DNA from: Gemmatimonadaceae bacterium
GTDB lineage: Bacteria > Gemmatimonadota > Gemmatimonadetes > Gemmatimonadales > Gemmatimonadaceae
NCBI GenBank assembly: GCA_030647905.1
Contig: JAUSJA010000017.1
Coordinates: forward strand, 1 to 64,000
Length of the DNA: 64,000 bases
Reading direction: 5' to 3'
This document shows positions 1 to 64,000 of this stretch, one piece after another. Both the position numbers and the translations under genes were made by a program. The first letter of the stretch is position 1, and each line of letters opens with the position of its first letter. The notes under the pieces were generated by a model. It saw nothing but the letters and a program-made list of their open reading frames with translations, was not told where the DNA came from and did not search any database.

Positions 1-133
1 CTGCTGAAGAAAAGCGGCGGCAACGCGTGATGTCCTTCCAAACCCCGCCAGCTGAGCAGTCAGAAGTTCCAATAACAACATGAACCCAAGGGGACATTTC
101 TACTTTGTTAAGACGGGGGACATTTCTACTTTG
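1..133. mobile_element. Possible insertion-sequence end (remnant)
   Basis: Two exact 18-bp direct copies of GGGGACATTTCTACTTTG lie at 90-107 and 116-133. From memory, similar sequences occur at the termini of IS21/IS481-like elements, and IS21-type ends carry repeated short motifs. An open frame entering the window at base 1 stops at 28-30 and reads LLKKSGGNA, which could be the tail of a transposase-type gene. No terminal inverted repeat partner or target duplication can be seen because the rest lies outside the window. The assignment rests on the duplicated motif and position alone. Confidence 0.35.
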
Positions 134-147
134 GCTTGACATCTTCA

Positions 148-176
148 TTGACATGCCGGCCCGGTTGCGGTAACTT
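148..176 (+). promoter_or_regulatory. Putative sigma-70 promoter of the cold-shock gene
   Basis: A perfect -35 hexamer TTGACA (148-153) is followed after 17 bp by TAACTT (171-176), a moderate -10. Transcription would start near 183, giving a leader of about 155 nt ahead of the cold-shock ORF. A second TTGACA at 136-141 has no good -10 at the right distance. The promoter lies only 14 bp beyond the duplicated IS-like motif. Confidence 0.45.
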
Positions 177-182
177 TGATAT

Positions 183-338
183 CTGTCGCACACATGCGTG
201 CGACAACGACTCGCCAGTGAACACACAAGGGGACCTGGACATTACCAGGTCTCTTTTCAGTTTGGCGAGCCAGAACAAAGGTCGGCGGGTACGGCAATAC
301 CGGACTTCCGACGAACATCAACACGAGGAAGTACCAGT
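183..338 (+). promoter_or_regulatory. Long structured 5' leader of the cold-shock mRNA
   Basis: The stretch between the predicted transcription start and the cold-shock start codon has no convincing ORF but contains two perfect inverted repeats: TGTCGCAC/GTGCGACA (184-191 with 198-205) and GACCTGG/CCAGGTC (232-238 with 245-251, followed by TCTTTTC). Long folded leaders that govern translation with temperature are known for cspA-type mRNAs; that this one does so is inference. A GAGGAAG ribosome site precedes the start codon. Confidence 0.4.
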
Positions 339-548
339 ATGCGTACCACAGGAACTGTGAAGTGGTTCAACGATGCCAAGGGTTTTGGCTTCATCACCCC
401 GGAGAACGGACAGAAGGATTGCTTCGTTCACCACTCCGCCATCAATGGCAGCGGCTTCAAGTCGCTCGCCGAGGGCGAGAAGGTCGAGTTCGACGTCGTG
501 CAGGGCCAGAAGGGTCCCGCGGCCGAGAATGTAACGAAGGTTCGTTGA
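339..548 (+). CDS. cspA: Cold-shock domain protein (CspA family)
   Basis: A 69-residue protein of the usual length for a single cold-shock domain. It starts [19 protein letters not shown], which carries RNP1 (KGFGFI), and continues with DCFVHHSAI (RNP2-like) and a GEKVEFDV strand. These proteins are OB-fold single-strand RNA/DNA chaperones that melt mRNA structure. The frame is open further upstream to 198, but the ATG at 339 is chosen because GAGGAAG sits just before it and because the family begins at this point. A strong terminator follows at 578-617, so the gene is probably monocistronic. The cspA symbol is generic for the family; the paralogue type cannot be told. Confidence 0.95.
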
Positions 549-577
549 TCCCACTCGCAGGTAGAGTGTGACAGAGG

Positions 578-617
578 CGGGGCCACTCTGGTTTGACCAG
601 GGTGGCCCCGTTCTTTC
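578..617 (+). terminator. Rho-independent terminator after the cold-shock gene
   Basis: A 14-bp stem, CGGGGCCACTCTGG (578-591) with CCAGGGTGGCCCCG (597-610), has one G-U wobble and a TTTGA loop. It is followed by the T-rich tract TTCTTTC and lies 30 bp after the cold-shock stop codon. Confidence 0.85.
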
Positions 618-649
618 ATCGTTAGGTAAACATCAGAGCACGGAGATTT

Positions 650-871
650 ATGGCCAAGGAAGAAGCGATCGAGCTGGAAGGAACCGTCACCGAAGTGCTG
701 CCTGACGCGACGTTTCGCGTGCTCGTGGCGAACGGGCACGACGTTCATGCGACGATCGCCGGAAAGATGCGGCGGTTCAGAATCCGCGTGCTCGCCGGCG
801 ACCGTGTGACGCTCGAGGTTTCGCCGTACGACCTGACGCGCGGCCGCATCACCTTCAGGCACAAGAGCTAG
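650..871 (+). CDS. infA: Translation initiation factor IF-1
   Basis: 73 residues, the standard IF-1 length. The sequence has the IF-1 pattern throughout: [18 protein letters not shown], then [20 protein letters not shown], the basic [13 protein letters not shown] and [12 protein letters not shown] at the end. IF-1 is an OB-fold factor that binds the ribosomal A site during initiation with IF-2 and IF-3. GGAG lies shortly before the ATG. It is not embedded in a ribosomal protein operon here; it follows a cold-shock gene with its own terminator, so it probably has its own promoter within 618-649. Some bacteria carry more than one infA, and this one is not next to rpmJ or rpsM. Confidence 0.95.
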
Positions 872-894
872 CGCGCCAGACCGCTCGGCCGACT

Positions 895-1098
895 CTAGTC
901 CGCCAGGACGAAAGTCACCTTCAGCAGTACCCGGTATTCGGTGATCTTGCCGTTGGCGATCACCACCTTCTGGCCCTTGACCCAGGCCCCCGTGACGTTC
1001 CGGAGGGTCTTCTCCGCCCGCGCGATGCCCACCTTGATCGCGTCGTCGAAGCTCTTTGTGGATGAGGACTGGATCTCGGTAACCTTTGCGACCGACAT
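895..1098 (-). CDS. Dodecin family flavin-binding protein
   Basis: 67 residues. The sequence VAKVTEIQSSSTKSFDDAI, followed by GIARAEKTLRNVTGAWV and a C-terminal ITEYRVLLKVTFVL, is the typical dodecin beta-alpha-beta-beta layout with the conserved Trp of the flavin stack (GAWV). Dodecins form hollow 12-mers that store or buffer flavins. The start at 1098 is preferred over an in-frame ATG at 1167 because AAGGAG precedes it at normal spacing and the family starts at MxVAKV. The 153 bp upstream to the next gene show no clear structure. Confidence 0.88.
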   Translation of the reverse strand: MSVAKVTEIQSSSTKSFDDAIKVGIARAEKTLRNVTGAWVKGQKVVIANGKITEYRVLLKVTFVLAD

Positions 1099-1251
1099 AT
1101 GACGCTCCTTGGGATGGGAGTGTTGCGGAGAGCATGTATTTCCGATCCAGTTTGCATCAAGAAGCACACCCGGTCAGCAGAGAACCCCCGTCAGGCTACT
1201 TCAGGTTCCTGCGCATCGGCGCGAGAGCGACGCCGGGTGCGGTCGAGTGGA

Positions 1252-1470
1252 CTACCCGGCGATACGTTCGATCAAGCTGGGCATGTGACTCACCACGAGC
1301 CTCTCGAGCTGCACCTTCCGACTCGCGTTATCGATGTCGATGCCTACGAGATTCCCCTCGGCATCGTAGTCTAGCACCACGCCCTCGGATATCTCCTGGC
1401 TGTCGGTGCTTGGACGTTCCGACAAGTCGATGTAGAGCGAGTCGGTGTCCGCGTGGTAGTTGAGCTTCAT
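1252..1470 (-). CDS. DUF2283 family protein
   Basis: 72 residues. The pattern MKLNYHADTDSLYIDLSER, then SQEISEGVVLDYDAEGNLVGIDIDNAS and a final amphipathic segment, matches DUF2283, a small family of unknown role often found in small operons with short partner proteins such as DUF4258. Here it is the last gene of a minus-strand operon after the NYN-domain gene and a 29-residue ORF. Its ATG overlaps the stop of the small ORF in an ATGA, so translation is probably coupled. Confidence 0.75.
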   Translation of the reverse strand: MKLNYHADTDSLYIDLSERPSTDSQEISEGVVLDYDAEGNLVGIDIDNASRKVQLERLVVSHMPSLIERIAG

Positions 1471-1556
1471 GGCTTGAATCTGCCCGAATTAAGCGTGATG
1501 CGATACTGGGGCAGCATAGGCACCCATGAATCCTGAACATCCTTCAGACTCACCAT
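1467..1556 (-). CDS. Possible small coupled ORF (29 residues)
   Basis: The ATG at 1556 overlaps the end of the NYN gene (ATGGTGA), and the stop overlaps the ATG of the DUF2283 gene (ATGA), so it fills the gap between the two exactly. The peptide begins MVSLKDVQDSW and ends RITLNSGRFKP. It matches no family I recognise. The double overlap is what one expects of a real coupled cistron, but it could also be a chance frame that merely allows re-initiation at the DUF2283 start. Confidence 0.35.
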   Translation of the reverse strand: MVSLKDVQDSWVPMLPQYRITLNSGRFKP

Positions 1557-2248
1557 TCCGCGGGTTTCGTGATGGTTACGCCGCTCGCGCTTCGGAAGCT
1601 CGCTGGAAATTGATGGGACTGGTACTGCCGGGCTCCGATCTTCACATGCCGCGTTGCAAGCCGCTCGAGCTCGCGGTTGTGGCGGTGGAACGGAAAGACT
1701 ACAGCTATCTCGGCGCCCGGATATAAGCGTCTCGCCGTTCGGATTGCAGGTGCGAGGTCTGTATCCCCTGTGACCAGAGCGACTCCGTCGCATCGACTGA
1801 GAGCGAGCAACTCCATAAGTTTGCATGCGATTGCGACGTCGGTCTCCTTCTCTTCGTGCGTCTGATAGGACAGCCTCACCGTCCGCGCGGGGATGCGGAG
1901 CCAGCGCTTGAACGGCGCAATCTGCATCCGCATTTCCGAAAGGTTCTTGATGTGCTGTTTCCGCTTGAAGTCAGCGAGGGAGATGTCCACCCCGCGCGCT
2001 TCCAGCGCGGCGATGAGAGCCAGGTGCCTCCGAACGACATCCGGCTTCTTCGATTCCAGATGTCTCGCCAGCGCTGAGAAATAGTGGATCCCGTCCATCG
2101 CATACCCGGGTCCGAACGAACTACGCACGATTGTGGTGCACATGGCGTGGATGTCGAGCCATCGAAGGGGCCCGGCCCCCAGATGCCTTTCCGCAGCCTT
2201 AACGGAATGGTAGAGATTGAACCCGTCGACGAGGAATCTGATTCGCAT
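1550..2248 (-). CDS. NYN domain (PIN-like) protein
   Basis: 232 residues. It starts MRIRFLVDGFNLYHSV, the first conserved acidic strand of NYN domains. The middle EEKETDVAIACKLMELLA and the following ALVTGDTDLAPAI supply further acidic residues of the PIN-like metal site, so the acidic cluster looks complete. NYN proteins are predicted metal-dependent ribonucleases, and the LabA/DUF88 group is the closest match. The gene begins just after a strong terminator for the upstream restriction gene and leads a small operon with a 29-residue ORF and DUF2283. Its target and role cannot be read from the sequence. Confidence 0.85.
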   Translation of the reverse strand: MRIRFLVDGFNLYHSVKAAERHLGAGPLRWLDIHAMCTTIVRSSFGPGYAMDGIHYFSALARHLESKKPDVVRRHLALIAALEARGVDISLADFKRKQHIKNLSEMRMQIAPFKRWLRIPARTVRLSYQTHEEKETDVAIACKLMELLALSRCDGVALVTGDTDLAPAIRTARRLYPGAEIAVVFPFHRHNRELERLATRHVKIGARQYQSHQFPASFRSASGVTITKPAEW

Positions 2249-2251
2249 GAC

Positions 2252-2304
2252 AAAAAAAACCCCGAGGCCGTAGCCTCGGGGGGGCCGGCGGCCGTAGCCG
2301 CCGG
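2252..2304 (-). terminator. Twin-hairpin terminator for the restriction gene
   Basis: Two perfect hairpins sit side by side with the same CGTA loop: CCGGCGGC/GCCGCCGG (2285-2304) and CCCCGAGGC/GCCTCGGGG (2260-2281). Reading the minus strand, the second is followed by eight T (2259-2252), a good intrinsic terminator. It lies downstream of the MmeI-like gene and only 3 bp before the ATG of the NYN gene, so the T-run overlaps the place where that gene's ribosome site should be. Confidence 0.85.
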
Positions 2305-2375
2305 GGATGATCTGCTTTGAAAATACTACCGCAGTCGAAGCTGGTCAACCGAATCTACGTTCCCCCGCGGCGAAG

Positions 2376-5300
2376 TCAGGCAACCTTTCTTGCCGCCTGG
2401 TACCGTCCCGCCGCGTCGACCGTGATTTCGCCCATGAGAGCGAGCGTTTCGAGGTGACGGACGATTAGATCGCGGCGCGCTCCCTTGAATGCGGACATCG
2501 CCTCGTCAGGCGTGACTGCCCTCTGAGCGACAAGCGATCCGATCGTTGAGAGCTGCTCGACAGCGGTAGCCGGCCAGGTTCTCGGCTGCTCCCCTTTGAC
2601 TGCCACGGATATTTCCTTCTCGGGCTGAGTCGACTCCGGCTGCTGCGCCGCGGGCGCGAAGCGGGGGATCTGGTAGTCGGGCCTGAGCCAGCGGATGATG
2701 CCTCGCTTCTCCTCTTCGACGCGTTCGTCGTGCAGCGCGACGAGCCGCTCGAGGATTTCCTCCTTCTCCATCGGCCACGGCCACCCGTACGCCTCGGCCA
2801 CGAGTGCATCGAGCTCGTTGTGGATGTCGCGAAGAACGCCGCACGCAGCGATCTCGTGGATCGCGCGCTCTTTCGGCGTGAGGCGCGCGCCGGAGCGGAG
2901 TTTCGCGACGACGTTGTACATGCCCGTCATCGTGACGCGCTCGTCGCGGGCGATGGCGGCTTTGCGGTGGGCGTCGAGGCGCTCGGCAACGGCGGAAACC
3001 CTGTTAGCAAGTTCAGGCTGGCCGACAGGAAAGCAGTACGGATCGAAGCAAAGGGTCTTAGTGTACCGTGGGCGATCCTCCAGAGTCGCTCCAGCGGAGA
3101 GTGCCCACGTCTCGTGCAGTTTGGATGACAGCACTCCAAGAATTGCGGCATTGTCAATGGCGATAGCGACAACGCTGTGGTCGGGCGCGATCGCTGCATC
3201 GACGAACTGGAAATGGCGAAACTTTGCTGTCTCGGTAGTGCCGATGTATCTCGAAAGTCCATGCAACGCTTGTCGAAGCTCCCGTCTTGGCCAGCCGAAC
3301 TGCCACCATTTTTCCCTGAGAACATCGCGTGCATTCGCTGCTCTTTCGGGTTTCACGCGGTCCCTTACGATCTCAAAAGCTTGAACGAAGGAAGTGGCTT
3401 CCGACTCCTCCATATATCCGAAGTCGATGACCCAGCGGTCGCGGGAGCGTTGAGTAAGATCTTTCCCAGCGACCATCGGTCTCACAATCTTGGTCAACGA
3501 AGGGCTCTGACGGAGTAGGGCGGCTGCTTCCTCTGCGGTAAGAAGGAACCCCGCGCCGTGAAGCGCGAAGCCCATTGATGCCACGCCCTTGTTGGCAAGG
3601 ACGCGTTGTTCCGTAGCTTCAGAAACATCCGCGCTTGCTGTAAGATCGTCGTTAAGCTGGGTGGCGGTCTGTATGCTGCCAACGGACCCCGCATCGTCGA
3701 TACTTACGAGTCGGGCGTTGTCAATCGGTTGTCCAAGTACGGTTAAAGCGACTCGAACGGCAGCCCCATCAACATCGTCATTCCACGGATGATTGGGAAT
3801 AGCCCAAATAACTCGTGCACCTAATTCACGTACTTGCTGGAGTACCGGGCGTGCGTGCACCTGAGTTATCGAGTTGGTCGTGATAATGCCTGCTCGAGCG
3901 ACTGCACCAGACGCAACCGCAACACCTGCCTTGTACCACCAATAGAGGACAAAATCCGCGCTCTCTGGGATGGTGGCGTACACGGTTCGAAGCGCATCGA
4001 CGTAGCCGTCTCCCAAGGCGTCGCGCATGCGCTTTGAGCCCAAGTACGGTGGATTCCCGACAATGAAATCTGCCTTCGGCCACTCCGCCTGCCTCGCGCC
4101 CAGATACTCATAATACGGCAGCTTCGCCTCAGGGTCCGGCACGAGCTCTCCGGTCACCGGATGCACGACGCGCGGCGTCGGATCGGGACGATCCCTCTCC
4201 GGCCGGTGCACGATCTCATCCCACGCCAGCACCGCGTCGCGGCACTCGATCGTCCCAGTGTCCTCGAGTATCGGATCGGGCGGCGTACGACCACCATGCG
4301 ACTCGCGCCAGAACTGGTGATAACCGATCCACAACGTCAGCTCGGCGATCTCACGCGCCCACGGCTTCACCTCGATACCGTGAAACTGCCGCGGATGCAC
4401 CTCGTCGAGAACGAGCGCGCCCTGACCGCCCGACAACCGCGTGATCTCGTTCAACACCTCGAGCTCGATCCGCTTCACCGCCGCCATCGTCACGTAAAGA
4501 AAATTGCCGCTCCCGCAGGCGGGATCGAGAAACGACAGCCCGCGCATCCACTCGTGAAAATCGCGAAGCTGCTTCACAGCTGCGGTCTTGTCCTTCGCCT
4601 TCCCGGTCTCCTCGAGCTGAAGCACCGCAGCCTGCACCGCAGTCCATCGCTCGCGTATCGGCTCAACCACAGTCGGCTCGACCAGCCGCTCTATGTACGC
4701 CCTTGGCGTATACTCGGCCCCCAGCCGATGACGTTCCTCCGGATCGAGCGCGCGCACTAGCAGCGTTCCGAAAATTGACGGCTCGACCTGCGACCAGTCG
4801 TGCTTCGCCGCTTCGATCAGGAGATCCACATCGCGCGCCTCGAGAGGCAGCGCCTCCACCGTTTGAAAGAAGTGTCCGTCAAAGCGATGCAGCATTTCTG
4901 CCCCGAACATCCCACCCGTATCCATCGTCTTCCAGAGGGAATCGAGGGCGAGAGTCAGCCGGTCCTTGTCCCGCGCGTGTCGCGCGGTCTCGAGCGTTCG
5001 ACGAAAGAGATTCTCTGGCAGGAGCCCGACATCTTCAGAGAACAGAGAGAAAACGCAGCGCATGAGGAACCGCCCGACACGCTCGGTGTCGAATCCGCGC
5101 GACTCGAGCTCAGCCGCCAGCTCGGCGAGTCCACCGGCGATCTCCTTGCTCACGGCCTGAGCCTTCCCACGGGGATCGCGCGCCGCTGGCTGAGCGAAGA
5201 TGTCGAACAGCAGCGCGATATCGTCGTGCCGCTCGTGCAGCGTCGAGAGCGCGATGCGGCGGCCGGCGGCGAAATCCCCGTACGCTCCGCTCCACCGGTC

Positions 5301-5699
5301 CCACACTATCAGCGTGCGCGACACGTCGAGCACCATCAGATATGGCGGCGGATCACCGGAAACGTGCGCGACGTAGTTGCGAACCTGCCCGAACGCCTTG
5401 CGGAGCAGGGAATCGTTGCGCGGACCCTCACCCGACGATTTCGCCTCGAGCGCGAAATACCCGGCCTTCCAGCAATCGATGTAATTGATCGATTCGCGCC
5501 CTTCCCGATCCACGACCGACACCGGCAATTCGAACCGATAGTCGTTCGTCGGGGGGTCAGGCTTCTCCACGCCGAGCGCGTCGCAGAAGCGCAGCATCCA
5601 GGTCTGGAAGGATGCTCGTTCGTTGACGCTGGTTTCCGCCCAGTCCTGGGCGAGCCCCGCGAGACGCGACGCGGCTTCGCGGGGAACGGATTCCGTCAC
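2376..5699 (-). CDS. MmeI-like single-chain restriction-modification enzyme (type IIG/IIL)
   Basis: 1107 residues, in the range of MmeI-like enzymes. The N-terminal part carries a PD-(D/E)xK nuclease site, seen as D75 and the E85-A-K87 of YFALEAKSSG. A helical linker follows. The methyltransferase part has the SAM motif FLDPACGSGNF near 390-400 and the adenine-methylase motif NPPY near 549-552. The C-terminal part (about 650-1000) would hold the target recognition domain, and the last stretch carries a Pro/Gln-rich linker and a small helical domain. The enzyme both methylates adenine in its site and cuts unmethylated DNA. No separate S or R subunit lies nearby, as expected for this class. A twin-hairpin terminator follows, and the patatin-like gene lies 9 bp upstream. 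Confidence 0.92.
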   Translation of the reverse strand: MTESVPREAASRLAGLAQDWAETSVNERASFQTWMLRFCDALGVEKPDPPTNDYRFELPVSVVDREGRESINYIDCWKAGYFALEAKSSGEGPRNDSLLRKAFGQVRNYVAHVSGDPPPYLMVLDVSRTLIVWDRWSGAYGDFAAGRRIALSTLHERHDDIALLFDIFAQPAARDPRGKAQAVSKEIAGGLAELAAELESRGFDTERVGRFLMRCVFSLFSEDVGLLPENLFRRTLETARHARDKDRLTLALDSLWKTMDTGGMFGAEMLHRFDGHFFQTVEALPLEARDVDLLIEAAKHDWSQVEPSIFGTLLVRALDPEERHRLGAEYTPRAYIERLVEPTVVEPIRERWTAVQAAVLQLEETGKAKDKTAAVKQLRDFHEWMRGLSFLDPACGSGNFLYVTMAAVKRIELEVLNEITRLSGGQGALVLDEVHPRQFHGIEVKPWAREIAELTLWIGYHQFWRESHGGRTPPDPILEDTGTIECRDAVLAWDEIVHRPERDRPDPTPRVVHPVTGELVPDPEAKLPYYEYLGARQAEWPKADFIVGNPPYLGSKRMRDALGDGYVDALRTVYATIPESADFVLYWWYKAGVAVASGAVARAGIITTNSITQVHARPVLQQVRELGARVIWAIPNHPWNDDVDGAAVRVALTVLGQPIDNARLVSIDDAGSVGSIQTATQLNDDLTASADVSEATEQRVLANKGVASMGFALHGAGFLLTAEEAAALLRQSPSLTKIVRPMVAGKDLTQRSRDRWVIDFGYMEESEATSFVQAFEIVRDRVKPERAANARDVLREKWWQFGWPRRELRQALHGLSRYIGTTETAKFRHFQFVDAAIAPDHSVVAIAIDNAAILGVLSSKLHETWALSAGATLEDRPRYTKTLCFDPYCFPVGQPELANRVSAVAERLDAHRKAAIARDERVTMTGMYNVVAKLRSGARLTPKERAIHEIAACGVLRDIHNELDALVAEAYGWPWPMEKEEILERLVALHDERVEEEKRGIIRWLRPDYQIPRFAPAAQQPESTQPEKEISVAVKGEQPRTWPATAVEQLSTIGSLVAQRAVTPDEAMSAFKGARRDLIVRHLETLALMGEITVDAAGRYQAARKVA

Positions 5700-5708
5700 G
5701 CGCCCAAT

Positions 5709-6911
5709 CTATGGAATAGGGGTATCAGCAGCAGCATCTGCCCCTTCGATGAACCCCCTGATCTGCTCCGACTGCGCCTCCGCGTCCTCTTCGCCAAGCT
5801 CGATCAGACGGCGCAGATAGTCCTCCTGGAACAGCACGAGGCTGATGAAGTCGGGGCTGGTCGTCTCCTTCGTTCCCAGCCCTCTCGTGAGATATCGCAC
5901 CGCAGTCGGAAGCCGCGGCTCCAATTCGCGCGCGAGGCTCCCAAGCTCGCGCGATGGACGCAGCACGAGAATGTTGACCACGCGCGTCGACTCCCGATGC
6001 TCCGGCGGCACGTGCCGAAGAAGGCGGTTCACCTTCTTCAGACGCAGAATGTCTTCCTCGATGATATCGAGAAAAATCGAGCTGTAGAGCACGCCGAGCA
6101 CCTGCGCGGGCGGCGGATACCCGGCCGTCATCGGCACGTCCGCCTCGGCGCGAGTCTTCTGATGCTTGGTGGAGATCGTGAGAATGCGCGACGCGCCGAG
6201 ATGCAGCGCCGGAGAAAGCGGCGCGGTCAAACGAACACCGCCGTCTCCGAACCACTCGCTTCCGACTTTCACGGCGGGGAAGAGCATCGGCAGAGCGCTC
6301 GACGCCATCACGTGCTCGACGGTCAGCCGCTCCATCTTGCTCCGCCGCTGCGGACGCTGCCACAGGTCAATGTCCTTTCCTTCGATCCACGTCACGGACT
6401 GCCCCGTCATGTAGCTCGTCGCGGACACCGCCACGGCCTGCAACGATCCGCTGGCGATCCGCCGCGCGATGCCGGGAAGCGTTCCGTCGGCATTCCGTTC
6501 GAGGCTCCCCTCGAGAAACTCCCTCAGTGGCTGCGTATCCATCATTCCGCGTATGGGCTCGCGCGCGTGGCGCGTGCCGCCCGACGTCAGCCGCACGCCC
6601 CACGTCACCATGTTCCTGAGTAGCGGGCCGGCGCGAAGGTCGTACACCTGTTCAGGTGATAGCGAGAGCCAGAGCTTCACGAGGTCGTCGGCCGCACGCT
6701 CGAGCGAGCCCTCGTGCGCTGCGAGATGCACCGTGTTCACAGCGCCAGCCGAGATGCCCGTGAGAATCGGGATCTTGAGCTGTGGATAGATTCGCGCGAG
6801 CCCGCGGAGAACGCCCGCCTGATAAGCGCCACGCGCTCCGCCGCCGCCGAGCATCAGGGCGAGGTGTCCTGGGTTCTCGCGGTCCGTCTCGATCAACGGA
6901 TTCTCAGCCAC
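5709..6911 (-). CDS. Patatin-like phospholipase family protein
   Basis: 400 residues. LMLGGGGARGAYQAGVL supplies the glycine-rich oxyanion motif, GISAGAVNT the GxSxG nucleophile serine, and WFGDGGVRL the DG(G/A) aspartate, so the Ser-Asp dyad is complete. Patatins are lipid acyl hydrolases. No signal peptide is seen, so it is probably cytosolic or peripheral. A C-terminal section with an acidic ending follows the catalytic domain. It sits between the M20 peptidase and the restriction gene on the same strand, 9 bp from the latter, so it may share a transcript without a functional link. Confidence 0.9.
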   Translation of the reverse strand: MAENPLIETDRENPGHLALMLGGGGARGAYQAGVLRGLARIYPQLKIPILTGISAGAVNTVHLAAHEGSLERAADDLVKLWLSLSPEQVYDLRAGPLLRNMVTWGVRLTSGGTRHAREPIRGMMDTQPLREFLEGSLERNADGTLPGIARRIASGSLQAVAVSATSYMTGQSVTWIEGKDIDLWQRPQRRSKMERLTVEHVMASSALPMLFPAVKVGSEWFGDGGVRLTAPLSPALHLGASRILTISTKHQKTRAEADVPMTAGYPPPAQVLGVLYSSIFLDIIEEDILRLKKVNRLLRHVPPEHRESTRVVNILVLRPSRELGSLARELEPRLPTAVRYLTRGLGTKETTSPDFISLVLFQEDYLRRLIELGEEDAEAQSEQIRGFIEGADAAADTPIP

Positions 6912-6944
6912 GGCGATCGCCCGTCGTCGAGCGCAGCGACGGCT

Positions 6945-8363
6945 CTACTGCACGTACCTCAGAATGTCGTACACGTATTTCACTCCGAACCCTACGTTCT
7001 CGATCGAAAGCCGCTCGTTGTTCCCATGCACGCCCATCTGCCGCTCGGCCTGCTCGGTCCTGAACGGATCGATCGCGTAGGTGATGATACCGAGCTTGCG
7101 ATACGTCGGCCGGTCGGTCGCTCCGGTCTGCATCGGCGTCGTGACGAACGCGGTCGGCTCGCGCTCCTTCGCTGCCCGCTCGATCGCGCGGAAGAGATCG
7201 GTATCTGTCGGGCTCTCCAGCGGCGTCTTGGGTTGAAGGATCGTGCTCCAGTGTACCGCGGTGTCGCCGACGATGCCCTGAAGCGTGGCGAGCATTGCCG
7301 CCGGATCGGTGTCGGGCAGCAGGCGGATGTCAATTTCGGCCGTCGCTTCGGGCGGAATCACGTTCGTCTTGCCCGATCCGTTCAGCCCCGTCAGCGAGAT
7401 CGTGTTGCGGAGATACGCGTTCCAGTACACGTCGCTCAGGATCCACTCGCGCGCTTCGGGATTATCCAGCGCCTTCGTCACGTCCGCCAGCCAGCTCTTC
7501 TTTGGCTCGGGATAGAGACGCGAGATGTCGCGGAAGAACTTGTCCACTCCCGGCGTCACGTGCAGCGGAGTCTCGTACTGTGCGATCTTGTCGAGCGCCG
7601 CGACGAGACGCGGTACGGGGTTCTGCTTTGTGGGACGCGAGCCGTGCGACGGAACTCCCTTCACGGTGAGACGCTGCCAGAACGTCCGCTTCTCGGCCAC
7701 ACCGACCGCGAAATATTTTACCTTGCCATCGACCACCGCGTTCTCTGTCGCCTCGGTGATGAGGTACTCGACGTCCTTGAGGAGATCGGCGTGATTCTTC
7801 ACGAACGTCAGACCGCCGGTTGACGTGAACTCCTCGTCGGCATTGGCGATGAAGACGATGTCGCGGTTGAGTGGCACGCCCGAGCGCTTGAGCGCGATCA
7901 TCGCCATCAGATGCGCGACGGCCTCGCCCTTCATGTCTATCGCGCCCCGGCCCCAGATGTAGCCGTCCTTCACCTCGCCCGAGAAAGGATCCACCTTCCA
8001 CTGCGACGGCGTGGCAGACACGACATCCATGTGATGCAGCAGCGCTATCGCTTTCTTCTTCCCGTTGCCCTTGAGACGCGCGTAGAGGTTCGCCCGGCCC
8101 GGTCCCAGATCGGCAGTGTCCACGATCTCGGCGGGGATTCCTTCCTTGTCGAGAATGTCCTTCAGGAAATGCGCTGCGGCGAGCTCGTTGCCCGGTGGAT
8201 TCGTTGTGTTGATGCGCAGGTACTGCGAAAGGATTCCCTGCGCCTCCTTCGCGATGGCGTCCCAGTCAACCGGACGCTGCGTGGCGCGCTGCGCGCCGGC
8301 GAGAGAGGGAAGCGCAACGAATGCGAGCATTGCGACGAGACTGAATCTTCTGATAGTCGGCAT
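6945..8363 (-). CDS. Exported M20 family metallopeptidase
   Basis: 472 residues from the chosen start. The N-terminus MPTIRRFSLVAMLAFVALP, ending ..AGA, is a signal peptide; the in-frame upstream extension to 8516 has no such logic. Zinc-site motifs are seen: LLHHMDVV, IWGRGAIDMKG, ANADEEFTSTGG, and a late histidine near the C-terminus. M20 enzymes are di-zinc exopeptidases or amidohydrolases, and a dimerisation domain is expected between the two catalytic halves. It is likely periplasmic and feeds amino acids or peptides. The gene lies upstream of the patatin gene with a 33-bp gap. Confidence 0.92.
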   Translation of the reverse strand: MPTIRRFSLVAMLAFVALPSLAGAQRATQRPVDWDAIAKEAQGILSQYLRINTTNPPGNELAAAHFLKDILDKEGIPAEIVDTADLGPGRANLYARLKGNGKKKAIALLHHMDVVSATPSQWKVDPFSGEVKDGYIWGRGAIDMKGEAVAHLMAMIALKRSGVPLNRDIVFIANADEEFTSTGGLTFVKNHADLLKDVEYLITEATENAVVDGKVKYFAVGVAEKRTFWQRLTVKGVPSHGSRPTKQNPVPRLVAALDKIAQYETPLHVTPGVDKFFRDISRLYPEPKKSWLADVTKALDNPEAREWILSDVYWNAYLRNTISLTGLNGSGKTNVIPPEATAEIDIRLLPDTDPAAMLATLQGIVGDTAVHWSTILQPKTPLESPTDTDLFRAIERAAKEREPTAFVTTPMQTGATDRPTYRKLGIITYAIDPFRTEQAERQMGVHGNNERLSIENVGFGVKYVYDILRYVQ

Positions 8364-8452
8364 GTTGTCGGAACGGGTGCGGGAGAAGAGAAGTGAAATT
8401 GGGCGCGGAGCGGCGCGCGCCGCAATCCTCGGCGTCCCGTCCGCCGCTGTAA

Positions 8453-9595
8453 TCAGCGGGGGCCCTCGACCAGCTCTCGCATCACCTCGATGTATCTGTC
8501 CGTCACCCCCGCCCATCCGAATCGCGAAGCGGTATGCAGGCGCGCGCGGACCGACGCTACGCCGAGCCGATCCGGGTTGTCGTAGTAGCGCATTATCGCC
8601 GCGCGGAACTCCGCGACGCTGCCGCTTTCAACCAGATGGCCGTTCTCCCCCTCGGTGATGACGTCGGCAATTCCCTCGAGCTGTGACGCGATCGTCGGCA
8701 GCCCGCACAGCCCCGCCTCGAGCATCACCAGGCCGAACCCCTCGATGTCACCCGGCACCGGCACGTTCGGCATCACGAACAAGTCGGATCCGCGATAGAC
8801 GACCTCGAGCTCCGAGTCGCTAACGGCGCCGGTCAGCTTGACGCGAGCGCCGAGGTCGTGGTGGCGGATAGTGTCCTCGATGCGTGTGCGCTCCGGACCG
8901 TCGCCGACGATCAGGTAATGGACATCGGCCGGAAGCAGCGGCATGACGTTGGCGACGAACCACGCCACTCCCTTCCGCGGCACGAGCCGTCCGACGCTGC
9001 AGAGAATCAGTCGCGGTGCGGTTGCCTCGGCATCCGCGTACGCGGTGTGAATCCTCTCCCTCGCCGTGGCGTGATCTTGTTCTGGAGAGAACCTGTCCAG
9101 TCTGATGCCGAGTGGGACGACGGTGCACCTGGTGCGCGCCAATCCTCGCGCTTCGCTCGCCGCGGCGGTTGCGCGACTGATCGGCAGGGCGAGGTCCAGC
9201 GTCTCAAAGGTCCGGCGGACCAGCGATGGATAGGGCCACGTCGGGGTCGTCACGTCGAGGCCATTCACGATGGACGCCGTGACGATGCCGTTCCGCTTCA
9301 GAACGCTACGCAGTGGAACGACGAGCGCTGCGGTGACCATCGAGGAAAAAAGTATCGCGTCAACGTCGCGGCTCCGCGCGAGGCGGCGGATCTCCCGCAG
9401 CGCGGCTCCGAGGAAGACCGGCGTGCGCCAGGCGCGCTGATTCCATGGGCTTCGCAGGACGAGCGTAGTGACGTCGGCACCACGGTGCGTGAGCAGACTG
9501 TCGTGCAGATCCAATGAGACCCGCTGCATGCCGCCTACGTTCTCGAGTGGCCGTCCGCGCGGGGGAAGGGAATGCGAGACGAAGAGCAGGCGCAT
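8453..9595 (-). CDS. Glycosyltransferase family 4 protein
   Basis: 380 residues with the GT-B fold of GT4. MRLLFVSHSLPPRGRPLENVGGMQR is the N-terminal glycine loop region, and LCSVGRLVPRKG with YLIVGDGPER and the late GFGLVMLEAGLCGLPTIAS (E-x7-E type motif) form the nucleotide-sugar-binding half. Its ATG directly follows the TAG of the preceding GT gene, with no spacing. It is predicted to transfer a sugar from a nucleotide sugar at the inner membrane face. Its place beside the sphingolipid-type genes suggests a lipid acceptor, but the donor and acceptor are not readable. Confidence 0.9.
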   Translation of the reverse strand: MRLLFVSHSLPPRGRPLENVGGMQRVSLDLHDSLLTHRGADVTTLVLRSPWNQRAWRTPVFLGAALREIRRLARSRDVDAILFSSMVTAALVVPLRSVLKRNGIVTASIVNGLDVTTPTWPYPSLVRRTFETLDLALPISRATAAASEARGLARTRCTVVPLGIRLDRFSPEQDHATARERIHTAYADAEATAPRLILCSVGRLVPRKGVAWFVANVMPLLPADVHYLIVGDGPERTRIEDTIRHHDLGARVKLTGAVSDSELEVVYRGSDLFVMPNVPVPGDIEGFGLVMLEAGLCGLPTIASQLEGIADVITEGENGHLVESGSVAEFRAAIMRYYDNPDRLGVASVRARLHTASRFGWAGVTDRYIEVMRELVEGPR

Positions 9596-10729
9596 CTAAT
9601 TCAACTCTTCGTAGTATGAAGCAAGCTGACCGAGAATCCTGCTCCACTCGTATCCCTCGGCAGCTTCGCGTGCGGCTTTCCCCATGCGCGCCCGCAACGA
9701 AGCGTCTCCGATCAGCATCGCGACGCGGTCAAGAAATGCGCCGGTATCGCGCGGCGTGGCGAGAAATCCCGTATCTCCGTCATGCACCAGCGCATTGCTT
9801 CCCGTCGCGTCGGCGACCACCGCCGGGAGTCCCGATGATAGCGCCTCCAGCGTCACGTTGCCGAACGTCTCTGTCTCGCTCGGAAAGAGGAAAATGTCGG
9901 AGGATGCATACGCCGTGGCGAGCGCCTCTCCGGTGACATGTCCCTCGAAGATCGCCCCTGGAAGCGCGGCTTCCATTGCCGCTCGCTCGGGGCCGTCGCC
10001 CACGATCAGAGCGCGGTGAGGAATCCCTCTCTCACGCAGGCCCGAAATGACACCGGACACCACCCCGAGTCCCTTCTCCGTCACGAGCCGGCTCACGAAC
10101 GCGACAACCACTTCGTCATCGCCGATCCCGCGTTGGCTTCTCCACGCAGCAGAACGTCGCGAGGGCGCGAACAGCGCCGAATCAACTCCCCTCGGCCAGA
10201 GCCGAAGGTCGCCCGCAATACCCCGGGACCGGAGGACCGCGAGCATTGATGGAGTCGGAACATAGACCTGGCGGCACCGCGAGTAGAACCAGCGCAGGTA
10301 TCGCCAGGTCGGCGCTTCGAGCATCCCCAGACGGTAGTAATCCAGATAGGAGGCGAAATGGGTGTGGTAGGACGACACCACCGGCGTCCCCGTGCGGCGA
10401 GCGATGCGAAGCGCCGTCAGCCCCAGGATATCGGGGGTCGCGATGTGAAACAGCGTGGGACGAAATCGAGTAAGGGAAGCGCGGGCCCTCGCCGACATGC
10501 CAGTGGATATCCGGTAGTCGGGCCGACCCGGCGCCTGTACGGATGGTACTGGGACGAGGGTTCCGGCGTGCTGCAGCGCGGGGACGGGAACGGTGGGAGC
10601 GTAAACCTCGACAGCGGCACCCTTTGCCTCGAGAAATGCGACGAGCCGGTTGAGGGTAAGGGAGACGCCGTCCGCTATATGGTTGTAGGCGCCGGTGAAG
10701 AGCGCGATGCGCATTTCCGAAATCTTCAT
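9596..10729 (-). CDS. Glycosyltransferase family 4 protein (first of pair)
   Basis: About 377 residues. MRIALFTGAYNHIADGVSLTLN, VVSSYHTHFASYLDYY, VAFVSRLVTEKGLGVV, LIVGDGPERAAM and FLFPSETETFGNVTLEALSSGLP are typical of GT4 lipid-linked sugar transferases such as mannosyltransferases acting on glycolipids. Two starts are close together, at 10729 and 10714; the upstream extension to 10894 would overlap the divergent spt gene and lacks family character. Together with the next gene it forms a two-GT operon divergent from spt, with about 70 bp of shared promoter region. Confidence 0.9.
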   Translation of the reverse strand: MKISEMRIALFTGAYNHIADGVSLTLNRLVAFLEAKGAAVEVYAPTVPVPALQHAGTLVPVPSVQAPGRPDYRISTGMSARARASLTRFRPTLFHIATPDILGLTALRIARRTGTPVVSSYHTHFASYLDYYRLGMLEAPTWRYLRWFYSRCRQVYVPTPSMLAVLRSRGIAGDLRLWPRGVDSALFAPSRRSAAWRSQRGIGDDEVVVAFVSRLVTEKGLGVVSGVISGLRERGIPHRALIVGDGPERAAMEAALPGAIFEGHVTGEALATAYASSDIFLFPSETETFGNVTLEALSSGLPAVVADATGSNALVHDGDTGFLATPRDTGAFLDRVAMLIGDASLRARMGKAAREAAEGYEWSRILGQLASYYEELN

Positions 10730-10799
10730 ATAATTAGGTGGGTAATCATACGGCGGAGCGCGTTCCGCAACCTGGCCTAACACCGGAGACCGAGCTTTC

Positions 10800-12065
10800 G
10801 TGAATCCGAGACACCAGCGCAGAATGCGCTTTCCCGACGCGTCCGGCCCTGTTGAAGGGGTGCCCGCGGACGGCGCCCCCGCGACCACCGACATGCTGGC
10901 GAAGGCCTACGCCTATACGCGCCCGCAGGAGGTCAAGGCCCTCGGACTCTATCCGTATTTCCTGGCCGTGGAACAGTCGGATGCCACCGAGGTCATGGTG
11001 GAAGGTGTCCGCCGGGTGATGGTCGGCTCCAACAATTACCTGGGGCTCACCAATGACCCCCGTGTTCTCGAGGCGGCGAGCGCCGCGCTCCGGAAATACG
11101 GCAGCGCGTGCACGGGGAGCCGATTCCTCAACGGCAATACCGATCTTCACGACCGCCTCGAGACGGAGCTGGCGCAGCTGATGGGAAAGGAAGCGGCGCT
11201 CGTTTTTCCGACCGGCTATCAGGCCAACCTCGGCGTCATAGCCGCGCTCGCGGGCCCGGGTGACGTGCTGCTCCTGGACAAGCTCAATCACGCCAGCATC
11301 GTGGATGGCGCGGTGCTTTCTGGCGCGGAAGTCGTTCGCTTCAGGCACGGCGATCTGGCGCACCTCGACGCCCGGCTGAATCGCGCCGTCGGCCGGCCGA
11401 AGATGGTGATCGTGGAAGGCGTCTTCAGCATGGAAGGCGACCTCGCGGACATCCCGAAGATCGCGGATCTCTGCGATTCGCATTCGGCGCTGCTCGTGGT
11501 TGATGACGCCCATGGAGTGGGCGTCTTCGGGGAGACCGGCGCCGGCGTGTGCGAGCATTACGGCGCTGTGCCGCGTGTGGACCTCATCGTCGGCACGTTC
11601 AGCAAGTCGTTCGCGTCCATCGGCGGATTCGTCGCCGGCGACGAAGCGGTCATATCGTATCTGCGCCACACGGCGCGCCCGCTCATCTTCAGCGCGTCCA
11701 TTCCCGCATCGGCGTGCGCGACCGTTCTCACGGCGATCGAGATCATGCGGCAGGAGCCCGAGCGGCGGGAGCGCCTCTGGCAGAACGCCCGCCGGATGCA
11801 GCGCGAGCTTTCGGGACTCGGCTTCGATACCCTGGGCAGCCAGTCGCCGATCGTTCCGGTGATCGTCGGCGGAACGCTGCGCACGTTCGAGCTCTGGAAG
11901 CGGCTGCTCGACGCCGGAGTGTTCACGAATCCCGTCATCGCGCCGGCCGTTCCGGCCACGTCAGGGCGCATACGCACGTCCTACATGGCGACGCATACGG
12001 ACGCGCAGCTCGACTTTGTTCTTGACGCGTTCCAGCGCGTCGGCCGCGAGATGGACCTGATCTGA
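10800..12065 (+). CDS. spt: Serine palmitoyltransferase (alpha-oxoamine synthase family)
   Basis: 421 residues, a PLP fold-type I enzyme. VVDDAHGVGVFG holds the PLP-interacting Asp and His, and GTFSKSFASIGGFVAG the Schiff-base lysine. The family shares KBL, AONS, ALAS and SPT; the GTFSKS form with a Phe before Ser is that of bacterial SPT, whereas KBL, AONS and ALAS have GT(L)GKA. SPT condenses serine with an acyl thioester to give 3-ketosphinganine, the first step of sphingolipid synthesis. The next two genes resemble ceramide synthase and ceramide reductase, which supports this reading over biotin synthesis. No biotin gene is nearby. GTG start at 10800. Confidence 0.82.
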   Translation: MNPRHQRRMRFPDASGPVEGVPADGAPATTDMLAKAYAYTRPQEVKALGLYPYFLAVEQSDATEVMVEGVRRVMVGSNNYLGLTNDPRVLEAASAALRKYGSACTGSRFLNGNTDLHDRLETELAQLMGKEAALVFPTGYQANLGVIAALAGPGDVLLLDKLNHASIVDGAVLSGAEVVRFRHGDLAHLDARLNRAVGRPKMVIVEGVFSMEGDLADIPKIADLCDSHSALLVVDDAHGVGVFGETGAGVCEHYGAVPRVDLIVGTFSKSFASIGGFVAGDEAVISYLRHTARPLIFSASIPASACATVLTAIEIMRQEPERRERLWQNARRMQRELSGLGFDTLGSQSPIVPVIVGGTLRTFELWKRLLDAGVFTNPVIAPAVPATSGRIRTSYMATHTDAQLDFVLDAFQRVGREMDLI

Positions 12066-13207
12066 CCACCATCGCTGAACGCATCCGCGTCGAGCCCGTT
12101 CGCTCGAAGCCGGACCGGCGGGACTTCGTGGAGCTGCCGTTCAGGTTGTATCGCAACGATCCGCACTGGGTGCCGCCTCTCCGGCGTGACGTCCTCGAGC
12201 TGATCGATCCGTCGAAGCACCCCTTTCATCGGCATGCGACGGTGGAGCTGTTCCTCGCTCGCCAAGGGAAAAGAGTCGTCGGGCGGATCGCCGCGGTGCA
12301 GAACGATCTTCATATCGAAACGCACGGCGATCGTACCGGTTTCTTCGGTCTTTTCGAGTCGGAGCGGGACCGGCGCGTGTCGGCGGCACTGTTCGACGCC
12401 GCGCGAACATGGCTCGTCGCGCGAGGGCTCGAGACCATGCGGGGGCCGGCAAGCTTCTCACTGAACGAGGAATGCGGCCTGCTCGTCAGCGGATTCGACG
12501 GACCGCCGGTGGTGATGATGACGTACAATCCCCCCTGGTACGAGGAGCTGGTGGAGGGATACGGGTTCACGAAGACGAAGGACCTTCTCGCGTATTATCT
12601 GCCGGGTGCCGCGCCCACCGAGCGCCTCCTCCGGGTTGCAGACAAGCTGCGCGAGCGTTATCGGATCAGTGTTCGTGCGCTCGACACACGCCGCTTCTGG
12701 GACGAAGTCGCTCTCGTGCGGCAAGTGTATAACGAGGCATGGGAGGACAACTGGGGGCATGTACCGATGACCGAGGCCGAGCTCACCTACATGGCGAAGC
12801 AGCTCAAGCCGGTCGTGGATCCGTCGCTCGTCGTCTTCGCGGAAGTGAACGGCGAGCTCGCCGGGTTCGGGCTCGCTCTCCCGGATCTCAACGTTCCGCT
12901 CAAGCGCATGAACGGGCGGCTTCTGCCGTTCGGATGGGCGAAGGCGCTCTGGTATTCGCGAAAGATCAGCACGGCGCGCGTGCTGACGCTCGGCGTGCGG
13001 AAGAAGTTCCGGCGCAACGGAGTCGCCGAGCTGATGCAGCTCGAGCTGATGAAGAATGGCAATGCGCGGGGCATCGTGAACGCCGAGTTCTCGTGGATCC
13101 TCGAGGACAACACGATGATGCGCGCTCCTCTCGAGAAGATGGGCGCCCGTGTGTACCGCACTTATCGCATGTACGATCTTCCCACCGCCATGGGCTCCCA
13201 TGCCTGA
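12062..13207 (+). CDS. GNAT-type bacterial ceramide synthase-like acyltransferase
   Basis: About 381 residues. The body (LPFRLYRNDPHWVPPL, SLNEECGLLVSGFDGPP, MMTYNPPWYEELVEGYGF) matches the YghO-like GNAT family that includes the bacterial ceramide synthase described in Caulobacter, where it works with Spt and a reductase. It would acylate the sphinganine amine from acyl-CoA. The first canonical start is GTG at 12128, but the frame is open to 12062 and the extra residues (IAERIRVEPVRSKPDRRDF) complete the expected first strand. I therefore choose the CTG at 12062, whose TG is shared with the spt stop (CTGA). This start is inference. Confidence 0.72.
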   Translation: MTTIAERIRVEPVRSKPDRRDFVELPFRLYRNDPHWVPPLRRDVLELIDPSKHPFHRHATVELFLARQGKRVVGRIAAVQNDLHIETHGDRTGFFGLFESERDRRVSAALFDAARTWLVARGLETMRGPASFSLNEECGLLVSGFDGPPVVMMTYNPPWYEELVEGYGFTKTKDLLAYYLPGAAPTERLLRVADKLRERYRISVRALDTRRFWDEVALVRQVYNEAWEDNWGHVPMTEAELTYMAKQLKPVVDPSLVVFAEVNGELAGFGLALPDLNVPLKRMNGRLLPFGWAKALWYSRKISTARVLTLGVRKKFRRNGVAELMQLELMKNGNARGIVNAEFSWILEDNTMMRAPLEKMGARVYRTYRMYDLPTAMGSHA

Positions 13208-14189
13208 GCGTCCGCGCGTAGCGCTCGTTACGGGCGCATCGGGGTTCATCGGCAGCCACCTCGTCGAGGCGCTCGTTGCCCGCGGCTGGCGCGTGCGCTG
13301 CCTGGTACGGCGATCGAGTGTGCTGCGATGGCTTCCGACCGACGATGTGACGCTGATAAACGGGGACATCGCAGTGCCGGGCGAGGATCTCGAGCGCGCC
13401 GTGCGGAATGTCTCGGTCGTCTTTCATCTCGCCGGCCTCACTTCGGCGGTGAACGAGCAGTCCTACACCTCGGCCAACGTCGAGGGAACGCGCAATATCG
13501 TGGACGCCATGCGCCGCGCCGCGCCTGACGCTCTTCTCGTGTTCTGCTCGAGTCTTGCCGCGGCTGGCCCCGCGCCCAAGCGGCGCCCGTTGAACGAAAC
13601 GGACGAGCCATCTCCGGTGAGTGCCTACGGCCGGTCGAAGCTCACCGCCGAGCGCATCGTCGTGGAGTCGGGCCTGCAGTATCTCATCGTCCGGCCGCCC
13701 GCCGTTTACGGACCGCGAGACACGGACATCCTCGCCGCGTTCCGCCTCGCCGCCCACGGGCTCGCGCTCCGCGTTGCGCCCGAGTCGCAGCAGCTATCGC
13801 TGGTGCACGCAGCAGACCTGGCGCGCGGCTTCGTGTGCGCGGTGGAAGCGGAGGGTCGCGGACTCTACTACATGACGGACGGGATGATCCACACCTGGGA
13901 CGCGGTGATGGAGTACGTCGCGCGCGGGGTCGGTCGAAAGCCGAGGGTATTCGCGGTTCCCCCCGGAATTGCCGACGCGATCTCGCGGGCGGAACGACTG
14001 AGAGGATTGCTCACCGGCAGCAAGCCGCTCCTCACGCCCGACCGGATTCGCGAGCTGTCCGCGGGCGACTGGACGTGCGACGACACGCGTGCGCGACTGG
14101 ATGTGGACTACGAATCCACGATCACGCTGCCGGAAGGATTGCGGACGACGGCGGAGTGGTACCGCTCTCAGGGCTGGCTGTCGCGATAG
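13200..14189 (+). CDS. NAD-dependent epimerase/dehydratase (ceramide reductase-like)
   Basis: 329 residues of the extended SDR class. VALVTGASGFIGSHLVEAL is the GxxGxxG nucleotide site, and SAYGRSKLTAE gives the YxxxK catalytic pair. VVFHLAGLTS and RPPAVYGPRD are also typical. The ATG at 13200 is preferred because it gives the family N-terminus; an in-frame start at 13149 lies inside the previous gene. It overlaps the ceramide synthase-like gene by 8 bp. In Caulobacter, CerR of this family reduces the 3-keto group after N-acylation, so the three genes would make dihydroceramide in order. A different sugar or sterol substrate cannot be excluded from sequence alone. Confidence 0.8.
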   Translation: MPERPRVALVTGASGFIGSHLVEALVARGWRVRCLVRRSSVLRWLPTDDVTLINGDIAVPGEDLERAVRNVSVVFHLAGLTSAVNEQSYTSANVEGTRNIVDAMRRAAPDALLVFCSSLAAAGPAPKRRPLNETDEPSPVSAYGRSKLTAERIVVESGLQYLIVRPPAVYGPRDTDILAAFRLAAHGLALRVAPESQQLSLVHAADLARGFVCAVEAEGRGLYYMTDGMIHTWDAVMEYVARGVGRKPRVFAVPPGIADAISRAERLRGLLTGSKPLLTPDRIRELSAGDWTCDDTRARLDVDYESTITLPEGLRTTAEWYRSQGWLSR

Positions 14190-15166
14190 GTTCCGGGCGA
14201 GCGCCGCGTCGCCAGCACGAGCAGCAGCCCGATCGCGATCCATGAGAGTTCGCGCAGCCGGCTGATCACCGCCGCCGCCAGCCCAAGCCGGGCGGGAAGC
14301 CCGAGTGCCGCGAAGATCACGTACAGCCCTCCCTCTTTCGAGCCGACGTTGAACGGCATGAAGAAGAAGAGATTCACGACGAGGGACGAGAACCCGCCGA
14401 TGATGAACGCGCTGCCGAAGCTCACCGGGTGTCCGACCGCGCGGGCGATGATGAAGAATTCGAACATCGAGAGCACCCGCGCGCCGTATTCCGCGGCGAG
14501 CGACACGTAATAGCGCAGCGGGCTCGCGTGGTGGAAGGCGCGGAGCTGCCGGTCCACCTCGATGAGCGCCGCCCGGCGCGGCTCCAGTCTGCTGGCCAGC
14601 CGGCTCAGGAACGGAAGCCGGCGAGCGAGATCGAACAATCGCTCTATCACGCCTTCGCGGTGAATCGCGAACAGAAGCGCGCTGAGCAGAAGCAGGACGG
14701 CGGTGATGAGCACGAGGAGCACCGTCGCGATCGTCCCCGCCGGCAGAAGGATGAACGCGAGGGCGACGCCGGTGAGGAACACCAGCAGGTGCGCCTGCAT
14801 GTGCACGAGCCGGAAGTTGAGTACGGACGCGGCGCCGTTGCGCGCGCCCATCCATTGCGACGCCGCGATTATCTTGAACGGCTCGCCGCCGATGCTGGCG
14901 AACGGCGTCATGTAGTTGATGGCGAAAGCGGCGACGTTGATGACGTACGCGCGCGAGAACGAGAGCCGCGGCGTCTCGATCATCGTGAGACGCCAGGCTA
15001 CGGTGTTGAGCGCGTAGACCACGCCGTAGACCACGACGATTGCCGGGACCGCCCAGCCGGCGCCGCGCACGTCGGCGACGAGCTGTGCCGGATTCGCGCG
15101 GGCGACGAGCACGGTGAGCGCAATCGCCCCGATCGCGAACAGGATGAGCTGCGCACGCCGGCTCAT
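14168..15166 (-). CDS. UPF0104 / LPG synthase transmembrane-like membrane protein
   Basis: 332 residues with about eight hydrophobic segments, and conserved-looking patches INYMTPFASIGGEPFK and FNVGSKEGGLYVIFAALGLP, typical of the YbhN/UPF0104 (flippase-like) family related to the membrane part of MprF. The start at 15166 is chosen because AGGAAA precedes it; the frame runs on to 15202. Its 3' end overlaps cerR by 22 bp in convergent orientation. Family members are tied to lipid transfer or flipping in several bacteria, so moving a sphingolipid across the membrane is a reasonable guess, not a demonstrated role. Confidence 0.8.
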   Translation of the reverse strand: MSRRAQLILFAIGAIALTVLVARANPAQLVADVRGAGWAVPAIVVVYGVVYALNTVAWRLTMIETPRLSFSRAYVINVAAFAINYMTPFASIGGEPFKIIAASQWMGARNGAASVLNFRLVHMQAHLLVFLTGVALAFILLPAGTIATVLLVLITAVLLLLSALLFAIHREGVIERLFDLARRLPFLSRLASRLEPRRAALIEVDRQLRAFHHASPLRYYVSLAAEYGARVLSMFEFFIIARAVGHPVSFGSAFIIGGFSSLVVNLFFFMPFNVGSKEGGLYVIFAALGLPARLGLAAAVISRLRELSWIAIGLLLVLATRRSPGTYRDSQP

Positions 15167-15263
15167 CGTTCGATTTCCTGTCGCCGATCCATGCGACAAC
15201 ATGAGCCGTCCGAGCTTTCAGATCAACGGGCCTCCTCTTGCGTGACGCCGCGGGGCCCGCTGT

Positions 15264-15347
15264 CCGCTACCCGCTACCCGCTGCCCGCTACCCGCTGCCC
15301 GCTACCCGTTGCCCGCTGCCCGTTGCCCGTTGCCCGCTGCCCGTTGC
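15264..15347. repeat. Heptamer array, 12 units
   Basis: Twelve head-to-tail 7-bp units of CCGCTAC, CCGCTGC or CCGTTGC occupy exactly 84 bp. They differ only at two positions of the unit. The array lies in the gap between the UPF0104 gene and the hydrolase, and has no coding sense. Confidence 0.9.
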
Positions 15348-15383
15348 GACGAACATCGGCGATGCGAGCGCGCATAACGGGGT

Positions 15384-15492
15384 ACAGGCAACGGGTCACA
15401 GGTAACGGGTCACAGGTAACGGGTCACAGGTAACGGGTCACAGGTAGCGGGTCACAGGCAACGGGTCACAGGTAACGGGTCACAGGTAGCGG
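15384..15492. repeat. 14-bp direct repeat array, 7 full and 1 partial copies
   Basis: Units of ACAGGYARCGGGTC repeat without spacers. The reverse complement of a unit is made of two heptamers, one close to CCGTTAC and one close to CTGTGAC. It is therefore the same heptamer family as the array at 15264-15347 but in the opposite orientation, 36 bp away. A related array occurs at 57331-57390. There are no spacers, so this is not a CRISPR array. The rest of the 348-bp gap (15167-15514) shows nothing else. Confidence 0.9.
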
Positions 15493-15514
15493 CGAAGGCG
15501 ATTATGATTCGGCG

Positions 15515-16207
15515 ATGGCAGAGGAACGGCACATCCAGGTCAAGCGGTCCGCCCGCTACTGGCTGCTTGGCGACATCGGACCCGGGATCGAGGACGTCTG
15601 GTTCGTGTGTCATGGTTACGGCCAGCTCGCGTCGGATTTCGTGAAGGAGTTCGAGTGCATCGCCGATCCCCGGCGGCTGATCGTGGCCCCCGAGGCACTT
15701 TCACGATTCTACATCTCCAGCGGCCCGGGGTTTCACGCGGCCGACGCGAAGATCGGCGCCACCTGGATGACGCGCGAGGATCGGGAGGCCGAGATCGCGG
15801 ACTACATTGCGTACCTCGATGATCTTTATGCGGAGATCATGGGGGCCCTTCAGCGCGATGACATCGCGGTGACCGTTCTCGGATTCTCGCAGGGTGGGGC
15901 GACGGCGAATCGCTGGCTGACCCGCGGAACAGCGCGTGCTGGTCGCCTCCTCATGTGGGGATGCCTGCTGGCGAGCGATTCCGACCTGTTCGAGGCGGCG
16001 ACGTTCTTTCGGAACGTCGAGCTGTCCATCGTTTACGGGACACGCGACCAGTTCGCCGACACCGGAATGATCGAGGGCTACGAGAAACTGCTCGAGAAGC
16101 ACTCGGTTCCGTATCGGCTCGTCACGTTCGAAGGCGGACACCGAATGGACCGCGACACGCTGATGCGTCTCGCGTCACCTGTGTCAGCCGCGAATCAGCC
16201 GGGCTGA
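15515..16207 (+). CDS. Alpha/beta hydrolase, phospholipase/carboxylesterase type
   Basis: 230 residues. FVCHGYGQLASDF is the oxyanion-side HG motif, VLGFSQGGATANRW the nucleophile elbow GFSQG, YGTRDQFAD the acidic residue and GGHRMD the catalytic histidine, so the triad is complete. The layout matches the small cytosolic esterase family (COG0400-like). No signal peptide is present. No strong ribosome site is seen just before the ATG, and the gene begins 22 bp after the repeat array. Its 3' end overlaps the convergent MFS gene by 13 bp. The substrate is unknown. Confidence 0.85.
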   Translation: MAEERHIQVKRSARYWLLGDIGPGIEDVWFVCHGYGQLASDFVKEFECIADPRRLIVAPEALSRFYISSGPGFHAADAKIGATWMTREDREAEIADYIAYLDDLYAEIMGALQRDDIAVTVLGFSQGGATANRWLTRGTARAGRLLMWGCLLASDSDLFEAATFFRNVELSIVYGTRDQFADTGMIEGYEKLLEKHSVPYRLVTFEGGHRMDRDTLMRLASPVSAANQPG

Positions 16208-17367
16208 GGTGGTATCAGCGGTCCGAGTTTTCTCAGCTCGGGCCACGCCGCCGCCGCCCCGGCGACGACGAGTATGGTCCCGATTCCGCCGCCCACCACG
16301 GCGACAGTCGGACCCACCACCGCGGCGAGCGCACCCGACTCGAATCCGCCGAGCTCGTTCGACATGTCAATGAATACGCTGTTCACGGCGGACACGCGCC
16401 CGCGCATCTCGTCCGGCGTCCATAGCTGAACGAGAGTTCCGCGAATGATCATGCTGATTCCATCCAGCCCGCCGAGGATCAGCAGCATCGCGAGTGACAG
16501 TCCAAAGGACCGCGAAAGACCGAACACTATGGTTGCGGCGCCGAATCCCGTGACCGCGAGAATCAGCGTCCATCCCGTGCGCTTCATCGGCCGCCTGTGC
16601 GCGATGACAACCATCACGATCAGCGCTCCGACGGATGGCGCCGCGCGGAGCCAGCCGAGACCCTCGGGTCCGACTTGCAGGATATCCTTCGCGAATATCG
16701 GTAGCAGCGCGGTGGCGCCGCCGAAAAGCACGGCGAACAGATCGAGCGTGAGCGCGGCGAGAATTACCTTCGTGTCCTTCACGAATCTCATCCCGGCGGC
16801 AAGCGACTGCAGCGTCATCGGCTCACGCGGCCTGAGCGCCATCGCGCTCGTCGAATCCGGGCTCATCCCTGCGTCGCTTCGGATCGCCAGCAGCATGACG
16901 AGGTAGATGGACGTGAGACATGCATCAATCACGTATGCGCCGGTGGCGTGGTGTTGCAGCGCGATCACAAGCCCGCCGATCGCCGGCCCCACGACAGCCG
17001 CCGTCTGGAACGCGCTGCTCGACCACGTCACGGCATTGCCGAACACTTCCGCCGGTACGAGCCGCGGCAGCAGCGCCGATCGCGCCGGATTGTTGTACGC
17101 CTGCGCGACGCCGCGCACGAGCAGGATCGCGTAGACGATGACGATCGGCCCGCGCGAAAAGGACACAGCCGCGAGGCAGAGCGACATGAGAATGAACACA
17201 AGCTGCGCGCCGACGACTATTCGCTTGCGATCCATCCTGTCAGCCAGGTGACCAGCGGGGAGGGCCAGCAGCACCACCGGAATGGCCGTGACGAGACCGA
17301 CCATTCCCAGCGCCAGCGCGGAATGCGTGCGCTCGTACAACTCCCATCCGAGCGCGATCTGCAGCAT
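16195..17367 (-). CDS. MFS transporter (MFS_3/EntS-like)
   Basis: 390 residues from the first canonical start, with about eleven hydrophobic helices. LADRMDRKRIVVG is the cytoplasmic 2-3 loop motif. The frame is open upstream to 17460 and the extra residues DPYAALRHRDFRLFLIGR form the conserved N-terminus and most of helix 1, so the true start is almost certainly upstream. Only CTG (17430) or ATA (17460, in an ATAA overlap with the stop of the CBS gene) are available; there is no ATG, GTG or TTG. The substrate is not predictable. The gene lies directly downstream of the CBS/CorC gene on the same strand. Confidence 0.87.
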   Translation of the reverse strand: MLQIALGWELYERTHSALALGMVGLVTAIPVVLLALPAGHLADRMDRKRIVVGAQLVFILMSLCLAAVSFSRGPIVIVYAILLVRGVAQAYNNPARSALLPRLVPAEVFGNAVTWSSSAFQTAAVVGPAIGGLVIALQHHATGAYVIDACLTSIYLVMLLAIRSDAGMSPDSTSAMALRPREPMTLQSLAAGMRFVKDTKVILAALTLDLFAVLFGGATALLPIFAKDILQVGPEGLGWLRAAPSVGALIVMVVIAHRRPMKRTGWTLILAVTGFGAATIVFGLSRSFGLSLAMLLILGGLDGISMIIRGTLVQLWTPDEMRGRVSAVNSVFIDMSNELGGFESGALAAVVGPTVAVVGGGIGTILVVAGAAAAWPELRKLGPLIPPQPG

Positions 17368-17456
17368 CTGCCACCCGATGACACCGAGGATCCGGCCGAT
17401 GAGAAACAGCCGGAAATCGCGGTGCCTCAGGGCGGCGTACGGGTCGTGCGCGGCTG

Positions 17457-18845
17457 TTATTTGCGGTCGCTCGCTGGCAGAGGATCGAGCGATCCGTTCG
17501 GCGGTGTGGGATGCGTGCGATGCACGCGAAGTGCGGCGATCCTCCGCCCGTCCATCGCGATCACCTCCAGCTCCCCCCCGGGCACGGGTACCCGGTCTCC
17601 CATGCGCGGCAGACGGCCGAGCTTTGCGAACGCGTATCCACCGAGCGTCGTCCAGTCGCCTTCGGGGATCTGGAGCCGATGATCGGAGCGAACGTCAATC
17701 AGCGACATCGTTCCGTCGAGTTCGAGCACGCCGTTGGATTCGATCGCGCTGCGCGACGCCATGTCGTACTCGTCGGCGATGTCGCCGATCACCTCTTCGA
17801 TCAGATCTTCCATCGTGATGATGCCGGCGGTACCGCCGTATTCGTCGAGCACCACCGCCATGTGCGCCCGCGTGCGCCGAAGGTCGTCGAGCACTCGCTC
17901 GGCCGCCCTGCTATCGGGCACATACAGCGGCTCGCGGGTCAGTTCGGCAAGCGAGAACGGCGCGCTGCTCGCGCGGAGCCACAGGTCCTTGGCGAGGAAT
18001 ACGCCGATGACATCGTCGAGCGACTCGCGGTAGACAGGATAGCGCGAGTATCTCTCCTCACGCACCACCGCCCACACCTCCTCCTCGGTGGATTCGACGT
18101 CGAGCGCGACGACGTCCGTGCGCGGCCGCATCACGTCGCGCGATTTCTTCTCGTGGAAGTCGAAGACACCCGCCAGCATCGCGCTGTCCGACTCGTTCAG
18201 CGTCCCATGCGCGCGCGCTTGCATCACGAGAAGCCGAAGCTCCTCTGGCGAGTGGCTCTGAACCTCCGACGTGGAAGCAATTCCGAACAGTCGCAGGAAC
18301 GAGCGGGCGGCCCCATTGAACAGCCAGATCATCGGCGCCATCACGCGCGAAAAGAACCGCAGGGGGGTGGTTACGACCTTGGCTACGCCCTCCGGATTGA
18401 CCAGCGCGAGTGATTTCGGAGCCAGCTCCCCGAGCACGATGTGAAGGAAAGTGATGACGAAGAAGCCGAAGCCGAGGGCGACTCCGCTGTGCACGCCACC
18501 TCCGGCCGGCGGCAGACCGAACAGTCCGAGGATGCCGTCTATGAGAGCCGCCATCGCCGGCTCGCCGACCCAGCCAAGGGCGAGGGACGCAACGGTGATT
18601 CCGAGTTGCGTTCCGGCGATGTAGCGGTCCAGATGATTGAGGGCCTTCTGGACGTTTCTTGCCGCCCGGTCGCCCGCGTCGGCCATTTCATCAATGCGGC
18701 TCCGGCGGACGGCGACGAGTGCGAACTCGGCGGCCACGAAGAACGCGTTGACTGCTACCAGAAGCAGTACGACACCCAGACGCGCGGAAACTGCACCGGC
18801 GCCCAGGTGTTCGACGGGACCCTGCTGGAGGGCCAGGAGATTCAT
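17457..18845 (-). CDS. CNNM/DUF21 membrane protein with CBS pair and CorC_HlyC domain
   Basis: 462 residues. An N-terminal DUF21 part has three to four membrane helices (VVLLLVAVNAFFVAAEFALV; GITVASLALGWVGEP; VVITFLHIVLGELAPK). Two CBS motifs follow, around MRPRTDVVALDV and RTRAHMAVVLDEYGGTAGIITMEDLIEE, then a C-terminal transporter-associated domain (DRVPVPGGELEVIAMDG). This is the layout of magnesium/cobalt efflux proteins of the CorC/YfjD type. The start at 18845 has AGGG before it; longer starts up to 18959 overlap the divergent kinase gene. Only 32 bp separate it from the divergent pilS-like gene. Confidence 0.9.
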   Translation of the reverse strand: MNLLALQQGPVEHLGAGAVSARLGVVLLLVAVNAFFVAAEFALVAVRRSRIDEMADAGDRAARNVQKALNHLDRYIAGTQLGITVASLALGWVGEPAMAALIDGILGLFGLPPAGGGVHSGVALGFGFFVITFLHIVLGELAPKSLALVNPEGVAKVVTTPLRFFSRVMAPMIWLFNGAARSFLRLFGIASTSEVQSHSPEELRLLVMQARAHGTLNESDSAMLAGVFDFHEKKSRDVMRPRTDVVALDVESTEEEVWAVVREERYSRYPVYRESLDDVIGVFLAKDLWLRASSAPFSLAELTREPLYVPDSRAAERVLDDLRRTRAHMAVVLDEYGGTAGIITMEDLIEEVIGDIADEYDMASRSAIESNGVLELDGTMSLIDVRSDHRLQIPEGDWTTLGGYAFAKLGRLPRMGDRVPVPGGELEVIAMDGRRIAALRVHRTHPTPPNGSLDPLPASDRK

Positions 18846-18877
18846 ATCCCTGAAATCTATATAGTAGTGGAGCAGAA

Positions 18878-20251
18878 TTGACTGAATCGGCCGTCCCCGC
18901 CAACTTGCACCGCTTCGACCATCCGGGAGAAGCAATCGGGACAGAAGCTCGCGCCACATCGGTGACCTTCAGTCAGCGGCGGCTCCTTCGCGGGCTCTAT
19001 ATCGGACGTCTGGTGCTCGCCGGCGCCCTTTTCCTAGCGGTGACCGGTGCGGGACTGGCAATAGTCGGGTCCGCCAGGATGATCGTTTCCCTGGCGCTTG
19101 TCGGCGCCATCGGTTTCACGGCCGCTTCGTTCATCTGGACCGACCTCAGGAAACCCGACCCGGGGATGACGTTCCTCTATCTCCAAGTCACGTTCGACAT
19201 GCTGCTCGTGACGGCGGCTGTCCACGTCACCTGGTCCGGTGGCCAGTCCCAGCTTGCGCCGCTCTATATTCTCGTGATCGCGGTGAGCGCCCTGCTCGTC
19301 GCTCCCTCCGGCGTGCCGCTCGTGGCGAGTCTGGGGATGGTGCTCTATTTCGCGGACGCGATGCTGGCGCACGGCGGGAACGCCGACAGCGGTCTTCTGA
19401 TCCAGCTGATGGTGTTCGCGATCGTCGCGGTTACGAGTGGCACCATCGCGGCCCGGCTTCGCGCCGCTGGCTCCGCGAGCGAGCAGCTCGCCGCCGAGCT
19501 GGCGAAATTCCGCCTGAGGGAGGCCGACGTGCGCAGCCTGACGCTGCGCGCCGAGCGGTTGGAGGGCGTGGCGGAGATGAGCGCGTCGCTCGCGCACGAG
19601 ATCAAGAATCCGCTTGCCTCCATTCGCAGCGCGGTCGAGCAGCTTTCGCGTATGCCGCGGGCGTCGGAGGACGAGAAGACGCTCAGCACGCTGGTGCTGA
19701 GGGAGTCGGACCGGCTGGCGCGCGTGCTCACCGAGTTTCTCGATTTCGCGCGCGCCGGGATGACGCGCGTGGAGTCTCTCAACATCGCCGAGATCGCTCG
19801 CAACGCGGCGCGGCTGGCGAGCTCGCAGCCGGACATCGCGCCGGGGGTGAAAGTCGTCTATTCCTTCCCGGCGGCTCCGATGATCATCGAGGGCGACGAG
19901 GATCTCATTCATCGGGCCATGTTCAATCTGATTCTCAACGCCGTGCAGGCGTCGCCGCCGAACGGAGAGGTGAGGATAGAAGGGGGCGAGCTGCAGCCGC
20001 ACCAGCTTCCCCCGGGTAACCAGGAGTTCGCCGCTGGAGCGTACGGCATAGTCGTGATCAACAAGGGCCCCGGAATAGCGTCGCAGGTTCGTGACCGATT
20101 GTTCGATCCCTTCGTCACAACAAAGCCGGGCGGCAGCGGGCTGGGGTTGTCGATCGTTCAGCGCGCTGTCCAGGCTCACGGTGGACTCGTCACGGTGAGC
20201 CCTCCCGGCGAAGAGACACGGTTTACGGTCGTCCTCCCCAAATCGGGATAA
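18878..20251 (+). CDS. pilS: Sensor histidine kinase PilS-like
   Basis: 457 residues, TTG start. Residues 40-195 hold about five to six membrane segments. ASLAHEIKNPLASIRSA is the H-box with the phosphorylated His near 240, and NLILNAVQASPP, GPGIASQV and GGSGLGLSIVQ are the N, G1 and G2 boxes. No PAS domain is evident. The topology (integral membrane sensor without a large periplasmic domain) and the gene order pilS-pilR-pilin match PilS, which senses pilin in the membrane in Pseudomonas. It is followed after 11 bp by its sigma-54 response regulator. Confidence 0.85.
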   Translation: MTESAVPANLHRFDHPGEAIGTEARATSVTFSQRRLLRGLYIGRLVLAGALFLAVTGAGLAIVGSARMIVSLALVGAIGFTAASFIWTDLRKPDPGMTFLYLQVTFDMLLVTAAVHVTWSGGQSQLAPLYILVIAVSALLVAPSGVPLVASLGMVLYFADAMLAHGGNADSGLLIQLMVFAIVAVTSGTIAARLRAAGSASEQLAAELAKFRLREADVRSLTLRAERLEGVAEMSASLAHEIKNPLASIRSAVEQLSRMPRASEDEKTLSTLVLRESDRLARVLTEFLDFARAGMTRVESLNIAEIARNAARLASSQPDIAPGVKVVYSFPAAPMIIEGDEDLIHRAMFNLILNAVQASPPNGEVRIEGGELQPHQLPPGNQEFAAGAYGIVVINKGPGIASQVRDRLFDPFVTTKPGGSGLGLSIVQRAVQAHGGLVTVSPPGEETRFTVVLPKSG

Positions 20252-20262
20252 GCGCCATAGTA

Positions 20263-21633
20263 ATGCAATCAACCGAAACGCGGCCCACCGTCCTGATCAT
20301 TGATGATGAGTCCGCGATTGTGGATACGCTGAGAATCCTTCTCAAGAATGAAGGATTTGCGGCCCATGTCGCGTTTGGCGGAAAGCAGGGTCTGGAGCAG
20401 ATCGCGTCGATCCATCCTGACATCATCATTTCCGACATTCGCATGCCGGCGGTCAGCGGTCTCGACGTGCTTGCCGCGGCGCGCGCTCAGGATCCGGACG
20501 TACCGGTGATCCTGATCACCGCGCAGGCCTCGCTTCAATCGGCCATATCGGCCGTGAACGACGGCGCATTCCATTACGTCCAGAAGCCGTTCCAGAACGA
20601 CGCCCTCGTGGCGATCGTGAAGCGTGCGGCCGAGACGCGCCAGCTGAAGACGGAGAACCGCGCGCTCAAGCGCGAGATAAGACTGCGCGACAACGTTGGC
20701 CGGCCGATCGGCAACAACCGCGCATGGCTCGATATTCTGAACGTCGCCGAGACCGTCGCGGCGAGTGATTCGACAGTGTTGCTGCAGGGTGAGTCGGGCA
20801 CCGGAAAGGGCGTCGTCGCGCGCTACATCCACGAGCTGTCCACACGAGCCGCCGGCCCGTTCGTATCCATCAACTGCGGCGCCCTGCCCGAGAGTCTGCT
20901 CGAGAGTGAGCTGTTCGGGCACGTGAAGGGCTCGTTCACCGGCGCCGTGAAGGACAAGACGGGAATGTTCTCCGCGGCGGAGAAGGGAACGTTCTTCCTC
21001 GACGAGATCGGTGACACCACACCGGCGACGCAGGTGAAGCTGCTCCGCGTTCTTCAGTATCGCGAGGTGATTCCCGTCGGGGCGACGGAGCCCATTGCGA
21101 TCGACACCCGCCTCATCGCGGCGACGAATCGCAATCTTGACGAAGAGATCGCGCGCGGGAATTTCCGTAGCGATCTCTTCTATCGCCTCAACGTCATATC
21201 GATCGAGATGCCGCCACTGCGTGAGCGTCGCGACGACATTCCGCTTCTCGCCGAGTCGTTCCTCGCGGAAATTGCGAAGAAACGTGGTGAAGATCAGAAG
21301 AAGCTGAGCCCCGAAGCGGCCGAGCAGCTCCAGGAGTACTCGTGGCCCGGGAATGTCCGTGAGCTGGAGAACGCGATCGAGCGGGCAGTCATTCTCGTGA
21401 GCAACGGGACGATCCTGCCTGGTGCGCTTCCCGACAAGGTCCGGCAGCGAAAATCGGAGCCCTTGATGGCCGAGCGTGTCGCGGCGAACCCGTCGCTCGA
21501 GACAATTGAGCGCGCGTATATCATGTGGGTGCTCGGCGCCGAAGGCGGCAACAAGTCGCGAGCCGCCGAAGTGCTTGGCATCGATCCATCCACACTGCAT
21601 CGGAAGCTCTGCAAGTTCGGGATCGAAGTGTGA
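20263..21633 (+). CDS. pilR: Sigma-54 response regulator PilR-like
   Basis: 456 residues in three domains. The receiver (1-120) carries IIDDE and the phosphorylated D58 in IIISDIRMP, plus the late lysine in YVQKPF. The AAA+ domain (about 145-390) has GESGTGKGV, a GSFTGA loop in place of the usual GAFTGA, and [21 protein letters not shown]. The C-terminal Fis-like helix-turn-helix ends in AAEVLGIDPSTLHRKL. It should activate sigma-54 promoters after phosphorylation by the upstream kinase. A matching promoter and a palindromic upstream site sit ahead of the pilin gene 1.8 kb away. Confidence 0.9.
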   Translation: MQSTETRPTVLIIDDESAIVDTLRILLKNEGFAAHVAFGGKQGLEQIASIHPDIIISDIRMPAVSGLDVLAAARAQDPDVPVILITAQASLQSAISAVNDGAFHYVQKPFQNDALVAIVKRAAETRQLKTENRALKREIRLRDNVGRPIGNNRAWLDILNVAETVAASDSTVLLQGESGTGKGVVARYIHELSTRAAGPFVSINCGALPESLLESELFGHVKGSFTGAVKDKTGMFSAAEKGTFFLDEIGDTTPATQVKLLRVLQYREVIPVGATEPIAIDTRLIAATNRNLDEEIARGNFRSDLFYRLNVISIEMPPLRERRDDIPLLAESFLAEIAKKRGEDQKKLSPEAAEQLQEYSWPGNVRELENAIERAVILVSNGTILPGALPDKVRQRKSEPLMAERVAANPSLETIERAYIMWVLGAEGGNKSRAAEVLGIDPSTLHRKLCKFGIEV

Positions 21634-23303
21634 CCCGCGAAGGTGGGACTTGGCGCTCCGAGCACTACTCCAGATACCTGTGGGTGCTCATCGCGGCGCT
21701 CGCCGTGGCTGCGTCTATCACCGGGCTTCGCAACGGATTCGCGTTCGACGACGTCGACGTGATCATAAAGAATCCGCGGCTGCACACTTTCGCTGCGCCG
21801 TGGGGATTGCTCGTCGAGACGTACTGGCGAGCGGAGATGGGTTCGATGCTCTATCGCCCGATGACAATGGTCGTCTTCGCCGCGCAGTGGGTCGTCGGCG
21901 GCGGTTCGCCGCTGCCCTTCCATCTGACCAGCATCCTGCTCTACGCAGCTCTCTCTGTAGCGGTGTACCGGCTGGCGATTCTGCTGATGCCCGCGCGGGC
22001 CGCGTTCGTCTCGGCGGCGCTGTTCGCGGTTCATCCAGTGCACGTGGAAGCGGTCGCGAACATCGTCGGCCAGGCCGAGCTGTGGGTCGCGTTGCTGCTC
22101 GTCGTTCTCGTTGCCTGGTATGTGTGGATCCGCAGGGCAGGTCCGCTTCGGACGTCTCATATCGCGCTGATCTCGGTCGGATATCTGATCGCGTGCGGAT
22201 TCAAGGAGCACGCGATCGTCCTTCCAGCGCTGCTGCTTGCCGCGGAGCTTCTCGTGGTGGGCGACGAGAGACCGCTGCGCGCGCGCGTACGGAATCTCAT
22301 TCCGCTCTGCATCGCGATGGCGATTACCGGACTCGCGTTCCTGGCTGCGCGTTACGCGGTGCTCGACGGGGTCGCGATCGATTCGAGAGCGCAGATACTG
22401 AAGGAGCAGCCGTTCGGAACGCGCTTCTTCACGATGCTCGATGTCGTCGTCGAGTGGGTGCGGCTCTTCTTCTGGCCGATGAGCCTCTCCGCCGATTACT
22501 CGTATCCGCGAATTCGCACGCACACCACATTCGAGATCTCGATGCTTCCGGCCGTCGCGGTGCTTGCTGGCATCGCATGGATCGCATGGGCCGTGCGCAA
22601 GCGCTTGCCGGTCGTGACTTTCGGAATCTCGTGGACCGGGCTTGCGCTGCTGATTCCGAGCAATCTCATCGTCGTTACGGGATTTGTTCTGGCTGAGCGC
22701 ACTCTGCTGCTCGCAACGGTGGGCTTTGTGCTGTGTGCGGGCGTCGCCGTTCACGAAGCGCTGACCGCGGCGGACAGGTCGGGCGGCATCGCGAGGCCGC
22801 TTGCCGTCTCTGCGCTGGGAGCTCTTCTGCTGGTGTTCGCGGGACGAAGCGTGACGCGCAGCCCCGTCTGGCGCGACAACGAGACCCTGGTGCTTCAGAC
22901 GGTTCGCGACGTGCCGTCGAGCCATCGCGCTCACTGGATGCGCGCCGCCGATCTTGCCGGGAAGAAACGGACAGCCGAAGCTTTGGACGAGATGGATCTC
23001 GCTGTCGCGCTTGGGCGTCGGGACGATCCGTTGCTGCTGGCGTACGGCGGCGACATGTTCGCGATGGCGGGACGCTGCCCGCGCGCGCTCACGCTGTATC
23101 GTCGCGCTCTCGCTCTGGCGCCGGGCAACATCCAGTTGAGAGTGAACACTTCCTGGTGTCTTCTCAATGTCGGGAAGCTCGAGGAGGCGAAGGCGATGGC
23201 TCTCGATGCGGGCGGGAATGCGGGCGACATCAGGCTGCAGGAGGTGGCCCGAGCCGCCGACAGTCTGCAGCTCGTTCGCGCCAGGAAGCTCGCTTCACGC
23301 TGA
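21630..23303 (+). CDS. TMTC-like GT-C membrane glycosyltransferase with C-terminal TPR
   Basis: 557 residues from the GTG at 21630, which overlaps the pilR stop in a GTGA. About ten to eleven membrane helices come first. The early FAFDDVDVIIKNPRLHTF gives an acidic DD in the first periplasmic loop, as in GT-C enzymes, and HPVHVEAVANIVGQAELWVALL is the hallmark of the TMTC family (O-mannosyltransferases with TPRs). The C-terminus has TPR-like repeats (AEALDEMDLAVALGRRDDP; ALTLYRRALALAPGNIQL; NVGKLEEAKAMALDAGG). GT-C enzymes use polyprenyl-phosphate sugars outside the cytoplasm. Sitting between pilR and the pilin gene, it may glycosylate the pilin; this is inference. Confidence 0.75.
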   Translation: MTREGGTWRSEHYSRYLWVLIAALAVAASITGLRNGFAFDDVDVIIKNPRLHTFAAPWGLLVETYWRAEMGSMLYRPMTMVVFAAQWVVGGGSPLPFHLTSILLYAALSVAVYRLAILLMPARAAFVSAALFAVHPVHVEAVANIVGQAELWVALLLVVLVAWYVWIRRAGPLRTSHIALISVGYLIACGFKEHAIVLPALLLAAELLVVGDERPLRARVRNLIPLCIAMAITGLAFLAARYAVLDGVAIDSRAQILKEQPFGTRFFTMLDVVVEWVRLFFWPMSLSADYSYPRIRTHTTFEISMLPAVAVLAGIAWIAWAVRKRLPVVTFGISWTGLALLIPSNLIVVTGFVLAERTLLLATVGFVLCAGVAVHEALTAADRSGGIARPLAVSALGALLLVFAGRSVTRSPVWRDNETLVLQTVRDVPSSHRAHWMRAADLAGKKRTAEALDEMDLAVALGRRDDPLLLAYGGDMFAMAGRCPRALTLYRRALALAPGNIQLRVNTSWCLLNVGKLEEAKAMALDAGGNAGDIRLQEVARAADSLQLVRARKLASR

Positions 23304-23331
23304 GCTACGGCGGACATGAGCTACGGCGGAA

Positions 23332-23367
23332 CCTTGCAAATTGCAAGGATCGTTGCAGTTTGCAAGG
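23332..23367 (+). promoter_or_regulatory. Candidate activator (PilR/enhancer) site
   Basis: A perfect 17-bp palindrome CCTTGCAAATTGCAAGG (23332-23348) is followed by a third exact TTGCAAGG half-site at 23360-23367, itself preceded by TTGCA in imperfect dyad. The half-sites are 19 bp apart. The region is about 80-115 bp upstream of the predicted sigma-54 promoter, the usual distance for a sigma-54 activator binding region. Which protein binds is not shown by the sequence; PilR is the natural candidate. Confidence 0.5.
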
Positions 23368-23444
23368 CCAGTCCTATCCTGGGCCAATCCTCCCGAAAAT
23401 CGTAAGTGAGTGCAGTGTGTGAGGTTACGAGATGGCCCCGGCTC

Positions 23445-23459
23445 TGGCATGCGCGTTGC
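23445..23459 (+). promoter_or_regulatory. Sigma-54 promoter of the pilin gene
   Basis: TGGCATGCGCGTTGC matches the sigma-54 consensus TGGCACG-N4-TTGC in spacing and in every fixed base but one (T for C at the sixth). The GG (23446-23447) and GC (23458-23459) elements are 10 bp apart as required. Transcription would start near 23471, leaving about 58 nt of leader to the pilin ATG. It lies between the gene for the sigma-54 activator and the pilin. Confidence 0.72.
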
Positions 23460-23528
23460 CTTTCCCGGTGCCGCGTCGTCTTCCCCCCGAAGCAAACGCA
23501 ATGTCTCCACTCTTTCAGGAGCAAGGAA

Positions 23529-23900
23529 ATGTTAAGCAAGAAGAAGGGTTTCACGCTGATCGAGCTTCTCATCGTCGTCGTCATCATCGGCATTCTGGCC
23601 GCGATCGCGATTCCGAAGTTCGCCAACACGAAGGAGAAGGCCTATCTGGCCGCAATGAAGTCGGATCTTCGCAACCTCGCGACGTACGAAGAGAGCTTCG
23701 CCGCCGACAGCGCCGGTCTTTACTTCAGCGGTACGGCGAGCGGAACGACCGCTGTTAATGGCTTTTCGGCTTCGCAGAACGTGACCGTGACCGCGGTCGC
23801 GTCTAGCACTCCGCCGGCCAGCTGGACGGCCTCGGCGAGTCACCTGCGAACGGCCAAGACCTGCCTTTCGACTGCGACCGGCCTGATCACCTGCACCTGA
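23529..23900 (+). CDS. pilA: Type IV major pilin (prepilin)
   Basis: 123 residues. A six-residue positive leader ends in KKKG, directly followed by FTLIELLIVVVIIGILAAIA, with the Glu at +5 and the long N-terminal helix of type IVa pilins; PilD would cut after Gly7 and methylate the Phe. The ATG at 23529 has AAGGA before it; upstream frame to 23406 is leader RNA. The mature body is short and rich in Ser, Thr and Ala (GTASGTTAVNGFSASQ, VASSTPPASWTASAS). A C-terminal pair of cysteines 11 residues apart probably forms the disulfide loop. A sigma-54 promoter precedes it and a strong terminator follows, as expected for the highly expressed main subunit. Confidence 0.93.
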   Translation: MLSKKKGFTLIELLIVVVIIGILAAIAIPKFANTKEKAYLAAMKSDLRNLATYEESFAADSAGLYFSGTASGTTAVNGFSASQNVTVTAVASSTPPASWTASASHLRTAKTCLSTATGLITCT

Positions 23901-23920
23901 TTACGGTATCCTGACAGGGT

Positions 23921-24001
23921 GGACAATCGCGGCGGCGTAACGCCGCCGCGATTGTCCGTAGGATAAGCGAAACGATGGGGCGGCCGAAAGGCCGCCTTTT
24001 T
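23921..24001 (+). terminator. Double hairpin terminator after the pilin
   Basis: The first hairpin is a perfect 17-bp stem GGACAATCGCGGCGGCG (23921-23937) with its complement at 23941-23957 and a 3-base loop. The second is GGCGGCC-GAAA-GGCCGCC (23979-23996), with a GNRA loop, followed by five T. Flanking CGAAACG/CGTTTCG (23969-23975 with 24002-24008) can lengthen it. The second is the classical terminator; the first may protect the 3' end of an abundant pilin mRNA. Confidence 0.88.
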
Positions 24002-24121
24002 CGTTTCGGCAGGAAAACGAAAAGACGGAGCGCGGCTAAGACCTGAACCGGTGGGCTCGTTCGATTCCTCGCGACTGCGTCCGGTGCCTGTCTCCTCTTC
24101 GCTTCGCGCTAGCGTCATCAC

Positions 24122-24466
24122 ATGTTCCCTCGGCGCGCGGGCCTCACTTTGATTGAAGTCGTCGTCGCAATCCTTGTATTCGGCGTCGGCGGACTCGGGC
24201 TGGCCGCCGGCGCCGCCGTCGTCGCCCGACAGATTTCACTGAGCTCGCTGCGCGGGCGCTCCGCGTCCATCGCGCGATCGAGAGACGAGCTGGCTCACTC
24301 GATGGCGTGCGGAAGCTTTGCCGGCGGAGAGGAGCGGCGATTCGGCGTGCGATCCATCTGGGACGTCAGCGCCGGGCCCGTAACCATGCTCGATCAATCA
24401 ATCGAGCGCACGACCCGTTCCGGACTGCATGCCGACCGGTATCTCTCCGCCGTACCATGCGACTGA
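24122..24466 (+). CDS. pilV: Minor pilin PilV/GspI-like
   Basis: 114 residues. The short leader MFPRRAG is followed by LTLIEVVVAILVFGVGGLGLAAG, a type IV prepilin helix with Glu at +5. The cleavage site has Gly at -1 and Leu at +1, as in some minor pilins. The body is short and lacks recognisable features. It is first in a chain of three minor pilin genes that overlap each other, with pilW starting 10 bp before its end. The PilV/GspI label rests on order and helix type. Confidence 0.78.
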   Translation: MFPRRAGLTLIEVVVAILVFGVGGLGLAAGAAVVARQISLSSLRGRSASIARSRDELAHSMACGSFAGGEERRFGVRSIWDVSAGPVTMLDQSIERTTRSGLHADRYLSAVPCD

Positions 24467-25386
24467 CCCGCCGCGCGTTCACGCTGGTCGAGCTCGTCGT
24501 CGCCACTGCTCTCGCGGGTCTCGTCGGCGCGCTGATCACGGGGACGCTCGTCCGCCAGCAGCGGTTTCACGCAGCCGCGAGTGAGATGCTCGATGTCCGC
24601 GCGCAGCTGCGCGATGCCGCTGACGTTCTCGCTACAGATATCCGCGGCGCGGCGGTGGCGACCTTCGGTCTTCCAGTCATGACCGACTCGGCGATCGAGA
24701 TGTACGCGACAATCGCCACGTCAGTCGCGTGCGCCGCGCCGGCAGGCGCAACGATCGGCTTGCCGCCGGCGTCACTCGCCAGCGGCAATACTCTTACGTC
24801 AGTACTCGCACAGCCCGACACCGGTGACCTGGCGATGCTCTATGGCATTCCTTCAGGCGTGCCGGACTCGGGGCGATGGGAAACGGCCCGGGTCACCGCA
24901 TTCACGTCGCGCGCGGTTACAACCGCGTGTCCGGCATCCACTGGTTTTACGACAGCGGCCGACGCCGCCGCATCCGGCTACGTCGTAACGCTCGCGACCG
25001 CGCCGAGCATCGCCGTGCGCACCGGTGCTCCCATACATTTCCTGCGCCGGGTACGCTACAGTCTCTACCGGTCCTCGGACGGCATGTGGTACCTGGGCTA
25101 CCGCCGCTGCAATGTCGCCGGTCCACCTGCGTGCGCGGTCATCCAGCCGGTGAGCGGACCGTATAGCGCGTACTCCGGATCGTCAGGCGCGAGCGGGCTG
25201 TCGTTTCGCTACTACGATTCCTCGGGAGCTGAGCTCTCCGCGGGCATTTCCTCGACTGCAGTCGCGCGGGTGGATATCGTCATGCGCGGCCAGACGGCGC
25301 GGGCAACCGCGCTTACCGGAGACGCGCGCACCGCGTATCGCGATTCCGCGGTCATAACGGTGTCTCCGCGCAACAGGACCCGATGA
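24457..25386 (+). CDS. pilW: Minor pilin PilW/GspJ-like
   Basis: 309 residues from the ATG at 24457; the open frame reaches back to 24307 inside pilV. The leader MRLTRRA precedes FTLVELVVATALAGLVGALITG. Alanine replaces glycine at the cleavage site -1, which PilD-type peptidases tolerate in some prepilins. The large body contains paired cysteines (VACAAPAG, TACPAST, RRCNVAGPPAC) and ends with a domain typical of large minor pilins. It overlaps both neighbours and probably forms part of the pilus tip complex with PilV and PilX. Confidence 0.78.
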   Translation: MRLTRRAFTLVELVVATALAGLVGALITGTLVRQQRFHAAASEMLDVRAQLRDAADVLATDIRGAAVATFGLPVMTDSAIEMYATIATSVACAAPAGATIGLPPASLASGNTLTSVLAQPDTGDLAMLYGIPSGVPDSGRWETARVTAFTSRAVTTACPASTGFTTAADAAASGYVVTLATAPSIAVRTGAPIHFLRRVRYSLYRSSDGMWYLGYRRCNVAGPPACAVIQPVSGPYSAYSGSSGASGLSFRYYDSSGAELSAGISSTAVARVDIVMRGQTARATALTGDARTAYRDSAVITVSPRNRTR

Positions 25387-25832
25387 GAGCGCGCGCCGGA
25401 TTCGCGCTTGCAGCCGCGCTCGTCGGCATCGTTCTGATTGCTGTCCTCGTCACCGCTTCGCTGTTCGCCAGCATCCAGGAAACCCATGCGAGCGCGGCGG
25501 AGGTGCTCGATCAGCAGGCCGCGGCATACGCGGAACGTGCGGCGCTCGCGACAATCGCGTTCTGGAGTTGTCCGGAATGTGACGCAATGTGGGTGGGAGG
25601 CGTCATTATCCGAAGTCCTGCTGCACAACAGCCGCTCGAGAGCACGGTGTTCATCACCCGTCTCGACAGCGCGCTCTTTCTCGTCACGGCTGAGGGACGA
25701 GTGAACGCATCCGGCGCCGCGAGATTGCGCCGGCGCGTCTCCATCGCGGTGATCGCATCCCGCGACGCGCGCGGCGTTCCACAGGCGTCGCGTGTCAGCG
25801 AGCAAGCGTGGTCGGCGGCATATCAGATGTGA
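25383..25832 (+). CDS. PilX-like minor pilus assembly protein
   Basis: 149 residues. MRARAGFALAAALVGIVLIAVLVTASLFASIQ resembles the PilX/GspK N-terminus, with a G-F cleavage pair but no glutamate at +5 (Ala-Ala instead), as known for GspK/PilX-like tip proteins. ATGA overlap with pilW. A cysteine pair, WSCPECDAMW, could form a disulfide or bind metal. No other known domain is seen. After it come 78 bp without a gene before pilM. Confidence 0.65.
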   Translation: MRARAGFALAAALVGIVLIAVLVTASLFASIQETHASAAEVLDQQAAAYAERAALATIAFWSCPECDAMWVGGVIIRSPAAQQPLESTVFITRLDSALFLVTAEGRVNASGAARLRRRVSIAVIASRDARGVPQASRVSEQAWSAAYQM

Positions 25833-25910
25833 CGTTTTGCGCTGTTACCTCGCCGCCATGTGAATCGTTTCTAGCGTGCAATCACCTGAAGTCTCCTACC
25901 CTTTGGACTC

Positions 25911-26942
25911 ATGGCACTCTTCGGCCGCAGGAAAATCACAGTCGGACTGGATATCGGATCGGGCCTCATAAAGATCGCCGTCATCGATCACGGCAAGGGC
26001 GCGCCCGAGCTCGTCAAGGTTGCGATCACCAAGCTGCAGCCCGACGCGATCGTCGAAGGCGAAGTGATGGATCCGGGCATCGTGTCCGACGCCATTCGTG
26101 CCGCACTCGATTCCGCCAACGTCAGCTCCAGGCACATCGTCACCGCCGTCGGCGGACGCGACGTAATCATAAAGAAGATCCAGACGGAGCGCGTGAAGGA
26201 GAAGCAGGCGCGCGAGCTCATGCGCTGGGAAGCGGAGCAGCACGTACCCGACGTCGAATCGGTCGAGCTGGATTTCCAGATACTGGACGCCGGCGAAAGC
26301 TCTGATGAAATGAACGTCCTGCTCGTCGCCGCCAAGCGTGACCTGGTTGACGCGAAGCTGCGCATCCTCGCCGACGCTGGCGTCACGCCGACCATAGTGG
26401 ACGTGGACGCTTTCGCATTGCACAACGCCTTCGAGGTGAACTACCCCGAGGCGATGCAGGGCTTCGTCGGTCTCGTGAACATCGGCAACGAAGTCACGAA
26501 CGTGAATATCATGGACAATGGCGTTCCGGTGCTGACACGCGATCTGCCGCTCGGCACGCGCCGCTTCAGTGAGGACCTCCAGCGCCAGCACGGCATGGCC
26601 GCGCGCGACGCGGAGAACCTCGTCCGCGGTTACGATCGCGCCCCGCAGCTCGATGCGGTTCTCATGGTGCGCGTCGAAGAGATCGCCGTCGGTGTAGAGC
26701 GGGCCGCGGGCTTCCTCGCGACTTCGAAGAACGCGGCGCAGCTGCGCGCGGTCTATGTCTGCGGCGGCGGCTCGCGCACCCCGGGCCTCTCCGAGATTCT
26801 CGCCGACCGTCTCAAAATCACAGTCGAGCACGCCAATCCGCTCGCCCGGCTCAACATCCGCGACGGCGCACTCGAGTCACTCATCACCGACGAGGTGGCG
26901 CCGCTGCTGATGCTCCCGATCGGCCTCGCGCTCCGCCAGTAG
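25911..26942 (+). CDS. pilM: Type IV pilus assembly protein PilM
   Basis: 343 residues of the actin/FtsA-like ATPase fold. KITVGLDIGSGLIKIAVI is the phosphate-1 motif, GLVNIGNEVTNVNIM the second phosphate motif and AVYVCGGGSRTPGL the adenosine motif. PilM is cytosolic and docks to the short N-terminal tail of PilN, linking the motor to the PilNOP alignment complex. It leads the pilMNOPQ operon, and pilN follows after 24 bp. The transcript probably begins in the 78-bp gap before it or reads through from the minor pilin genes. Confidence 0.95.
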   Translation: MALFGRRKITVGLDIGSGLIKIAVIDHGKGAPELVKVAITKLQPDAIVEGEVMDPGIVSDAIRAALDSANVSSRHIVTAVGGRDVIIKKIQTERVKEKQARELMRWEAEQHVPDVESVELDFQILDAGESSDEMNVLLVAAKRDLVDAKLRILADAGVTPTIVDVDAFALHNAFEVNYPEAMQGFVGLVNIGNEVTNVNIMDNGVPVLTRDLPLGTRRFSEDLQRQHGMAARDAENLVRGYDRAPQLDAVLMVRVEEIAVGVERAAGFLATSKNAAQLRAVYVCGGGSRTPGLSEILADRLKITVEHANPLARLNIRDGALESLITDEVAPLLMLPIGLALRQ

Positions 26943-26966
26943 CCGCCCGCATCGGATACCATAAAC

Positions 26967-27731
26967 ATGATCCAGGTCAATCTTCTCCCGGGAAGCGCGG
27001 GCAAGTCGCGCGACGGTGGTTTCAACCTCTCCGGAATCGTCTCCGGCGCGGTCTCGAGCGTCAACGACAAGTTCTTCGTCGCGGCGGTCGGCACGGTCGC
27101 GTCGGCGGTGCTCGCCATCGGATTCTTTTTCATCGGGCAGAGCTCGCGCGAGCGCACGCTCACCGAGCGGGAGACCCGCGCCGTCCAGGACTCAGCCAGA
27201 TACACGGTCGTCCTCCAGGCCAAGGCGAGCGCCGAAGCGACGCGCGATTCGCTCTACCAGCAGGTCGCGATCATCAGGTCCATTGACGACAGCCGGTATC
27301 TGTGGCCGCATCTTCTCGAGGAGATCAGCAACGCTCTTCCACAGTACACGTGGCTGACGCTTGTCACGCAGACCAGCGCGGCGCCGAGCTCGGCGGCTCA
27401 GGACACCACTAAGAGGACAGCCTCAACCGACGGCAAAAAGTCGAAGGAAGCCATCGCCGCCCAGAAGAAGGCGCACGCCGACTCCGTCCTCGCCGCGGCT
27501 TCGCGCGCTACGAAGTTCCGCATTGTCGGACACACGGTGGACATCCAGGCGCTGACGCTGTTCATGAAAACGCTCGAGGCGTCGCCCTTCATTCAGAACG
27601 TGCAGCTCACCCGGTCAGACCTCGTCCTTGTGGATAACAAGGAAGTGACCGAATTCCAGCTCGAGGCGGAGTCGCAGAAGCCGCCCGCCTTCCTCATCAG
27701 AACGGTGGCGATGTCCCTGAGAGAGAACTGA
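26967..27731 (+). CDS. pilN: Type IV pilus assembly protein PilN
   Basis: 254 residues. The N-terminal MIQVNLLPG is the PilM-binding motif (INLLP). A single membrane helix follows (FFVAAVGTVASAVLAIGFFFIG), then a coiled-coil and a periplasmic ferredoxin-like domain (TKFRIVGHTVDIQALTLFMKTLEASPF). A low-complexity Ser/Lys/Ala insert near 140-180 (KKSKEAIAAQKKAHADS) is unusual and lengthens the protein. PilN pairs with PilO in the inner membrane. Confidence 0.92.
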   Translation: MIQVNLLPGSAGKSRDGGFNLSGIVSGAVSSVNDKFFVAAVGTVASAVLAIGFFFIGQSSRERTLTERETRAVQDSARYTVVLQAKASAEATRDSLYQQVAIIRSIDDSRYLWPHLLEEISNALPQYTWLTLVTQTSAAPSSAAQDTTKRTASTDGKKSKEAIAAQKKAHADSVLAAASRATKFRIVGHTVDIQALTLFMKTLEASPFIQNVQLTRSDLVLVDNKEVTEFQLEAESQKPPAFLIRTVAMSLREN

Positions 27732-27732
27732 C

Positions 27733-28362
27733 ATGGCAATCGGCGCCAACCTCACTAAGCGCGACCAGGTCCTGGTCTCGATCACGCTCCTGACAATCGC
27801 GATCGCCGGCGCGTATGGATACTTCCTCTACATGCCAAAGCGTGAGCAGCTCGCGGCGGTAGAGGAGCATGTCAACGCGCTCGACAGGAAGAACGCGCGG
27901 GCTAAGGCCGATCTGGCCAACGGCAGCGTCGAGCGTCTCAAGGCGCAGGCGGCCGAGTACGAGGCAAGTCTCGCCGTGCTCCGCCAGCTCGTTCCGACGA
28001 CGAACGAAGTGCCGGCCCTGCTCGAGAACGTATCCACGGCCGCGCGCCGGGTCGGCCTCGAACTCGCTTCAGTCGAACCGATGCCGGTTATCGTGGGCGA
28101 GCAGTTCGACACCTATCGCTACAAGGTGTCGGTGAAAGGCGGCTACCATGCGCTCGCCGGATTCCTCACCAACGTCGGATCCCTGAATCGTATTGTCGCG
28201 CCGGTCTCACTCGACGTGAAGCAGATGGCGCCCAACGCCAGGAAGAAGGCCCGCCCGAAGGACGGCGAGTCTTCGCTCGACACCGATTTTCAGATCCAGA
28301 CCTACATAGCGCATCCGTCGTCAGCCACGGATAACGCAGCAACTGGGGAGACGAATCAATGA
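27733..28362 (+). CDS. pilO: Type IV pilus assembly protein PilO
   Basis: 209 residues. One N-terminal membrane helix (VLVSITLLTIAIAGAYGYFLYMP) is followed by a coiled-coil (LAAVEEHVNALDRKNARAK) and a periplasmic PilO domain (LLENVSTAARRVGLELASVEPMP; YRYKVSVKGGYHALAGFLTNV). It starts 1 bp after pilN and overlaps pilP by ATGA. PilO and PilN form the heterodimer that spaces the inner-membrane platform from the secretin. Confidence 0.92.
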   Translation: MAIGANLTKRDQVLVSITLLTIAIAGAYGYFLYMPKREQLAAVEEHVNALDRKNARAKADLANGSVERLKAQAAEYEASLAVLRQLVPTTNEVPALLENVSTAARRVGLELASVEPMPVIVGEQFDTYRYKVSVKGGYHALAGFLTNVGSLNRIVAPVSLDVKQMAPNARKKARPKDGESSLDTDFQIQTYIAHPSSATDNAATGETNQ

Positions 28363-28826
28363 CAATGAACAGGAGCATTGCGATCGGCTGCGCGACGGTG
28401 ATCCTCGCCGGAGCGGCAAGCGCGTTCGTTGCACGCGCCCAGACGCCCGCGAAGCCGCGCGTCGTGCAGGTCGCGTCGAAGTCGGCGACGCCCGAGCTGT
28501 TGATCAATCGCGAGACGTATGTCTACCCGGGCGCCGGTCGCCGCGACCCGTTCGTGTCCCTGATGGATACCGAAGAGCTGCGGCCGCTCCTCAGTGATCT
28601 CAAGCTCGTCGCCGTGGCGTTCGACGCCACGGGCCGCAACTCCGTCGCCATTCTGCGCGACGTGACGACGAAGGAGCAGTACCGCGTCAAGGTCGGGCAG
28701 GAGCTCGGCCGCATGCGTGTCGCGGCGATCCACGAAAAGAACGTGGTGTTCAGCATCGAGGAGTTTGGCTACAGCCGGCAGGAGTCGCTGGCGATGACGG
28801 ATTCAACCAAAGTGAGGACGCAATGA
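28359..28826 (+). CDS. pilP: PilP-like pilus assembly protein
   Basis: 155 residues. An N-terminal signal segment (IAIGCATVILAGAASAFVARAQ) without a clear lipobox cysteine is followed by YVYPGAGRRDPFVSLMDTEE, the PilP RRDPF-type motif, and a small beta domain (LKLVAVAFDATGRNSVAILR, YRVKVGQELGRMRVAAIHEKNVVF) that normally binds the N0 domain of PilQ. Classical PilP is a lipoprotein, and the cysteine here lies inside the hydrophobic stretch, so membrane anchoring may differ. ATGA overlaps on both sides. Confidence 0.85.
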   Translation: MTMNRSIAIGCATVILAGAASAFVARAQTPAKPRVVQVASKSATPELLINRETYVYPGAGRRDPFVSLMDTEELRPLLSDLKLVAVAFDATGRNSVAILRDVTTKEQYRVKVGQELGRMRVAAIHEKNVVFSIEEFGYSRQESLAMTDSTKVRTQ

Positions 28827-30901
28827 GGCAGTTCCTGTCGGCTTGCGCCGGTCTCGCGCTCATCCCGGCAGCCGGTGGTCTTCAGGCAGCCGCAGTCGGC
28901 TCGAGCAGAACGGTGTCTGGCCATGAAGCTCTGAATGCTCCCGCCGTCAAGTCGGTGAGCGTCGTTCCGGCAGCCGGCCGGGCCGAGATCGTGATTGGAG
29001 TAGACGCTTCGGTAGAGGTGGACGACTTCGCGCTCGAGGCCCCGTACCGCGTCGTCGTTGACCTCAAGGGAGCAGTGCTCGGCGTCGCCGCGCGCTACGA
29101 CCGTCTGGCTCGCGGCGGAGTGACCAACATCCGCGCAGCCCAGTTCAAGCCGAATGTCGTCCGCGTCGTGATCGACATGGATGCGGCGCACTCATATGAA
29201 GTGGCGCGCAGGGATGGCGAAGTGCACGTGACAGTCTCCGGCGCCGCCGGCGACTTCACCGCGTGGCACTCGTCGCCCGAGACCGCCGCCCGCTATGCCG
29301 CGGCGCAGAAGACCACCGACGCGTCCGCGCAGCCCGTGGCTCAGCAGAATTACCGGAGCCCCGCCGCAGCCGATACAGACTATCCGTCGGTGACGCCCGA
29401 TGCGAACATCACACGGCGCGACTCCGGCGACGGCGCTTCGCCGTCCGAAGGCGCTGCGCTTCGGATGTCGCCCGCGGCCGCGTTGTCCGACCAGCCGCGC
29501 ATCACCGTTACATATCAGGACGCGGACATCCGCGACGTCATCGCCGCGTTTGCCGCGTTCTCCGGCCGCACCATCGTCGTCGGCAAGGATGTCGCCGGCA
29601 CGATCACGGCCGAGATCAAGAACCAGCCCTGGGACGTTGCGCTCCGCGCGATTCTTCAGGCACAGGGACTCGCCGCTGCCGAGGATGCGCTGTCCGGCAT
29701 CATCACGGTGGATAGCTACAGGAACATCGCGTCCAAGCAGGCGTCCGAGCCGCTCGTCACCCAGATGGTGGCGGTCAATTACGCCAACGCCGGATCGCTC
29801 GTTCCGACGCTCCAGAATCTCCTCGCGCGTGATTGCACGCCGGGAAGCGTTCCGCAGTCGCAGCAGAACACGCAGACGAGCTGCTACGCCCGCGGCGCAG
29901 TGGCAGCCGACACGGCGACCAACACTCTGCTCATCACCGAAACGCTGTCGCGGATGTCCGACCTGCTGTCGTACGTCAGGAATCTCGACGTGCGCACGCC
30001 GCAGGTCGCGATCAAGGCGAAGATCATCTTCGTCAACCGCACCGACATCGAGGAGCTTGGCCTTTCGTACGACCTGGGCACGGGCAACGATCAGTTCTTC
30101 AGCCAGCTCGTGCAGCGCATCGATCCCACGACGGCCAAGCCGGTTGACACGAATGGCGACGGCGTGCCCGACGCATTCGGCGGCGGCACTTCGTTCACCG
30201 GCGACCGCGTGCTGCTCGGCGGCAATGCTCTTTCGGCGATCGCCAACGCCAACGCGCGCGTCGTCAATCCCGCACTCAAGCTCGTGTTCTCCGCGGCACT
30301 CGGAAAGTTCCAGCTCACCAGCTTCCTCGACGCCCTCCAGGAAGTCCGCCTCGCGGACCTCCAGGCGGAGCCGAGCATCGTCACGCTCGACAATCGCCGC
30401 GCCGAGATTCTCGTCGGACAGGAGATCCCGATCCGCGTCCTCGACGCCGGATCGCAGGGCCAGGGCGGTGCGCAGGGCAACAACATCGTTCCGCGCGCCA
30501 CCGTTCAACTGAAGGAAGTCGGCATTATCCTCAGCGTGACACCGCACGTCACCAACAACCGGCAGATCCTGCTCAAGCTGCACGCCGAGAACTCGGATGC
30601 GCAGCTCGCATCGTCCGACGTCGGCTTCATCTTCGGAAAGCAGCGCGCCGACAACCAGCTCCTCGTCGCCGACGGCGAGACGGCCGTCATCGGCGGTCTC
30701 ACGGTTACCCAGGTGACCAGTTCGAAGTCGGGCATCCCGTTCCTCGTTGACCTGCCGCTCATTGGCCGACTCTTCGGCGTGACGCGCACCTCGGAGCAGA
30801 AGCGCGACCTGCTGATTCTCGTCACACCGCACATCATTGACGAGGGAGAGCGCCAGCTCACTCCTCGCAACATACCCGCGGCTCCCGCGCCGAGACGGTA
30901 G
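28823..30901 (+). CDS. pilQ: Type IV pilus secretin PilQ
   Basis: 692 residues. After a signal peptide comes an AMIN domain (about 45-130; IVIGVDASVEVDDFALEAPYRVVVDL), which binds peptidoglycan. A Ser/Ala-rich linker leads to an STN/N0 domain (ITVTYQDADIRDVIAAFAAFSGRTIVVG), an N1-like domain and the secretin beta-barrel (VPRATVQLKEVGIILSVTPHV; NQLLVADGETAVIGGL; LPLIGRLFG). It forms the outer-membrane gate for the pilus. The domain order matches PilQ rather than GspD. It overlaps pilP by ATGA and is followed after 2 bp by a lipoprotein gene. Confidence 0.95.
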   Translation: MRQFLSACAGLALIPAAGGLQAAAVGSSRTVSGHEALNAPAVKSVSVVPAAGRAEIVIGVDASVEVDDFALEAPYRVVVDLKGAVLGVAARYDRLARGGVTNIRAAQFKPNVVRVVIDMDAAHSYEVARRDGEVHVTVSGAAGDFTAWHSSPETAARYAAAQKTTDASAQPVAQQNYRSPAAADTDYPSVTPDANITRRDSGDGASPSEGAALRMSPAAALSDQPRITVTYQDADIRDVIAAFAAFSGRTIVVGKDVAGTITAEIKNQPWDVALRAILQAQGLAAAEDALSGIITVDSYRNIASKQASEPLVTQMVAVNYANAGSLVPTLQNLLARDCTPGSVPQSQQNTQTSCYARGAVAADTATNTLLITETLSRMSDLLSYVRNLDVRTPQVAIKAKIIFVNRTDIEELGLSYDLGTGNDQFFSQLVQRIDPTTAKPVDTNGDGVPDAFGGGTSFTGDRVLLGGNALSAIANANARVVNPALKLVFSAALGKFQLTSFLDALQEVRLADLQAEPSIVTLDNRRAEILVGQEIPIRVLDAGSQGQGGAQGNNIVPRATVQLKEVGIILSVTPHVTNNRQILLKLHAENSDAQLASSDVGFIFGKQRADNQLLVADGETAVIGGLTVTQVTSSKSGIPFLVDLPLIGRLFGVTRTSEQKRDLLILVTPHIIDEGERQLTPRNIPAAPAPRR

Positions 30902-30903
30902 GA

Positions 30904-33348
30904 ATGCAAATGCTGAAATACACATTCGGCCGCGCCAGGCGCGGAGCGGGCCTGGCCGCCGCCGCCGCGGCCATGCTCGTGGCGGCGGCGTGCAGCGACG
31001 CCACAGGGCTTGGCGGTGATACGAGCGACAAGTCACCGCCCACGGTCCATCTGTCCAAGGGAGGCACCGCGCCGGACACGGTGATCACCTTCCAGGTCGA
31101 GGTGAAAGACAACCTCGGCATCAAGACCATCAAGGTGAATGTCTCCGGCGGGCTGACGCTCGCGTTCGACACAACGTTCACCAGCCCAAATACGGACGCG
31201 ATCGTTCCGTTCACGGTCCCGGTCTCACGCAGCGTTCCAAAGGGCACGTCGGTCGTGGTGACTGCGTTTGCTCTCGACGGCGCACTCAACAAGTCCCAGA
31301 CCGACACGCTGAACCTCACCGTCGGCAATGTGCCCGCGGCCGAGGTGAAGGTAACCAGCCCCGCAACGGGGACGGTCGCCGTCATTGGCAAATCGATAGT
31401 GCTCTCCTTGAGCGCCCGATCGGCTGTCAGGGTGAAATCGATCGGATTCCGTACCACGGGCAGCTTCGTCACCGGCGATTCTTCCAGTTACTCGAGCCCG
31501 CTTCCCGACTCTGTCGCGATTTTCGACACGCTCACCGTGCCCGCAAACGCTGCCGCGGGCCTACTTCAGATCACACCATTCCTCCTTGATTCCCTCGGGC
31601 AAAGGACGCTCGGGCCCGTGACGACGTTGAACGTCCAGCCGTTGAGCTCGATCAACTCCACACCGGTAGTCAGCTTCAGTCATAGCCCACGGGTCGAAGT
31701 TGAGGACACCATTCAAGTCCAGGCGACGGACCAGGCCGGAATCACCGCTCTGGGTTATGAGGTGCGCCGCGTGCCCGGCGGGGCAGTTGATGCAAGAGAT
31801 TCCGTTACGTCAAACGGAAGCTTCAGCTCGCAGATCACGACTTTCGCTATTCACCTGCCATACACCCAGTTCCCCACCACGGTCTATGTCCAGGCTTTCG
31901 CTCGCAATTCGAACGGCGTTCGCGCTTATGCCAAGCTGGCGGGCGGTGCAGAGCGGATCGACACCGTCATCGTGGTCGCCGGCTCGACTCGGTTGCTCCC
32001 CCAGGGAGGCAGCGTCGCCGACGCGGTCTATCACCCGCGCACCGACCGGCTGTACCTGACGAACATCCAGCGCAATCAGCTCGAGGTGTTCAGCCTTTCC
32101 GATTCGTCGTTCAAGTCACCGGTGCTCGTCGGATCGCATCCGTGGGGCATCACACTCTGGCCGCGGGATCACTCTGGCGCCGTGGGAGACACTCTTCTTG
32201 TAGCGAATTCGGGCGGTACGGACATCAGTTATGTGGACCTCAACGTGTCGGGAAGTGGCCGGGAGGCGAGTCGCTACGCTCTTCCGAACATCATCGCTTT
32301 CACTGTCACTTCCACGAGAAGCGAAACCACCAGTCAGATAATCCAGCAACGCACGAAGTACGATTTCAGCGATCGTCCGCAGTTCCTCGCGGCGACCTGC
32401 GACGGAACCGGCGCTGCCTGCGGTGACGTGATTCTGACCTACTCGACGACTCCCACGGGCGGACAGAGCGCGCCATTCGACAAGAGAAACGGCACACTGC
32501 GGTGGGAGAACCTTTCGCGCGGGACCTCGCACCTGTTCTTCGAGCAGGCTATCGGACAGTCGGAGAATCGTTCCGACACTCTGGAAATCCGGCGCTATGA
32601 CGGAAGGACGGGCGAGGAGACTATCCTCGTTCCCTACCAGCAATTCGTGGAGGTGCGTCCGGCCACTGAGACGTCGCCCGCCAAGGTTGATACACTCAGC
32701 GTCGTCATTCGCCTGCCAGAACTCGGTTTCCGCGACACGACGTTCGTTCGCAATTCAGGCGATTTCCGCCGCGCAGTGTTCGGTGAATCGGGAAATGCGC
32801 AGGGCAGCCGCGCGCTGACCTACGATGCTACGCGCGGCCTGGCGACGACCTTCGTCTCGTCCACCGGGGCAGTGTTTCCGATTCCCGTGCCGACGACCGA
32901 CCGCGGAGTCTCGCCCGCTGCTGACGTGTCGGACTTCATCGCCAACGCGTTCGCCAGGGTCATGGGAGTCGCAATGAATTTCGATGGGTCGCTCAGTGGA
33001 ATCCGGGCCGACTCGACTTACCTCCTGAATCCTGCGCTTCGACTCCAGGGAATTCTGCCGACAACTCAGAGCAATGCGGGCCTCGATTTCCATCCGCAAA
33101 ACAGCGGGCCCAACTCCTTCCCGCTCTCCTCGAGGCTCGTGTTCGCCGCCTCGGCCGAGCCGGTGATCGAGATCTTCGACAGCTACTGCTACAAGCGGGT
33201 GGCCACCGTCCCGATTCGCGACCCGATAGTGGGCCCGATCAAGGCGGCGCTCCGTCAGTCCACCGGCCAGATCGTTCTCGTCGGCGCAACGGCGCGAGGG
33301 GTTGTGATCGTAACTCTTCCGAATACGTTTACGACAAGCTGCCTGTAG
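30904..33348 (+). CDS. Large putative lipoprotein in the pil operon
   Basis: 814 residues. A positively charged start and hydrophobic stretch end in MLVAAAC (Cys30), a plausible lipobox, then a short linker. Residues about 40-330 look like two to three Ig/bacterial-interdomain type repeats (VITFQVEVKDNLGIKTIKV; DTIQVQATDQAGITALGYEV). From about 360 a beta-propeller-like part begins (VADAVYHPRTDRLYLTNIQRNQLEVFSL; HPWGITLWPRD), resembling YVTN-type blades, and the last 130 residues return to this type. Only 2 bp separate it from pilQ, so it is probably co-expressed with the secretin. It may be an outer-membrane partner of the pilus, but no named family was recognised. Confidence 0.7.
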   Translation: MQMLKYTFGRARRGAGLAAAAAAMLVAAACSDATGLGGDTSDKSPPTVHLSKGGTAPDTVITFQVEVKDNLGIKTIKVNVSGGLTLAFDTTFTSPNTDAIVPFTVPVSRSVPKGTSVVVTAFALDGALNKSQTDTLNLTVGNVPAAEVKVTSPATGTVAVIGKSIVLSLSARSAVRVKSIGFRTTGSFVTGDSSSYSSPLPDSVAIFDTLTVPANAAAGLLQITPFLLDSLGQRTLGPVTTLNVQPLSSINSTPVVSFSHSPRVEVEDTIQVQATDQAGITALGYEVRRVPGGAVDARDSVTSNGSFSSQITTFAIHLPYTQFPTTVYVQAFARNSNGVRAYAKLAGGAERIDTVIVVAGSTRLLPQGGSVADAVYHPRTDRLYLTNIQRNQLEVFSLSDSSFKSPVLVGSHPWGITLWPRDHSGAVGDTLLVANSGGTDISYVDLNVSGSGREASRYALPNIIAFTVTSTRSETTSQIIQQRTKYDFSDRPQFLAATCDGTGAACGDVILTYSTTPTGGQSAPFDKRNGTLRWENLSRGTSHLFFEQAIGQSENRSDTLEIRRYDGRTGEETILVPYQQFVEVRPATETSPAKVDTLSVVIRLPELGFRDTTFVRNSGDFRRAVFGESGNAQGSRALTYDATRGLATTFVSSTGAVFPIPVPTTDRGVSPAADVSDFIANAFARVMGVAMNFDGSLSGIRADSTYLLNPALRLQGILPTTQSNAGLDFHPQNSGPNSFPLSSRLVFAASAEPVIEIFDSYCYKRVATVPIRDPIVGPIKAALRQSTGQIVLVGATARGVVIVTLPNTFTTSCL

Positions 33349-33354
33349 CTCGGC

Positions 33355-33420
33355 GGTCCGCATCAGCGGACCACTTCAGATTGAAAGTTGACCGCGAGCC
33401 CGGCTTACCGCCGGGCTCGC
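33355..33420 (+). promoter_or_regulatory. Two hairpins between the pil operon and aroC
   Basis: GGTCCGC-ATCA-GCGGACC (33355-33372) and an 11-bp stem GCGAGCCCGGC/GCCGGGCTCGC with a 5-base loop (33394-33420). Neither has a T-run, so they are weak candidates for an intrinsic terminator. The second ends six bases before the GGAGG of aroC and could shape aroC translation or end the pil transcript. Confidence 0.5.
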
Positions 33421-33433
33421 GCGTTGGAGGCCC

Positions 33434-34627
33434 ATGCTTCGATTCACGACTGCGGGAGAATCGCACGGACCGGCACTCGTCTCGATACTCGAGGGCGTGC
33501 CGGCGGGCATTCCGTTGCTCGCCGCCGACGTGAACCAGCAGCTCGCCCGTCGCCAGCAAGGGTACGGCCGCGGACGAAGGATGCAGATAGAGCAGGATGC
33601 CGCGGAGCTTCTTTCGGGGGTTCGCGCCGGCTTTACGATTGGCTCTCCAATCGCCATGCTCATCCGCAATCGCGATTGGAAGAACTGGACGGAGATCATG
33701 GATCCCGCTCCGATCGCGGATGACGCAAACGGCCCGCGGAAGCGCGCCGTGACGCGTCCCCGCCCCGGGCACGCGGATCTCCCCGGAATGCTGAAGTACG
33801 ATCGCGACGATGCGCGCGACATACTCGAGCGCGCATCGGCGCGCGAGACCACCGCACGCGTCGCCGCCGGAGCGGTCTGCCGCAAGCTGCTCACCGAGAT
33901 TGGCGTGACGATTGGCAGTCATATAGTAGAGCTGGGCGGCGTCGTCGCGTCGTCGCCCGCCGAGCTGCCCGCCGATCTCAACGAGGCTGCGGACACGTCG
34001 CCGCTGCGCACACTCGACAGCGCTGCGGAAGCGGAGATGATCGCTCTCATAGATGCCGCGAAAAAAGAAGGCGACACGCTCGGCGGCGTGTGCGAGGTAG
34101 TATGCCGCGGCGTCCCGATTGGACTCGGATCCCACGTCTCGTGGGACCGCAGGCTCGACGGCCGCATCGGCGCAGCGATGATGTCCATTCCCGCGGTGAA
34201 GGGAGTTGGAATCGGCAGCGGCTTCGACGCTGCGCGGCGCCGCGGATCGGAGGTGCACGACGAGATTCTCGCGGTGTCCGACCGGCGCCGCTCGGGCAAT
34301 CTTCAGCGCCTTACCAACAGAGCCGGCGGCCTCGAGGGCGGAATGACGAACGGCGAGCCGCTCGTAGTGCGAGTGGCCATGAAACCGATCAGCACGCTGA
34401 TGCGCCCCCTCGCGACGGTCGAGATGAAGACCGGCGAGGCCGCAGCAGCGGTTGCCGAGCGTAGTGATGTGACGGCGGTCCCCGCGATGGGCGTGATCGC
34501 CGAAGCGATGCTGGCGTTCGTGCTTGCGCAAGCCGTGATCGAGAAATTCGGCGGGGACTCCCTCAGCGAGGTCAGGCGGAATCTCGAGGGCTATCTGGCG
34601 AGGATCGCCGAGCGGCGTGGAAGCTGA
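33434..34627 (+). CDS. aroC: Chorismate synthase
   Basis: 397 residues. MLRFTTAGESHGPALVSILEG is the signature start of the family, and the FMN/EPSP-site patches RRQQGYGRGRRM, RPRPGHADLPG and ERASARETTARVAAGA are present. The protein converts 5-enolpyruvyl-shikimate-3-phosphate to chorismate with reduced FMN, the last step of the shikimate pathway. GGAGG precedes the ATG. Its 3' end overlaps aroK by 11 bp, so the two are translated together. Confidence 0.97.
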   Translation: MLRFTTAGESHGPALVSILEGVPAGIPLLAADVNQQLARRQQGYGRGRRMQIEQDAAELLSGVRAGFTIGSPIAMLIRNRDWKNWTEIMDPAPIADDANGPRKRAVTRPRPGHADLPGMLKYDRDDARDILERASARETTARVAAGAVCRKLLTEIGVTIGSHIVELGGVVASSPAELPADLNEAADTSPLRTLDSAAEAEMIALIDAAKKEGDTLGGVCEVVCRGVPIGLGSHVSWDRRLDGRIGAAMMSIPAVKGVGIGSGFDAARRRGSEVHDEILAVSDRRRSGNLQRLTNRAGGLEGGMTNGEPLVVRVAMKPISTLMRPLATVEMKTGEAAAAVAERSDVTAVPAMGVIAEAMLAFVLAQAVIEKFGGDSLSEVRRNLEGYLARIAERRGS

Positions 34628-35138
34628 CCGGCCCAACATCGTTCTCGTCGGGCTGTCGGGGGTGGGGAAAACATCCATCGGCCGCGCCGCCGCCCGCCAT
34701 CTTCACTGGCCGTTCATTGATTTCGATACCGAGATCGAGCATCGCGAGCACGCATCGGTCGAGGAGATATTCGCGTCCCGCGGTGAGGCGCACTTCAGGT
34801 CGTTGGAGCAGGCGCTCACCCGGGAGCTCGTGACCTGCAAGGGTACGATCATGTCGGCGGGGGGAGGATGGGTCACCAACCGCGAGTCCGTCGCACTTTT
34901 GCGCGCGACCGGGCGTATCATATACCTTAGAGCGTCGCCCGAGCTGCTGGTTCGGCGTCTGGCGACGGCGAGGGTCCGGCGTCCGCTCCTCCAGGGTCCG
35001 GATCCTCTGAACACTCTGACTACAATGTATGAAGCGAGGCGGTCCCTCTACGAAGAGGCAGACCTCGTGATTGAAACTGAAGTCTTTGACAGAAAACAAC
35101 TTATAGATCAGGTTCGGCGATACGCCCAGTCGCTTTGA
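34617..35138 (+). CDS. aroK: Shikimate kinase
   Basis: 173 residues, GTG start inside the aroC end. GLSGVGKTSIG is the P-loop, FIDFDTEIE holds the shikimate-binding Asp, EAHFRSLE the Arg, and SAGGGWVTN the GGG loop. RVRRPLLQG is the lid region. The enzyme phosphorylates shikimate at the 3-position. Its coupling to aroC places two shikimate-pathway steps together; aroB is not here. Confidence 0.95.
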   Translation: MEADRPNIVLVGLSGVGKTSIGRAAARHLHWPFIDFDTEIEHREHASVEEIFASRGEAHFRSLEQALTRELVTCKGTIMSAGGGWVTNRESVALLRATGRIIYLRASPELLVRRLATARVRRPLLQGPDPLNTLTTMYEARRSLYEEADLVIETEVFDRKQLIDQVRRYAQSL

Positions 35139-35202
35139 CCCGTGCTTTCGCCGTGCTTTCGCCGTTCTTGCCGCTCACTTTGTCCACAACCAGGTTACGC
35201 GA

Positions 35203-35463
35203 ATGGATGACCGTTTGTCCTTGCCGATGACGTTTCGGGTCATGGGACCCCACGAAAGAGGCCGGTTCGCCCCGGAGGCCTGGGGACACCTGCTTTCGCT
35301 GAGCGGGTCGGGCGCAATCAACCCGATCGAGCTGGAGCACATCATCGAGCGGGCCCTCATCCAGATAGATGGCCGAATCGCACTCGAGGACCTGCGCGGC
35401 ATGCTCGAGGGATCCGGTCTCGAGGACAGTGGCGGCGCGGGTGACAATCAAACCGTCCACTAG
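35203..35463 (+). CDS. DUF494 (Smg)-like protein, C-terminal core
   Basis: 86 residues. ERGRFAPEAWGHLLSLSGSGAINPIELEHIIERAL followed by GRIALEDLRGMLE resembles the C-terminal half of Smg/DUF494, a small family of unknown role. In many proteobacteria smg lies next to dprA and topA, and topA starts 3 bp after this gene. The usual protein is about twice as long; the frame runs open upstream without a canonical start, so a shorter or non-canonically started form is possible. The 63 bp upstream contain a duplicated 11-bp CCGTGCTTTCG. Confidence 0.6.
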   Translation: MDDRLSLPMTFRVMGPHERGRFAPEAWGHLLSLSGSGAINPIELEHIIERALIQIDGRIALEDLRGMLEGSGLEDSGGAGDNQTVH

Positions 35464-35466
35464 ATA

Positions 35467-37896
35467 ATGGCCACCGCCAGAAAGACCGCCACGAAGAAGG
35501 CCGCCGCAAAAAAGACCGCCACCAAAAAGGCGGCCAAGCCGCGCGCTCGGAAGTCCGCCGCGGCGGTTGACGAAGGTCCGGCTCCCGAGCCCGGCACGAC
35601 GACGCTTGTAATCGTCGAATCGCCTGCCAAGGCGAAGACGATCGGCAAATACCTCGGCCGCGGATATCGCGTTCGGGCAACGATCGGTCACGTGCGCGAT
35701 CTCCCCGAGAAGAAGATCGGAATTGACATCGAGAACGGATTCGAGCCCGAGTACGTCACCATTCCCGGCAAGGAGAAGACTCTCGCCGAGCTGAAGAACG
35801 CGGCGAAGGATGCGCGAGAGATTCTGCTCGCGACAGATCCTGATCGCGAAGGCGAAGCAATCGCGTGGCACGTGGCCGGCCAGGTGCGTCGCAAAGGCGG
35901 CGCTCCGATCAGGCGGGTCCTGTTTCATGAGATCACCAAGGAAGCGGTGCAAAGCGCGATCGCCCGGGCAGGCGAGATAGACGAGCGCAAGGTTGACGCG
36001 CAGCAGGCGCGCCGCGTGCTCGACCGCCTCGTCGGATACAAGGCCAGTCCCGTTCTCTGGAAGACTGTAAAGAAGGGAATATCCGCGGGGCGGGTGCAGA
36101 CGGTCGCTCTGAGGCTGCTCGTCGAGCGCGAGCGCGAGATCAAGGCGTTCAACCCGGTCGAGTACTGGACCGTCGAAGCGCTGATGAAAAAGGCGGGACA
36201 GGAGTTCGTCGCCAAGCTGCATCATATAGATCAGAAGAAGGCGACCATTCCCGACGAGGCCGCGGCGCAGAAGATTCTCGCCGATCTCTCGGTGCTCAGG
36301 AAGTTCGGCGTCACCGAGGTCAAGCGCCGCGAGCGCCGAAAGAATGCCGCGCCGCCGTTCACCACCAGCACGCTCCAGCAGGAAGCGGCGAAGAAGCTCG
36401 GGTTCGGCTCCAAGCGCACGATGCGGCTCGCGCAGGATCTCTACGAGGGAATCGAGATCGGGCCCGAGGGCTCGGTCGGCCTCATTACGTACATGCGCAC
36501 CGATTCCGCACGCGTCTCCGAAGTGAGCGCGGTGCAGGCGCGCGATTACGTCGCTTTCTCGTACGGCAAAGAGTACCAGGCGCCCGCGGTTCAGCTTTAC
36601 GGCGACGGCAAGTCGAAGAACGCGCAGGACGCGCACGAGGCCATTCGTCCCACCGATCCGACCCGCCGTCCCGAGCACATGTCGAAGTACCTCAAACCCG
36701 ACCAGCTAAAGCTCTACCAGCTGATCTGGCAGCGCTTTATCGCATCGCAGATGGCGCCGGCGGTCTTCGACACGACCACGGTTGATTTCGATCTGTCCAA
36801 CCCGCGCGAAGCCGGCGCGCCATCACTGCCGTATCTCTTCCGCTCCACCGGCAGCATCAGAAAATTCGACGGCTATCAGAAGGTGTATCTCGAAACGCGT
36901 GAGCAGGGTGACGGACACGGCAAGGCGCTGGAAGAGGAGCAGCCGCTGCCGATGATGGAAGCGGGCGACGACGTCCCCGTGAAGAAGATCATCCCGTTGC
37001 AGCATTTCACCGAACCACCGCCGCGCTACTCCGAGGCCAGCCTGGTGAAGGAGCTCGAGCGGCTCGGCATCGGCCGTCCGTCCACGTATGCTTCGATCAT
37101 CTCCACTCTCGTGGACCGGCGGTATGCGCAGCTCGAGCAGCGGCGCTTCTTCCCCACCGAGCTGGGCGATCAGGTCGAGCGCGTGATGGTGAAGTCGTTT
37201 CCCGACATCTTCAACGTGAAGTTCACGTCGCATATGGAGGGAAATCTCGATCGCGTCGAGGACGGTGACGTGAACTGGCGCCGGATGCTGAAGGATTTTT
37301 ACGGCCCGTTCGCAACGGCGCTGAAGGAAGCGGACATCGAGGGCCTCATCGCCGAGGCGCACGATCTTTCCGCGCTGGAGACGGAGCGGTGTCCGGTGGA
37401 CGGCGGCCGGCTCGTCCCGCGCGGCGGATTCTTCGGTCCGTTCATCGCGTGCGAGAATCATCCGAAAACGTGCAAGTACACACGTCCGCTGCGCGGCGAG
37501 CGGAAGGCGGCGGTGCTCACGGATCAGATCTGTCACGAGTGCGGCACGCCGATGGTCATTCGTCACGGTCGCTCCGGCGAGTTCCTCGGCTGCAGCCGAT
37601 TCCCGAAATGCCGCGGCACGCGCTCGATGCCTACCGGTGTGAAATGCCCGAAGGATGGCGGCGACATCGCGGTGCGCAGGTCGAAGAAGCGCGGCAAGGC
37701 GTTTTATGGATGCGCAAACTACCCGGCTTGCGATTTCGTCATCTGGGACAAGCCGGTAGCCGAGGTCTGTCCGGAGTGCGGCTACATCGGCGCTGAAGCC
37801 AAGTCAAACAAGACGCGCGGAGAGTACCGGCGATGCATCAGCTGCGCGAACGAATGGGAGCCTGCGGAGATGCCCCCCGAAGCAGTTGCGGTGTGA
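35467..37896 (+). CDS. topA: DNA topoisomerase I
   Basis: 809 residues, type IA. After a 45-residue Lys/Ala-rich tail (KKAAAKKTATKKAAKPRARK), TTLVIVESPAKAKTIGKYLG begins the toprim domain, with ATDPDREGEAIAWH as its acidic site. GLITYMRTDSARVS holds the active tyrosine. Four zinc ribbons follow at the end: CPVDGGRL, CHECGTPM, CPKDGG and CPECGYIG with their later Cys pairs. It relaxes negative supercoils. The basic tail looks like histone-H1-type DNA-binding tails and is not part of the common core. It lies 3 bp after DUF494 and overlaps trmFO by GTGA. Confidence 0.96.
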   Translation: MATARKTATKKAAAKKTATKKAAKPRARKSAAAVDEGPAPEPGTTTLVIVESPAKAKTIGKYLGRGYRVRATIGHVRDLPEKKIGIDIENGFEPEYVTIPGKEKTLAELKNAAKDAREILLATDPDREGEAIAWHVAGQVRRKGGAPIRRVLFHEITKEAVQSAIARAGEIDERKVDAQQARRVLDRLVGYKASPVLWKTVKKGISAGRVQTVALRLLVEREREIKAFNPVEYWTVEALMKKAGQEFVAKLHHIDQKKATIPDEAAAQKILADLSVLRKFGVTEVKRRERRKNAAPPFTTSTLQQEAAKKLGFGSKRTMRLAQDLYEGIEIGPEGSVGLITYMRTDSARVSEVSAVQARDYVAFSYGKEYQAPAVQLYGDGKSKNAQDAHEAIRPTDPTRRPEHMSKYLKPDQLKLYQLIWQRFIASQMAPAVFDTTTVDFDLSNPREAGAPSLPYLFRSTGSIRKFDGYQKVYLETREQGDGHGKALEEEQPLPMMEAGDDVPVKKIIPLQHFTEPPPRYSEASLVKELERLGIGRPSTYASIISTLVDRRYAQLEQRRFFPTELGDQVERVMVKSFPDIFNVKFTSHMEGNLDRVEDGDVNWRRMLKDFYGPFATALKEADIEGLIAEAHDLSALETERCPVDGGRLVPRGGFFGPFIACENHPKTCKYTRPLRGERKAAVLTDQICHECGTPMVIRHGRSGEFLGCSRFPKCRGTRSMPTGVKCPKDGGDIAVRRSKKRGKAFYGCANYPACDFVIWDKPVAEVCPECGYIGAEAKSNKTRGEYRRCISCANEWEPAEMPPEAVAV

Positions 37897-39272
37897 CGCC
37901 TTCGAGTGGTGACGGCGCGGGCGATCGCGCCGTGGTGACGGTCATCGGCGGCGGGCTCGCCGGATCCGAGGCCGCCTGGCAGCTCGCGGAGCGCGGACAC
38001 AGTGTGGTGTTGCATGAGATGCGTCCGGTGCGCACTACACCCGCCCATCGCACGGACCGGCTCGCCGAGCTCGTCTGCTCCAACACCTTCAAGAGCACGG
38101 AGACGACGAACGCGCACGGTCTCCTCAAGGCCGAGATGCGCGTGCTCGGCTCGATGATTCTGGAGTGCGCCGACGAAGCGCGCGTTCAGGCGGGAAGCGC
38201 ACTCGCGGTGGATCGCGACGTGTTCTCCGCGGGGGTTACGCGGCGCATCGAGTCGCATCCGAACATCGAGATCAGGCGCGAGGAGGTGACGCGCATCCAG
38301 AGCCCGTGCGTCGTCGCTACCGGGCCGCTCACCTCGGATGCGCTTGCCGAAGCGATTCGCGAGCGCCTTGGCGTCGGTGCCCTCGCGTTCTACGATGCCA
38401 TCGCGCCGATAGTGTCCCGCGAATCCATTGACGAGTCCATCGCGTTCACGGCATCACGGTACGACCGCGAGACGATGGAGGGCGCGACCGCAGAAGGCTC
38501 GTATCTCAACTGCCCGATGAATCGCGAGGAGTACGAAGCGTTCATCGAGGCGCTGACCACCGCCGACCAGTTTCACGGGCATGAGTTCGACGAGGTGCCG
38601 TACTTCGAGGGATGCATGCCCGTCGAGGTCGCTGCGAAACGCGGCCCCGACACGCTTCGCTTCGGTCCGCTCAAGCCGGTGGGCCTCACCGATCCGCGTA
38701 CTGGACGACGCCCGTGGGCGGTGGTGCAGCTCCGGCGCGAGGATCGTAACGGCAACATGTGGAACGTGGTCGGATTTCAGACGCGCCTGAGAATTCCGGA
38801 GCAGCAGCGAGTGCTGCGCATGATTCCCGGTCTCGCCGGCGCCGAGTTTCTCCGATACGGCTCGATCCACCGGAACTCGTATCTCAACTCGCCAGCCGCA
38901 CTCACGCCGCATCTCTCCGCGCGTGACGACGACCGGCTTCTCTTCGCCGGCCAGATCACCGGAGTGGAGGGTTACACGGAAAGCTCGGCTACCGGGCTGC
39001 TCGCGGGGATCAATCTCTCCCGCATGCTCGGGGGCGCATCAGTCGAGCTTCCTCCACCGGTGACGATGCTGGGCGCACTGTACCGATACCTGCGTGAGGC
39101 CGACCCGAAGCACTTCCAGCCGATGAACGCCAACTTCGGGCTGCTCGACGATCTGCCGGAGCACATCCGGGACAAGAAGCGGAAACGCGAGATGTTCGCT
39201 TCGCGCGCGCTGGCGGCGATGACGGAGTGGGCCGACGCGCACGCGCGGGCACCGCAGCATGCGGCTGGCTGA
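37893..39272 (+). CDS. trmFO: Methylenetetrahydrofolate-tRNA-(uracil-5-)-methyltransferase TrmFO
   Basis: 459 residues from the GTG at 37893 (GTGA overlap with topA). An alternative GTG at 37932 gives VVTVIGGGLAGSEAAWQLAERG, the FAD Rossmann motif, so the extra 13 residues are uncertain. CSNTFKSTETTNAHGLLK, VQLRREDRNGNMWNVVGFQT and GQITGVEGYTESSATGLLAGIN are TrmFO marks. The enzyme makes m5U54 in the tRNA T-loop using methylene-THF and FAD. The order topA-trmFO-xerC-hslV-hslU is also found in Firmicutes. Confidence 0.95.
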   Translation: MTPSSGDGAGDRAVVTVIGGGLAGSEAAWQLAERGHSVVLHEMRPVRTTPAHRTDRLAELVCSNTFKSTETTNAHGLLKAEMRVLGSMILECADEARVQAGSALAVDRDVFSAGVTRRIESHPNIEIRREEVTRIQSPCVVATGPLTSDALAEAIRERLGVGALAFYDAIAPIVSRESIDESIAFTASRYDRETMEGATAEGSYLNCPMNREEYEAFIEALTTADQFHGHEFDEVPYFEGCMPVEVAAKRGPDTLRFGPLKPVGLTDPRTGRRPWAVVQLRREDRNGNMWNVVGFQTRLRIPEQQRVLRMIPGLAGAEFLRYGSIHRNSYLNSPAALTPHLSARDDDRLLFAGQITGVEGYTESSATGLLAGINLSRMLGGASVELPPPVTMLGALYRYLREADPKHFQPMNANFGLLDDLPEHIRDKKRKREMFASRALAAMTEWADAHARAPQHAAG

Positions 39273-40203
39273 GCGCATGGCGGAGTCGCCCGAGGTCAGC
39301 GAGTTCCTTCTGCATCTGGAGAAGGAGCGCGACGTATCGCCCAACACGCTCAAGGCGTACCAGCGCGATCTCGATGAGCTTCTGAAGTATCTCGGGAACT
39401 ATTACGGCGAACGCGCATGGAGCTGGCAGGGGATTGACCGGCTTGCGCTGCGCGGATTTCTCGCGCACCTCAATCGTCGCAACCTCAGCAAGCGGTCCAT
39501 CGCGCGCGCCCTCTCGGCGGTACGGAGCTTCTACTCCTGGCTCAACCGCAACGAGATCGTGGACGCCAACCCCGCGCGCGGCGTGAGCAGCCCGAAGCTC
39601 GAAAGGTACCTCCCCGGCTATCTCGATCGCGCGCAGACAGATCTGCTGTTTCAAAGCGCCGCGCTGCACGCTCAGGACGGGAAATTCACCGACGTTCGCA
39701 ACAACGCCATGCTCGAGCTCTTTTACTCGACCGGCATGCGCCTCTCCGAGCTGCGCGGCATCAACCGCGCCGACCTCGATCTCCTGTCGCAGCAGGTGAA
39801 AGTGCGAGGCAAGGGAAGGAAGGAGCGCATCATTCCGGTCGGTGATCACGCGTCGCTCGCTCTGCGGAATTACGAATCGAAGCGCGACGAGGTGATGCGG
39901 CAGGGAGTGAAGGGCGCCGACCGCACGGCATTCTTTCTCTCGAGTCGCGGGACGCGCATCTCCGTACGCGCGATCCAGAACGCCGTCACCGGATTTCTCG
40001 ATCGGATAGACGAGGACGCCGGGCTGTCCACGCACTCGCTCCGCCACACTTTCGCCACACATCTCCTCGACGCCGGCGCGGACCTCCGCGCGGTGCAGGA
40101 GCTCCTCGGTCACGCGTCCATCTCGACGACCCAGATCTACACCCACACCAGCGTCGAGCGGCTCAAGGAAGTGTACAGGAAGGCGCACCCGCGGGGGGAG
40201 TGA
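39259..40203 (+). CDS. xerC: Tyrosine recombinase XerC-type
   Basis: 314 residues. An N-terminal SAM-like DNA-binding domain (EFLLHLEKERDVSPNTLKAYQRDL) is followed by the catalytic domain with Arg in STGMRLSELRG, Lys in GKGRKERIIP, HxxR in HSLRHTFATHLL, His in LGHASISTTQ and Tyr in IYTHTS, all present. It should resolve chromosome dimers at dif sites with a partner. The ATG at 39259 overlaps trmFO by 14 bp; a second ATG at 39277 is as likely. Gene order suggests XerC; a clear XerC/XerD split needs phylogeny. Confidence 0.93.
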   Translation: MRLAERMAESPEVSEFLLHLEKERDVSPNTLKAYQRDLDELLKYLGNYYGERAWSWQGIDRLALRGFLAHLNRRNLSKRSIARALSAVRSFYSWLNRNEIVDANPARGVSSPKLERYLPGYLDRAQTDLLFQSAALHAQDGKFTDVRNNAMLELFYSTGMRLSELRGINRADLDLLSQQVKVRGKGRKERIIPVGDHASLALRNYESKRDEVMRQGVKGADRTAFFLSSRGTRISVRAIQNAVTGFLDRIDEDAGLSTHSLRHTFATHLLDAGADLRAVQELLGHASISTTQIYTHTSVERLKEVYRKAHPRGE

Positions 40204-40290
40204 TCCGACGCCGGACAGCCAGCGTACAAGCACGACAGGATCTTCTCGCGCCGGGCCACAGCCAGCGCCATCTTACGCCGCGGAGGCGCA

Positions 40291-41049
40291 ATGGTTAAGC
40301 CGAGGCATCACTGGATCGTCCGGCTCACGCACTGGGTCAATGCGCTCGCGCTCACGATCATGGTGGCGAGCGGGCTCCGCATCTTCAATGCGTATCCGAG
40401 ATTCGCGCGCCGCGGCGAGACGTTCTGCTGCTATCCCTGGGAAGGGATGCCCATCCCGAAAGCCCTCACCTTCGGCGGCTGGCTCGCCGGAGCCCGAAAC
40501 TGGCACTTCGCGATGATGTGGCTCCTTGTCGTCAACGGCCTGGTGTACGTCGGCTTCGTCTATCTCCACGGAGAATGGCGCGACCTCGTACCGCGGCGCG
40601 GTTTTTTCCGCGACTCGGTGGCGATGCTCCGCTTCTACCTGTTTCTCAGAAAGGATCACCCCGTCCAGGGCAAGCACAACGCGCTGCAGCGCGGCGCCTA
40701 CTTCATCCTGCCGTGGGCCGGGTTGCTCGCCGTGCTGACGGGAATCGCGATCTGGAAGCCGGTGCAGCTCGCGCCGCTCACCGACCTGTTCGGCGGATAC
40801 GTGTGGGCGCGCTACTGGCACTTCGTCGCGATGGCATTGCTCGTCGCGCTGAGTGTCGTCCACATCTTCATGGTATTCGCTGTGGATCCCTACTCGCTGC
40901 GATCGATCACCACCGGCGGATACAACGAGGAGAATTCGCCGGAAGCGCGCAACGCGCGCCCCTTCCAGAATCTTCTTCCCAACAGATTCCGCCGCCGGCG
41001 TGACACTCCGCGCACGCCTTCCGACTCCAGCACCGGAGCACCGGCATGA
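40291..41049 (+). CDS. Cytochrome b561-type membrane subunit
   Basis: 252 residues with four membrane helices. HHWIVRLTHWVNALALTIMV and NWHFAMMWLLVVNGLVYVGF, WARYWHFVAMALLVALSVVHIF supply heme-ligating histidines, as in the cytochrome b subunits of hydrogenases, formate dehydrogenases and related enzymes. GGAGG lies upstream of the ATG. The next gene, overlapping by ATGA, encodes a Tat-exported molybdo-oxidoreductase, so this subunit probably passes electrons between it and the quinone pool. The last 40 residues are hydrophilic. Confidence 0.85.
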   Translation: MVKPRHHWIVRLTHWVNALALTIMVASGLRIFNAYPRFARRGETFCCYPWEGMPIPKALTFGGWLAGARNWHFAMMWLLVVNGLVYVGFVYLHGEWRDLVPRRGFFRDSVAMLRFYLFLRKDHPVQGKHNALQRGAYFILPWAGLLAVLTGIAIWKPVQLAPLTDLFGGYVWARYWHFVAMALLVALSVVHIFMVFAVDPYSLRSITTGGYNEENSPEARNARPFQNLLPNRFRRRRDTPRTPSDSSTGAPA

Positions 41050-41759
41050 CGATCGACCGCCGCAAATTCGTCACCGTCACCGGCTCGGCGCTTTCTGCCG
41101 CGATACTCGCGTCGTGCGATTCGCGCGGGCCGCGATCAGCGGAGCGACTGCTCAGATACGCCGAGCGAAAGAATGAAGCGCTGGAGCGCGCGCTGTTCAG
41201 GCATACGTCAATGGACGCACCGCTGGCGGGAGCGCGTCTCGCCGGCAATGCGCTGCCGAGCTACTTCATCTCGAAGACGGTTCCGGTCTGGGACGAGAGC
41301 GTGCGAGGAGCGTGGACGCTCGACGTCGGCGGGCTGGTGGACAAGCCGATGCGTCTTACGCTCCAGAACCTGCTCGATCTCCCACGCACACACACGCGTG
41401 TGAACCACTACTGCGTCGAGGGTTGGACGGCGGTCGAGCAGTGGACCGGGGTTCGGCTTGCCGATCTGGCGAAGCTCGTCGGAGTGCACCGCGACGCGCA
41501 GTACGTGGACTTCGAATCGTTCGACGACGGATTCCACGAAAGCTGGGACATCGAGAGCGCGATGCACCCTCAAACGGTCGTCGCGTACGGCCTCGATGGC
41601 CACATGCTGGGCCCCGCCCACGGCGCGCCGGTACGCGTCTTCTCGCCCATCAAGCTCGGCTACAAGAACACCAAGTACCTGACGCGGATCATGTTTCTGC
41701 CCAATCGCACCGGCGGGTACTGGAGCGACATGGGGTACGAGTGGTACGGTGGCGTGTAA
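41046..41759 (+). CDS. Molybdopterin-dependent oxidoreductase, sulfite oxidase family
   Basis: 237 residues. DRRKFVTVTGSALSAAILASC carries a twin-arginine motif and then a possible lipobox cysteine. In the domain, NHYCVEGWTAVEQWTGVRLADL is the Cys that binds the molybdenum in sulfite-oxidase/YedY-type proteins. SFDDGFHESWDIESAM and the late YKNTKYLTRIMF complete the fold. No heme domain is attached; the upstream cytochrome b takes that role. YedY (MsrP) repairs oxidised methionine in periplasmic proteins with a different membrane partner (MsrQ), so the substrate here is open. Confidence 0.88.
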   Translation: MTIDRRKFVTVTGSALSAAILASCDSRGPRSAERLLRYAERKNEALERALFRHTSMDAPLAGARLAGNALPSYFISKTVPVWDESVRGAWTLDVGGLVDKPMRLTLQNLLDLPRTHTRVNHYCVEGWTAVEQWTGVRLADLAKLVGVHRDAQYVDFESFDDGFHESWDIESAMHPQTVVAYGLDGHMLGPAHGAPVRVFSPIKLGYKNTKYLTRIMFLPNRTGGYWSDMGYEWYGGV

Positions 41760-41763
41760 GACG

Positions 41764-42159
41764 TCACCGGATGCGCAGTCTCGGCTCCTCGGGGCCGGGG
41801 ACGTTCTTCGCCTCGGGGGGCGTCTCCATTTCTTCCGTGCGGCGGGCGGCGCCCCTGAACAGGAGCATTTCCCGCAGGTAGGCGCGGTTCAGGATCGCGC
41901 CGAGCACGAGTAGCACCACCCCGCTCAGCACGGCGATCGTCCCCCATCGCCAGTTTTCGCTTCCGATCAGGGCGGCGCCGAGGCAGGCGGTGCCCAGCCC
42001 GACCAGCCACTCGCCGGCGGTGTCCGGCTCGGCCCGCATGCGCCGCCTTCGCTCGCGAAACGGACGGCTCTGCTCCGGGCTTGCCGCGTCGTATATGATG
42101 GCGGCCGCGATGAGCAGGACAATCGCGCCCAGCACTATAGGGATGTACTCCAACCGCAT
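41764..42159 (-). CDS. Hypothetical membrane protein
   Basis: 131 residues with about three membrane helices (YIPIVLGAIVLLIAAAIIYDAA; WLVGLGTACLGAALIG; WGTIAVLSGVVLLVLGAIL), a basic RRRRMR stretch after the first and a charged C-terminus. It lies on the opposite strand between the molybdo-oxidoreductase (4-bp gap) and hslV (26 bp), and its coding region has normal base composition. No family was recognised. Confidence 0.6.
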   Translation of the reverse strand: MRLEYIPIVLGAIVLLIAAAIIYDAASPEQSRPFRERRRRMRAEPDTAGEWLVGLGTACLGAALIGSENWRWGTIAVLSGVVLLVLGAILNRAYLREMLLFRGAARRTEEMETPPEAKNVPGPEEPRLRIR

Positions 42160-42185
42160 GGGGCCGCCCTCGTTAGTTTTGAACC

Positions 42186-42737
42186 ATGAACAGAACTCTC
42201 CCGCGCGTCCGCTCGACCACCATCCTTGGCGTCCGCCGCGACGGCAAGGTCGCCCTCGGCGGCGACGGTCAGGTCTCCGTCGGCGAGACCATCATGAAAT
42301 CGAACGCGATGAAGGTCCGCACCCTCGCAGGAGGCAAATTGCTGGCCGGATTTGCCGGGGCCGCGGCCGACGCGTTCACGCTCTTCGAAAAATTCGAGGA
42401 AAAGCTTCAGCGCCACCCCGGAAATCTGTCCAAGGCGGCCGTAGAGCTGGCCAAGGACTGGCGTAGCGACAGGGTTCTGAGGCGCCTCGAGGCGCTCCTG
42501 GCCGTGACCGATGCAGAGAGGGGATTCATCATCTCCGGCACCGGTGACATCATCGAGCCGGACGATGGAGTCCTGGCGATCGGATCCGGGGGAACGTACG
42601 CCCTCGCCGCGGCGCGCGCTCTCATCGCGAACACCGATCTTTCCCCGAGCGAGATCGTTCGCAAGGGTCTCATGATTGCATCCGACATCTGCGTTTACAC
42701 CAACTCGAACATCACAGTGCTGGAACCGACCGCGTGA
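42186..42737 (+). CDS. hslV: ATP-dependent protease subunit HslV
   Basis: 183 residues. [21 protein letters not shown] is the N-terminal motif after processing, and the catalytic Thr is at residue 11-12, following a ten-residue pro-peptide ([10 protein letters not shown]). [20 protein letters not shown] and [15 protein letters not shown] are characteristic. HslV forms the 12-mer proteolytic core and HslU the ATPase. The 4-bp GTGA overlap with hslU fits their assembly in fixed ratio. Confidence 0.96.
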
Positions 42738-44185
42738 CATCTCCCAGAACACAGAATGCGCTCGCGCGACTTGCGGACCTCACTCCAAAGAGCATCGTCG
42801 CCGAGCTCGATCGTTACATAGTCGGACAGTCCGACGCCAAGAAATCCGTGGCGATTGCCCTGCGCAACCGCTGGCGTCGCCAGCGCGCGCCCGAATCCAT
42901 TCGCGACGAGATCTCGCCCAACAACATCATCCTCGTCGGACCCACCGGTGTGGGGAAGACGGAGATCGCGCGGCGTCTTGCAAAGCTTGCGGGCGCGCCG
43001 TTCATCAAGGTCGAGGCGTCGAAGTTCACCGAGGTGGGCTACGTCGGCCGCGACGTCGAGTCCATGGTGCGCGACCTGGTCGAGAGCGCGATCAACATGG
43101 TGCGTAGCGAGCGTGAGGCGGAGGTGGAGGATCTGGCGCACGACCGCGTTGACGACCGGCTGCTCGAGCTCCTGCTGCCCATTCCCGCGGACAAGAAATC
43201 GGCGACCGCGCCCGAAGCCGCGTCCGGTGGCGACGCACCGATATTCCTCGTCTCATCGAGCGGCAACGTCTCGCCGGAGATGGATGTCGAGCACGAGCGT
43301 TACAAGCGAACCCGTGACAAGCTCAGGCAGCTTCTTCTCGACGGCCAGCTCGAGGGGCGTGAAATAGAGGTCGAGGTCGCGCAGCACGCTCCGATGATGT
43401 TCGACATGATGGTGCCGCAGGGCGCGCCGGAAGGAATGGAGAATTTCTCCGACATGCTTCAGGACATGCTCCCGAAGCGGACGAAGAAGCGCTCTGTGAA
43501 AGTCTCCGAGGCGCGACGCATTCTGCTCGAGCAGGAGCTGGACAAGCTGATTGATGAGGAGGATGTCACCGGGGACGCGCTCGAGCGTGTGGAGCAGATG
43601 GGAATCATCTTCCTCGACGAGATAGACAAGATCGCCGGCGAGCGCTCGGCAGGCGGCGGGCCCGACGTCTCGCGCGAGGGAGTTCAGCGCGACCTGCTGC
43701 CGATCGTGGAAGGGTCAAACGTCCAGACCAAGTACGGCATGGTGAAGACGGATCACGTTCTCTTCGTCGCGGCGGGCGCGTTCCACGTGTCGAAGCCGAG
43801 CGATCTCATCCCCGAGTTACAGGGCCGCTTTCCGATCCGCGTCGAGCTCAAGCCGCTCAATGAGGCCGACTTCGTGCGCATCATGACCGAGCCCGAGAAC
43901 GCTCTTACCAAGCAGTACGGCGCGCTCGTCGAGGCGGAGGGGGCGAAGCTGATATTCACCGAGGATGGAATCGCCGAAATCGCGCGCATCGCCGCACACG
44001 TGAACGACAGAATGGAGAACATCGGCGCGCGCCGCCTGCACACCGTGATGACTACGCTGCTCGAAGACGTGATGTATGATCTTCCCGACAAGGGAGTGGG
44101 CGAAATCACGGTGGATCGCGCGCTCGTCATCGACCGGCTCAAGGCGATCGTCGAGGACGAGGATCTGAGGCGGTATATTCTCTAG
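42734..44185 (+). CDS. hslU: ATP-dependent protease ATPase subunit HslU
   Basis: 483 residues, AAA+ family. [25 protein letters not shown] starts the family, [16 protein letters not shown] is the Walker [12 protein letters not shown] the Walker B, and the I domain (about 130-260) and GYVGRDVES pore loop are present. The C-terminal RYIL tail fits into HslV. GTG start in the hslV stop. It unfolds proteins for HslV. Confidence 0.96.
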
Positions 44186-44205
44186 CCCGGCAACCCGCAC
44201 ACTAC

Positions 44206-45126
44206 ATGAGCGCAGAGAACCATCGCGATTTTCTCGCGATCCCCGACTATTCGCGTGAAGAGCTGATCGGCCTTTTCGACCTCGCCGAGCGCATGCGCGC
44301 TGGCGAATACAAGGACAAGCCGCTCGCCGGGAAGTCGCTGGCGATGATCTTCATGAAGTCGTCCACGCGCACGCGTGTGTCGTTCGAGGTCGGCGCGTGG
44401 CAGCTCGGCGGGCATGCGCTGTTCCTCTCGCCACGCGACGTTCAGCTCGGCCGCGGCGAACCGATCGCGGACACTGCGCGAGTGCTGTCGCGCTACGTGG
44501 ACGGGATCATGATCCGCACGTTCGCTCACGCCGAGGTGGAAGAGCTGGCGAGGTATGCGACGGTGCCGGTGATCAACGGGCTCACCGATCTGCTGCACCC
44601 CTGCCAGATCCTCGCCGACATCCTCACCATCCGGCAGCACCTCGGCGGTCTCGATGGCCGCAAGGTCGCGTGGATCGGCGATGGCAACAACATGGCGAAC
44701 TCGTGGATCAACGCCGCGTATCGCCTGGGATTCGATCTCACTCTCGCGTGTCCCCAGGGATACGATCCCGACGATTCGCTCCTCGCGCGCGCGCAGTCGG
44801 TGGCGAACGTGCGCGTGGTGCGCGATCCCGCGGAAGCGGCGGATGGTGCAGACGTGGTGAATACCGACGTGTGGGCGTCCATGGGTCAGGAAGACGAACA
44901 GGCAATTCGCGAAAAAGCGTTCAAGGGTTACATCGTGGATGCGGCGCTGATGAGGCGCGCGAAGCCGGAGGCGATCTTTCTGCATTGCCTGCCCGCGCAC
45001 CGCGGCGAGGAAGTGGCCGCCGATGTGATTGACGGACCGCAGAGCGTAGTGTGGGACGAGGCGGAGAACCGCCTGCATGTCCAGAAGGCGGTCATGGCGA
45101 ATACGATGGGCGGCGTGGCGCTTTAG
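44206..45126 (+). CDS. argF: Ornithine carbamoyltransferase
   Basis: 306 residues. MKSSTRTRVSFEVGAWQLG is the carbamoyl-phosphate STRTR motif, LTDLLHPCQILADI contains HPCQ, and the late FLHCLPAHRGEEV holds the ornithine HCLP motif, so all active-site motifs are present. It makes citrulline in arginine synthesis. It starts 20 bp after hslU on the same strand, without another arg gene nearby. AstC/putrescine carbamoyltransferase is less likely given HCLPAHRGEEV. Confidence 0.94.
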   Translation: MSAENHRDFLAIPDYSREELIGLFDLAERMRAGEYKDKPLAGKSLAMIFMKSSTRTRVSFEVGAWQLGGHALFLSPRDVQLGRGEPIADTARVLSRYVDGIMIRTFAHAEVEELARYATVPVINGLTDLLHPCQILADILTIRQHLGGLDGRKVAWIGDGNNMANSWINAAYRLGFDLTLACPQGYDPDDSLLARAQSVANVRVVRDPAEAADGADVVNTDVWASMGQEDEQAIREKAFKGYIVDAALMRRAKPEAIFLHCLPAHRGEEVAADVIDGPQSVVWDEAENRLHVQKAVMANTMGGVAL

Positions 45127-45156
45127 CATCCATCCGGCACGCCTCATGCAATTTCG

Positions 45157-45693
45157 ATGGGCATGCCCGCATCACACAAGAAACTCGAGGAGTTCGACAA
45201 GCTCATCGAGGGAATCGAGACCGCCATGTTCACCACGAGGCGGCATGACGGCCACCTCGTCTCGCGCCCGATGGAGACGCAGAAGCGCATCAGCGGCGCC
45301 GATCTCTGGTTCGTGACCGATGCCGAAACGCGCAAGCTCGATGAGCTGCTGCGTGATCCGCACGTGAACTGCTCGTACTTCAACAACAAGTCGCGCGAGT
45401 GGGTGTCCGTGAGCGGCGTCGCGCACATCAGTCGCGACCGGAAGCGGATTCGAGACCTGTACCAGCCGGAATGGAAGGCATGGTTCGACGACGAGGGCGG
45501 ACGGCGGGACGGCGGCCCCGACGACCCGCGCATCGCCCTGATCCTGGTCGAAGCCGATTCCGTAGTGTACTTGAAGAACGACAAGCCCCGCCCGCTCATC
45601 CTCTGGGAAGTTCTCAAAGGGATGGTCACCGGCTCGACCCCGGACGCCGGGGAGATCCGGCACATCGGCGGCGGCGAGCTGGCCGACCGGTAG
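45157..45693 (+). CDS. Pyridoxamine 5'-phosphate oxidase-like (general stress protein 26 type)
   Basis: 178 residues. The split-barrel fold is seen in AMFTTRRHDGHLVSRPM, DLWFVTDAETRKLDELLRDPHVNCSYFN and WVSVSGVAHISRDRKRIRDLY. The family binds FMN or related flavins; some members are general stress proteins. A second in-frame ATG lies at 45163. It sits 30 bp after argF, with no operon partner of known function, and is followed by a hairpin-rich gap before gcvT. Confidence 0.85.
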   Translation: MGMPASHKKLEEFDKLIEGIETAMFTTRRHDGHLVSRPMETQKRISGADLWFVTDAETRKLDELLRDPHVNCSYFNNKSREWVSVSGVAHISRDRKRIRDLYQPEWKAWFDDEGGRRDGGPDDPRIALILVEADSVVYLKNDKPRPLILWEVLKGMVTGSTPDAGEIRHIGGGELADR

Positions 45694-45820
45694 CCTCGGC
45701 CGGACCGAGGCCCCGGCGGGCGTCCGCCGTCCTGCGGGGACTCCCCACCGCCCGCCGGCCCTGCCATATTGACTGGCCGGGGGCGAGTCGGCCCCGACCC
45801 ACAGCCGGAGCCCCAGAAAG
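45694..45820 (+). promoter_or_regulatory. Hairpin-rich leader before gcvT
   Basis: The 127-bp gap holds CCTCGG/CCGAGG (45694-45699 with 45705-45710) and a 10-bp pair CCGGCGGGCG/CGCCCGCCGG (45713-45722 with 45749-45758) around a 26-base loop. TTGACT lies at 45769-45774, but no good -10 is seen. No glycine-riboswitch core was recognised. It may be a terminator for the upstream gene plus the gcvT promoter. Confidence 0.35.
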
Positions 45821-46936
45821 ATGGCGCAAGCCGAACTCACGGAAACACTTAAGCGCACCCCGCTGACCGAGACACACACCGCGCTCGGCGCCAAGCTCGT
45901 CCCCTTCGCCGGCTATCTCATGCCGGTTCAGTACCCTTCCGGAATCACCGCCGAGCACAATGCCGTGCGCCGGCACGCGGGCCTCTTCGACGTCAGCCAC
46001 ATGGGCGAGTTCATCGTGACCGGCGCGGGTGCGATGGACTTCGTGAACTACGTCACGACGAACGACGTCGCCGCCCTCGCAATCGGCCAGGCGCACTACT
46101 CGACCATCCTCAACGACCGCGGAACGATCGAGGACGACTGCCTCGTCTATCGCTCCGAAGACCGGATCATGATGGTGGTGAACGCGTCCAACGCAGCCAA
46201 GGACTTCGCGCACATCTCGGAGCACCTCGACAGGTTCGATGCTGCTCTCGAGGACGTTAGCGACGCCACCGCGCTTCTTGCGCTTCAGGGACCGAAGGCG
46301 GCGGAAATTCTCCAGCGCCACACCGGCACCGACCTCTCGGCGATCAAGTACTACCACTTCGCGTTCGGCACGGTTGCCGGTATCGGTGGAATTCTCATCT
46401 CGCGCACCGGCTACACCGGCGAAGACGGCTTCGAGCTGTACTTCGCCAACGAGAACGCCATCGCTGTGTGGAACGCGCTCACCGAGAGTGGCGAGGTGAT
46501 GCCTGCCGGGCTCGGGTGCCGCGACTCGCTGCGCCTGGAGATGGGGATGGCGCTCTACGGCAATGACATTGACGACACAGTCACGCCGCTCGAGGCCAAC
46601 CTCCAGTGGCTGGTGAAGCTGAAGAAGGGTGAATTCGTCGGCCGCGACGCCCTCCTGAAGCAGAAGGAGGAGGGGGTTCCGCGAAAGCTCATTGGATTCG
46701 TCGCGCGGGAGCGGTGTTTCCCGCGCCACGGGTATCCCGTGTTCGTGAACGGAAGCCCGAGCGGCGAGGTGCGAAGCGGGACGATGAGTCCGTCTCTCAA
46801 CATTCCGATCGGCACCGCGTACGTGCCGACCGCCAGCGCCGGTCCCGGTTCGACTCTCCAGATCGAGATCCGCGGCAAGCGCATCGCGGCGACCGTCGGG
46901 AAGATGCCGTTCTACAAGGATGGTACGCATCTCTAG
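45821..46936 (+). CDS. gcvT: Glycine cleavage system T protein (aminomethyltransferase)
   Basis: 371 residues. TPLTETHTALGAKLVPFAGYLMPVQY, GLFDVSHMGEF and GYTGEDGFELYF are signature parts of GcvT, and GLGCRDSLRLEMGMALYGNDID fits the folate-binding part. It passes the methylene from the H protein to tetrahydrofolate. gcvH and gcvP are not in the window, so the system is split. The next gene, mogA-like, begins just after its stop. Confidence 0.95.
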   Translation: MAQAELTETLKRTPLTETHTALGAKLVPFAGYLMPVQYPSGITAEHNAVRRHAGLFDVSHMGEFIVTGAGAMDFVNYVTTNDVAALAIGQAHYSTILNDRGTIEDDCLVYRSEDRIMMVVNASNAAKDFAHISEHLDRFDAALEDVSDATALLALQGPKAAEILQRHTGTDLSAIKYYHFAFGTVAGIGGILISRTGYTGEDGFELYFANENAIAVWNALTESGEVMPAGLGCRDSLRLEMGMALYGNDIDDTVTPLEANLQWLVKLKKGEFVGRDALLKQKEEGVPRKLIGFVARERCFPRHGYPVFVNGSPSGEVRSGTMSPSLNIPIGTAYVPTASAGPGSTLQIEIRGKRIAATVGKMPFYKDGTHL

Positions 46937-46937
46937 C

Positions 46938-47444
46938 ATGCGTGTCGCGATTCTGACCGTGTCGGATTCGGTGGTCGCCGGCGAGCGCGACGACACGTCG
47001 GGCGCGGCGATACTCGACTGGTGCGCGAAGCGCGGCGCCGCGGTCGTCCATCATGAGCGCGCCGCCGACGAGACGTCGGTGATCGCACCGATGCTGGCAA
47101 CGTGGTGCGACTCGGGCGACGTGGATCTCATTCTCACGACGGGCGGCACCGGTCTCGCGCCGAGGGATGTGACGCCGGAGGCGACACTGGCGGTGATCGA
47201 GCGCGAGGCGCAGGGGATAGCGGAATTTCTGCGGGCATCGAGCTTCGCGAGCTTCCCGAGGGCCGCGCTGTCGCGAGGCATGGCGGGAGTACGCGCCGGG
47301 ACGCTGGTCATCAACCTTCCTGGCTCGCCCGGCGGCGTGCGCGACGCGCTTTCGGCTCTCGAGCCGATCGTGGATCACGCCATTGATGTTCTCACGGGGA
47401 AAGTGACGCGTCACGACGCGCCTGCGGAGAGCGAGGCAAAGTGA
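46938..47444 (+). CDS. Molybdenum cofactor biosynthesis protein MogA/MoaB
   Basis: 168 residues from the ATG at 46938, which sits 1 bp after the gcvT stop; an in-frame start at 46920 is also possible. MRVAILTVSDSVVAGERDDTSG is the MoaB/MogA start, DLILTTGGTGLAPRDVTPEATL the molybdopterin-binding TGGTG motif, and GTLVINLPGSPGGVRDAL the late conserved loop. It adenylates molybdopterin or inserts molybdenum. A cofactor supplier fits with the molybdo-oxidoreductase 5 kb upstream. It overlaps the next gene by GTGA. Confidence 0.92.
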   Translation: MRVAILTVSDSVVAGERDDTSGAAILDWCAKRGAAVVHHERAADETSVIAPMLATWCDSGDVDLILTTGGTGLAPRDVTPEATLAVIEREAQGIAEFLRASSFASFPRAALSRGMAGVRAGTLVINLPGSPGGVRDALSALEPIVDHAIDVLTGKVTRHDAPAESEAK

Positions 47445-49030
47445 AGGCGCTGATCACGCTGACCGACGTGGAGTGCGCGGTGCGCCTCAACGCGGGACTC
47501 GAGCAGTCGGGCGTCGAGACGGTGATGGTGTCGCCACTCGATGACATCCGGCGTGAGATCAAGCGCGCAAAGCCCGACACCATCGTTTTCACCGGTGGAA
47601 TCGCCGACCCGAACGTCGTCCAGCTCGTGCGCGAGCAATTGTGGGATGGCGTGTCGGTGATCGGTCTCGCTGACGTGGACGACAACGAGCTTCGCGAACG
47701 GCTGCGGTCGATCGGGTTCGTGGATGTGTACGCCAAGCCCGTCTCGACGCAGGATCTGCTCGACATTGTGCGGCGGTCACTCGACAGACAGCGCCTGGTG
47801 AAGGCGACCGGACTCATCGGCCAGTCGGATGCGATCCGCGAAGTGCTGGTGAAGATCGAGCAGATGGCGCCGGTGTCGAGCACGGTGATGATCGAGGGCG
47901 AGAGCGGGACGGGGAAGGAGCTTGTCGCGCGCGGCATTCACCGCCTGAGTCCGCGGCGCAGCAAGCCATTCATCGCGGTCAACGTCGGCGCGCTGGCGGA
48001 GACGCTGGTGGAGAGCGAGCTGTTCGGCCACGAGAAGGGTGCGTTTACCGGCGCCGCGGAACGTCGGCTCGGGAGATTCGAGCTTGCCAACGGCGGTACG
48101 ATCTTCCTCGACGAGATCGGTGAGATTCCGTCCGCGACTCAGGTAAAGCTGTTGCGTGTGCTCGAGGAGCGGGAGCTGACGCGCGTGGGCGGTGTGACTC
48201 CCATCAAGGTGGACGTGCGCGTGGTAGCTGCGACCAACCAGCCGTTGCGACAGCGCGTGGAGGAAGGACTGTTTCGCCCCGACCTGTATTACCGGCTCAA
48301 CGTGCTGAGCATGTATCTGCCCCCGCTCCGTGACCGGCCTGACGACATTCCCATCCTGATCCGCCAGTTCGTGAAGGACTATTCGGCGCAGCACGACCGG
48401 CCGTTCCACGGAATCTCCGCCGAGGCGATGCAGATACTCGTGGGTTATTCGTGGCCGGGGAATGTGCGCGAGCTGCGCAATCTGGTGGAGAGCATGGTGG
48501 TGCTTGCGCCCGGGCGTGAGATCACGGCGGGGGACATTCCGCGTGAGATCAGGGAAGGAGGTGGCGGCCGTTTTCTGCCGGTGCGTGTCGGGCCAGTGCT
48601 GCGCGGCTCGATGGCGGCGAGTGGGAGGGAGATGGAGTTCATCGTGCGCAGTCTGGTCGAGCTTAAGCTTCAGATCGAGGAGTTGAGATCGCGGGTGAAC
48701 GAGATGGGCGCGTCTCGGCAGATTCTGGCAGACGGTGGAGCGCAGGCAGGGCAGGCGGCGCGGCGCGTGATTGCAAGCAACGGGTCTCTGGCGGCAGAGC
48801 CTGTGGAAAATTCTGCGCGGATAGGTGCGCTGGAGCCGAGGGATGCCGGGCCGTCGCCGGCGGTCGTGACGATCACTCCGGGCATGACAATGGCGGAGAT
48901 CGAGAAGGTGGCGATAACTGCCGCATTGGCTGAAACGAAGGGCAACCGAAGGAAGGCGGCCGAGCTTCTCGGTATCGGGGAGCGGACCATGTACCGGAAG
49001 TTGCGGGACTACGGCATTCCTTCACGTTGA
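47441..49030 (+). CDS. Sigma-54 activator with degenerate receiver domain
   Basis: 529 residues. The N-terminal domain folds like a receiver ([39 protein letters not shown]), but the strand that should hold the phosphorylated Asp reads PDTIVFTGG, with Thr at the acceptor place (about residue 51). The AAA+ part (120-350) has [25 protein letters not shown] and [22 protein letters not shown] linker of about 100 residues leads to a Fis-type HTH ([33 protein letters not shown]). Without the Asp it probably responds to a ligand or partner, not to phosphorylation. GTG start in a GTGA overlap with mogA; no kinase gene is next to it. Confidence 0.9.
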
Positions 49031-49114
49031 TTTTCTTGATAAAAGGGTATGCCCGTTGAATATTGATTCCCGTTTCTCGCGGGTCAGGCCGGGCCATCAT
49101 TTCCCAGGGTACCA

Positions 49115-49852
49115 TTGACGTCACCGATAGCGGGCAGTGTTCTCCCGATCAAGCGTGCGGAAGAGCTTATTCTCACGCTGCCTGGTGTGATTTCGGCGCG
49201 GATAATCGCGGGGGACAGCGGGGCCATAGATCAGATCCATGTGCTTGCGACTTCGGAGGTGACGCCGAAGCAGATGGTGCGGAACATCGAGAGCGCGCTG
49301 ATCGCGCATTTAGCGATGCGTATTGACCACCGGAAGATTTCGGTGGCGACGACGAACGAGACCAAGCCGAAGTTGCTTGAGCCGGAGTCCAAGCCATCGG
49401 CGCCGGTGCAGGCGGGGGTCGTTGAGGGCCAGCAGTCGGGAGCCTCAGCGCCGCGCACCGGACCATTCGCTCGGCGGTTCTATTTCGAGGATGTGGAGGT
49501 TCGGGGCTCGCGTTCGAAGGGTCTTTCGTGCCGTGTGACGTTGCGGAAGGGGAGCGCGTCATATATCGGGGAAGCTCTCGGAATCGAGGGTGACCGTTCG
49601 CGTGTGGAGTTGGCGGCGAGGGCGACATTGCTGGCGATTGCCGACGCGGACAACAGGGAAGGTCAGCTGGGAGTTCAGGGAGTGAAGGTGTTCGACGCGT
49701 TCGAGCGGACGTTCGTGTTTGTGGCGGTGAGCGTGCGGTCGGGGCGTGAGAACAAGGTATTGACGGGGAGTGTCGAGATGCGCGAGAGCGCGGAGAGCGC
49801 TGGGGTGCTGGCGGTACTCGATGCGACGAACAGGTGGATCGAGCACAACTGA
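49115..49852 (+). CDS. Conserved hypothetical protein (two-part)
   Basis: 245 residues, TTG start with AGGG upstream. The first 70 residues (LPGVISARIIAGDSGAIDQIHVLATSE; VRNIESALIAH; IDHRKISVA) look like a small conserved alpha/beta domain. A Pro/Ser-rich linker follows, then a second domain (YFEDVEVRGSRSKGLSCRVTLRKG; SRVELAARATLLAIADAD; VSVRSGRENKVLTGSVEM). I have the impression that similar two-part proteins exist in actinobacteria and clostridia but cannot name a family. Gene body composition is that of the main chromosome, and it is the last such gene before the lower-GC region. Confidence 0.6.
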   Translation: MTSPIAGSVLPIKRAEELILTLPGVISARIIAGDSGAIDQIHVLATSEVTPKQMVRNIESALIAHLAMRIDHRKISVATTNETKPKLLEPESKPSAPVQAGVVEGQQSGASAPRTGPFARRFYFEDVEVRGSRSKGLSCRVTLRKGSASYIGEALGIEGDRSRVELAARATLLAIADADNREGQLGVQGVKVFDAFERTFVFVAVSVRSGRENKVLTGSVEMRESAESAGVLAVLDATNRWIEHN

Positions 49853-50054
49853 CAATACGAATTAGCGGTATGAGCCGCGTGAAGAAATTGAAGTTGCTGT
49901 TTCACCCTTTAGCAGGGTACACAACGGATTAATAAACCCCCTCCCTCAGAAATGAGCGGAGTCGAGCGGGCAAGACATTTTTTGAGCTGAGCCAACCGAT
50001 TGCGTGATGAAGCGAGCGCTGATTCACGACAGACGTTACGGGAGGTGACGCAAA

Positions 50055-50120
50055 ATGGCATTTCTTGCTGCTCTGATCGATGGGATCCTGTCACTGGCAG
50101 ATCACCAGATTTGGACATGA
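50055..50120 (+). CDS. Possible small ORF (21 codons) ahead of the HD-GYP gene
   Basis: An ATG at 50055 is preceded by GGAGGTG at 50041-50047, as good a ribosome site as any in the window. The 21-residue peptide starts MAFLAALIDGILSL and ends in HQIWT, a hydrophobic stretch that could form an amphipathic or membrane helix. It lies 28 bp before the HD-GYP start in a 296-bp gap (49853-50148) that otherwise shows only AT-rich sequence and no hairpin. It could be a leader peptide or a small membrane peptide; without homologues it stays a candidate. Confidence 0.4.
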   Translation: MAFLAALIDGILSLADHQIWT

Positions 50121-50148
50121 TCTGAGGAGCGGGGGGTTTCTCTCTACT

Positions 50149-51477
50149 ATGTTCGACCGAATCCGGGTTTACGTCATTGGCTTAGTAGCGCTTGCGTGCG
50201 CGACTGCAGGTTGGGTTTACTGGATAAACCCAATCCCGACGTGGCCATTGGCGCGAGCCGCGATTCTGTTCGCCGTTCTGTCGTGCGTGTCCGGCATGCT
50301 GGCATACAAGAAGGCCGCCAAGAGCGAAGCTGGCAGCATTGCATTCCTTCCCATGTTGGCGTCCGTTATGGTATCGCCCAATTGGCTGACTGTATTGGCG
50401 GTCGCCATCGCGACCACGGTCGTTGAAATCACGAGTAAGCGGGTAGCGTTAAAGGCTACTTTCAACGTAGCGCAGGCCGTCCTGTGGGTGGCTGCGGCAG
50501 TCCTCGTTTATCTCAGCCTGGGCGGCACGCCGCTTGTCTCCGCTGGTCTTCGCGTGAACTACCCCGCATTCATCGCGGCGCTTGCAGTTTTTGCGACTTT
50601 CAATTCCACGGCTGTTGCCGGCGCAATCGCTATAAGCGAGAAGCAGCCCTTCGTTCAGGTGTGGTGGTCACGTTTGCGTGCGACATTCGTATACGACCTG
50701 TTTGCACTTCCGTTCGTATATCTCTTCGCACTCTGTTACGTCTACTGGGGACTCCTAGGTGCACTGGGCTTCTTTATTCTGGCGCTTGGGCTGCGTCAGC
50801 TCTACAAGGTGAACTCGCAGCTCGAGCAGACGAATCAAGAATTACTTCAGCTCATGGTTGCTGCAATCGAGGCACGTGATCCGTACACCTCCGGACACTC
50901 ACGCAGAGTTGCGTGTAACGCTCGTCTGATTGCGCAAGCCATCGGCCTCCGGGATAAGCAGGTCGAACGCGTGGCAATCGCCGCGCTGCTGCACGATGTT
51001 GGCAAGATTCATGAGGTGTTTGCACCTATTCTCAGTAAGCCGGGTCGCCTAACGGCCGAGGAAAATGCAATCATGCAGACTCATCCGATCAAGAGTGAAG
51101 AACTTGTTCGGACCGTCTCACAGCTGAGCGATGTTGTTGCTCCGATTAGACATCATCACGAAAACTGGGATGGTACAGGATATCCGGACGGCCTGATTGG
51201 CCACAATATCCCCGTCGCGAGCCGTATCATCATGTTCGCAGACACCATCGATGCGATGACGACAGATCGTCCATATCGGGCGGCGTTATCTGAAGCTCAG
51301 GTGAGAGCTGAATTCGTCAAACTTCGGGGACGTCAGTTTGATCCGCATATTTGCGATAAGCTGCTCGACAATCCAATTTATCCGAGATTGTTTGATCAGG
51401 ATGTTCCGTTGGCTCCGGCCATCGCCGAGCAGGATCGACGGAACCGAACTTCAGCCACGCCGCTGCTAGCTGGCTAG
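50149..51477 (+). CDS. Membrane HD-GYP domain phosphodiesterase-like protein
   Basis: 442 residues from the ATG at 50149; the frame is open from 50080 without reason to use it. Residues 5-215 carry about seven membrane helices and no other domain. A short linker with LEQTNQELLQLMVAAIEARD leads to the HD-GYP domain: HSRRVACNARLI, LLHDVGKIHE (HD 282-283), QTHPIKSEEL and HHHENWDGTGYPDG (335-348), all metal and GYP residues present. It should hydrolyse c-di-GMP or a related cyclic dinucleotide at the inner membrane. Base composition is lower in GC than in the flanking genes. It ends 12 bp inside the convergent regulator gene. Confidence 0.9.
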   Translation: MFDRIRVYVIGLVALACATAGWVYWINPIPTWPLARAAILFAVLSCVSGMLAYKKAAKSEAGSIAFLPMLASVMVSPNWLTVLAVAIATTVVEITSKRVALKATFNVAQAVLWVAAAVLVYLSLGGTPLVSAGLRVNYPAFIAALAVFATFNSTAVAGAIAISEKQPFVQVWWSRLRATFVYDLFALPFVYLFALCYVYWGLLGALGFFILALGLRQLYKVNSQLEQTNQELLQLMVAAIEARDPYTSGHSRRVACNARLIAQAIGLRDKQVERVAIAALLHDVGKIHEVFAPILSKPGRLTAEENAIMQTHPIKSEELVRTVSQLSDVVAPIRHHHENWDGTGYPDGLIGHNIPVASRIIMFADTIDAMTTDRPYRAALSEAQVRAEFVKLRGRQFDPHICDKLLDNPIYPRLFDQDVPLAPAIAEQDRRNRTSATPLLAG

Positions 51478-54400
51478 TCGTTTCGCGACTCGCGTAAGAG
51501 ACGCGAGCAAGTGTTCCGGAACTGGCCACGGTTCTCTGCGGTGTTCCGCAGTGTAGGAATTGAAAAGGGACTCCGCTAACTCGGATTGCCCTGCGCTCGC
51601 TAGAGCGACCTTTAAGACGCACGCCGAAAAGGCTTGGTGGAGACCCTTTTTCGAGTGGTCGAATGCGTCGGTGAGCGATTTCAACATATCTGCCGTTGTC
51701 GCGCCATCTCTGGCTAGGTCCGTGGCGACCTGGAGCGCGCAATTATAAGTACGTCGATGGAAAATTGGATCGGTCTGTGCCTCTTTTCGAGTTAGCATAA
51801 TCCGCCTGCGTGCCTCGTTGGCATCGCCCACCAACAGCGCAAGCCTGACCCCAATCGCCCCGATTTCTAATTGGCCGAACCGATTGGACGGATGAAGGTT
51901 TAGCGCCGTGAGACGATTGAACCAAGAGGTCGCTTCAGCGATCAGACCTCGCTCCAAGGCCATATTAGCCAACATCGGAAGGGCGCGGACCATGGACAAT
52001 TCCAGTCTATGGCTCTCTGCTAGCTGTAGAGCTTGCAGCAACGATTGCTCGGCATCGTCAAACAATCCCGCGACTCGAAATGTTACTGCCGCGTTGCAAT
52101 GGGCGCGAAAAAGATCAGCGACATTGCCTCGAGTTCGCTGCTCCAGCAGTAGTGCCTGAGCTGCCCTAATGCCCTCCGCCAAATCCCCAAACCCAGTGTG
52201 AAATACCATCTGGGATTCCAATCGAAGAGAGAATGCTACATCTGACTCGCTGCATAGCAGTTCAACTTGGTCGTAGGTGGCCGTCATGGCGTGGGTTTCT
52301 CCTTGGAAGCCGAGAAGCATCATTGCCATGATACCTGCTTCGACGCGATGTCGAGCAGTCGCCTCGGACGCATTTAGACAAGCGGTAGCCTTGCGGGTGA
52401 TTTCCTCCCATTGGAGTGACTGCCATTCTGCACGCAGGTCCATCAGCTCCAGCTCATCGTGGGTTGATTCATTCGGACGGATCCGCGACTTAAGCGTTCG
52501 AACAACGGCCGCAAGATCCCTAACTCGCTGCCAGTCACTTACCCTATATGACGCTAGAGTCTCCCCCTCCAGCACTTCCGATCTTTGTTGATCCGTAGTA
52601 CAGAGAGGGAGGCACTTCGAGTATGCATCGGCGGCGGCCTGCGGTAGGCCAACTTTCATAAGGTGGTGAGCGCAGGATAGCGCGAGAGACAGGCCCCTCT
52701 GAGAGTCGCCGGCGAGATGCCAATGCTTTGCGCAATCCCACAAGACAGAGGTCGAGAAAAGCGAATCTACCTCCTGTTCTAGAACGAGGCCGGCTCGCCT
52801 ATGCAGGAATGCCTTCGCCGGATCGCTAAGCCGAGACAGCGCGACATTCGACAGCAATTCGTGCTTGCTGGCGATGCGACCTCGTGCAGCACCGTCGCGG
52901 TCGTCCTGTTCCAAGACTATCATCCCGGCTTCGCCCAGAGTAGTGATGCTGGTGAGAAGCCGATGAGCTTCGTACTGGAGTACAAGTTCTAGTCGATGCA
53001 ACGTTGAGTTGTTTTCTAGGAGCGCGCAGGTCTGAAGAAGCTGGAGCGAATCCCGATCGAGACGATCAACGCGCCTGTCTAAAAGAGCGGACAGTGATGC
53101 CGGAACCTCATGGGCGCCTCCGCTCTCGACCCAATGGGCCGCGAGCTCCTGGAGAAAGTATGGATTACCCTCGCCAACCCTAACGCACCACGCACCGTCG
53201 TCAGAATTGATCACGCGCCCGCGCTTTCTCGCCATACTAAGCACAAGTTCGTTAGCGTCTTTTGAGTCAAGCGGGGTAAGGACAATTGTTCTAATCCAAT
53301 CCGGGAAGTTGTCTTCCCACGCCTCGGGTGGTTCTCGTCCCGTTAACGCAAATAGGACCGCACGGCTCCTTGCCCACGCTATCATGTCCCCGAGCACTTG
53401 CGAAGATGTCGCGTCGAGCCAATGCACGTCTTCGATATGAATCACAAGCGGAGTCTCTTCCGAGACGGCATCAACGATGTCGAAGAGTGCTCGCTGCACA
53501 CGACCGTAGACCCATTCGGAGCCGCTGTCGGTTTCGTGCGTCGTTTCATTCAGAGGCCGATGCTGCGTTAGCCGATCTATGTATGCGAGTGTATCTGGGG
53601 AACAACCAATCGCTCCTCTCAATCCTCTGAGAGCAGGCGCGAGCTCGACGAAGAGTGACAGCGGGCGGCTCTTATGGCTTGGTCTGCAGTGAACTCTTTG
53701 AACACTTACGCCTTTCAAGGCGGCGAAGCGTGAAAACTCCGCGAGTACTCTGCTTTTCCCTATCCCGGCTTCGCCGAGCACTAGGCAGGTCTGGCCGCTT
53801 CCGGCACGTGTGGTCGATAACATCGAACCGAGCTCGCTGAGAACGCCGGTCCGTCCAATGAAAGGTGCGTCATTACTCTCAGGATCGGTCTGCGGAACTG
53901 CATTCCCCGCGATCCGTCGTTTCATCAGCGCAGCCTGACGACCTAGGTCGCCGTTATGGTGTCCCACCTCGTCCAAATACGCGTCGAGAATACGGACTGC
54001 CTGAAGCTTCGAGCCACGCATCGCAAATGATTCTGCGAGAGCAATGGTAACCTGCTCGTTGAATGGCTCGACTTGACTGAGGGTTGTTGCGACTGATTCG
54101 ACTTGTGCCCATTGCGCCGCGCTCCGGTGTTTGGCAATCGCCTCAACCAAGACGGTGGCGATTTGCGAGCCGATATCCCGCTTCCTATCATCAAGCCAGT
54201 CAAGGTATCGGGGAGAAAAGCGAGGTTCATATCCCGGTAACAGCACGAGATTGTCCCTTTGTGCCTGTTCGCTCGGTGCCCGATTCTCAATGAAGTCCAC
54301 GAAATCACTTATGATGACCGAATGCCCAAGCTTGATGCGGGTCTTGCCGATCGAATCGACTGCAATACCGGATCGGCGAAGTCTATGAATCGTCTGTCTT

Positions 54401-54609
54401 AACCGATGTGAAGCTGAAACCGCGGCGATGCCTGGCCATAGGATGAGTTCCAATTCGCGCCTGGTGACTGAATTGTTGCCTTGGAGAATGAGATACAAGG
54501 CAGCGGCAAAGACCATGGTGGCCGTCGGCTCGATCTGCCGCACCGGCGTCTCTATCCTCGCATCCCCCAACACGAACAGCCGAATCGGCCCCGCCGAAGT
54601 CGTCTTCAT
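51466..54609 (-). CDS. BTAD/AAA ATPase/TPR regulator (SARP-like)
   Basis: 1047 residues. A winged-helix-type N-terminus (about 8-110; MVFAAALYLILQGNNSVTRRELELILWPG) leads to a BTAD-like helical part (YLDWLDDRKRDIGSQI; RILDAYLDEVG), an ATPase part with Walker A GEAGIGKSR (279-287) and Walker B LVIHIEDVHWLD, and a long C-terminal array of TPR-like helices (about 600-1040). This is the layout of large SARP/MalT-type regulators. No known ligand site can be read. Composition is low in GC like the HD-GYP gene that converges on it with a 12-bp overlap. No usual ribosome site was seen at the ATG. Confidence 0.82.
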   Translation of the reverse strand: MKTTSAGPIRLFVLGDARIETPVRQIEPTATMVFAAALYLILQGNNSVTRRELELILWPGIAAVSASHRLRQTIHRLRRSGIAVDSIGKTRIKLGHSVIISDFVDFIENRAPSEQAQRDNLVLLPGYEPRFSPRYLDWLDDRKRDIGSQIATVLVEAIAKHRSAAQWAQVESVATTLSQVEPFNEQVTIALAESFAMRGSKLQAVRILDAYLDEVGHHNGDLGRQAALMKRRIAGNAVPQTDPESNDAPFIGRTGVLSELGSMLSTTRAGSGQTCLVLGEAGIGKSRVLAEFSRFAALKGVSVQRVHCRPSHKSRPLSLFVELAPALRGLRGAIGCSPDTLAYIDRLTQHRPLNETTHETDSGSEWVYGRVQRALFDIVDAVSEETPLVIHIEDVHWLDATSSQVLGDMIAWARSRAVLFALTGREPPEAWEDNFPDWIRTIVLTPLDSKDANELVLSMARKRGRVINSDDGAWCVRVGEGNPYFLQELAAHWVESGGAHEVPASLSALLDRRVDRLDRDSLQLLQTCALLENNSTLHRLELVLQYEAHRLLTSITTLGEAGMIVLEQDDRDGAARGRIASKHELLSNVALSRLSDPAKAFLHRRAGLVLEQEVDSLFSTSVLWDCAKHWHLAGDSQRGLSLALSCAHHLMKVGLPQAAADAYSKCLPLCTTDQQRSEVLEGETLASYRVSDWQRVRDLAAVVRTLKSRIRPNESTHDELELMDLRAEWQSLQWEEITRKATACLNASEATARHRVEAGIMAMMLLGFQGETHAMTATYDQVELLCSESDVAFSLRLESQMVFHTGFGDLAEGIRAAQALLLEQRTRGNVADLFRAHCNAAVTFRVAGLFDDAEQSLLQALQLAESHRLELSMVRALPMLANMALERGLIAEATSWFNRLTALNLHPSNRFGQLEIGAIGVRLALLVGDANEARRRIMLTRKEAQTDPIFHRRTYNCALQVATDLARDGATTADMLKSLTDAFDHSKKGLHQAFSACVLKVALASAGQSELAESLFNSYTAEHRREPWPVPEHLLASLTRVAKRLAS

Positions 54610-54686
54610 GCGCCCGAAGATAAGACTCTTCCGTCACACTCGCGTCAGCGGACGCTCCGCGACACCGAAGGATTCCCGCAGATAAC

Positions 54687-54708
54687 AAAAAACCCCGCTT
54701 TCGCGGGG
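54687..54708 (-). terminator. Terminator after the BsuPI-like gene
   Basis: CCCCGC-TTTC-GCGGGG (54693-54708). On the minus strand it is followed by a run of T opposite 54692-54687. It lies 25 bp beyond the stop of the BsuPI-like gene and 78 bp before the start of the BTAD regulator on the same strand, so it separates the two. Confidence 0.8.
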
Positions 54709-54733
54709 TCTCGGCTCCTTCACAAAACAACCA

Positions 54734-55189
54734 CTACTTCAGCTCGAACTCCACCCGCTCTTCGATCGGATGATTGTCACTCGTCAGCATCGCAACAGCG
54801 GTAAACCTGCCGTGCATCTTCTCCGCATCCCAGCCGTCACTGAATACCGCGACATCCCTCGACTTCAACAGCTTGTTCTGCATTCCCTGCGTGAACATCC
54901 GCGACGCGCTCCAGCGCCACACTTCCTTCCCGGTCTCGTCCTGCACCACGAAGTCATGCGTCTTTCCACTGGGAAAGCAAAGCTCGACCATCTTCGCGCT
55001 GTTGTTGCGAACGTCGAGCGTGAACTCGACTCGATTGCTCGCGTTCACAGAAAACTTCGAGGTTATCACGGACTTCGAATGACGGTCCGACACGGACGCT
55101 GCGAGAGTCGACCTATGCCCCACCGTGCCACGCGCGAACGCGACGACGGATGCGGCACACAACAACGGGATGATTAGACGATTTGTCAT
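54734..55189 (-). CDS. BsuPI-like exported protein
   Basis: 151 residues. MTNRLIIPLLCAASVVAFA is a signal segment, and this start (55189) is preferred over one at 55267, which would place the signal internally. The body (VEFTLDVRNNSAKMVELCFPSG; VQDETGKEVWRWSASRMFTQG) fits BsuPI, the intracellular proteinase inhibitor fold found in several Bacillus and other proteins. Here it seems to be exported, so it could bind a secreted or periplasmic protease, but an inhibitor role is inferred from fold alone. Confidence 0.72.
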   Translation of the reverse strand: MTNRLIIPLLCAASVVAFARGTVGHRSTLAASVSDRHSKSVITSKFSVNASNRVEFTLDVRNNSAKMVELCFPSGKTHDFVVQDETGKEVWRWSASRMFTQGMQNKLLKSRDVAVFSDGWDAEKMHGRFTAVAMLTSDNHPIEERVEFELK

Positions 55190-55404
55190 CACTTCAGAGC
55201 GACCAGCTCGCGCGACATGGTGCACATCACAAACTTCTCCTGCGAACGGCAGTGAACTTATCAACAATCAGACGATCGTGCAATACTGAAGTAACGCGTA
55301 AGTCCTGAGATACTCAGCACTTGCGAGAGCCATAGATCTTCGGCCTGTCTTCGGTTTGTCCACAAACATGCTGCCTCAAGCACCGACTCCCCAACACCCG
55401 GACC

Positions 55405-55430
55405 GAGCTTGTGAAAAATGTCACAAGCTC
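55405..55430 (+). promoter_or_regulatory. CRP-like palindrome ahead of the ATP synthase genes
   Basis: GAGCTTGTGA-AAAATG-TCACAAGCTC is a perfect 10-bp dyad. Its core TGTGA-N6-TCACA is exactly the CRP site pattern. It ends 17 bp before the ATG of the first atp gene, close enough to repress or to sit in the leader; as RNA it would also fold into a hairpin. The rest of the 258-bp gap (55190-55447) shows nothing clear. Confidence 0.5.
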
Positions 55431-55447
55431 ATAAATTTCTCGCCTGA

Positions 55448-55726
55448 ATGAGGGACGACACACCCCGCAACCCGAGCCCCCAAAAGGACGGCGAGATCAA
55501 CCTCGGCTCCTTTGCCGGTGTGGGTCTCCAGTTTGCCGTGGCTATCGTCCTGTTCCTCTTCCTGGGACAGTGGGTGGACCGGAAACTCGGAACATCCCCG
55601 GTCTTCCTCCTCGCCGGGGTCTTCATCGGAGGAGGAGCCGCGTTCTACGGCATGTACCGGCGCCTGACGACGGCCCAAAAGGCCGACGACGAGCGCCGGA
55701 AACGCGAAAAGGAGTCACGAGGGTGA
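55448..55726 (+). CDS. AtpZ/AtpI family protein
   Basis: 92 residues with two membrane helices, FAGVGLQFAVAIVLFLFLGQWVDRKLG and VFLLAGVFIGGGAAFYGMYR. This fits AtpZ/AtpI, which sits at the head of F0 operons and has been linked to c-ring assembly or Mg/Ca transport. It leads the operon, with a GTGA overlap to the next gene. Confidence 0.85.
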   Translation: MRDDTPRNPSPQKDGEINLGSFAGVGLQFAVAIVLFLFLGQWVDRKLGTSPVFLLAGVFIGGGAAFYGMYRRLTTAQKADDERRKREKESRG

Positions 55727-56076
55727 AAGCGATGACGCGATTCGCACTGATGCTCGTCGCGCTGATCGCCGCCACCGGATGGCTGCTCTCGCTGGGCTTC
55801 AAGACCGACGCCGACCGGCACGCGCTCCTCGTGAGCGCCTGCTTGGCGACAGCGGTGCAACTGGCGACGTTCGGACTGGTCCAGCTCACCGGACGCCGAA
55901 ACGCCCTCGCCGGCTGGGGGATGGGAGCGATCCTGAGAGGGACGGTGCTCGTGCTTTACGGGCTTTTCCTCTCCAGGTTCCTCGGGCTGCCGCTCACCGC
56001 GGCACTCACAAGCTTCGCCGTGTTCCTGTTCGTCTCGATGCTGCTCGAATCTCTGCTGATATCATATGCTCGCTAG
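55723..56076 (+). CDS. Small membrane protein in the F0 operon (ATP synthase subunit I-like)
   Basis: 117 residues from the GTG at 55723 (GTGA overlap). About four membrane helices are seen: FALMLVALIAATGWLLSLG; ALLVSACLATAVQLATFGLVQL; AILRGTVLVLYGLFLSRF; LTSFAVFLFVSMLLESLLI. Its place between atpI and atpB suggests the second AtpI-like protein found in some F0 operons, but similarity is by topology and position only. It overlaps atpB by 11 bp. Confidence 0.68.
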   Translation: MKAMTRFALMLVALIAATGWLLSLGFKTDADRHALLVSACLATAVQLATFGLVQLTGRRNALAGWGMGAILRGTVLVLYGLFLSRFLGLPLTAALTSFAVFLFVSMLLESLLISYAR

Positions 56077-56911
56077 CCAGGACATCATCACCCCGCACAT
56101 CACGGACGCCCACTACCTCGAGGTCCCGTGCCTCGAGCCGGGCTTCGCGTGCGAGGTGGACCTTCCGCGGTGGGATCCGATCCACATCGGCCGCCTCACG
56201 CTCGACCTCTCGCCGACCAAGCACGTCGTCATGCTGCTCGTCGCGGCGACACTCTGCCTGGTAACGCTTCTCCTCGCCGCCCGCGCCCACAAGCGCCAGC
56301 ACGCGGCGGTCGGACGGCCGAAGGGGTTCGCCAACGGGATCGAGGCTCTCGTCCTCTACATCCGGCAGGAAGTGATCCTTCCGAACGTCGGTCATCATGG
56401 CGAAGCGTACGCCCCGTTCGTCCTGACGCTCTTCTTCTTCATCCTCTTCGCCAACCTGCTCGGCCTCATTCCCTACGGCTCGACGGCGACAGGCAACATC
56501 TCGGTCACCGCGACGCTCGCCATCATCACGTTCTTCGTCATTGAGCTCGCCGGCATGCGCACGCTCGGCAAGGGCTACGTGAAGACGATCGTGTACTGGC
56601 CGAGCGACCAGCCGTTCATCATGAAGGTGTTGCTGACGCCGCTCATGACGCCCATCGAGCTCATCGGAAAGATCACCAAGCCGTTCGCTTTGGCGATCCG
56701 TCTCTTCGCGAACATGACGGCTGGACACATCGTCGTTCTCGCCCTCATCGGGCTGATCTTCACGTTCGGAAGCTACGCGCTTGCGCCGCTGCCGCTGATG
56801 ATGGCGCTGGCGATCATGGTACTCGAAGTCTTCATCGCGTTCCTGCAGGCATACGTCTTCGCGCTTCTGGCCAGCGTCTTCATCGGCCTGATCCGCGAGG
56901 GAGCACACTAG
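56066..56911 (+). CDS. atpB: ATP synthase F0 subunit a
   Basis: 281 residues. LFFFILFANLLGLIPYGSTATGNIS and PFALAIRLFANMTAGHIVVLALIG contain the essential Arg on the helix facing the c-ring. VFIAFLQAYVFALLASVFIG completes the final helices. The N-terminal 40 residues, with CLEPGFACEVDLPRW, form an unusual periplasmic loop with two Cys. A hairpin lies between it and atpE. Confidence 0.95.
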   Translation: MLASQDIITPHITDAHYLEVPCLEPGFACEVDLPRWDPIHIGRLTLDLSPTKHVVMLLVAATLCLVTLLLAARAHKRQHAAVGRPKGFANGIEALVLYIRQEVILPNVGHHGEAYAPFVLTLFFFILFANLLGLIPYGSTATGNISVTATLAIITFFVIELAGMRTLGKGYVKTIVYWPSDQPFIMKVLLTPLMTPIELIGKITKPFALAIRLFANMTAGHIVVLALIGLIFTFGSYALAPLPLMMALAIMVLEVFIAFLQAYVFALLASVFIGLIREGAH

Positions 56912-56970
56912 AGCAGTCGTTTCACCGCGGGCCTCGCGCCCGCGCCGTACCTGGCTGAGTGGCCGGGGAA

Positions 56971-57001
56971 GCCCGTTGGAGCTTCGGCTCCGCTGACGGG
57001 C
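56971..57001 (+). promoter_or_regulatory. UUCG-capped hairpin between atpB and atpE
   Basis: GGAGC-TTCG-GCTCC with an outer GCCCGT/ACGGGC pair (56971-56976 with 56996-57001). The UUCG loop makes such hairpins very stable. There is no T-run. It lies in the 144-bp gap ahead of atpE, the subunit needed in many copies, and may protect or expose the atpE message. Confidence 0.55.
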
Positions 57002-57055
57002 AGCGCGGGTGGCGCGATCTCCACCTTCAACGAATTCGATTCGGAGCTTCTTGCA

Positions 57056-57331
57056 ATGACGATCTTTCCCCTTCTTCAAGCTACGGTGACGTACACGAAG
57101 GAATTCTCCGCCGCGTGGGCGCTCATGGGCGCCGGCATTGGCGCGGGCATCGCGGTGATCGGAGCCGGCATCGGCATCGGCCGCCTCGCCGGTCAGGCGA
57201 TGGATGGCATGGCGCGTCAGCCCGAAATGGCCGGCCGCATCCAGACGGGCGCGATCATCTTCGCCGCGCTCATCGAAGGCGCCGCGCTGTTCGCGATCGT
57301 CGTGTCGTTCCTGATTCAGGGCAAGTTCTAA
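57056..57331 (+). CDS. atpE: ATP synthase F0 subunit c
   Basis: 91 residues in a two-helix hairpin. GIGAGIAVIGAGIGIGRLAGQAMDGMARQPEM is the first helix with the RQPE loop, and IFAALIEGAALFAIVVSFLI the second with the ion-binding Glu in ALIEGAALF. A short extra N-terminus (FPLLQATVTYTKEFSAAW) might be a leader peptide. No Ser/Thr follows the Glu, so a proton type is more likely than the sodium type. The TAA stop is the start of a repeat array. Confidence 0.95.
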   Translation: MTIFPLLQATVTYTKEFSAAWALMGAGIGAGIAVIGAGIGIGRLAGQAMDGMARQPEMAGRIQTGAIIFAALIEGAALFAIVVSFLIQGKF

Positions 57332-57390
57332 CCAGTTACCCGCTACCAGTTACCCGCTACCAGTTACCCGCTACCAGTTACCCGTTACCC
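57331..57390. repeat. 14-bp direct repeat array (heptamer family)
   Basis: Four copies of ACCAGTTACCCGCT (the last ending TT) plus a partial unit. Each 14-mer is two heptamers close to CCGCTAC/CAGTTAC, the same class as the arrays at 15264-15347 and 15384-15492. It lies between atpE and atpF inside the operon and is transcribed with it. Confidence 0.9.
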
Positions 57391-57442
57391 GATGGCTCGC
57401 GCAGAAAATGCGTGAGCCGTCGGAACCCTCACTGTTACGACA

Positions 57443-58021
57443 ATGTCTACGCTTCCTTTTCTGATGCTGATCCAGGAGCATGCAGCCGCTGCCGGTGAAA
57501 GCGCCGAGGCCGCCAAGGGCGGCCTTCTGTCACCGTCCGGCGGACTGATGTTCTGGACGCTGATCATATTCGTCATCCTGTTCTTCGTCCTCTCGAAGTT
57601 CGCATTCAAGCCGATCACCGAGGCGGTGGAGAAGCGCGAGAAGTCGCTCGAGGACGCGATCGCCGGCGCAAAGGCGGATCGTGAGGCCGCCGCTCAGCTA
57701 CTTGCCGAGCACCGCGCGCAGATCGAGGCCGCACGCAGCGAAGCGCAGAAGCTGATTGCCGACGGGCGCGTGGTCGGCGAGAAGATCCGCGCCGAGATGG
57801 TCGAGGAGACGCGTGGGCAGCAGCAGGACATGCTCGCGCGCGCGCGCCACGAGATCGAAAGCCAGAAGGTGCGCGCCATCGCCGAGCTGCGCCGTGAGGC
57901 GGTGGACCTGGCGATCGCTAGCGCGGGCAAGGTGATCGAGAGGAACCTCGACGACGAGTCGAATCGCAGCATCGTCGAGAGATTCCTCGCTTCCATTCCG
58001 TCGTCGCCGACGAGCCGCTGA
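57443..58021 (+). CDS. atpF: ATP synthase F0 subunit b
   Basis: 192 residues. After a short Ala-rich part, GGLMFWTLIIFVILFFVLSKFAFKPITEAVEKREK is the membrane helix and start of the long stalk helix, with Ala/Glu/Arg-rich coiled-coil to the end (AQLLAEHRAQIEAARSEAQKLIADG). It links F0 to F1. Its stop shares a base with the atpH ATG (TGATG). Confidence 0.93.
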   Translation: MSTLPFLMLIQEHAAAAGESAEAAKGGLLSPSGGLMFWTLIIFVILFFVLSKFAFKPITEAVEKREKSLEDAIAGAKADREAAAQLLAEHRAQIEAARSEAQKLIADGRVVGEKIRAEMVEETRGQQQDMLARARHEIESQKVRAIAELRREAVDLAIASAGKVIERNLDDESNRSIVERFLASIPSSPTSR

Positions 58022-58557
58022 TGCGCGCCACGACGATCGCGAAGAACTATGCCGAGGCGCTGCTGGAGCTCGCGTGCCGCGCGGAGGATCCGGCGGGGTG
58101 GGGCAAGCTGATCCGCGACGTCGCGAACGGAGTGGAGCAGGACCTGACGCTGCGCCATTTCCTGGAGTCGCCGAAAGTCAGCGAAGCGCAGAAGAACGAG
58201 ATTCTCTTCGAGGCACTTGGCGATCGCGTGCCGCGGCATTTTCTGAGGTTCCTGCAGACGCTGGTGCGGAAGCGCCGCCAGATGCTGATCCCGCAGATTG
58301 CGCATGAATACGATGACCTGCTCGACGTTCACGAGGGACGTGTTCACGCCAACATCACGGTCGCGCGTGAGGCGAGCGCGGTGGACGAGGCGCGGATCGC
58401 GGAGCAGCTATCGCGCGTGATCGGCAAGAAGGTGGTGCCGCGCATGAACGTGAATCCCGCGATACTCGGCGGCGTCGTCGTGCGCATCGGCGACACGGTG
58501 ATGGACGGATCGGTGCGGAAGCGGCTCGCGCGGCTCAAGGTACGGATGCTGGCCTAG
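58021..58557 (+). CDS. atpH: ATP synthase F1 subunit delta
   Basis: 178 residues. AKNYAEALLELACRAEDPAGW is the N-terminal helical domain, and the conserved GKKVVPRMNVNPAILGGVVVRIGDTVMDGSVRKRLARLK is the C-terminal signature. It joins the stalk b subunits to F1. It ends the atp operon here: the alpha, gamma, beta and epsilon genes do not follow, so F1 is encoded elsewhere. Confidence 0.93.
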   Translation: MRATTIAKNYAEALLELACRAEDPAGWGKLIRDVANGVEQDLTLRHFLESPKVSEAQKNEILFEALGDRVPRHFLRFLQTLVRKRRQMLIPQIAHEYDDLLDVHEGRVHANITVAREASAVDEARIAEQLSRVIGKKVVPRMNVNPAILGGVVVRIGDTVMDGSVRKRLARLKVRMLA

Positions 58558-58613
58558 AGCAGAGCGTCCCGGCTCCGATTGCCTGCGACCGGCGGAGCGG
58601 GAGATATTAACGC

Positions 58614-59030
58614 ATGACTGACGAGAAAAAATCCAGGAAGAGGCCGAAGCGGGCCATTCCTTCCGGGAGAGTGGATATCACGATCGTCCAGAAGCCCTGG
58701 GGACATGAGACGATCTGGGCCCACACCGACCGCTACGTGGGCAAGGTGCTGCACATCAGGGCGGGACACGCCCTTTCCGTCCAGTACCATGACCGGAAGG
58801 ACGAGACCGTGCATCTGCTGAGCGGTGAGCTGGTCTATCGCGTGCAGATGGGGACAGAGCTGGAGGACATGCACCTCAGGGCCGGCGAGTCCTTCCGCAT
58901 CACGCCCGGCACCATTCACCAGATGGAAGCTGTCACCGATTGCGATGTGCTCGAGGTATCCACGCCCGAGCTCGACGACGTCGTGCGGCTTTCCGACAGA
59001 TACGGCAGAGAGGGAACGAGCGCGCCATGA
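58614..59030 (+). CDS. Cupin domain protein (phosphomannose isomerase type II-like)
   Basis: 138 residues. VDITIVQKPWGHETIWAHTDRYVGKVLHIRAGHALSVQYHDRKDETVHLLSGEL resembles the cupin part of mannose-6-phosphate isomerase/GDP-mannose pyrophosphorylase fusions, with the HxH-type metal ligands (QYHDRKDETVHL; GTIHQM). It overlaps a sugar nucleotidyltransferase by ATGA, so the pair recalls the bifunctional enzyme split in two. Sugar-phosphate isomerisation is a fair guess. Confidence 0.8.
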   Translation: MTDEKKSRKRPKRAIPSGRVDITIVQKPWGHETIWAHTDRYVGKVLHIRAGHALSVQYHDRKDETVHLLSGELVYRVQMGTELEDMHLRAGESFRITPGTIHQMEAVTDCDVLEVSTPELDDVVRLSDRYGREGTSAP

Positions 59031-60019
59031 AGGTGATCATTCCACTCGCGGGAAAGGGCACGCGTCTCCGTCCCCACACGCACGTAACGCCGAAGCCGAT
59101 GATGCGAGTCGCCGGCAAGCCGGTGATGTCGTATGTACTCGACGAGCTGCGCGAGCTGGGCGGCATCGAAGAGATCATCTACATAACCGGCCATCTCAAG
59201 GAGAAAGTCGAGGATTTCGCGCGGAAGAGCCTCGACATTCCGTCGGTCTTCATCGAGCAGAAGGTTCAGGACGGAACTGCTGGCGCGATCGCGCTGGCGA
59301 GGGACCGGATCGACCAGCCGGTGTTGATTGTCTTCGTGGACACGATCTTCGACGCGGATCTGTCGGTCGTTAACACAACCGCTGCCGACGGAATAATCTG
59401 GACCAAGGAGGTCGAGGACTACCAGCGGTTCGGCGTGGTTGTGACCGACGAGGACGGCAACATGACGAAGATCGTCGAGAAGCCGAAGACGCCGATCTCG
59501 AAGCGTGCGAACATCGGCCTCTACTATATAAAGAACTGGAAGCTGCTGTTCGAGGGCATTGACCACGTGCTCGCGTCGCCGACGAACCAGGGTGAGTATT
59601 ACCTCACCGATGCGTTCCAGTACATGGTAGACAAGGGCGCGAAGATTAAGGTGATTGACGTCGAAGGGTGGTACGACGCGGGCAAGATCGAGACTATGCT
59701 CGAGACCAACCGGACGATGCTGCTGAAGGGTCAGGCGCGAAGGCCGGCCAATTGCGGCGACTGCACGATCGTGGAGCCCGTTTACATCGAAGATGGCGTG
59801 ACGCTCACCGGCTCGACGGTCGGACCGAATGTCTCGATCGGGACGGGAAGCACGATCGAGAATTCCCAGGTGAGCAACTCCATTATCGGCACGGGCGCCC
59901 GGATCAAAGGGTCGAAGATCACCCGGTCGCTTGTCGGTGATGAGGCGGTGCTCGATGGCGTGGTGGGCGAAGTCAGCGTTGGCGATCAATCCGAGGTGAG
60001 AATATCGCCCCCAGGCTGA
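59027..60019 (+). CDS. Sugar nucleotidyltransferase with left-handed beta-helix end
   Basis: 330 residues. MKVIIPLAGKGTRLRPHTHVTPKPMMRVAGKPVMSYVLDELRE is the GxGTRLxPxT and KPM signature of NDP-sugar pyrophosphorylases. The C-terminal part (NCGDCTIVEPVYIEDGVTLTGSTVGPNVSIG) has the hexapeptide repeats of a left-handed beta-helix. The starting ATG overlaps the cupin stop. The nucleotide and sugar cannot be told; glucose-1-phosphate with dTTP is common in this class. It would feed the GT4 enzymes in the same genome. Confidence 0.88.
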   Translation: MKVIIPLAGKGTRLRPHTHVTPKPMMRVAGKPVMSYVLDELRELGGIEEIIYITGHLKEKVEDFARKSLDIPSVFIEQKVQDGTAGAIALARDRIDQPVLIVFVDTIFDADLSVVNTTAADGIIWTKEVEDYQRFGVVVTDEDGNMTKIVEKPKTPISKRANIGLYYIKNWKLLFEGIDHVLASPTNQGEYYLTDAFQYMVDKGAKIKVIDVEGWYDAGKIETMLETNRTMLLKGQARRPANCGDCTIVEPVYIEDGVTLTGSTVGPNVSIGTGSTIENSQVSNSIIGTGARIKGSKITRSLVGDEAVLDGVVGEVSVGDQSEVRISPPG

Positions 60020-61197
60020 GCAAGAACGTCGTCGCGCTCAGTGGGGTCAGCTTCCTCACTGACGTCGCGACGGAGATGATCTATCCGCTGCTGCCCGTAT
60101 TTCTCAGCACGGTGCTGGGCGCGAACGCGAGCTTCATCGGAGCGATAGAGGGTGCGGCGGAATCAACGGCGGCGCTGCTCAAGCTTGCCAGCGGATGGTG
60201 GTCGGACAAGATAAAGAAGCGCAAGTCGCTGGTCGTCTGGGGCTATGGCATCGCGACTGTCGCGCGTCCGTTCACGGCGATGGCGCAGACGGCGACACAG
60301 GTGCTCGCGATTCGCCTGACCGACAGGATCGGGAAGGGAATAAGAAGCTCGCCGAGGGACGCGTTGCTGGCCGATTCGGCGGATGCGGACTCGCGCGGGC
60401 GGGCGTTCGGCTTTCACGCGGCGATGGACAATGCGGGCGCAGTGCTTGGACCACTCATCGCGTTCGCGCTGCTCCATTACTTCGATCTTTCGTTGCGGAG
60501 TGTGTTCTGGCTCGCGGCGATTCCCGGTGCGCTCGCGTTCATCGTTCTCGTGGTGGCCGTGAAGGAAGTCGCGCGCCAGGAGGCACCGGCGCCGGCCGGG
60601 TCAGCGCCGCATCTCTCGATATCGGAGAAGCTGGGCAAGCGGTTCTGGGCCTACCTCTTCGTCGTGCTGATCTTCACGCTCGGGAATTCCACCGACGCCT
60701 TTCTGCTCTTGCGATCGAATCAGCTCGGAGTCGCCGTGGCGCTGGCACCGATTCTGTGGGCGGTGTTGAATCTGGTGAAGGCGGCGCTCGGTACGTGGGG
60801 CGGATCGCTGTCGGATAAACTCGGCAGGAAACCGCTTATCGTTTCGGGATGGCTGCTGTACGCCGCTGTGTATTTCGGATTCGCGCGCGCAAGCCAGCAG
60901 TGGCATGCGTGGGCGCTGATCGCGACTTATGGCGTTTTCTACGCGCTGACCGAGGGGACCGAGAAAGCGCTCGTCGCCGACATTGTCCCGGAGGCGAGAC
61001 GCGGAGCGGCGTTCGGGTGGTTCAATCTCGCTGTTGGGCTTGGCGCGCTGCCGGCATCGCTGATCTTCGGCGCGATCTGGGACAGAGCGGGCGCGCATAA
61101 CGCATTTCTGTTCGGCGCTTCGCTGGCACTCGTCGCAGCAGTTGGAATGGCGATTGTTGCCCCTGGCCGCCGTCCGCAGAATCGCGTGGCGACCTGA
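60016..61197 (+). CDS. MFS transporter
   Basis: About 393 residues from the CTG at 60016, with about eleven to twelve helices. The first canonical ATG is at 60076 (MIYPLLPVFLSTVLGA), but LSKNVVALSGVSFLTDVATE before it is the usual N-terminus of this MFS group (SFLTDVSSEMIYP). No ATG, GTG or TTG exists in between. CTG shares TG with the stop of the preceding gene (CTGA). ASGWWSDKIKKRKSLVVWG is the 2-3 loop motif. The substrate is unknown; members include drug and metabolite exporters. Confidence 0.85.
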   Translation: MSKNVVALSGVSFLTDVATEMIYPLLPVFLSTVLGANASFIGAIEGAAESTAALLKLASGWWSDKIKKRKSLVVWGYGIATVARPFTAMAQTATQVLAIRLTDRIGKGIRSSPRDALLADSADADSRGRAFGFHAAMDNAGAVLGPLIAFALLHYFDLSLRSVFWLAAIPGALAFIVLVVAVKEVARQEAPAPAGSAPHLSISEKLGKRFWAYLFVVLIFTLGNSTDAFLLLRSNQLGVAVALAPILWAVLNLVKAALGTWGGSLSDKLGRKPLIVSGWLLYAAVYFGFARASQQWHAWALIATYGVFYALTEGTEKALVADIVPEARRGAAFGWFNLAVGLGALPASLIFGAIWDRAGAHNAFLFGASLALVAAVGMAIVAPGRRPQNRVAT

Positions 61198-61201
61198 TTC
61201 A

Positions 61202-61396
61202 TCAGCAGCACCTGCTTCCCGGCCTGGTGTAGCGTGTGTCCATCCGTTCTCGCATGAACTGATCGCGGGACATGATGGGCTCACGGTCCGGATGGCAGTG
61301 CGTCACATGGGCGACGTACCGCTCGTAGTCAGGCGCGCCAAGGATCGCGCGCATTACACGCGCGACCTCGGCGAGCCTGACTGCGAGCTGCGTCAT
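61202..61396 (-). CDS. ybdD: YbdD/YjiX family small protein
   Basis: 64 residues. RAILGAPDYERYVAHVTHCHPDREPIMSRDQFMRERMDTRY followed by RPGSRCC at the end is the YbdD/YjiX pattern, including the final CC. The family is known as the small partner of CstA/BtsT pyruvate or peptide carriers. Its ATG shares one base with the stop of the S9 peptidase gene (TGATG); the longer frame to 61480 lies inside that gene. Here it sits behind the peptidase, while cstA is on the far side. Confidence 0.9.
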   Translation of the reverse strand: MTQLAVRLAEVARVMRAILGAPDYERYVAHVTHCHPDREPIMSRDQFMRERMDTRYTRPGSRCC

Positions 61397-63735
61397 CACG
61401 GCGCGTCTGGCTTGAGCGGGACACGCGACGGAAGATTCTCCTCGAAGATCCTGAAGATTCTTCCGTACTCGTCGGTCCACGAAGACGGCCTCACGAACGC
61501 GTGATCCTCGACGGGATATACCGCCAGCTCCCAGTCCTTCTTGCCCAGCTCTATCAGACGCTGCGTGAGACGGACGACATCCTGGAACAGCACGTTCGTA
61601 TCCACCATTCCATGCAGGATCAGCAGCGGATCCTTGAGACCCTCGGCGAAATAGATCGGCGATGACCTGTGAAACGCTACCGTATCGGTCTGAGGGAAGT
61701 TGAGGATGTTCGAAGTGTAGCCGTGATTGTAATGGGCCCAGTCCGTCACGCTTCGGATCGCCGCCCCCACGCCGAAGTACTGCGGCTGCGTGAACAGCGC
61801 GAACAACGTGATGAATCCGCCGTAGCTCCCGCCGTAGATGCCGATCCGCTCCGGATCTATCTGATATTCCTTCGTCAGATACTTCGACGCATCCACCTGG
61901 TCGTGGAGATCGCGCCCGCCCATGTAGCGATAGATCGCGGTGCGCCAGTCACGGCCGTAACCAGCCGATCCGCGGTAATCCACGTCGAGTACGGTATATC
62001 CCTTCGACGCGAGGAACTGGTTGAACATGTACTCGCGCGGATACTCTGACCAGAAATGCCCGACGTTGTGCAGATAGCCCGCGCCGTGCACGAAGATCAC
62101 GGCCGCACCGTTGGACTGGGTACCCATGTCCTTCGGCCTGTAGATGTGCGCCGGGACCATCACACCGTCGCTCGCCGGAATCATCACGATCTCCGGCGTG
62201 ATCCAGTTGAACGACAGCCACTCGGCGCTCGGTGACACGGTAAGCTGCGACATCGCCGCGCCCGCCTTGTTCGACATCAGGAAGAGATCGGGCGGACGGT
62301 TCACATACGAGTGAACGTCGGCAAGCAGCGTTCCATCGGGTGATACGGTCACGCGGTGGCGGCCCGACTTCGTCGTGATCTGCTCGCGCGCGCCTCCGTT
62401 TACCGACATCCGGTAGAATTGCTCCTCGAAAGGCGATGGCTCGTTCGTCTGCAGATAGAATGTCCTGCCGTCGGGAGAGAGCTCGACGCTGAGGACTTCC
62501 CACTTGCCGCTCGTGAGCTGTCGGCGATCCGATCCATCGGCAGCGACAGTGTAGAGGTGCGCGTACCCGCTGGCTTCCGACACATGATAGAAGCGGCGGC
62601 CGCCGTCATACCATCCAGTGCAACCAAAGGCGCATGGCCCGTCGACCCACGCCGTGTCGCGCAGAGTCTCGAGCGTGGTGAGTTTTCCCGTCGGATCCAC
62701 TGACTGCAGCACACGCACCTTGTTGTCCGAGGTGAACGCGTAGAAAGCGCCATGCCTGCCGTCGTGGCTCCAGCCAAGAGGCACAACGAACCCGTTGGCT
62801 GTATCGGTGGGATACGGCTTGAGCCATGTAAGACTGTCGGTGGTCAGGTTCAGAAGGCCGATGCGTCCCTTGTCCTGAACGTCTCCCACGTTGTCCCGAC
62901 CGCGGATCTGCTCCGCGTAGCCGCTCTCGGTAACGAAGCGGGGAATGTCGTTTCCGCGCGCGCCCTGCGGCGGGACTCGCGTCGTGATGAGCAGGGACCC
63001 GGCGTCCGGCGCAGAAGAGAAGGAAGCCAGCTCTTCGCCGCGCTGGGTGTAATACGGCTTGATGCCGCGAGACTCGCGCTCCTTTCGCTCGGCTTTCACT
63101 ATGCTGTCCGCGCGCACACGGTCGCGGATCGCCTCGAAGAGATCGCGCTGTTGCTGCTCGATGCGCCCGCGCTGTCCGGTCGCCTTTGCCGAATCGGCCG
63201 GTTCGGGACCCGCGCGCAAGTCGGTGAGCTGGCGGATCAGCCCACCATTCAGATCAATCGAGTACGCGTTGTTGTCGCGGATGAAATACACTTTCGTGCC
63301 GTCGGCCGAGAATTCGGGCTGGCGCTCGCGAGCATTGGTCTGGGTGAGGCGGCGCGTAGTGCCCCGCTGCATGTCGGTGATGTACAGGTCGCCGTTGTGC
63401 TCGACGGCCTGGTACCGGCCGTTCGACGATCGGTGGCCGCTCGTCGCGAGGGCGCCAGCCGAGTCAAACTGCGCGGGTGACACGCGCTCGGGCTTCGCTC
63501 CCGGAACCGCGCGAACGCGGAACCGCTTCGGCGTCTCGCGCCAGTCGGTGCCCGGCTTGAGCCAGGTGAAGTAGATCCACTTGTTGTCAGCGCTCCATCG
63601 AACGTCCTGCGGGACCGTGCCGTACAGCTCCGGGCCGCGCATGATGTTCCTTATGGAGAAATCGAAGGGTGCTGAGGTCTGCTGCGCTCCAAGAGGCGCA
63701 GCGATGAGAAGTGCTAACAGAATCTTTTGCATCAA
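61396..63735 (-). CDS. S9 family prolyl oligopeptidase-type peptidase (DPP-like)
   Basis: 779 residues. A signal peptide (MMQKILLALLIAAPLGAQ) is followed by an N-terminal beta-propeller with repeated Trp/Asp-rich blades (WSADNKWIYFTWLKPG; SDGRTFYLQTNEPSP type) and a C-terminal alpha/beta hydrolase with GIYGGSYGGFITL (Ser637), HGMVDTN (Asp712) and VEDHAF (His745). These enzymes remove dipeptides or cut short peptides. The signal peptide places it in the periplasm or outside. It sits between cstA and ybdD, whose usual order is adjacent, so peptide supply and uptake may be linked. Confidence 0.93.
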   Translation of the reverse strand: MMQKILLALLIAAPLGAQQTSAPFDFSIRNIMRGPELYGTVPQDVRWSADNKWIYFTWLKPGTDWRETPKRFRVRAVPGAKPERVSPAQFDSAGALATSGHRSSNGRYQAVEHNGDLYITDMQRGTTRRLTQTNARERQPEFSADGTKVYFIRDNNAYSIDLNGGLIRQLTDLRAGPEPADSAKATGQRGRIEQQQRDLFEAIRDRVRADSIVKAERKERESRGIKPYYTQRGEELASFSSAPDAGSLLITTRVPPQGARGNDIPRFVTESGYAEQIRGRDNVGDVQDKGRIGLLNLTTDSLTWLKPYPTDTANGFVVPLGWSHDGRHGAFYAFTSDNKVRVLQSVDPTGKLTTLETLRDTAWVDGPCAFGCTGWYDGGRRFYHVSEASGYAHLYTVAADGSDRRQLTSGKWEVLSVELSPDGRTFYLQTNEPSPFEEQFYRMSVNGGAREQITTKSGRHRVTVSPDGTLLADVHSYVNRPPDLFLMSNKAGAAMSQLTVSPSAEWLSFNWITPEIVMIPASDGVMVPAHIYRPKDMGTQSNGAAVIFVHGAGYLHNVGHFWSEYPREYMFNQFLASKGYTVLDVDYRGSAGYGRDWRTAIYRYMGGRDLHDQVDASKYLTKEYQIDPERIGIYGGSYGGFITLFALFTQPQYFGVGAAIRSVTDWAHYNHGYTSNILNFPQTDTVAFHRSSPIYFAEGLKDPLLILHGMVDTNVLFQDVVRLTQRLIELGKKDWELAVYPVEDHAFVRPSSWTDEYGRIFRIFEENLPSRVPLKPDAP

Positions 63736-63774
63736 ATCAGTCTGGTGTCGGTTGTGGAAGGTAATGTGAACTTA

Positions 63775-64000
63775 CTAACCCGCGGTTGCGTCAACAGCGA
63801 AGTCCCGCGTGTGGCTGAAGTTTACTTCCGTGCTTGTGGCGGGTACGCGTCCGGTCAGGATCCGAATCCACACTCTGGCGGACTCCACAAGAATCACCAC
63901 GACCGCGATCATGAAAAACGCTGCGACAGCGGCATCGAGATGATCGTTGAACATCATTCGCCTCGCCGCTTCGAGCGAAGCGACACCCGGCGGCGTCGCT
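63775..64000 (-). CDS. cstA: Carbon starvation protein CstA, C-terminal part (cut by window edge)
   Basis: The minus-strand frame is open from the window end to a stop at 63775. It reads ATPGVASLEAARRMMFNDHLDAA, then a last membrane helix AAFFMIAVVVILVESARVWIRI and a short tail, as at the CstA/BtsT C-terminus. The ORF beginning at ATG 63957 is internal to it. CstA carries pyruvate or peptides during carbon starvation. It precedes the S9 peptidase by 39 bp on the same strand, so the order is cstA, peptidase, ybdD. Confidence 0.8.
   Translation of the reverse strand, partial: ATPPGVASLEAARRMMFNDHLDAAVAAFFMIAVVVILVESARVWIRILTGRVPATSTEVNFSHTRDFAVDATAG

Follow-up and report, generated by a model that had tools for sequence, protein, structure and literature searches.

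In this study, we analysed a window of 64,000 nucleotides (the whole stretch of DNA) from a Gemmatimonadaceae bacterium, in which the operon at 10893-14189, composed of spt, cerS and cerR, very probably makes dihydroceramide. This core is well supported and is laid out unlike the described pathway, and we infer sugar and transport roles for the genes around it. The grading given above covers the dihydroceramide core; the glycosyltransferase and UPF0104 steps are based on family resemblance and gene neighbourhood. Assignments within the core employed a combination of homology, a best-hit test, trees and synteny, and the three-step ceramide core read in the earlier note was upheld by all of them, the three trees being concordant and the synteny broad.

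All six genes of the locus (8453-15202) were present in the order and orientation described before, i.e. two GT4 genes on the minus strand, the trio on the plus strand, and a UPF0104 (PF03706) gene on the minus strand converging on cerR (Table 1).

Table 1. Features of the locus with their predicted identities
Feature	Position	Strand	Remarks
GT4a	8453-9595	-	Pfam Glyco_trans_1_4, 1.7e-31; GT4, GT-B; best solved relative PimB'
GT4b	9596-10729	-	GT4 by Pfam; PimA-like along full length
spt, serine palmitoyltransferase (alpha-oxoamine synthase)	10893-12065	+	start possibly GTG 10800
cerS, bacterial ceramide synthase (tandem GNAT N-acyltransferase)	12062-13207	+	likely CTG start; first standard start GTG 12128
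cerR, ceramide reductase, extended SDR/epimerase family	13200-14189	+	Pfam Epimerase, 1.8e-38
UPF0104 / LPG_synthase_TM (PF03706) membrane protein, flippase-like	14168-15202	-	PF03706, 3.8e-25; TIGR00374
Two tandem arrays	15255-15492		7-bp GCCCGCT x13; 14-bp TAACGGGTCACAGG x8

The UPF0104 reading frame reaches 15202, and position 15166, where the gene had previously been ended, is an internal ATG. The tandem arrays lie at the right border of the block, between UPF0104 and a conserved backbone gene at 15515. The statement that all three core genes overlap was borne out for cerS and cerR, which share 8 bp, while for spt and cerS it depends on which start codon is used by the latter. The first ATG, GTG or TTG of cerS is the GTG at 12128, located 63 bases beyond the spt stop; since a conserved N-terminal segment of the protein (residues 8-22 of the longer form) is encoded upstream of it without any standard start codon, the likely start is CTG 12062, which shares the sequence CTGA with the spt stop. 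An apparent NTGA overlap of this kind was counted by us in 31/59 loci, which is weak evidence because any TGA stop yields NTG in that frame. The converging cerR and UPF0104 genes share 22 bp at their 3' ends. Scans of the locus for promoters and terminators gave signals not clearly above those of shuffled sequences.

Among solved enzymes the spt product matched best the Sphingobacterium serine palmitoyltransferase (SPT; 3a2b/8guh, 385 bits by phmmer), followed by a dual BioF/Kbl enzyme (8s1y, 306 bits), Kbl (267), ALAS (225), BioF (215) and the cysteate enzyme (200). The top-ranked NCBIfam model was likewise an SPT (SerpalmtaseCFB, 485 bits, cut-off 640), with the BetaP SPT model at 409 bits (cut-off 500); because both scores lie under the cut-offs, the protein appears to stand outside the subfamilies of these models. 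The PLP lysine and the active-site motifs GTFSKS, VDDAH, NHASI and GSRFLNG align with those of reference SPTs, but do not discriminate SPT from BioF, as most are common to both.

That the first gene encodes BioF or Kbl, acting in biotin or threonine metabolism beside unrelated enzymes, is barely credible. The enzymes do belong to one superfamily, the bioF model reaches 392 bits, not far below the SPT models, and identity to a BioF amounts to 42%; yet both the model ranking and the best solved match favour SPT, and in the tree the protein groups with SPTs of other phyla, leaving outside BioF, Kbl and a paralogue from the same genome (support 93/86). This paralogue, a separate BioF/Kbl-like gene at C25, is of the kind found in genus-mates which have no spt, and many phyla keep spt next to cerS and cerR. 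On the models, the solved match and the tree we rejected the BioF/Kbl identity. Very unlikely, too, is that the trio starts from cysteate instead of serine and yields a capnine-type N-acylated sulfonolipid in place of ceramide: the reaction logic of alpha-oxoamine synthase, N-acyltransferase and reductase would be the same and spt has the solved cysteate C-fatty acyltransferase among its homologues, but the score of that enzyme is far below that of the solved SPT, and for CerS and CerR the matches are ceramide genes of the Rhodobacterial kind.

The CerS sequence was compared with the references from E. coli (YghO; 38% identity over 373 columns), Sphingomonas (38%, 380 columns) and Rubrobacter (44%). 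The E. coli YghO cluster, arranged as aasR-cerR-acpR-spt / cerS, agrees with the E. coli sphingolipid genes reported in PMC9386255. An AlphaFold model of CerS (pLDDT 85.5) shows a tandem GNAT fold with Z 20-24 to tandem GNATs over ~300 residues (24.5 to 7q3a), and the predicted fold resembles N-myristoyltransferase as well. With E. coli CerR as a query, cerR was the best match in the genome (108.5 bits, 3.7e-31), the next SDR reaching 50 bits (2.4e-13); it is 36% identical to Sphingomonas CerR. A hopanoid reading, suggested by the NCBIfam names HpnA and HpnL, was discarded with scores far under the cut-offs (127.8 of 367.65; 82.9 of 195.65).

The SPT, CerS and CerR trees each unite the window with genomes G293, G309 and the three of group g7 (support 100/99), which points to co-inheritance of the core genes. 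Within Gemmatimonadota the trio is conserved, and it turns up again in other phyla. Its grouping is more than chance, as spt-cerS-cerR stand in the same order and on the same strand in 46 of 89 cerS-centred loci, with 12 further loci ordered cerR-spt-cerS, and 58 of the 80 named loci, drawn from many phyla, have spt no more than 4 kb away from cerS. A different outcome was obtained for the proposal that the whole six-gene neighbourhood is conserved in relatives: neither the 89 cerS-centred nor the 80 named loci held a second example, and the six-gene set was ruled out as a conserved system. The earlier note had named a lack of joint conservation of the neighbours in relatives as its second ground for refutation; judged by this, the core passes and the flanking genes fail.

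The block itself is accessory and takes the place of other envelope genes at a site conserved in the genus, because genus-mates are without these genes and, where the site was read, carry there an O-antigen-ligase-like (Wzy_C) gene, usually with an M48 gene. Replacement of LPS by sphingolipid is unlikely, LpxC being present. Searching elsewhere in the genome for a PAP2_3 (AUR1-like) protein as the missing fourth gene gave one partial match, truncated where its contig stops, and two under the cut-off, none clearly like the ceramide-linked family.

As for the glycosyltransferases, GT4a resembles the PI monomannoside mannosyltransferase PimB' (3oka/3okc, 7e-19 by phmmer) and had no close homologue in 41 relatives or near any ceramide locus examined. 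GT4b is similar to PimA (2gej/4n9w) over residues 4-375; its best NCBIfam model, GlcNAc-phosphatidylglycerol synthase, scored 147 bits under a cut-off of 480. The best homologues of GT4b that were found (43-46%) adjoin ceramide genes of family f6 (L052, L079, L084, L088). The pair is missing beside the operon in the closest ceramide clade of the window. Glycosylation stays plausible since ceramide operons have GT4 neighbours in families f6, f5 and parts of f1. Among retaining families, acceptors of the ceramide or diacylglycerol type have been reported for GT4 alone (PMC9692976).

The UPF0104 protein matches PF03706 along about its full length (residues 21-319, 89.4 bits, cut-off 33.4) and TIGR00374 just above the cut-off (44 against 43.2 bits). 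Its gene was found in 38 of 298 genomes of the phylum, 36 of which carry cerS (Fisher p 2e-7, kinship of the genomes being ignored), and in 16 of the 38 it converges on the ceramide operon within ~4 kb, an arrangement seen repeatedly in two families. The link drawn earlier between UPF0104 and ceramide thus holds as co-occurrence and partly as neighbourhood, and is weakened by the fully read relatives, in which the gene usually ends a module of ATP-grasp, class III aminotransferase, CDP-alcohol phosphotransferase and inositol-dehydrogenase-like genes. UPF0104 may therefore serve this inositol-lipid-like module instead; the module is absent at the window locus.

It is quite possible, if somewhat short of an even chance, that the core makes dihydroceramide while the GT4 pair and UPF0104 travel as passengers with a site for envelope polysaccharide or some other lipid, ceramide not being their substrate. 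The Wzy_C and M48 genes of genus-mates mark the site as an exchange point for envelope genes, the GT4 pair is not common to the nearest ceramide loci, and UPF0104 has its module in relatives; on the other side stand the repeated convergence of UPF0104 on ceramide operons, the recurrence of GT4 genes beside them, and the fact that all six genes fill the site as one block.

In the very probable core route, SPT would join L-serine to a long-chain acyl thioester by condensation, N-acylation of the resulting 3-keto base would fall to the tandem GNAT CerS, and the ketone would be reduced by the SDR CerR, the last two steps following the order put forward for Caulobacter. Ceramide glycosylation and flipping by the flanking genes are plausible: in the cytoplasm, one or both of the PimA/PimB'-like enzymes could glycosylate ceramide (or another lipid), and UPF0104 might help the ceramide-derived lipid to cross the inner membrane. 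Caulobacter CerR is periplasmic (PMC11087976), and the protein described here starts almost at the Rossmann motif; if it were periplasmic as well, the cytoplasmic GT4 enzymes must act before CerR or on another lipid. A more specific version, which we regard as unlikely, makes UPF0104 the missing inner-membrane translocase of Gemmatimonadota for (3-keto)ceramide or glycosylated/phosphorylated ceramide, so that the lipid made by CerS is flipped for reduction and export, and the GT4 pair adds a PIM-like two-sugar headgroup. According to PMC11087976 bacteria have no identified sphingolipid flippase, and UPF0104, as a recurrent neighbour, offers a concrete candidate that can be tested.

Known ceramide glycosyltransferases include Caulobacter Sgt1/Sgt2, which glycosylate ceramide in two steps (PMC6445935), and the Bacteroides fragilis alpha-GalCer synthase BF9343_3149, a GT4 enzyme (PMC9692976); the window enzymes are compared with them here by their proposed function. 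The nearest loci are those of Gemmatimonadota g7 (G025, G104, G107) and G309, sisters of the window in all three trees, which likewise combine spt-cerS-cerR and UPF0104 at one locus (convergent in g7), but in which UPF0104 is joined to ATP-grasp, aminotransferase III, CDP-alcohol phosphotransferase and MocA genes and the GT4 pair is lacking. The same gene order, with genes that overlap or nearly do so, occurs in Rubrobacter radiotolerans and Streptomyces sp. NBC_01001 plasmid operons, whose sequences are 37-50% identical to those of the window and which have neither the GT4 pair nor UPF0104. Bacterial sphingolipids were placed in Bacteroidetes and Proteobacteria by a 2022 paper (PMC9386255), and our text search of the literature found no paper on sphingolipid genes of Gemmatimonadota; the locus and its relatives predict these lipids in much of this phylum and in others, from one compact operon.

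The Caulobacter/Rhodobacterial set (aasR, cerR, acpR, spt and cerS; CC_1165-1162, CC_1154) has homologous CerS, CerR and SPT, with the same three reactions expected (PMC9386255, PMC11087976, PMC11324152), the sequence references being the E. coli YghO cluster and Sphingomonas. Rhodobacterial SPT requires a dedicated ACP and acyl-ACP synthetase (PMC9386255), whereas gene calling across 8453-17367 placed neither an ACP nor an acyl-AMP ligase (acpR/aasR) beside the operon, which speaks against the ceramide assignment; lptFG are likewise not adjacent, and the SPT falls outside the Rhodobacterial branch of the tree. According to PMC11324152 cerS is always found in a separate operon; the layout of the present locus, with cerS between spt and cerR in one operon, departs from this rule.

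Domain searches bore out all gene calls of the earlier note: a pair of GT4 glycosyltransferases and one each of alpha-oxoamine synthase, GNAT protein, extended SDR and PF03706 (UPF0104) membrane protein. Sequence comparison establishes the identities of the enzymes and the linkage of their genes. The closest solved relatives of the window serine palmitoyltransferase (SPT) were the Sphingobacterium SPTs (385 bits), with lower scores for Sphingomonas SPTs (304-311), a dual BioF/Kbl enzyme (306) and Kbl (267), and the lowest for ALAS (225), BioF (215) and the cysteate enzyme (200). Curated SPT models ranked top, yet below their cut-offs, which puts the protein outside the subfamilies they cover. 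BioF, Kbl and the host's own paralogue fell outside the main SPT group in the tree (93/86). An SPT-like oxoamine synthase, 48% identical to the window SPT, was also noticed on a Priestia megaterium (Bacillota) plasmid, adjoining methyltransferase and acyltransferase genes. The ceramide synthase (CerS) has the predicted structure of a tandem GNAT, N-myristoyltransferase also being close. In a 13-member alignment, including Sphingomonas, Roseomonas, E. coli, Rubrobacter and Streptomyces, identity to it was 37-65% and conserved positions were spread over the full length. With E. coli CerR as bait, the window cerR was the best match in the host genome (108.5 bits vs 50 for the next).

The host genome comprises 3.1 Mb in 37 contigs, the window being bases 1-64000 of contig C17. 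In genus-mates, an M20 peptidase gene and counterparts of the window genes at 15515, 16198 and 17460 enclose Wzy_C (O-antigen-ligase-like) and usually also M48, while the corresponding interval in the window is filled by the six genes. None of the 18 genus-mates carries a true SPT, a UPF0104 gene or a close counterpart of GT4a or GT4b; as judged from sequence, the block is accessory. Tandem arrays lie at its right edge, and a similar one occurs elsewhere in the window (table). To the left of the M20 gene we noted a type IIG restriction-methyltransferase resembling MmeI (1268 bits), together with a patatin-like phospholipase, neither matched beside M20 in the genus-mates whose site was read.

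Maximum-likelihood trees of SPT, CerS and CerR each joined the window with G293 (family f10), G309 and three genomes of genus g7 (100/99), a group which for CerS additionally contains G244; since this group is fully supported in all three, the genes share a history, deep branching among phyla being insecure owing to the program's long-branch warning. Homologues of cerS turned up in 175 of the 298 genomes of the phylum, a count that takes in some weak GNAT hits. Loci centred on cerS had the order spt-cerS-cerR in 46 of 89 cases and cerR-spt-cerS in 12. Among 80 named loci, picked by cerS similarity and belonging by record title to Acidobacteria, Myxococcota, Ignavibacteria, Zixiibacteriota, Cloacimonadota, Planctomycetota and others, 58 had spt no more than 4 kb from cerS, with cerR near as well in 46, both lower bounds because some contigs are short. 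Overlapping or tight spt-cerS-cerR operons were also seen on plasmids of Streptomyces sp. NBC_01001, followed by a condensation-domain gene, and Rubrobacter radiotolerans.

The UPF0104 gene occurs in 38 of the 298 genomes, 36 of which have cerS (Fisher p 2e-7, kinship of genomes ignored); 16 carry it no more than about 4 kb from cerS, in every case downstream of cerS and on the other strand. Genus g7, G309 and family f2 have it as the last gene of a run (ATP-grasp, class III aminotransferase, CDP-alcohol phosphotransferase, MocA oxidoreductase, UPF0104). The ATP-grasp label is our interpretation of a sequence that gave no Pfam match, and this gene was not found in G309. In some members, archaetidylinositol-phosphate synthase is the nearest match of the phosphotransferase, and inositol dehydrogenase that of the oxidoreductase, both scoring far below cut-off. 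The run would constitute a cyclitol-phospholipid module, possibly an aminocyclitol phospholipid pathway. In many Gemmatimonadota operons a PAP2_3 (PF14378) gene stands immediately 3' of cerR or cerS, and related genes near cerS occur in Acidobacteria, Myxococcota, Cloacimonadota and others; its product is a candidate ceramide headgroup transferase. Eukaryotic inositol-phosphorylceramide synthase belongs to the PAP2_3 superfamily. Taken together, the module and the PAP2_3 genes suggest inositol-type phosphoceramides in these relatives. Beside the window operon neither was present, only UPF0104 and the GT4 pair, and therefore its headgroup chemistry may differ.

Features of the ceramide loci and their surroundings
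Feature	Location	Remark
Tandem array	window 15255-15347	right edge of block; 7-bp / 14-bp units
Tandem array	window 15375-15492	right edge of block; 7-bp / 14-bp units
Tandem array	window 57331-57389	similar to both above
MmeI-like gene	window 2379-5699 (-)	
Patatin-like gene	window 5712-6911 (-)	
Putative cyclitol-type module	L059:1615-7302; L117:5816-11110; L218; L228	convergent with ceramide operon
PAP2_3 gene	L103:2572-3591; L061:3670-4692	about 30 other loci
GT2-type gene	L084:13200-14354	
AMP-ligase, phosphopantetheine carrier, alpha-oxoamine synthase fusion	L048:9339-12647 (-)	about 1100 residues; Pfam, L048 member
Streptomyces operon	L185:3718-8244	
Rubrobacter operon	L120:8659-12026	
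Priestia SPT-like gene	L184:2995-4209	

GT4b is PimA-like over its full length and GT4a PimB'-like, which does not fix the acceptor because GT4 is a large family. The best homologues found for GT4b come from four loci of family f6, on the downstream side of cerS, their sister status being uncertain in the tree; further GT4 genes adjoin ceramide genes in f5 and f1, and GT4a had no near relative in the genomes and loci sampled. In f6 loci (L084 and sequence cluster c38) a GT2-type glycosyltransferase (GT21 match, 47 bits) stands upstream of the ceramide genes.

The block would serve to make, glycosylate and flip a ceramide, CerS presumably acting before CerR (PMC11087976). Caulobacter CerR is periplasmic (PMC11087976); were this so here, the UPF0104 step could fall after CerS and before CerR, and were CerR cytoplasmic, finished ceramide could be the substrate of the GT4 enzymes.

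The enzymes themselves are already known. In the literature covered (primary Caulobacter paper excepted), the arrangement as a single operon that includes cerS, the window's SPT branch and linkage of ceramide genes to UPF0104 or GT4 genes are undescribed; the primary Caulobacter paper may already list Gemmatimonadota. In E. coli the order is aasR, cerR, acpR, spt with divergent yghO (cerS), in agreement with the published ceramide cluster (PMC9386255), on whose gene order, together with annotations, our naming of aasR, cerR, acpR and cerS rests. No ACP or acyl-ACP synthetase gene stands beside the window operon. One lineage of Gemmatimonadota instead has these domains joined to the oxoamine synthase as a fusion (cluster also in L041, L043, L047 and L050; cerS adjoins, cerR often), a single polypeptide apparently combining the functions of Rhodobacterial aasR, acpR and spt.
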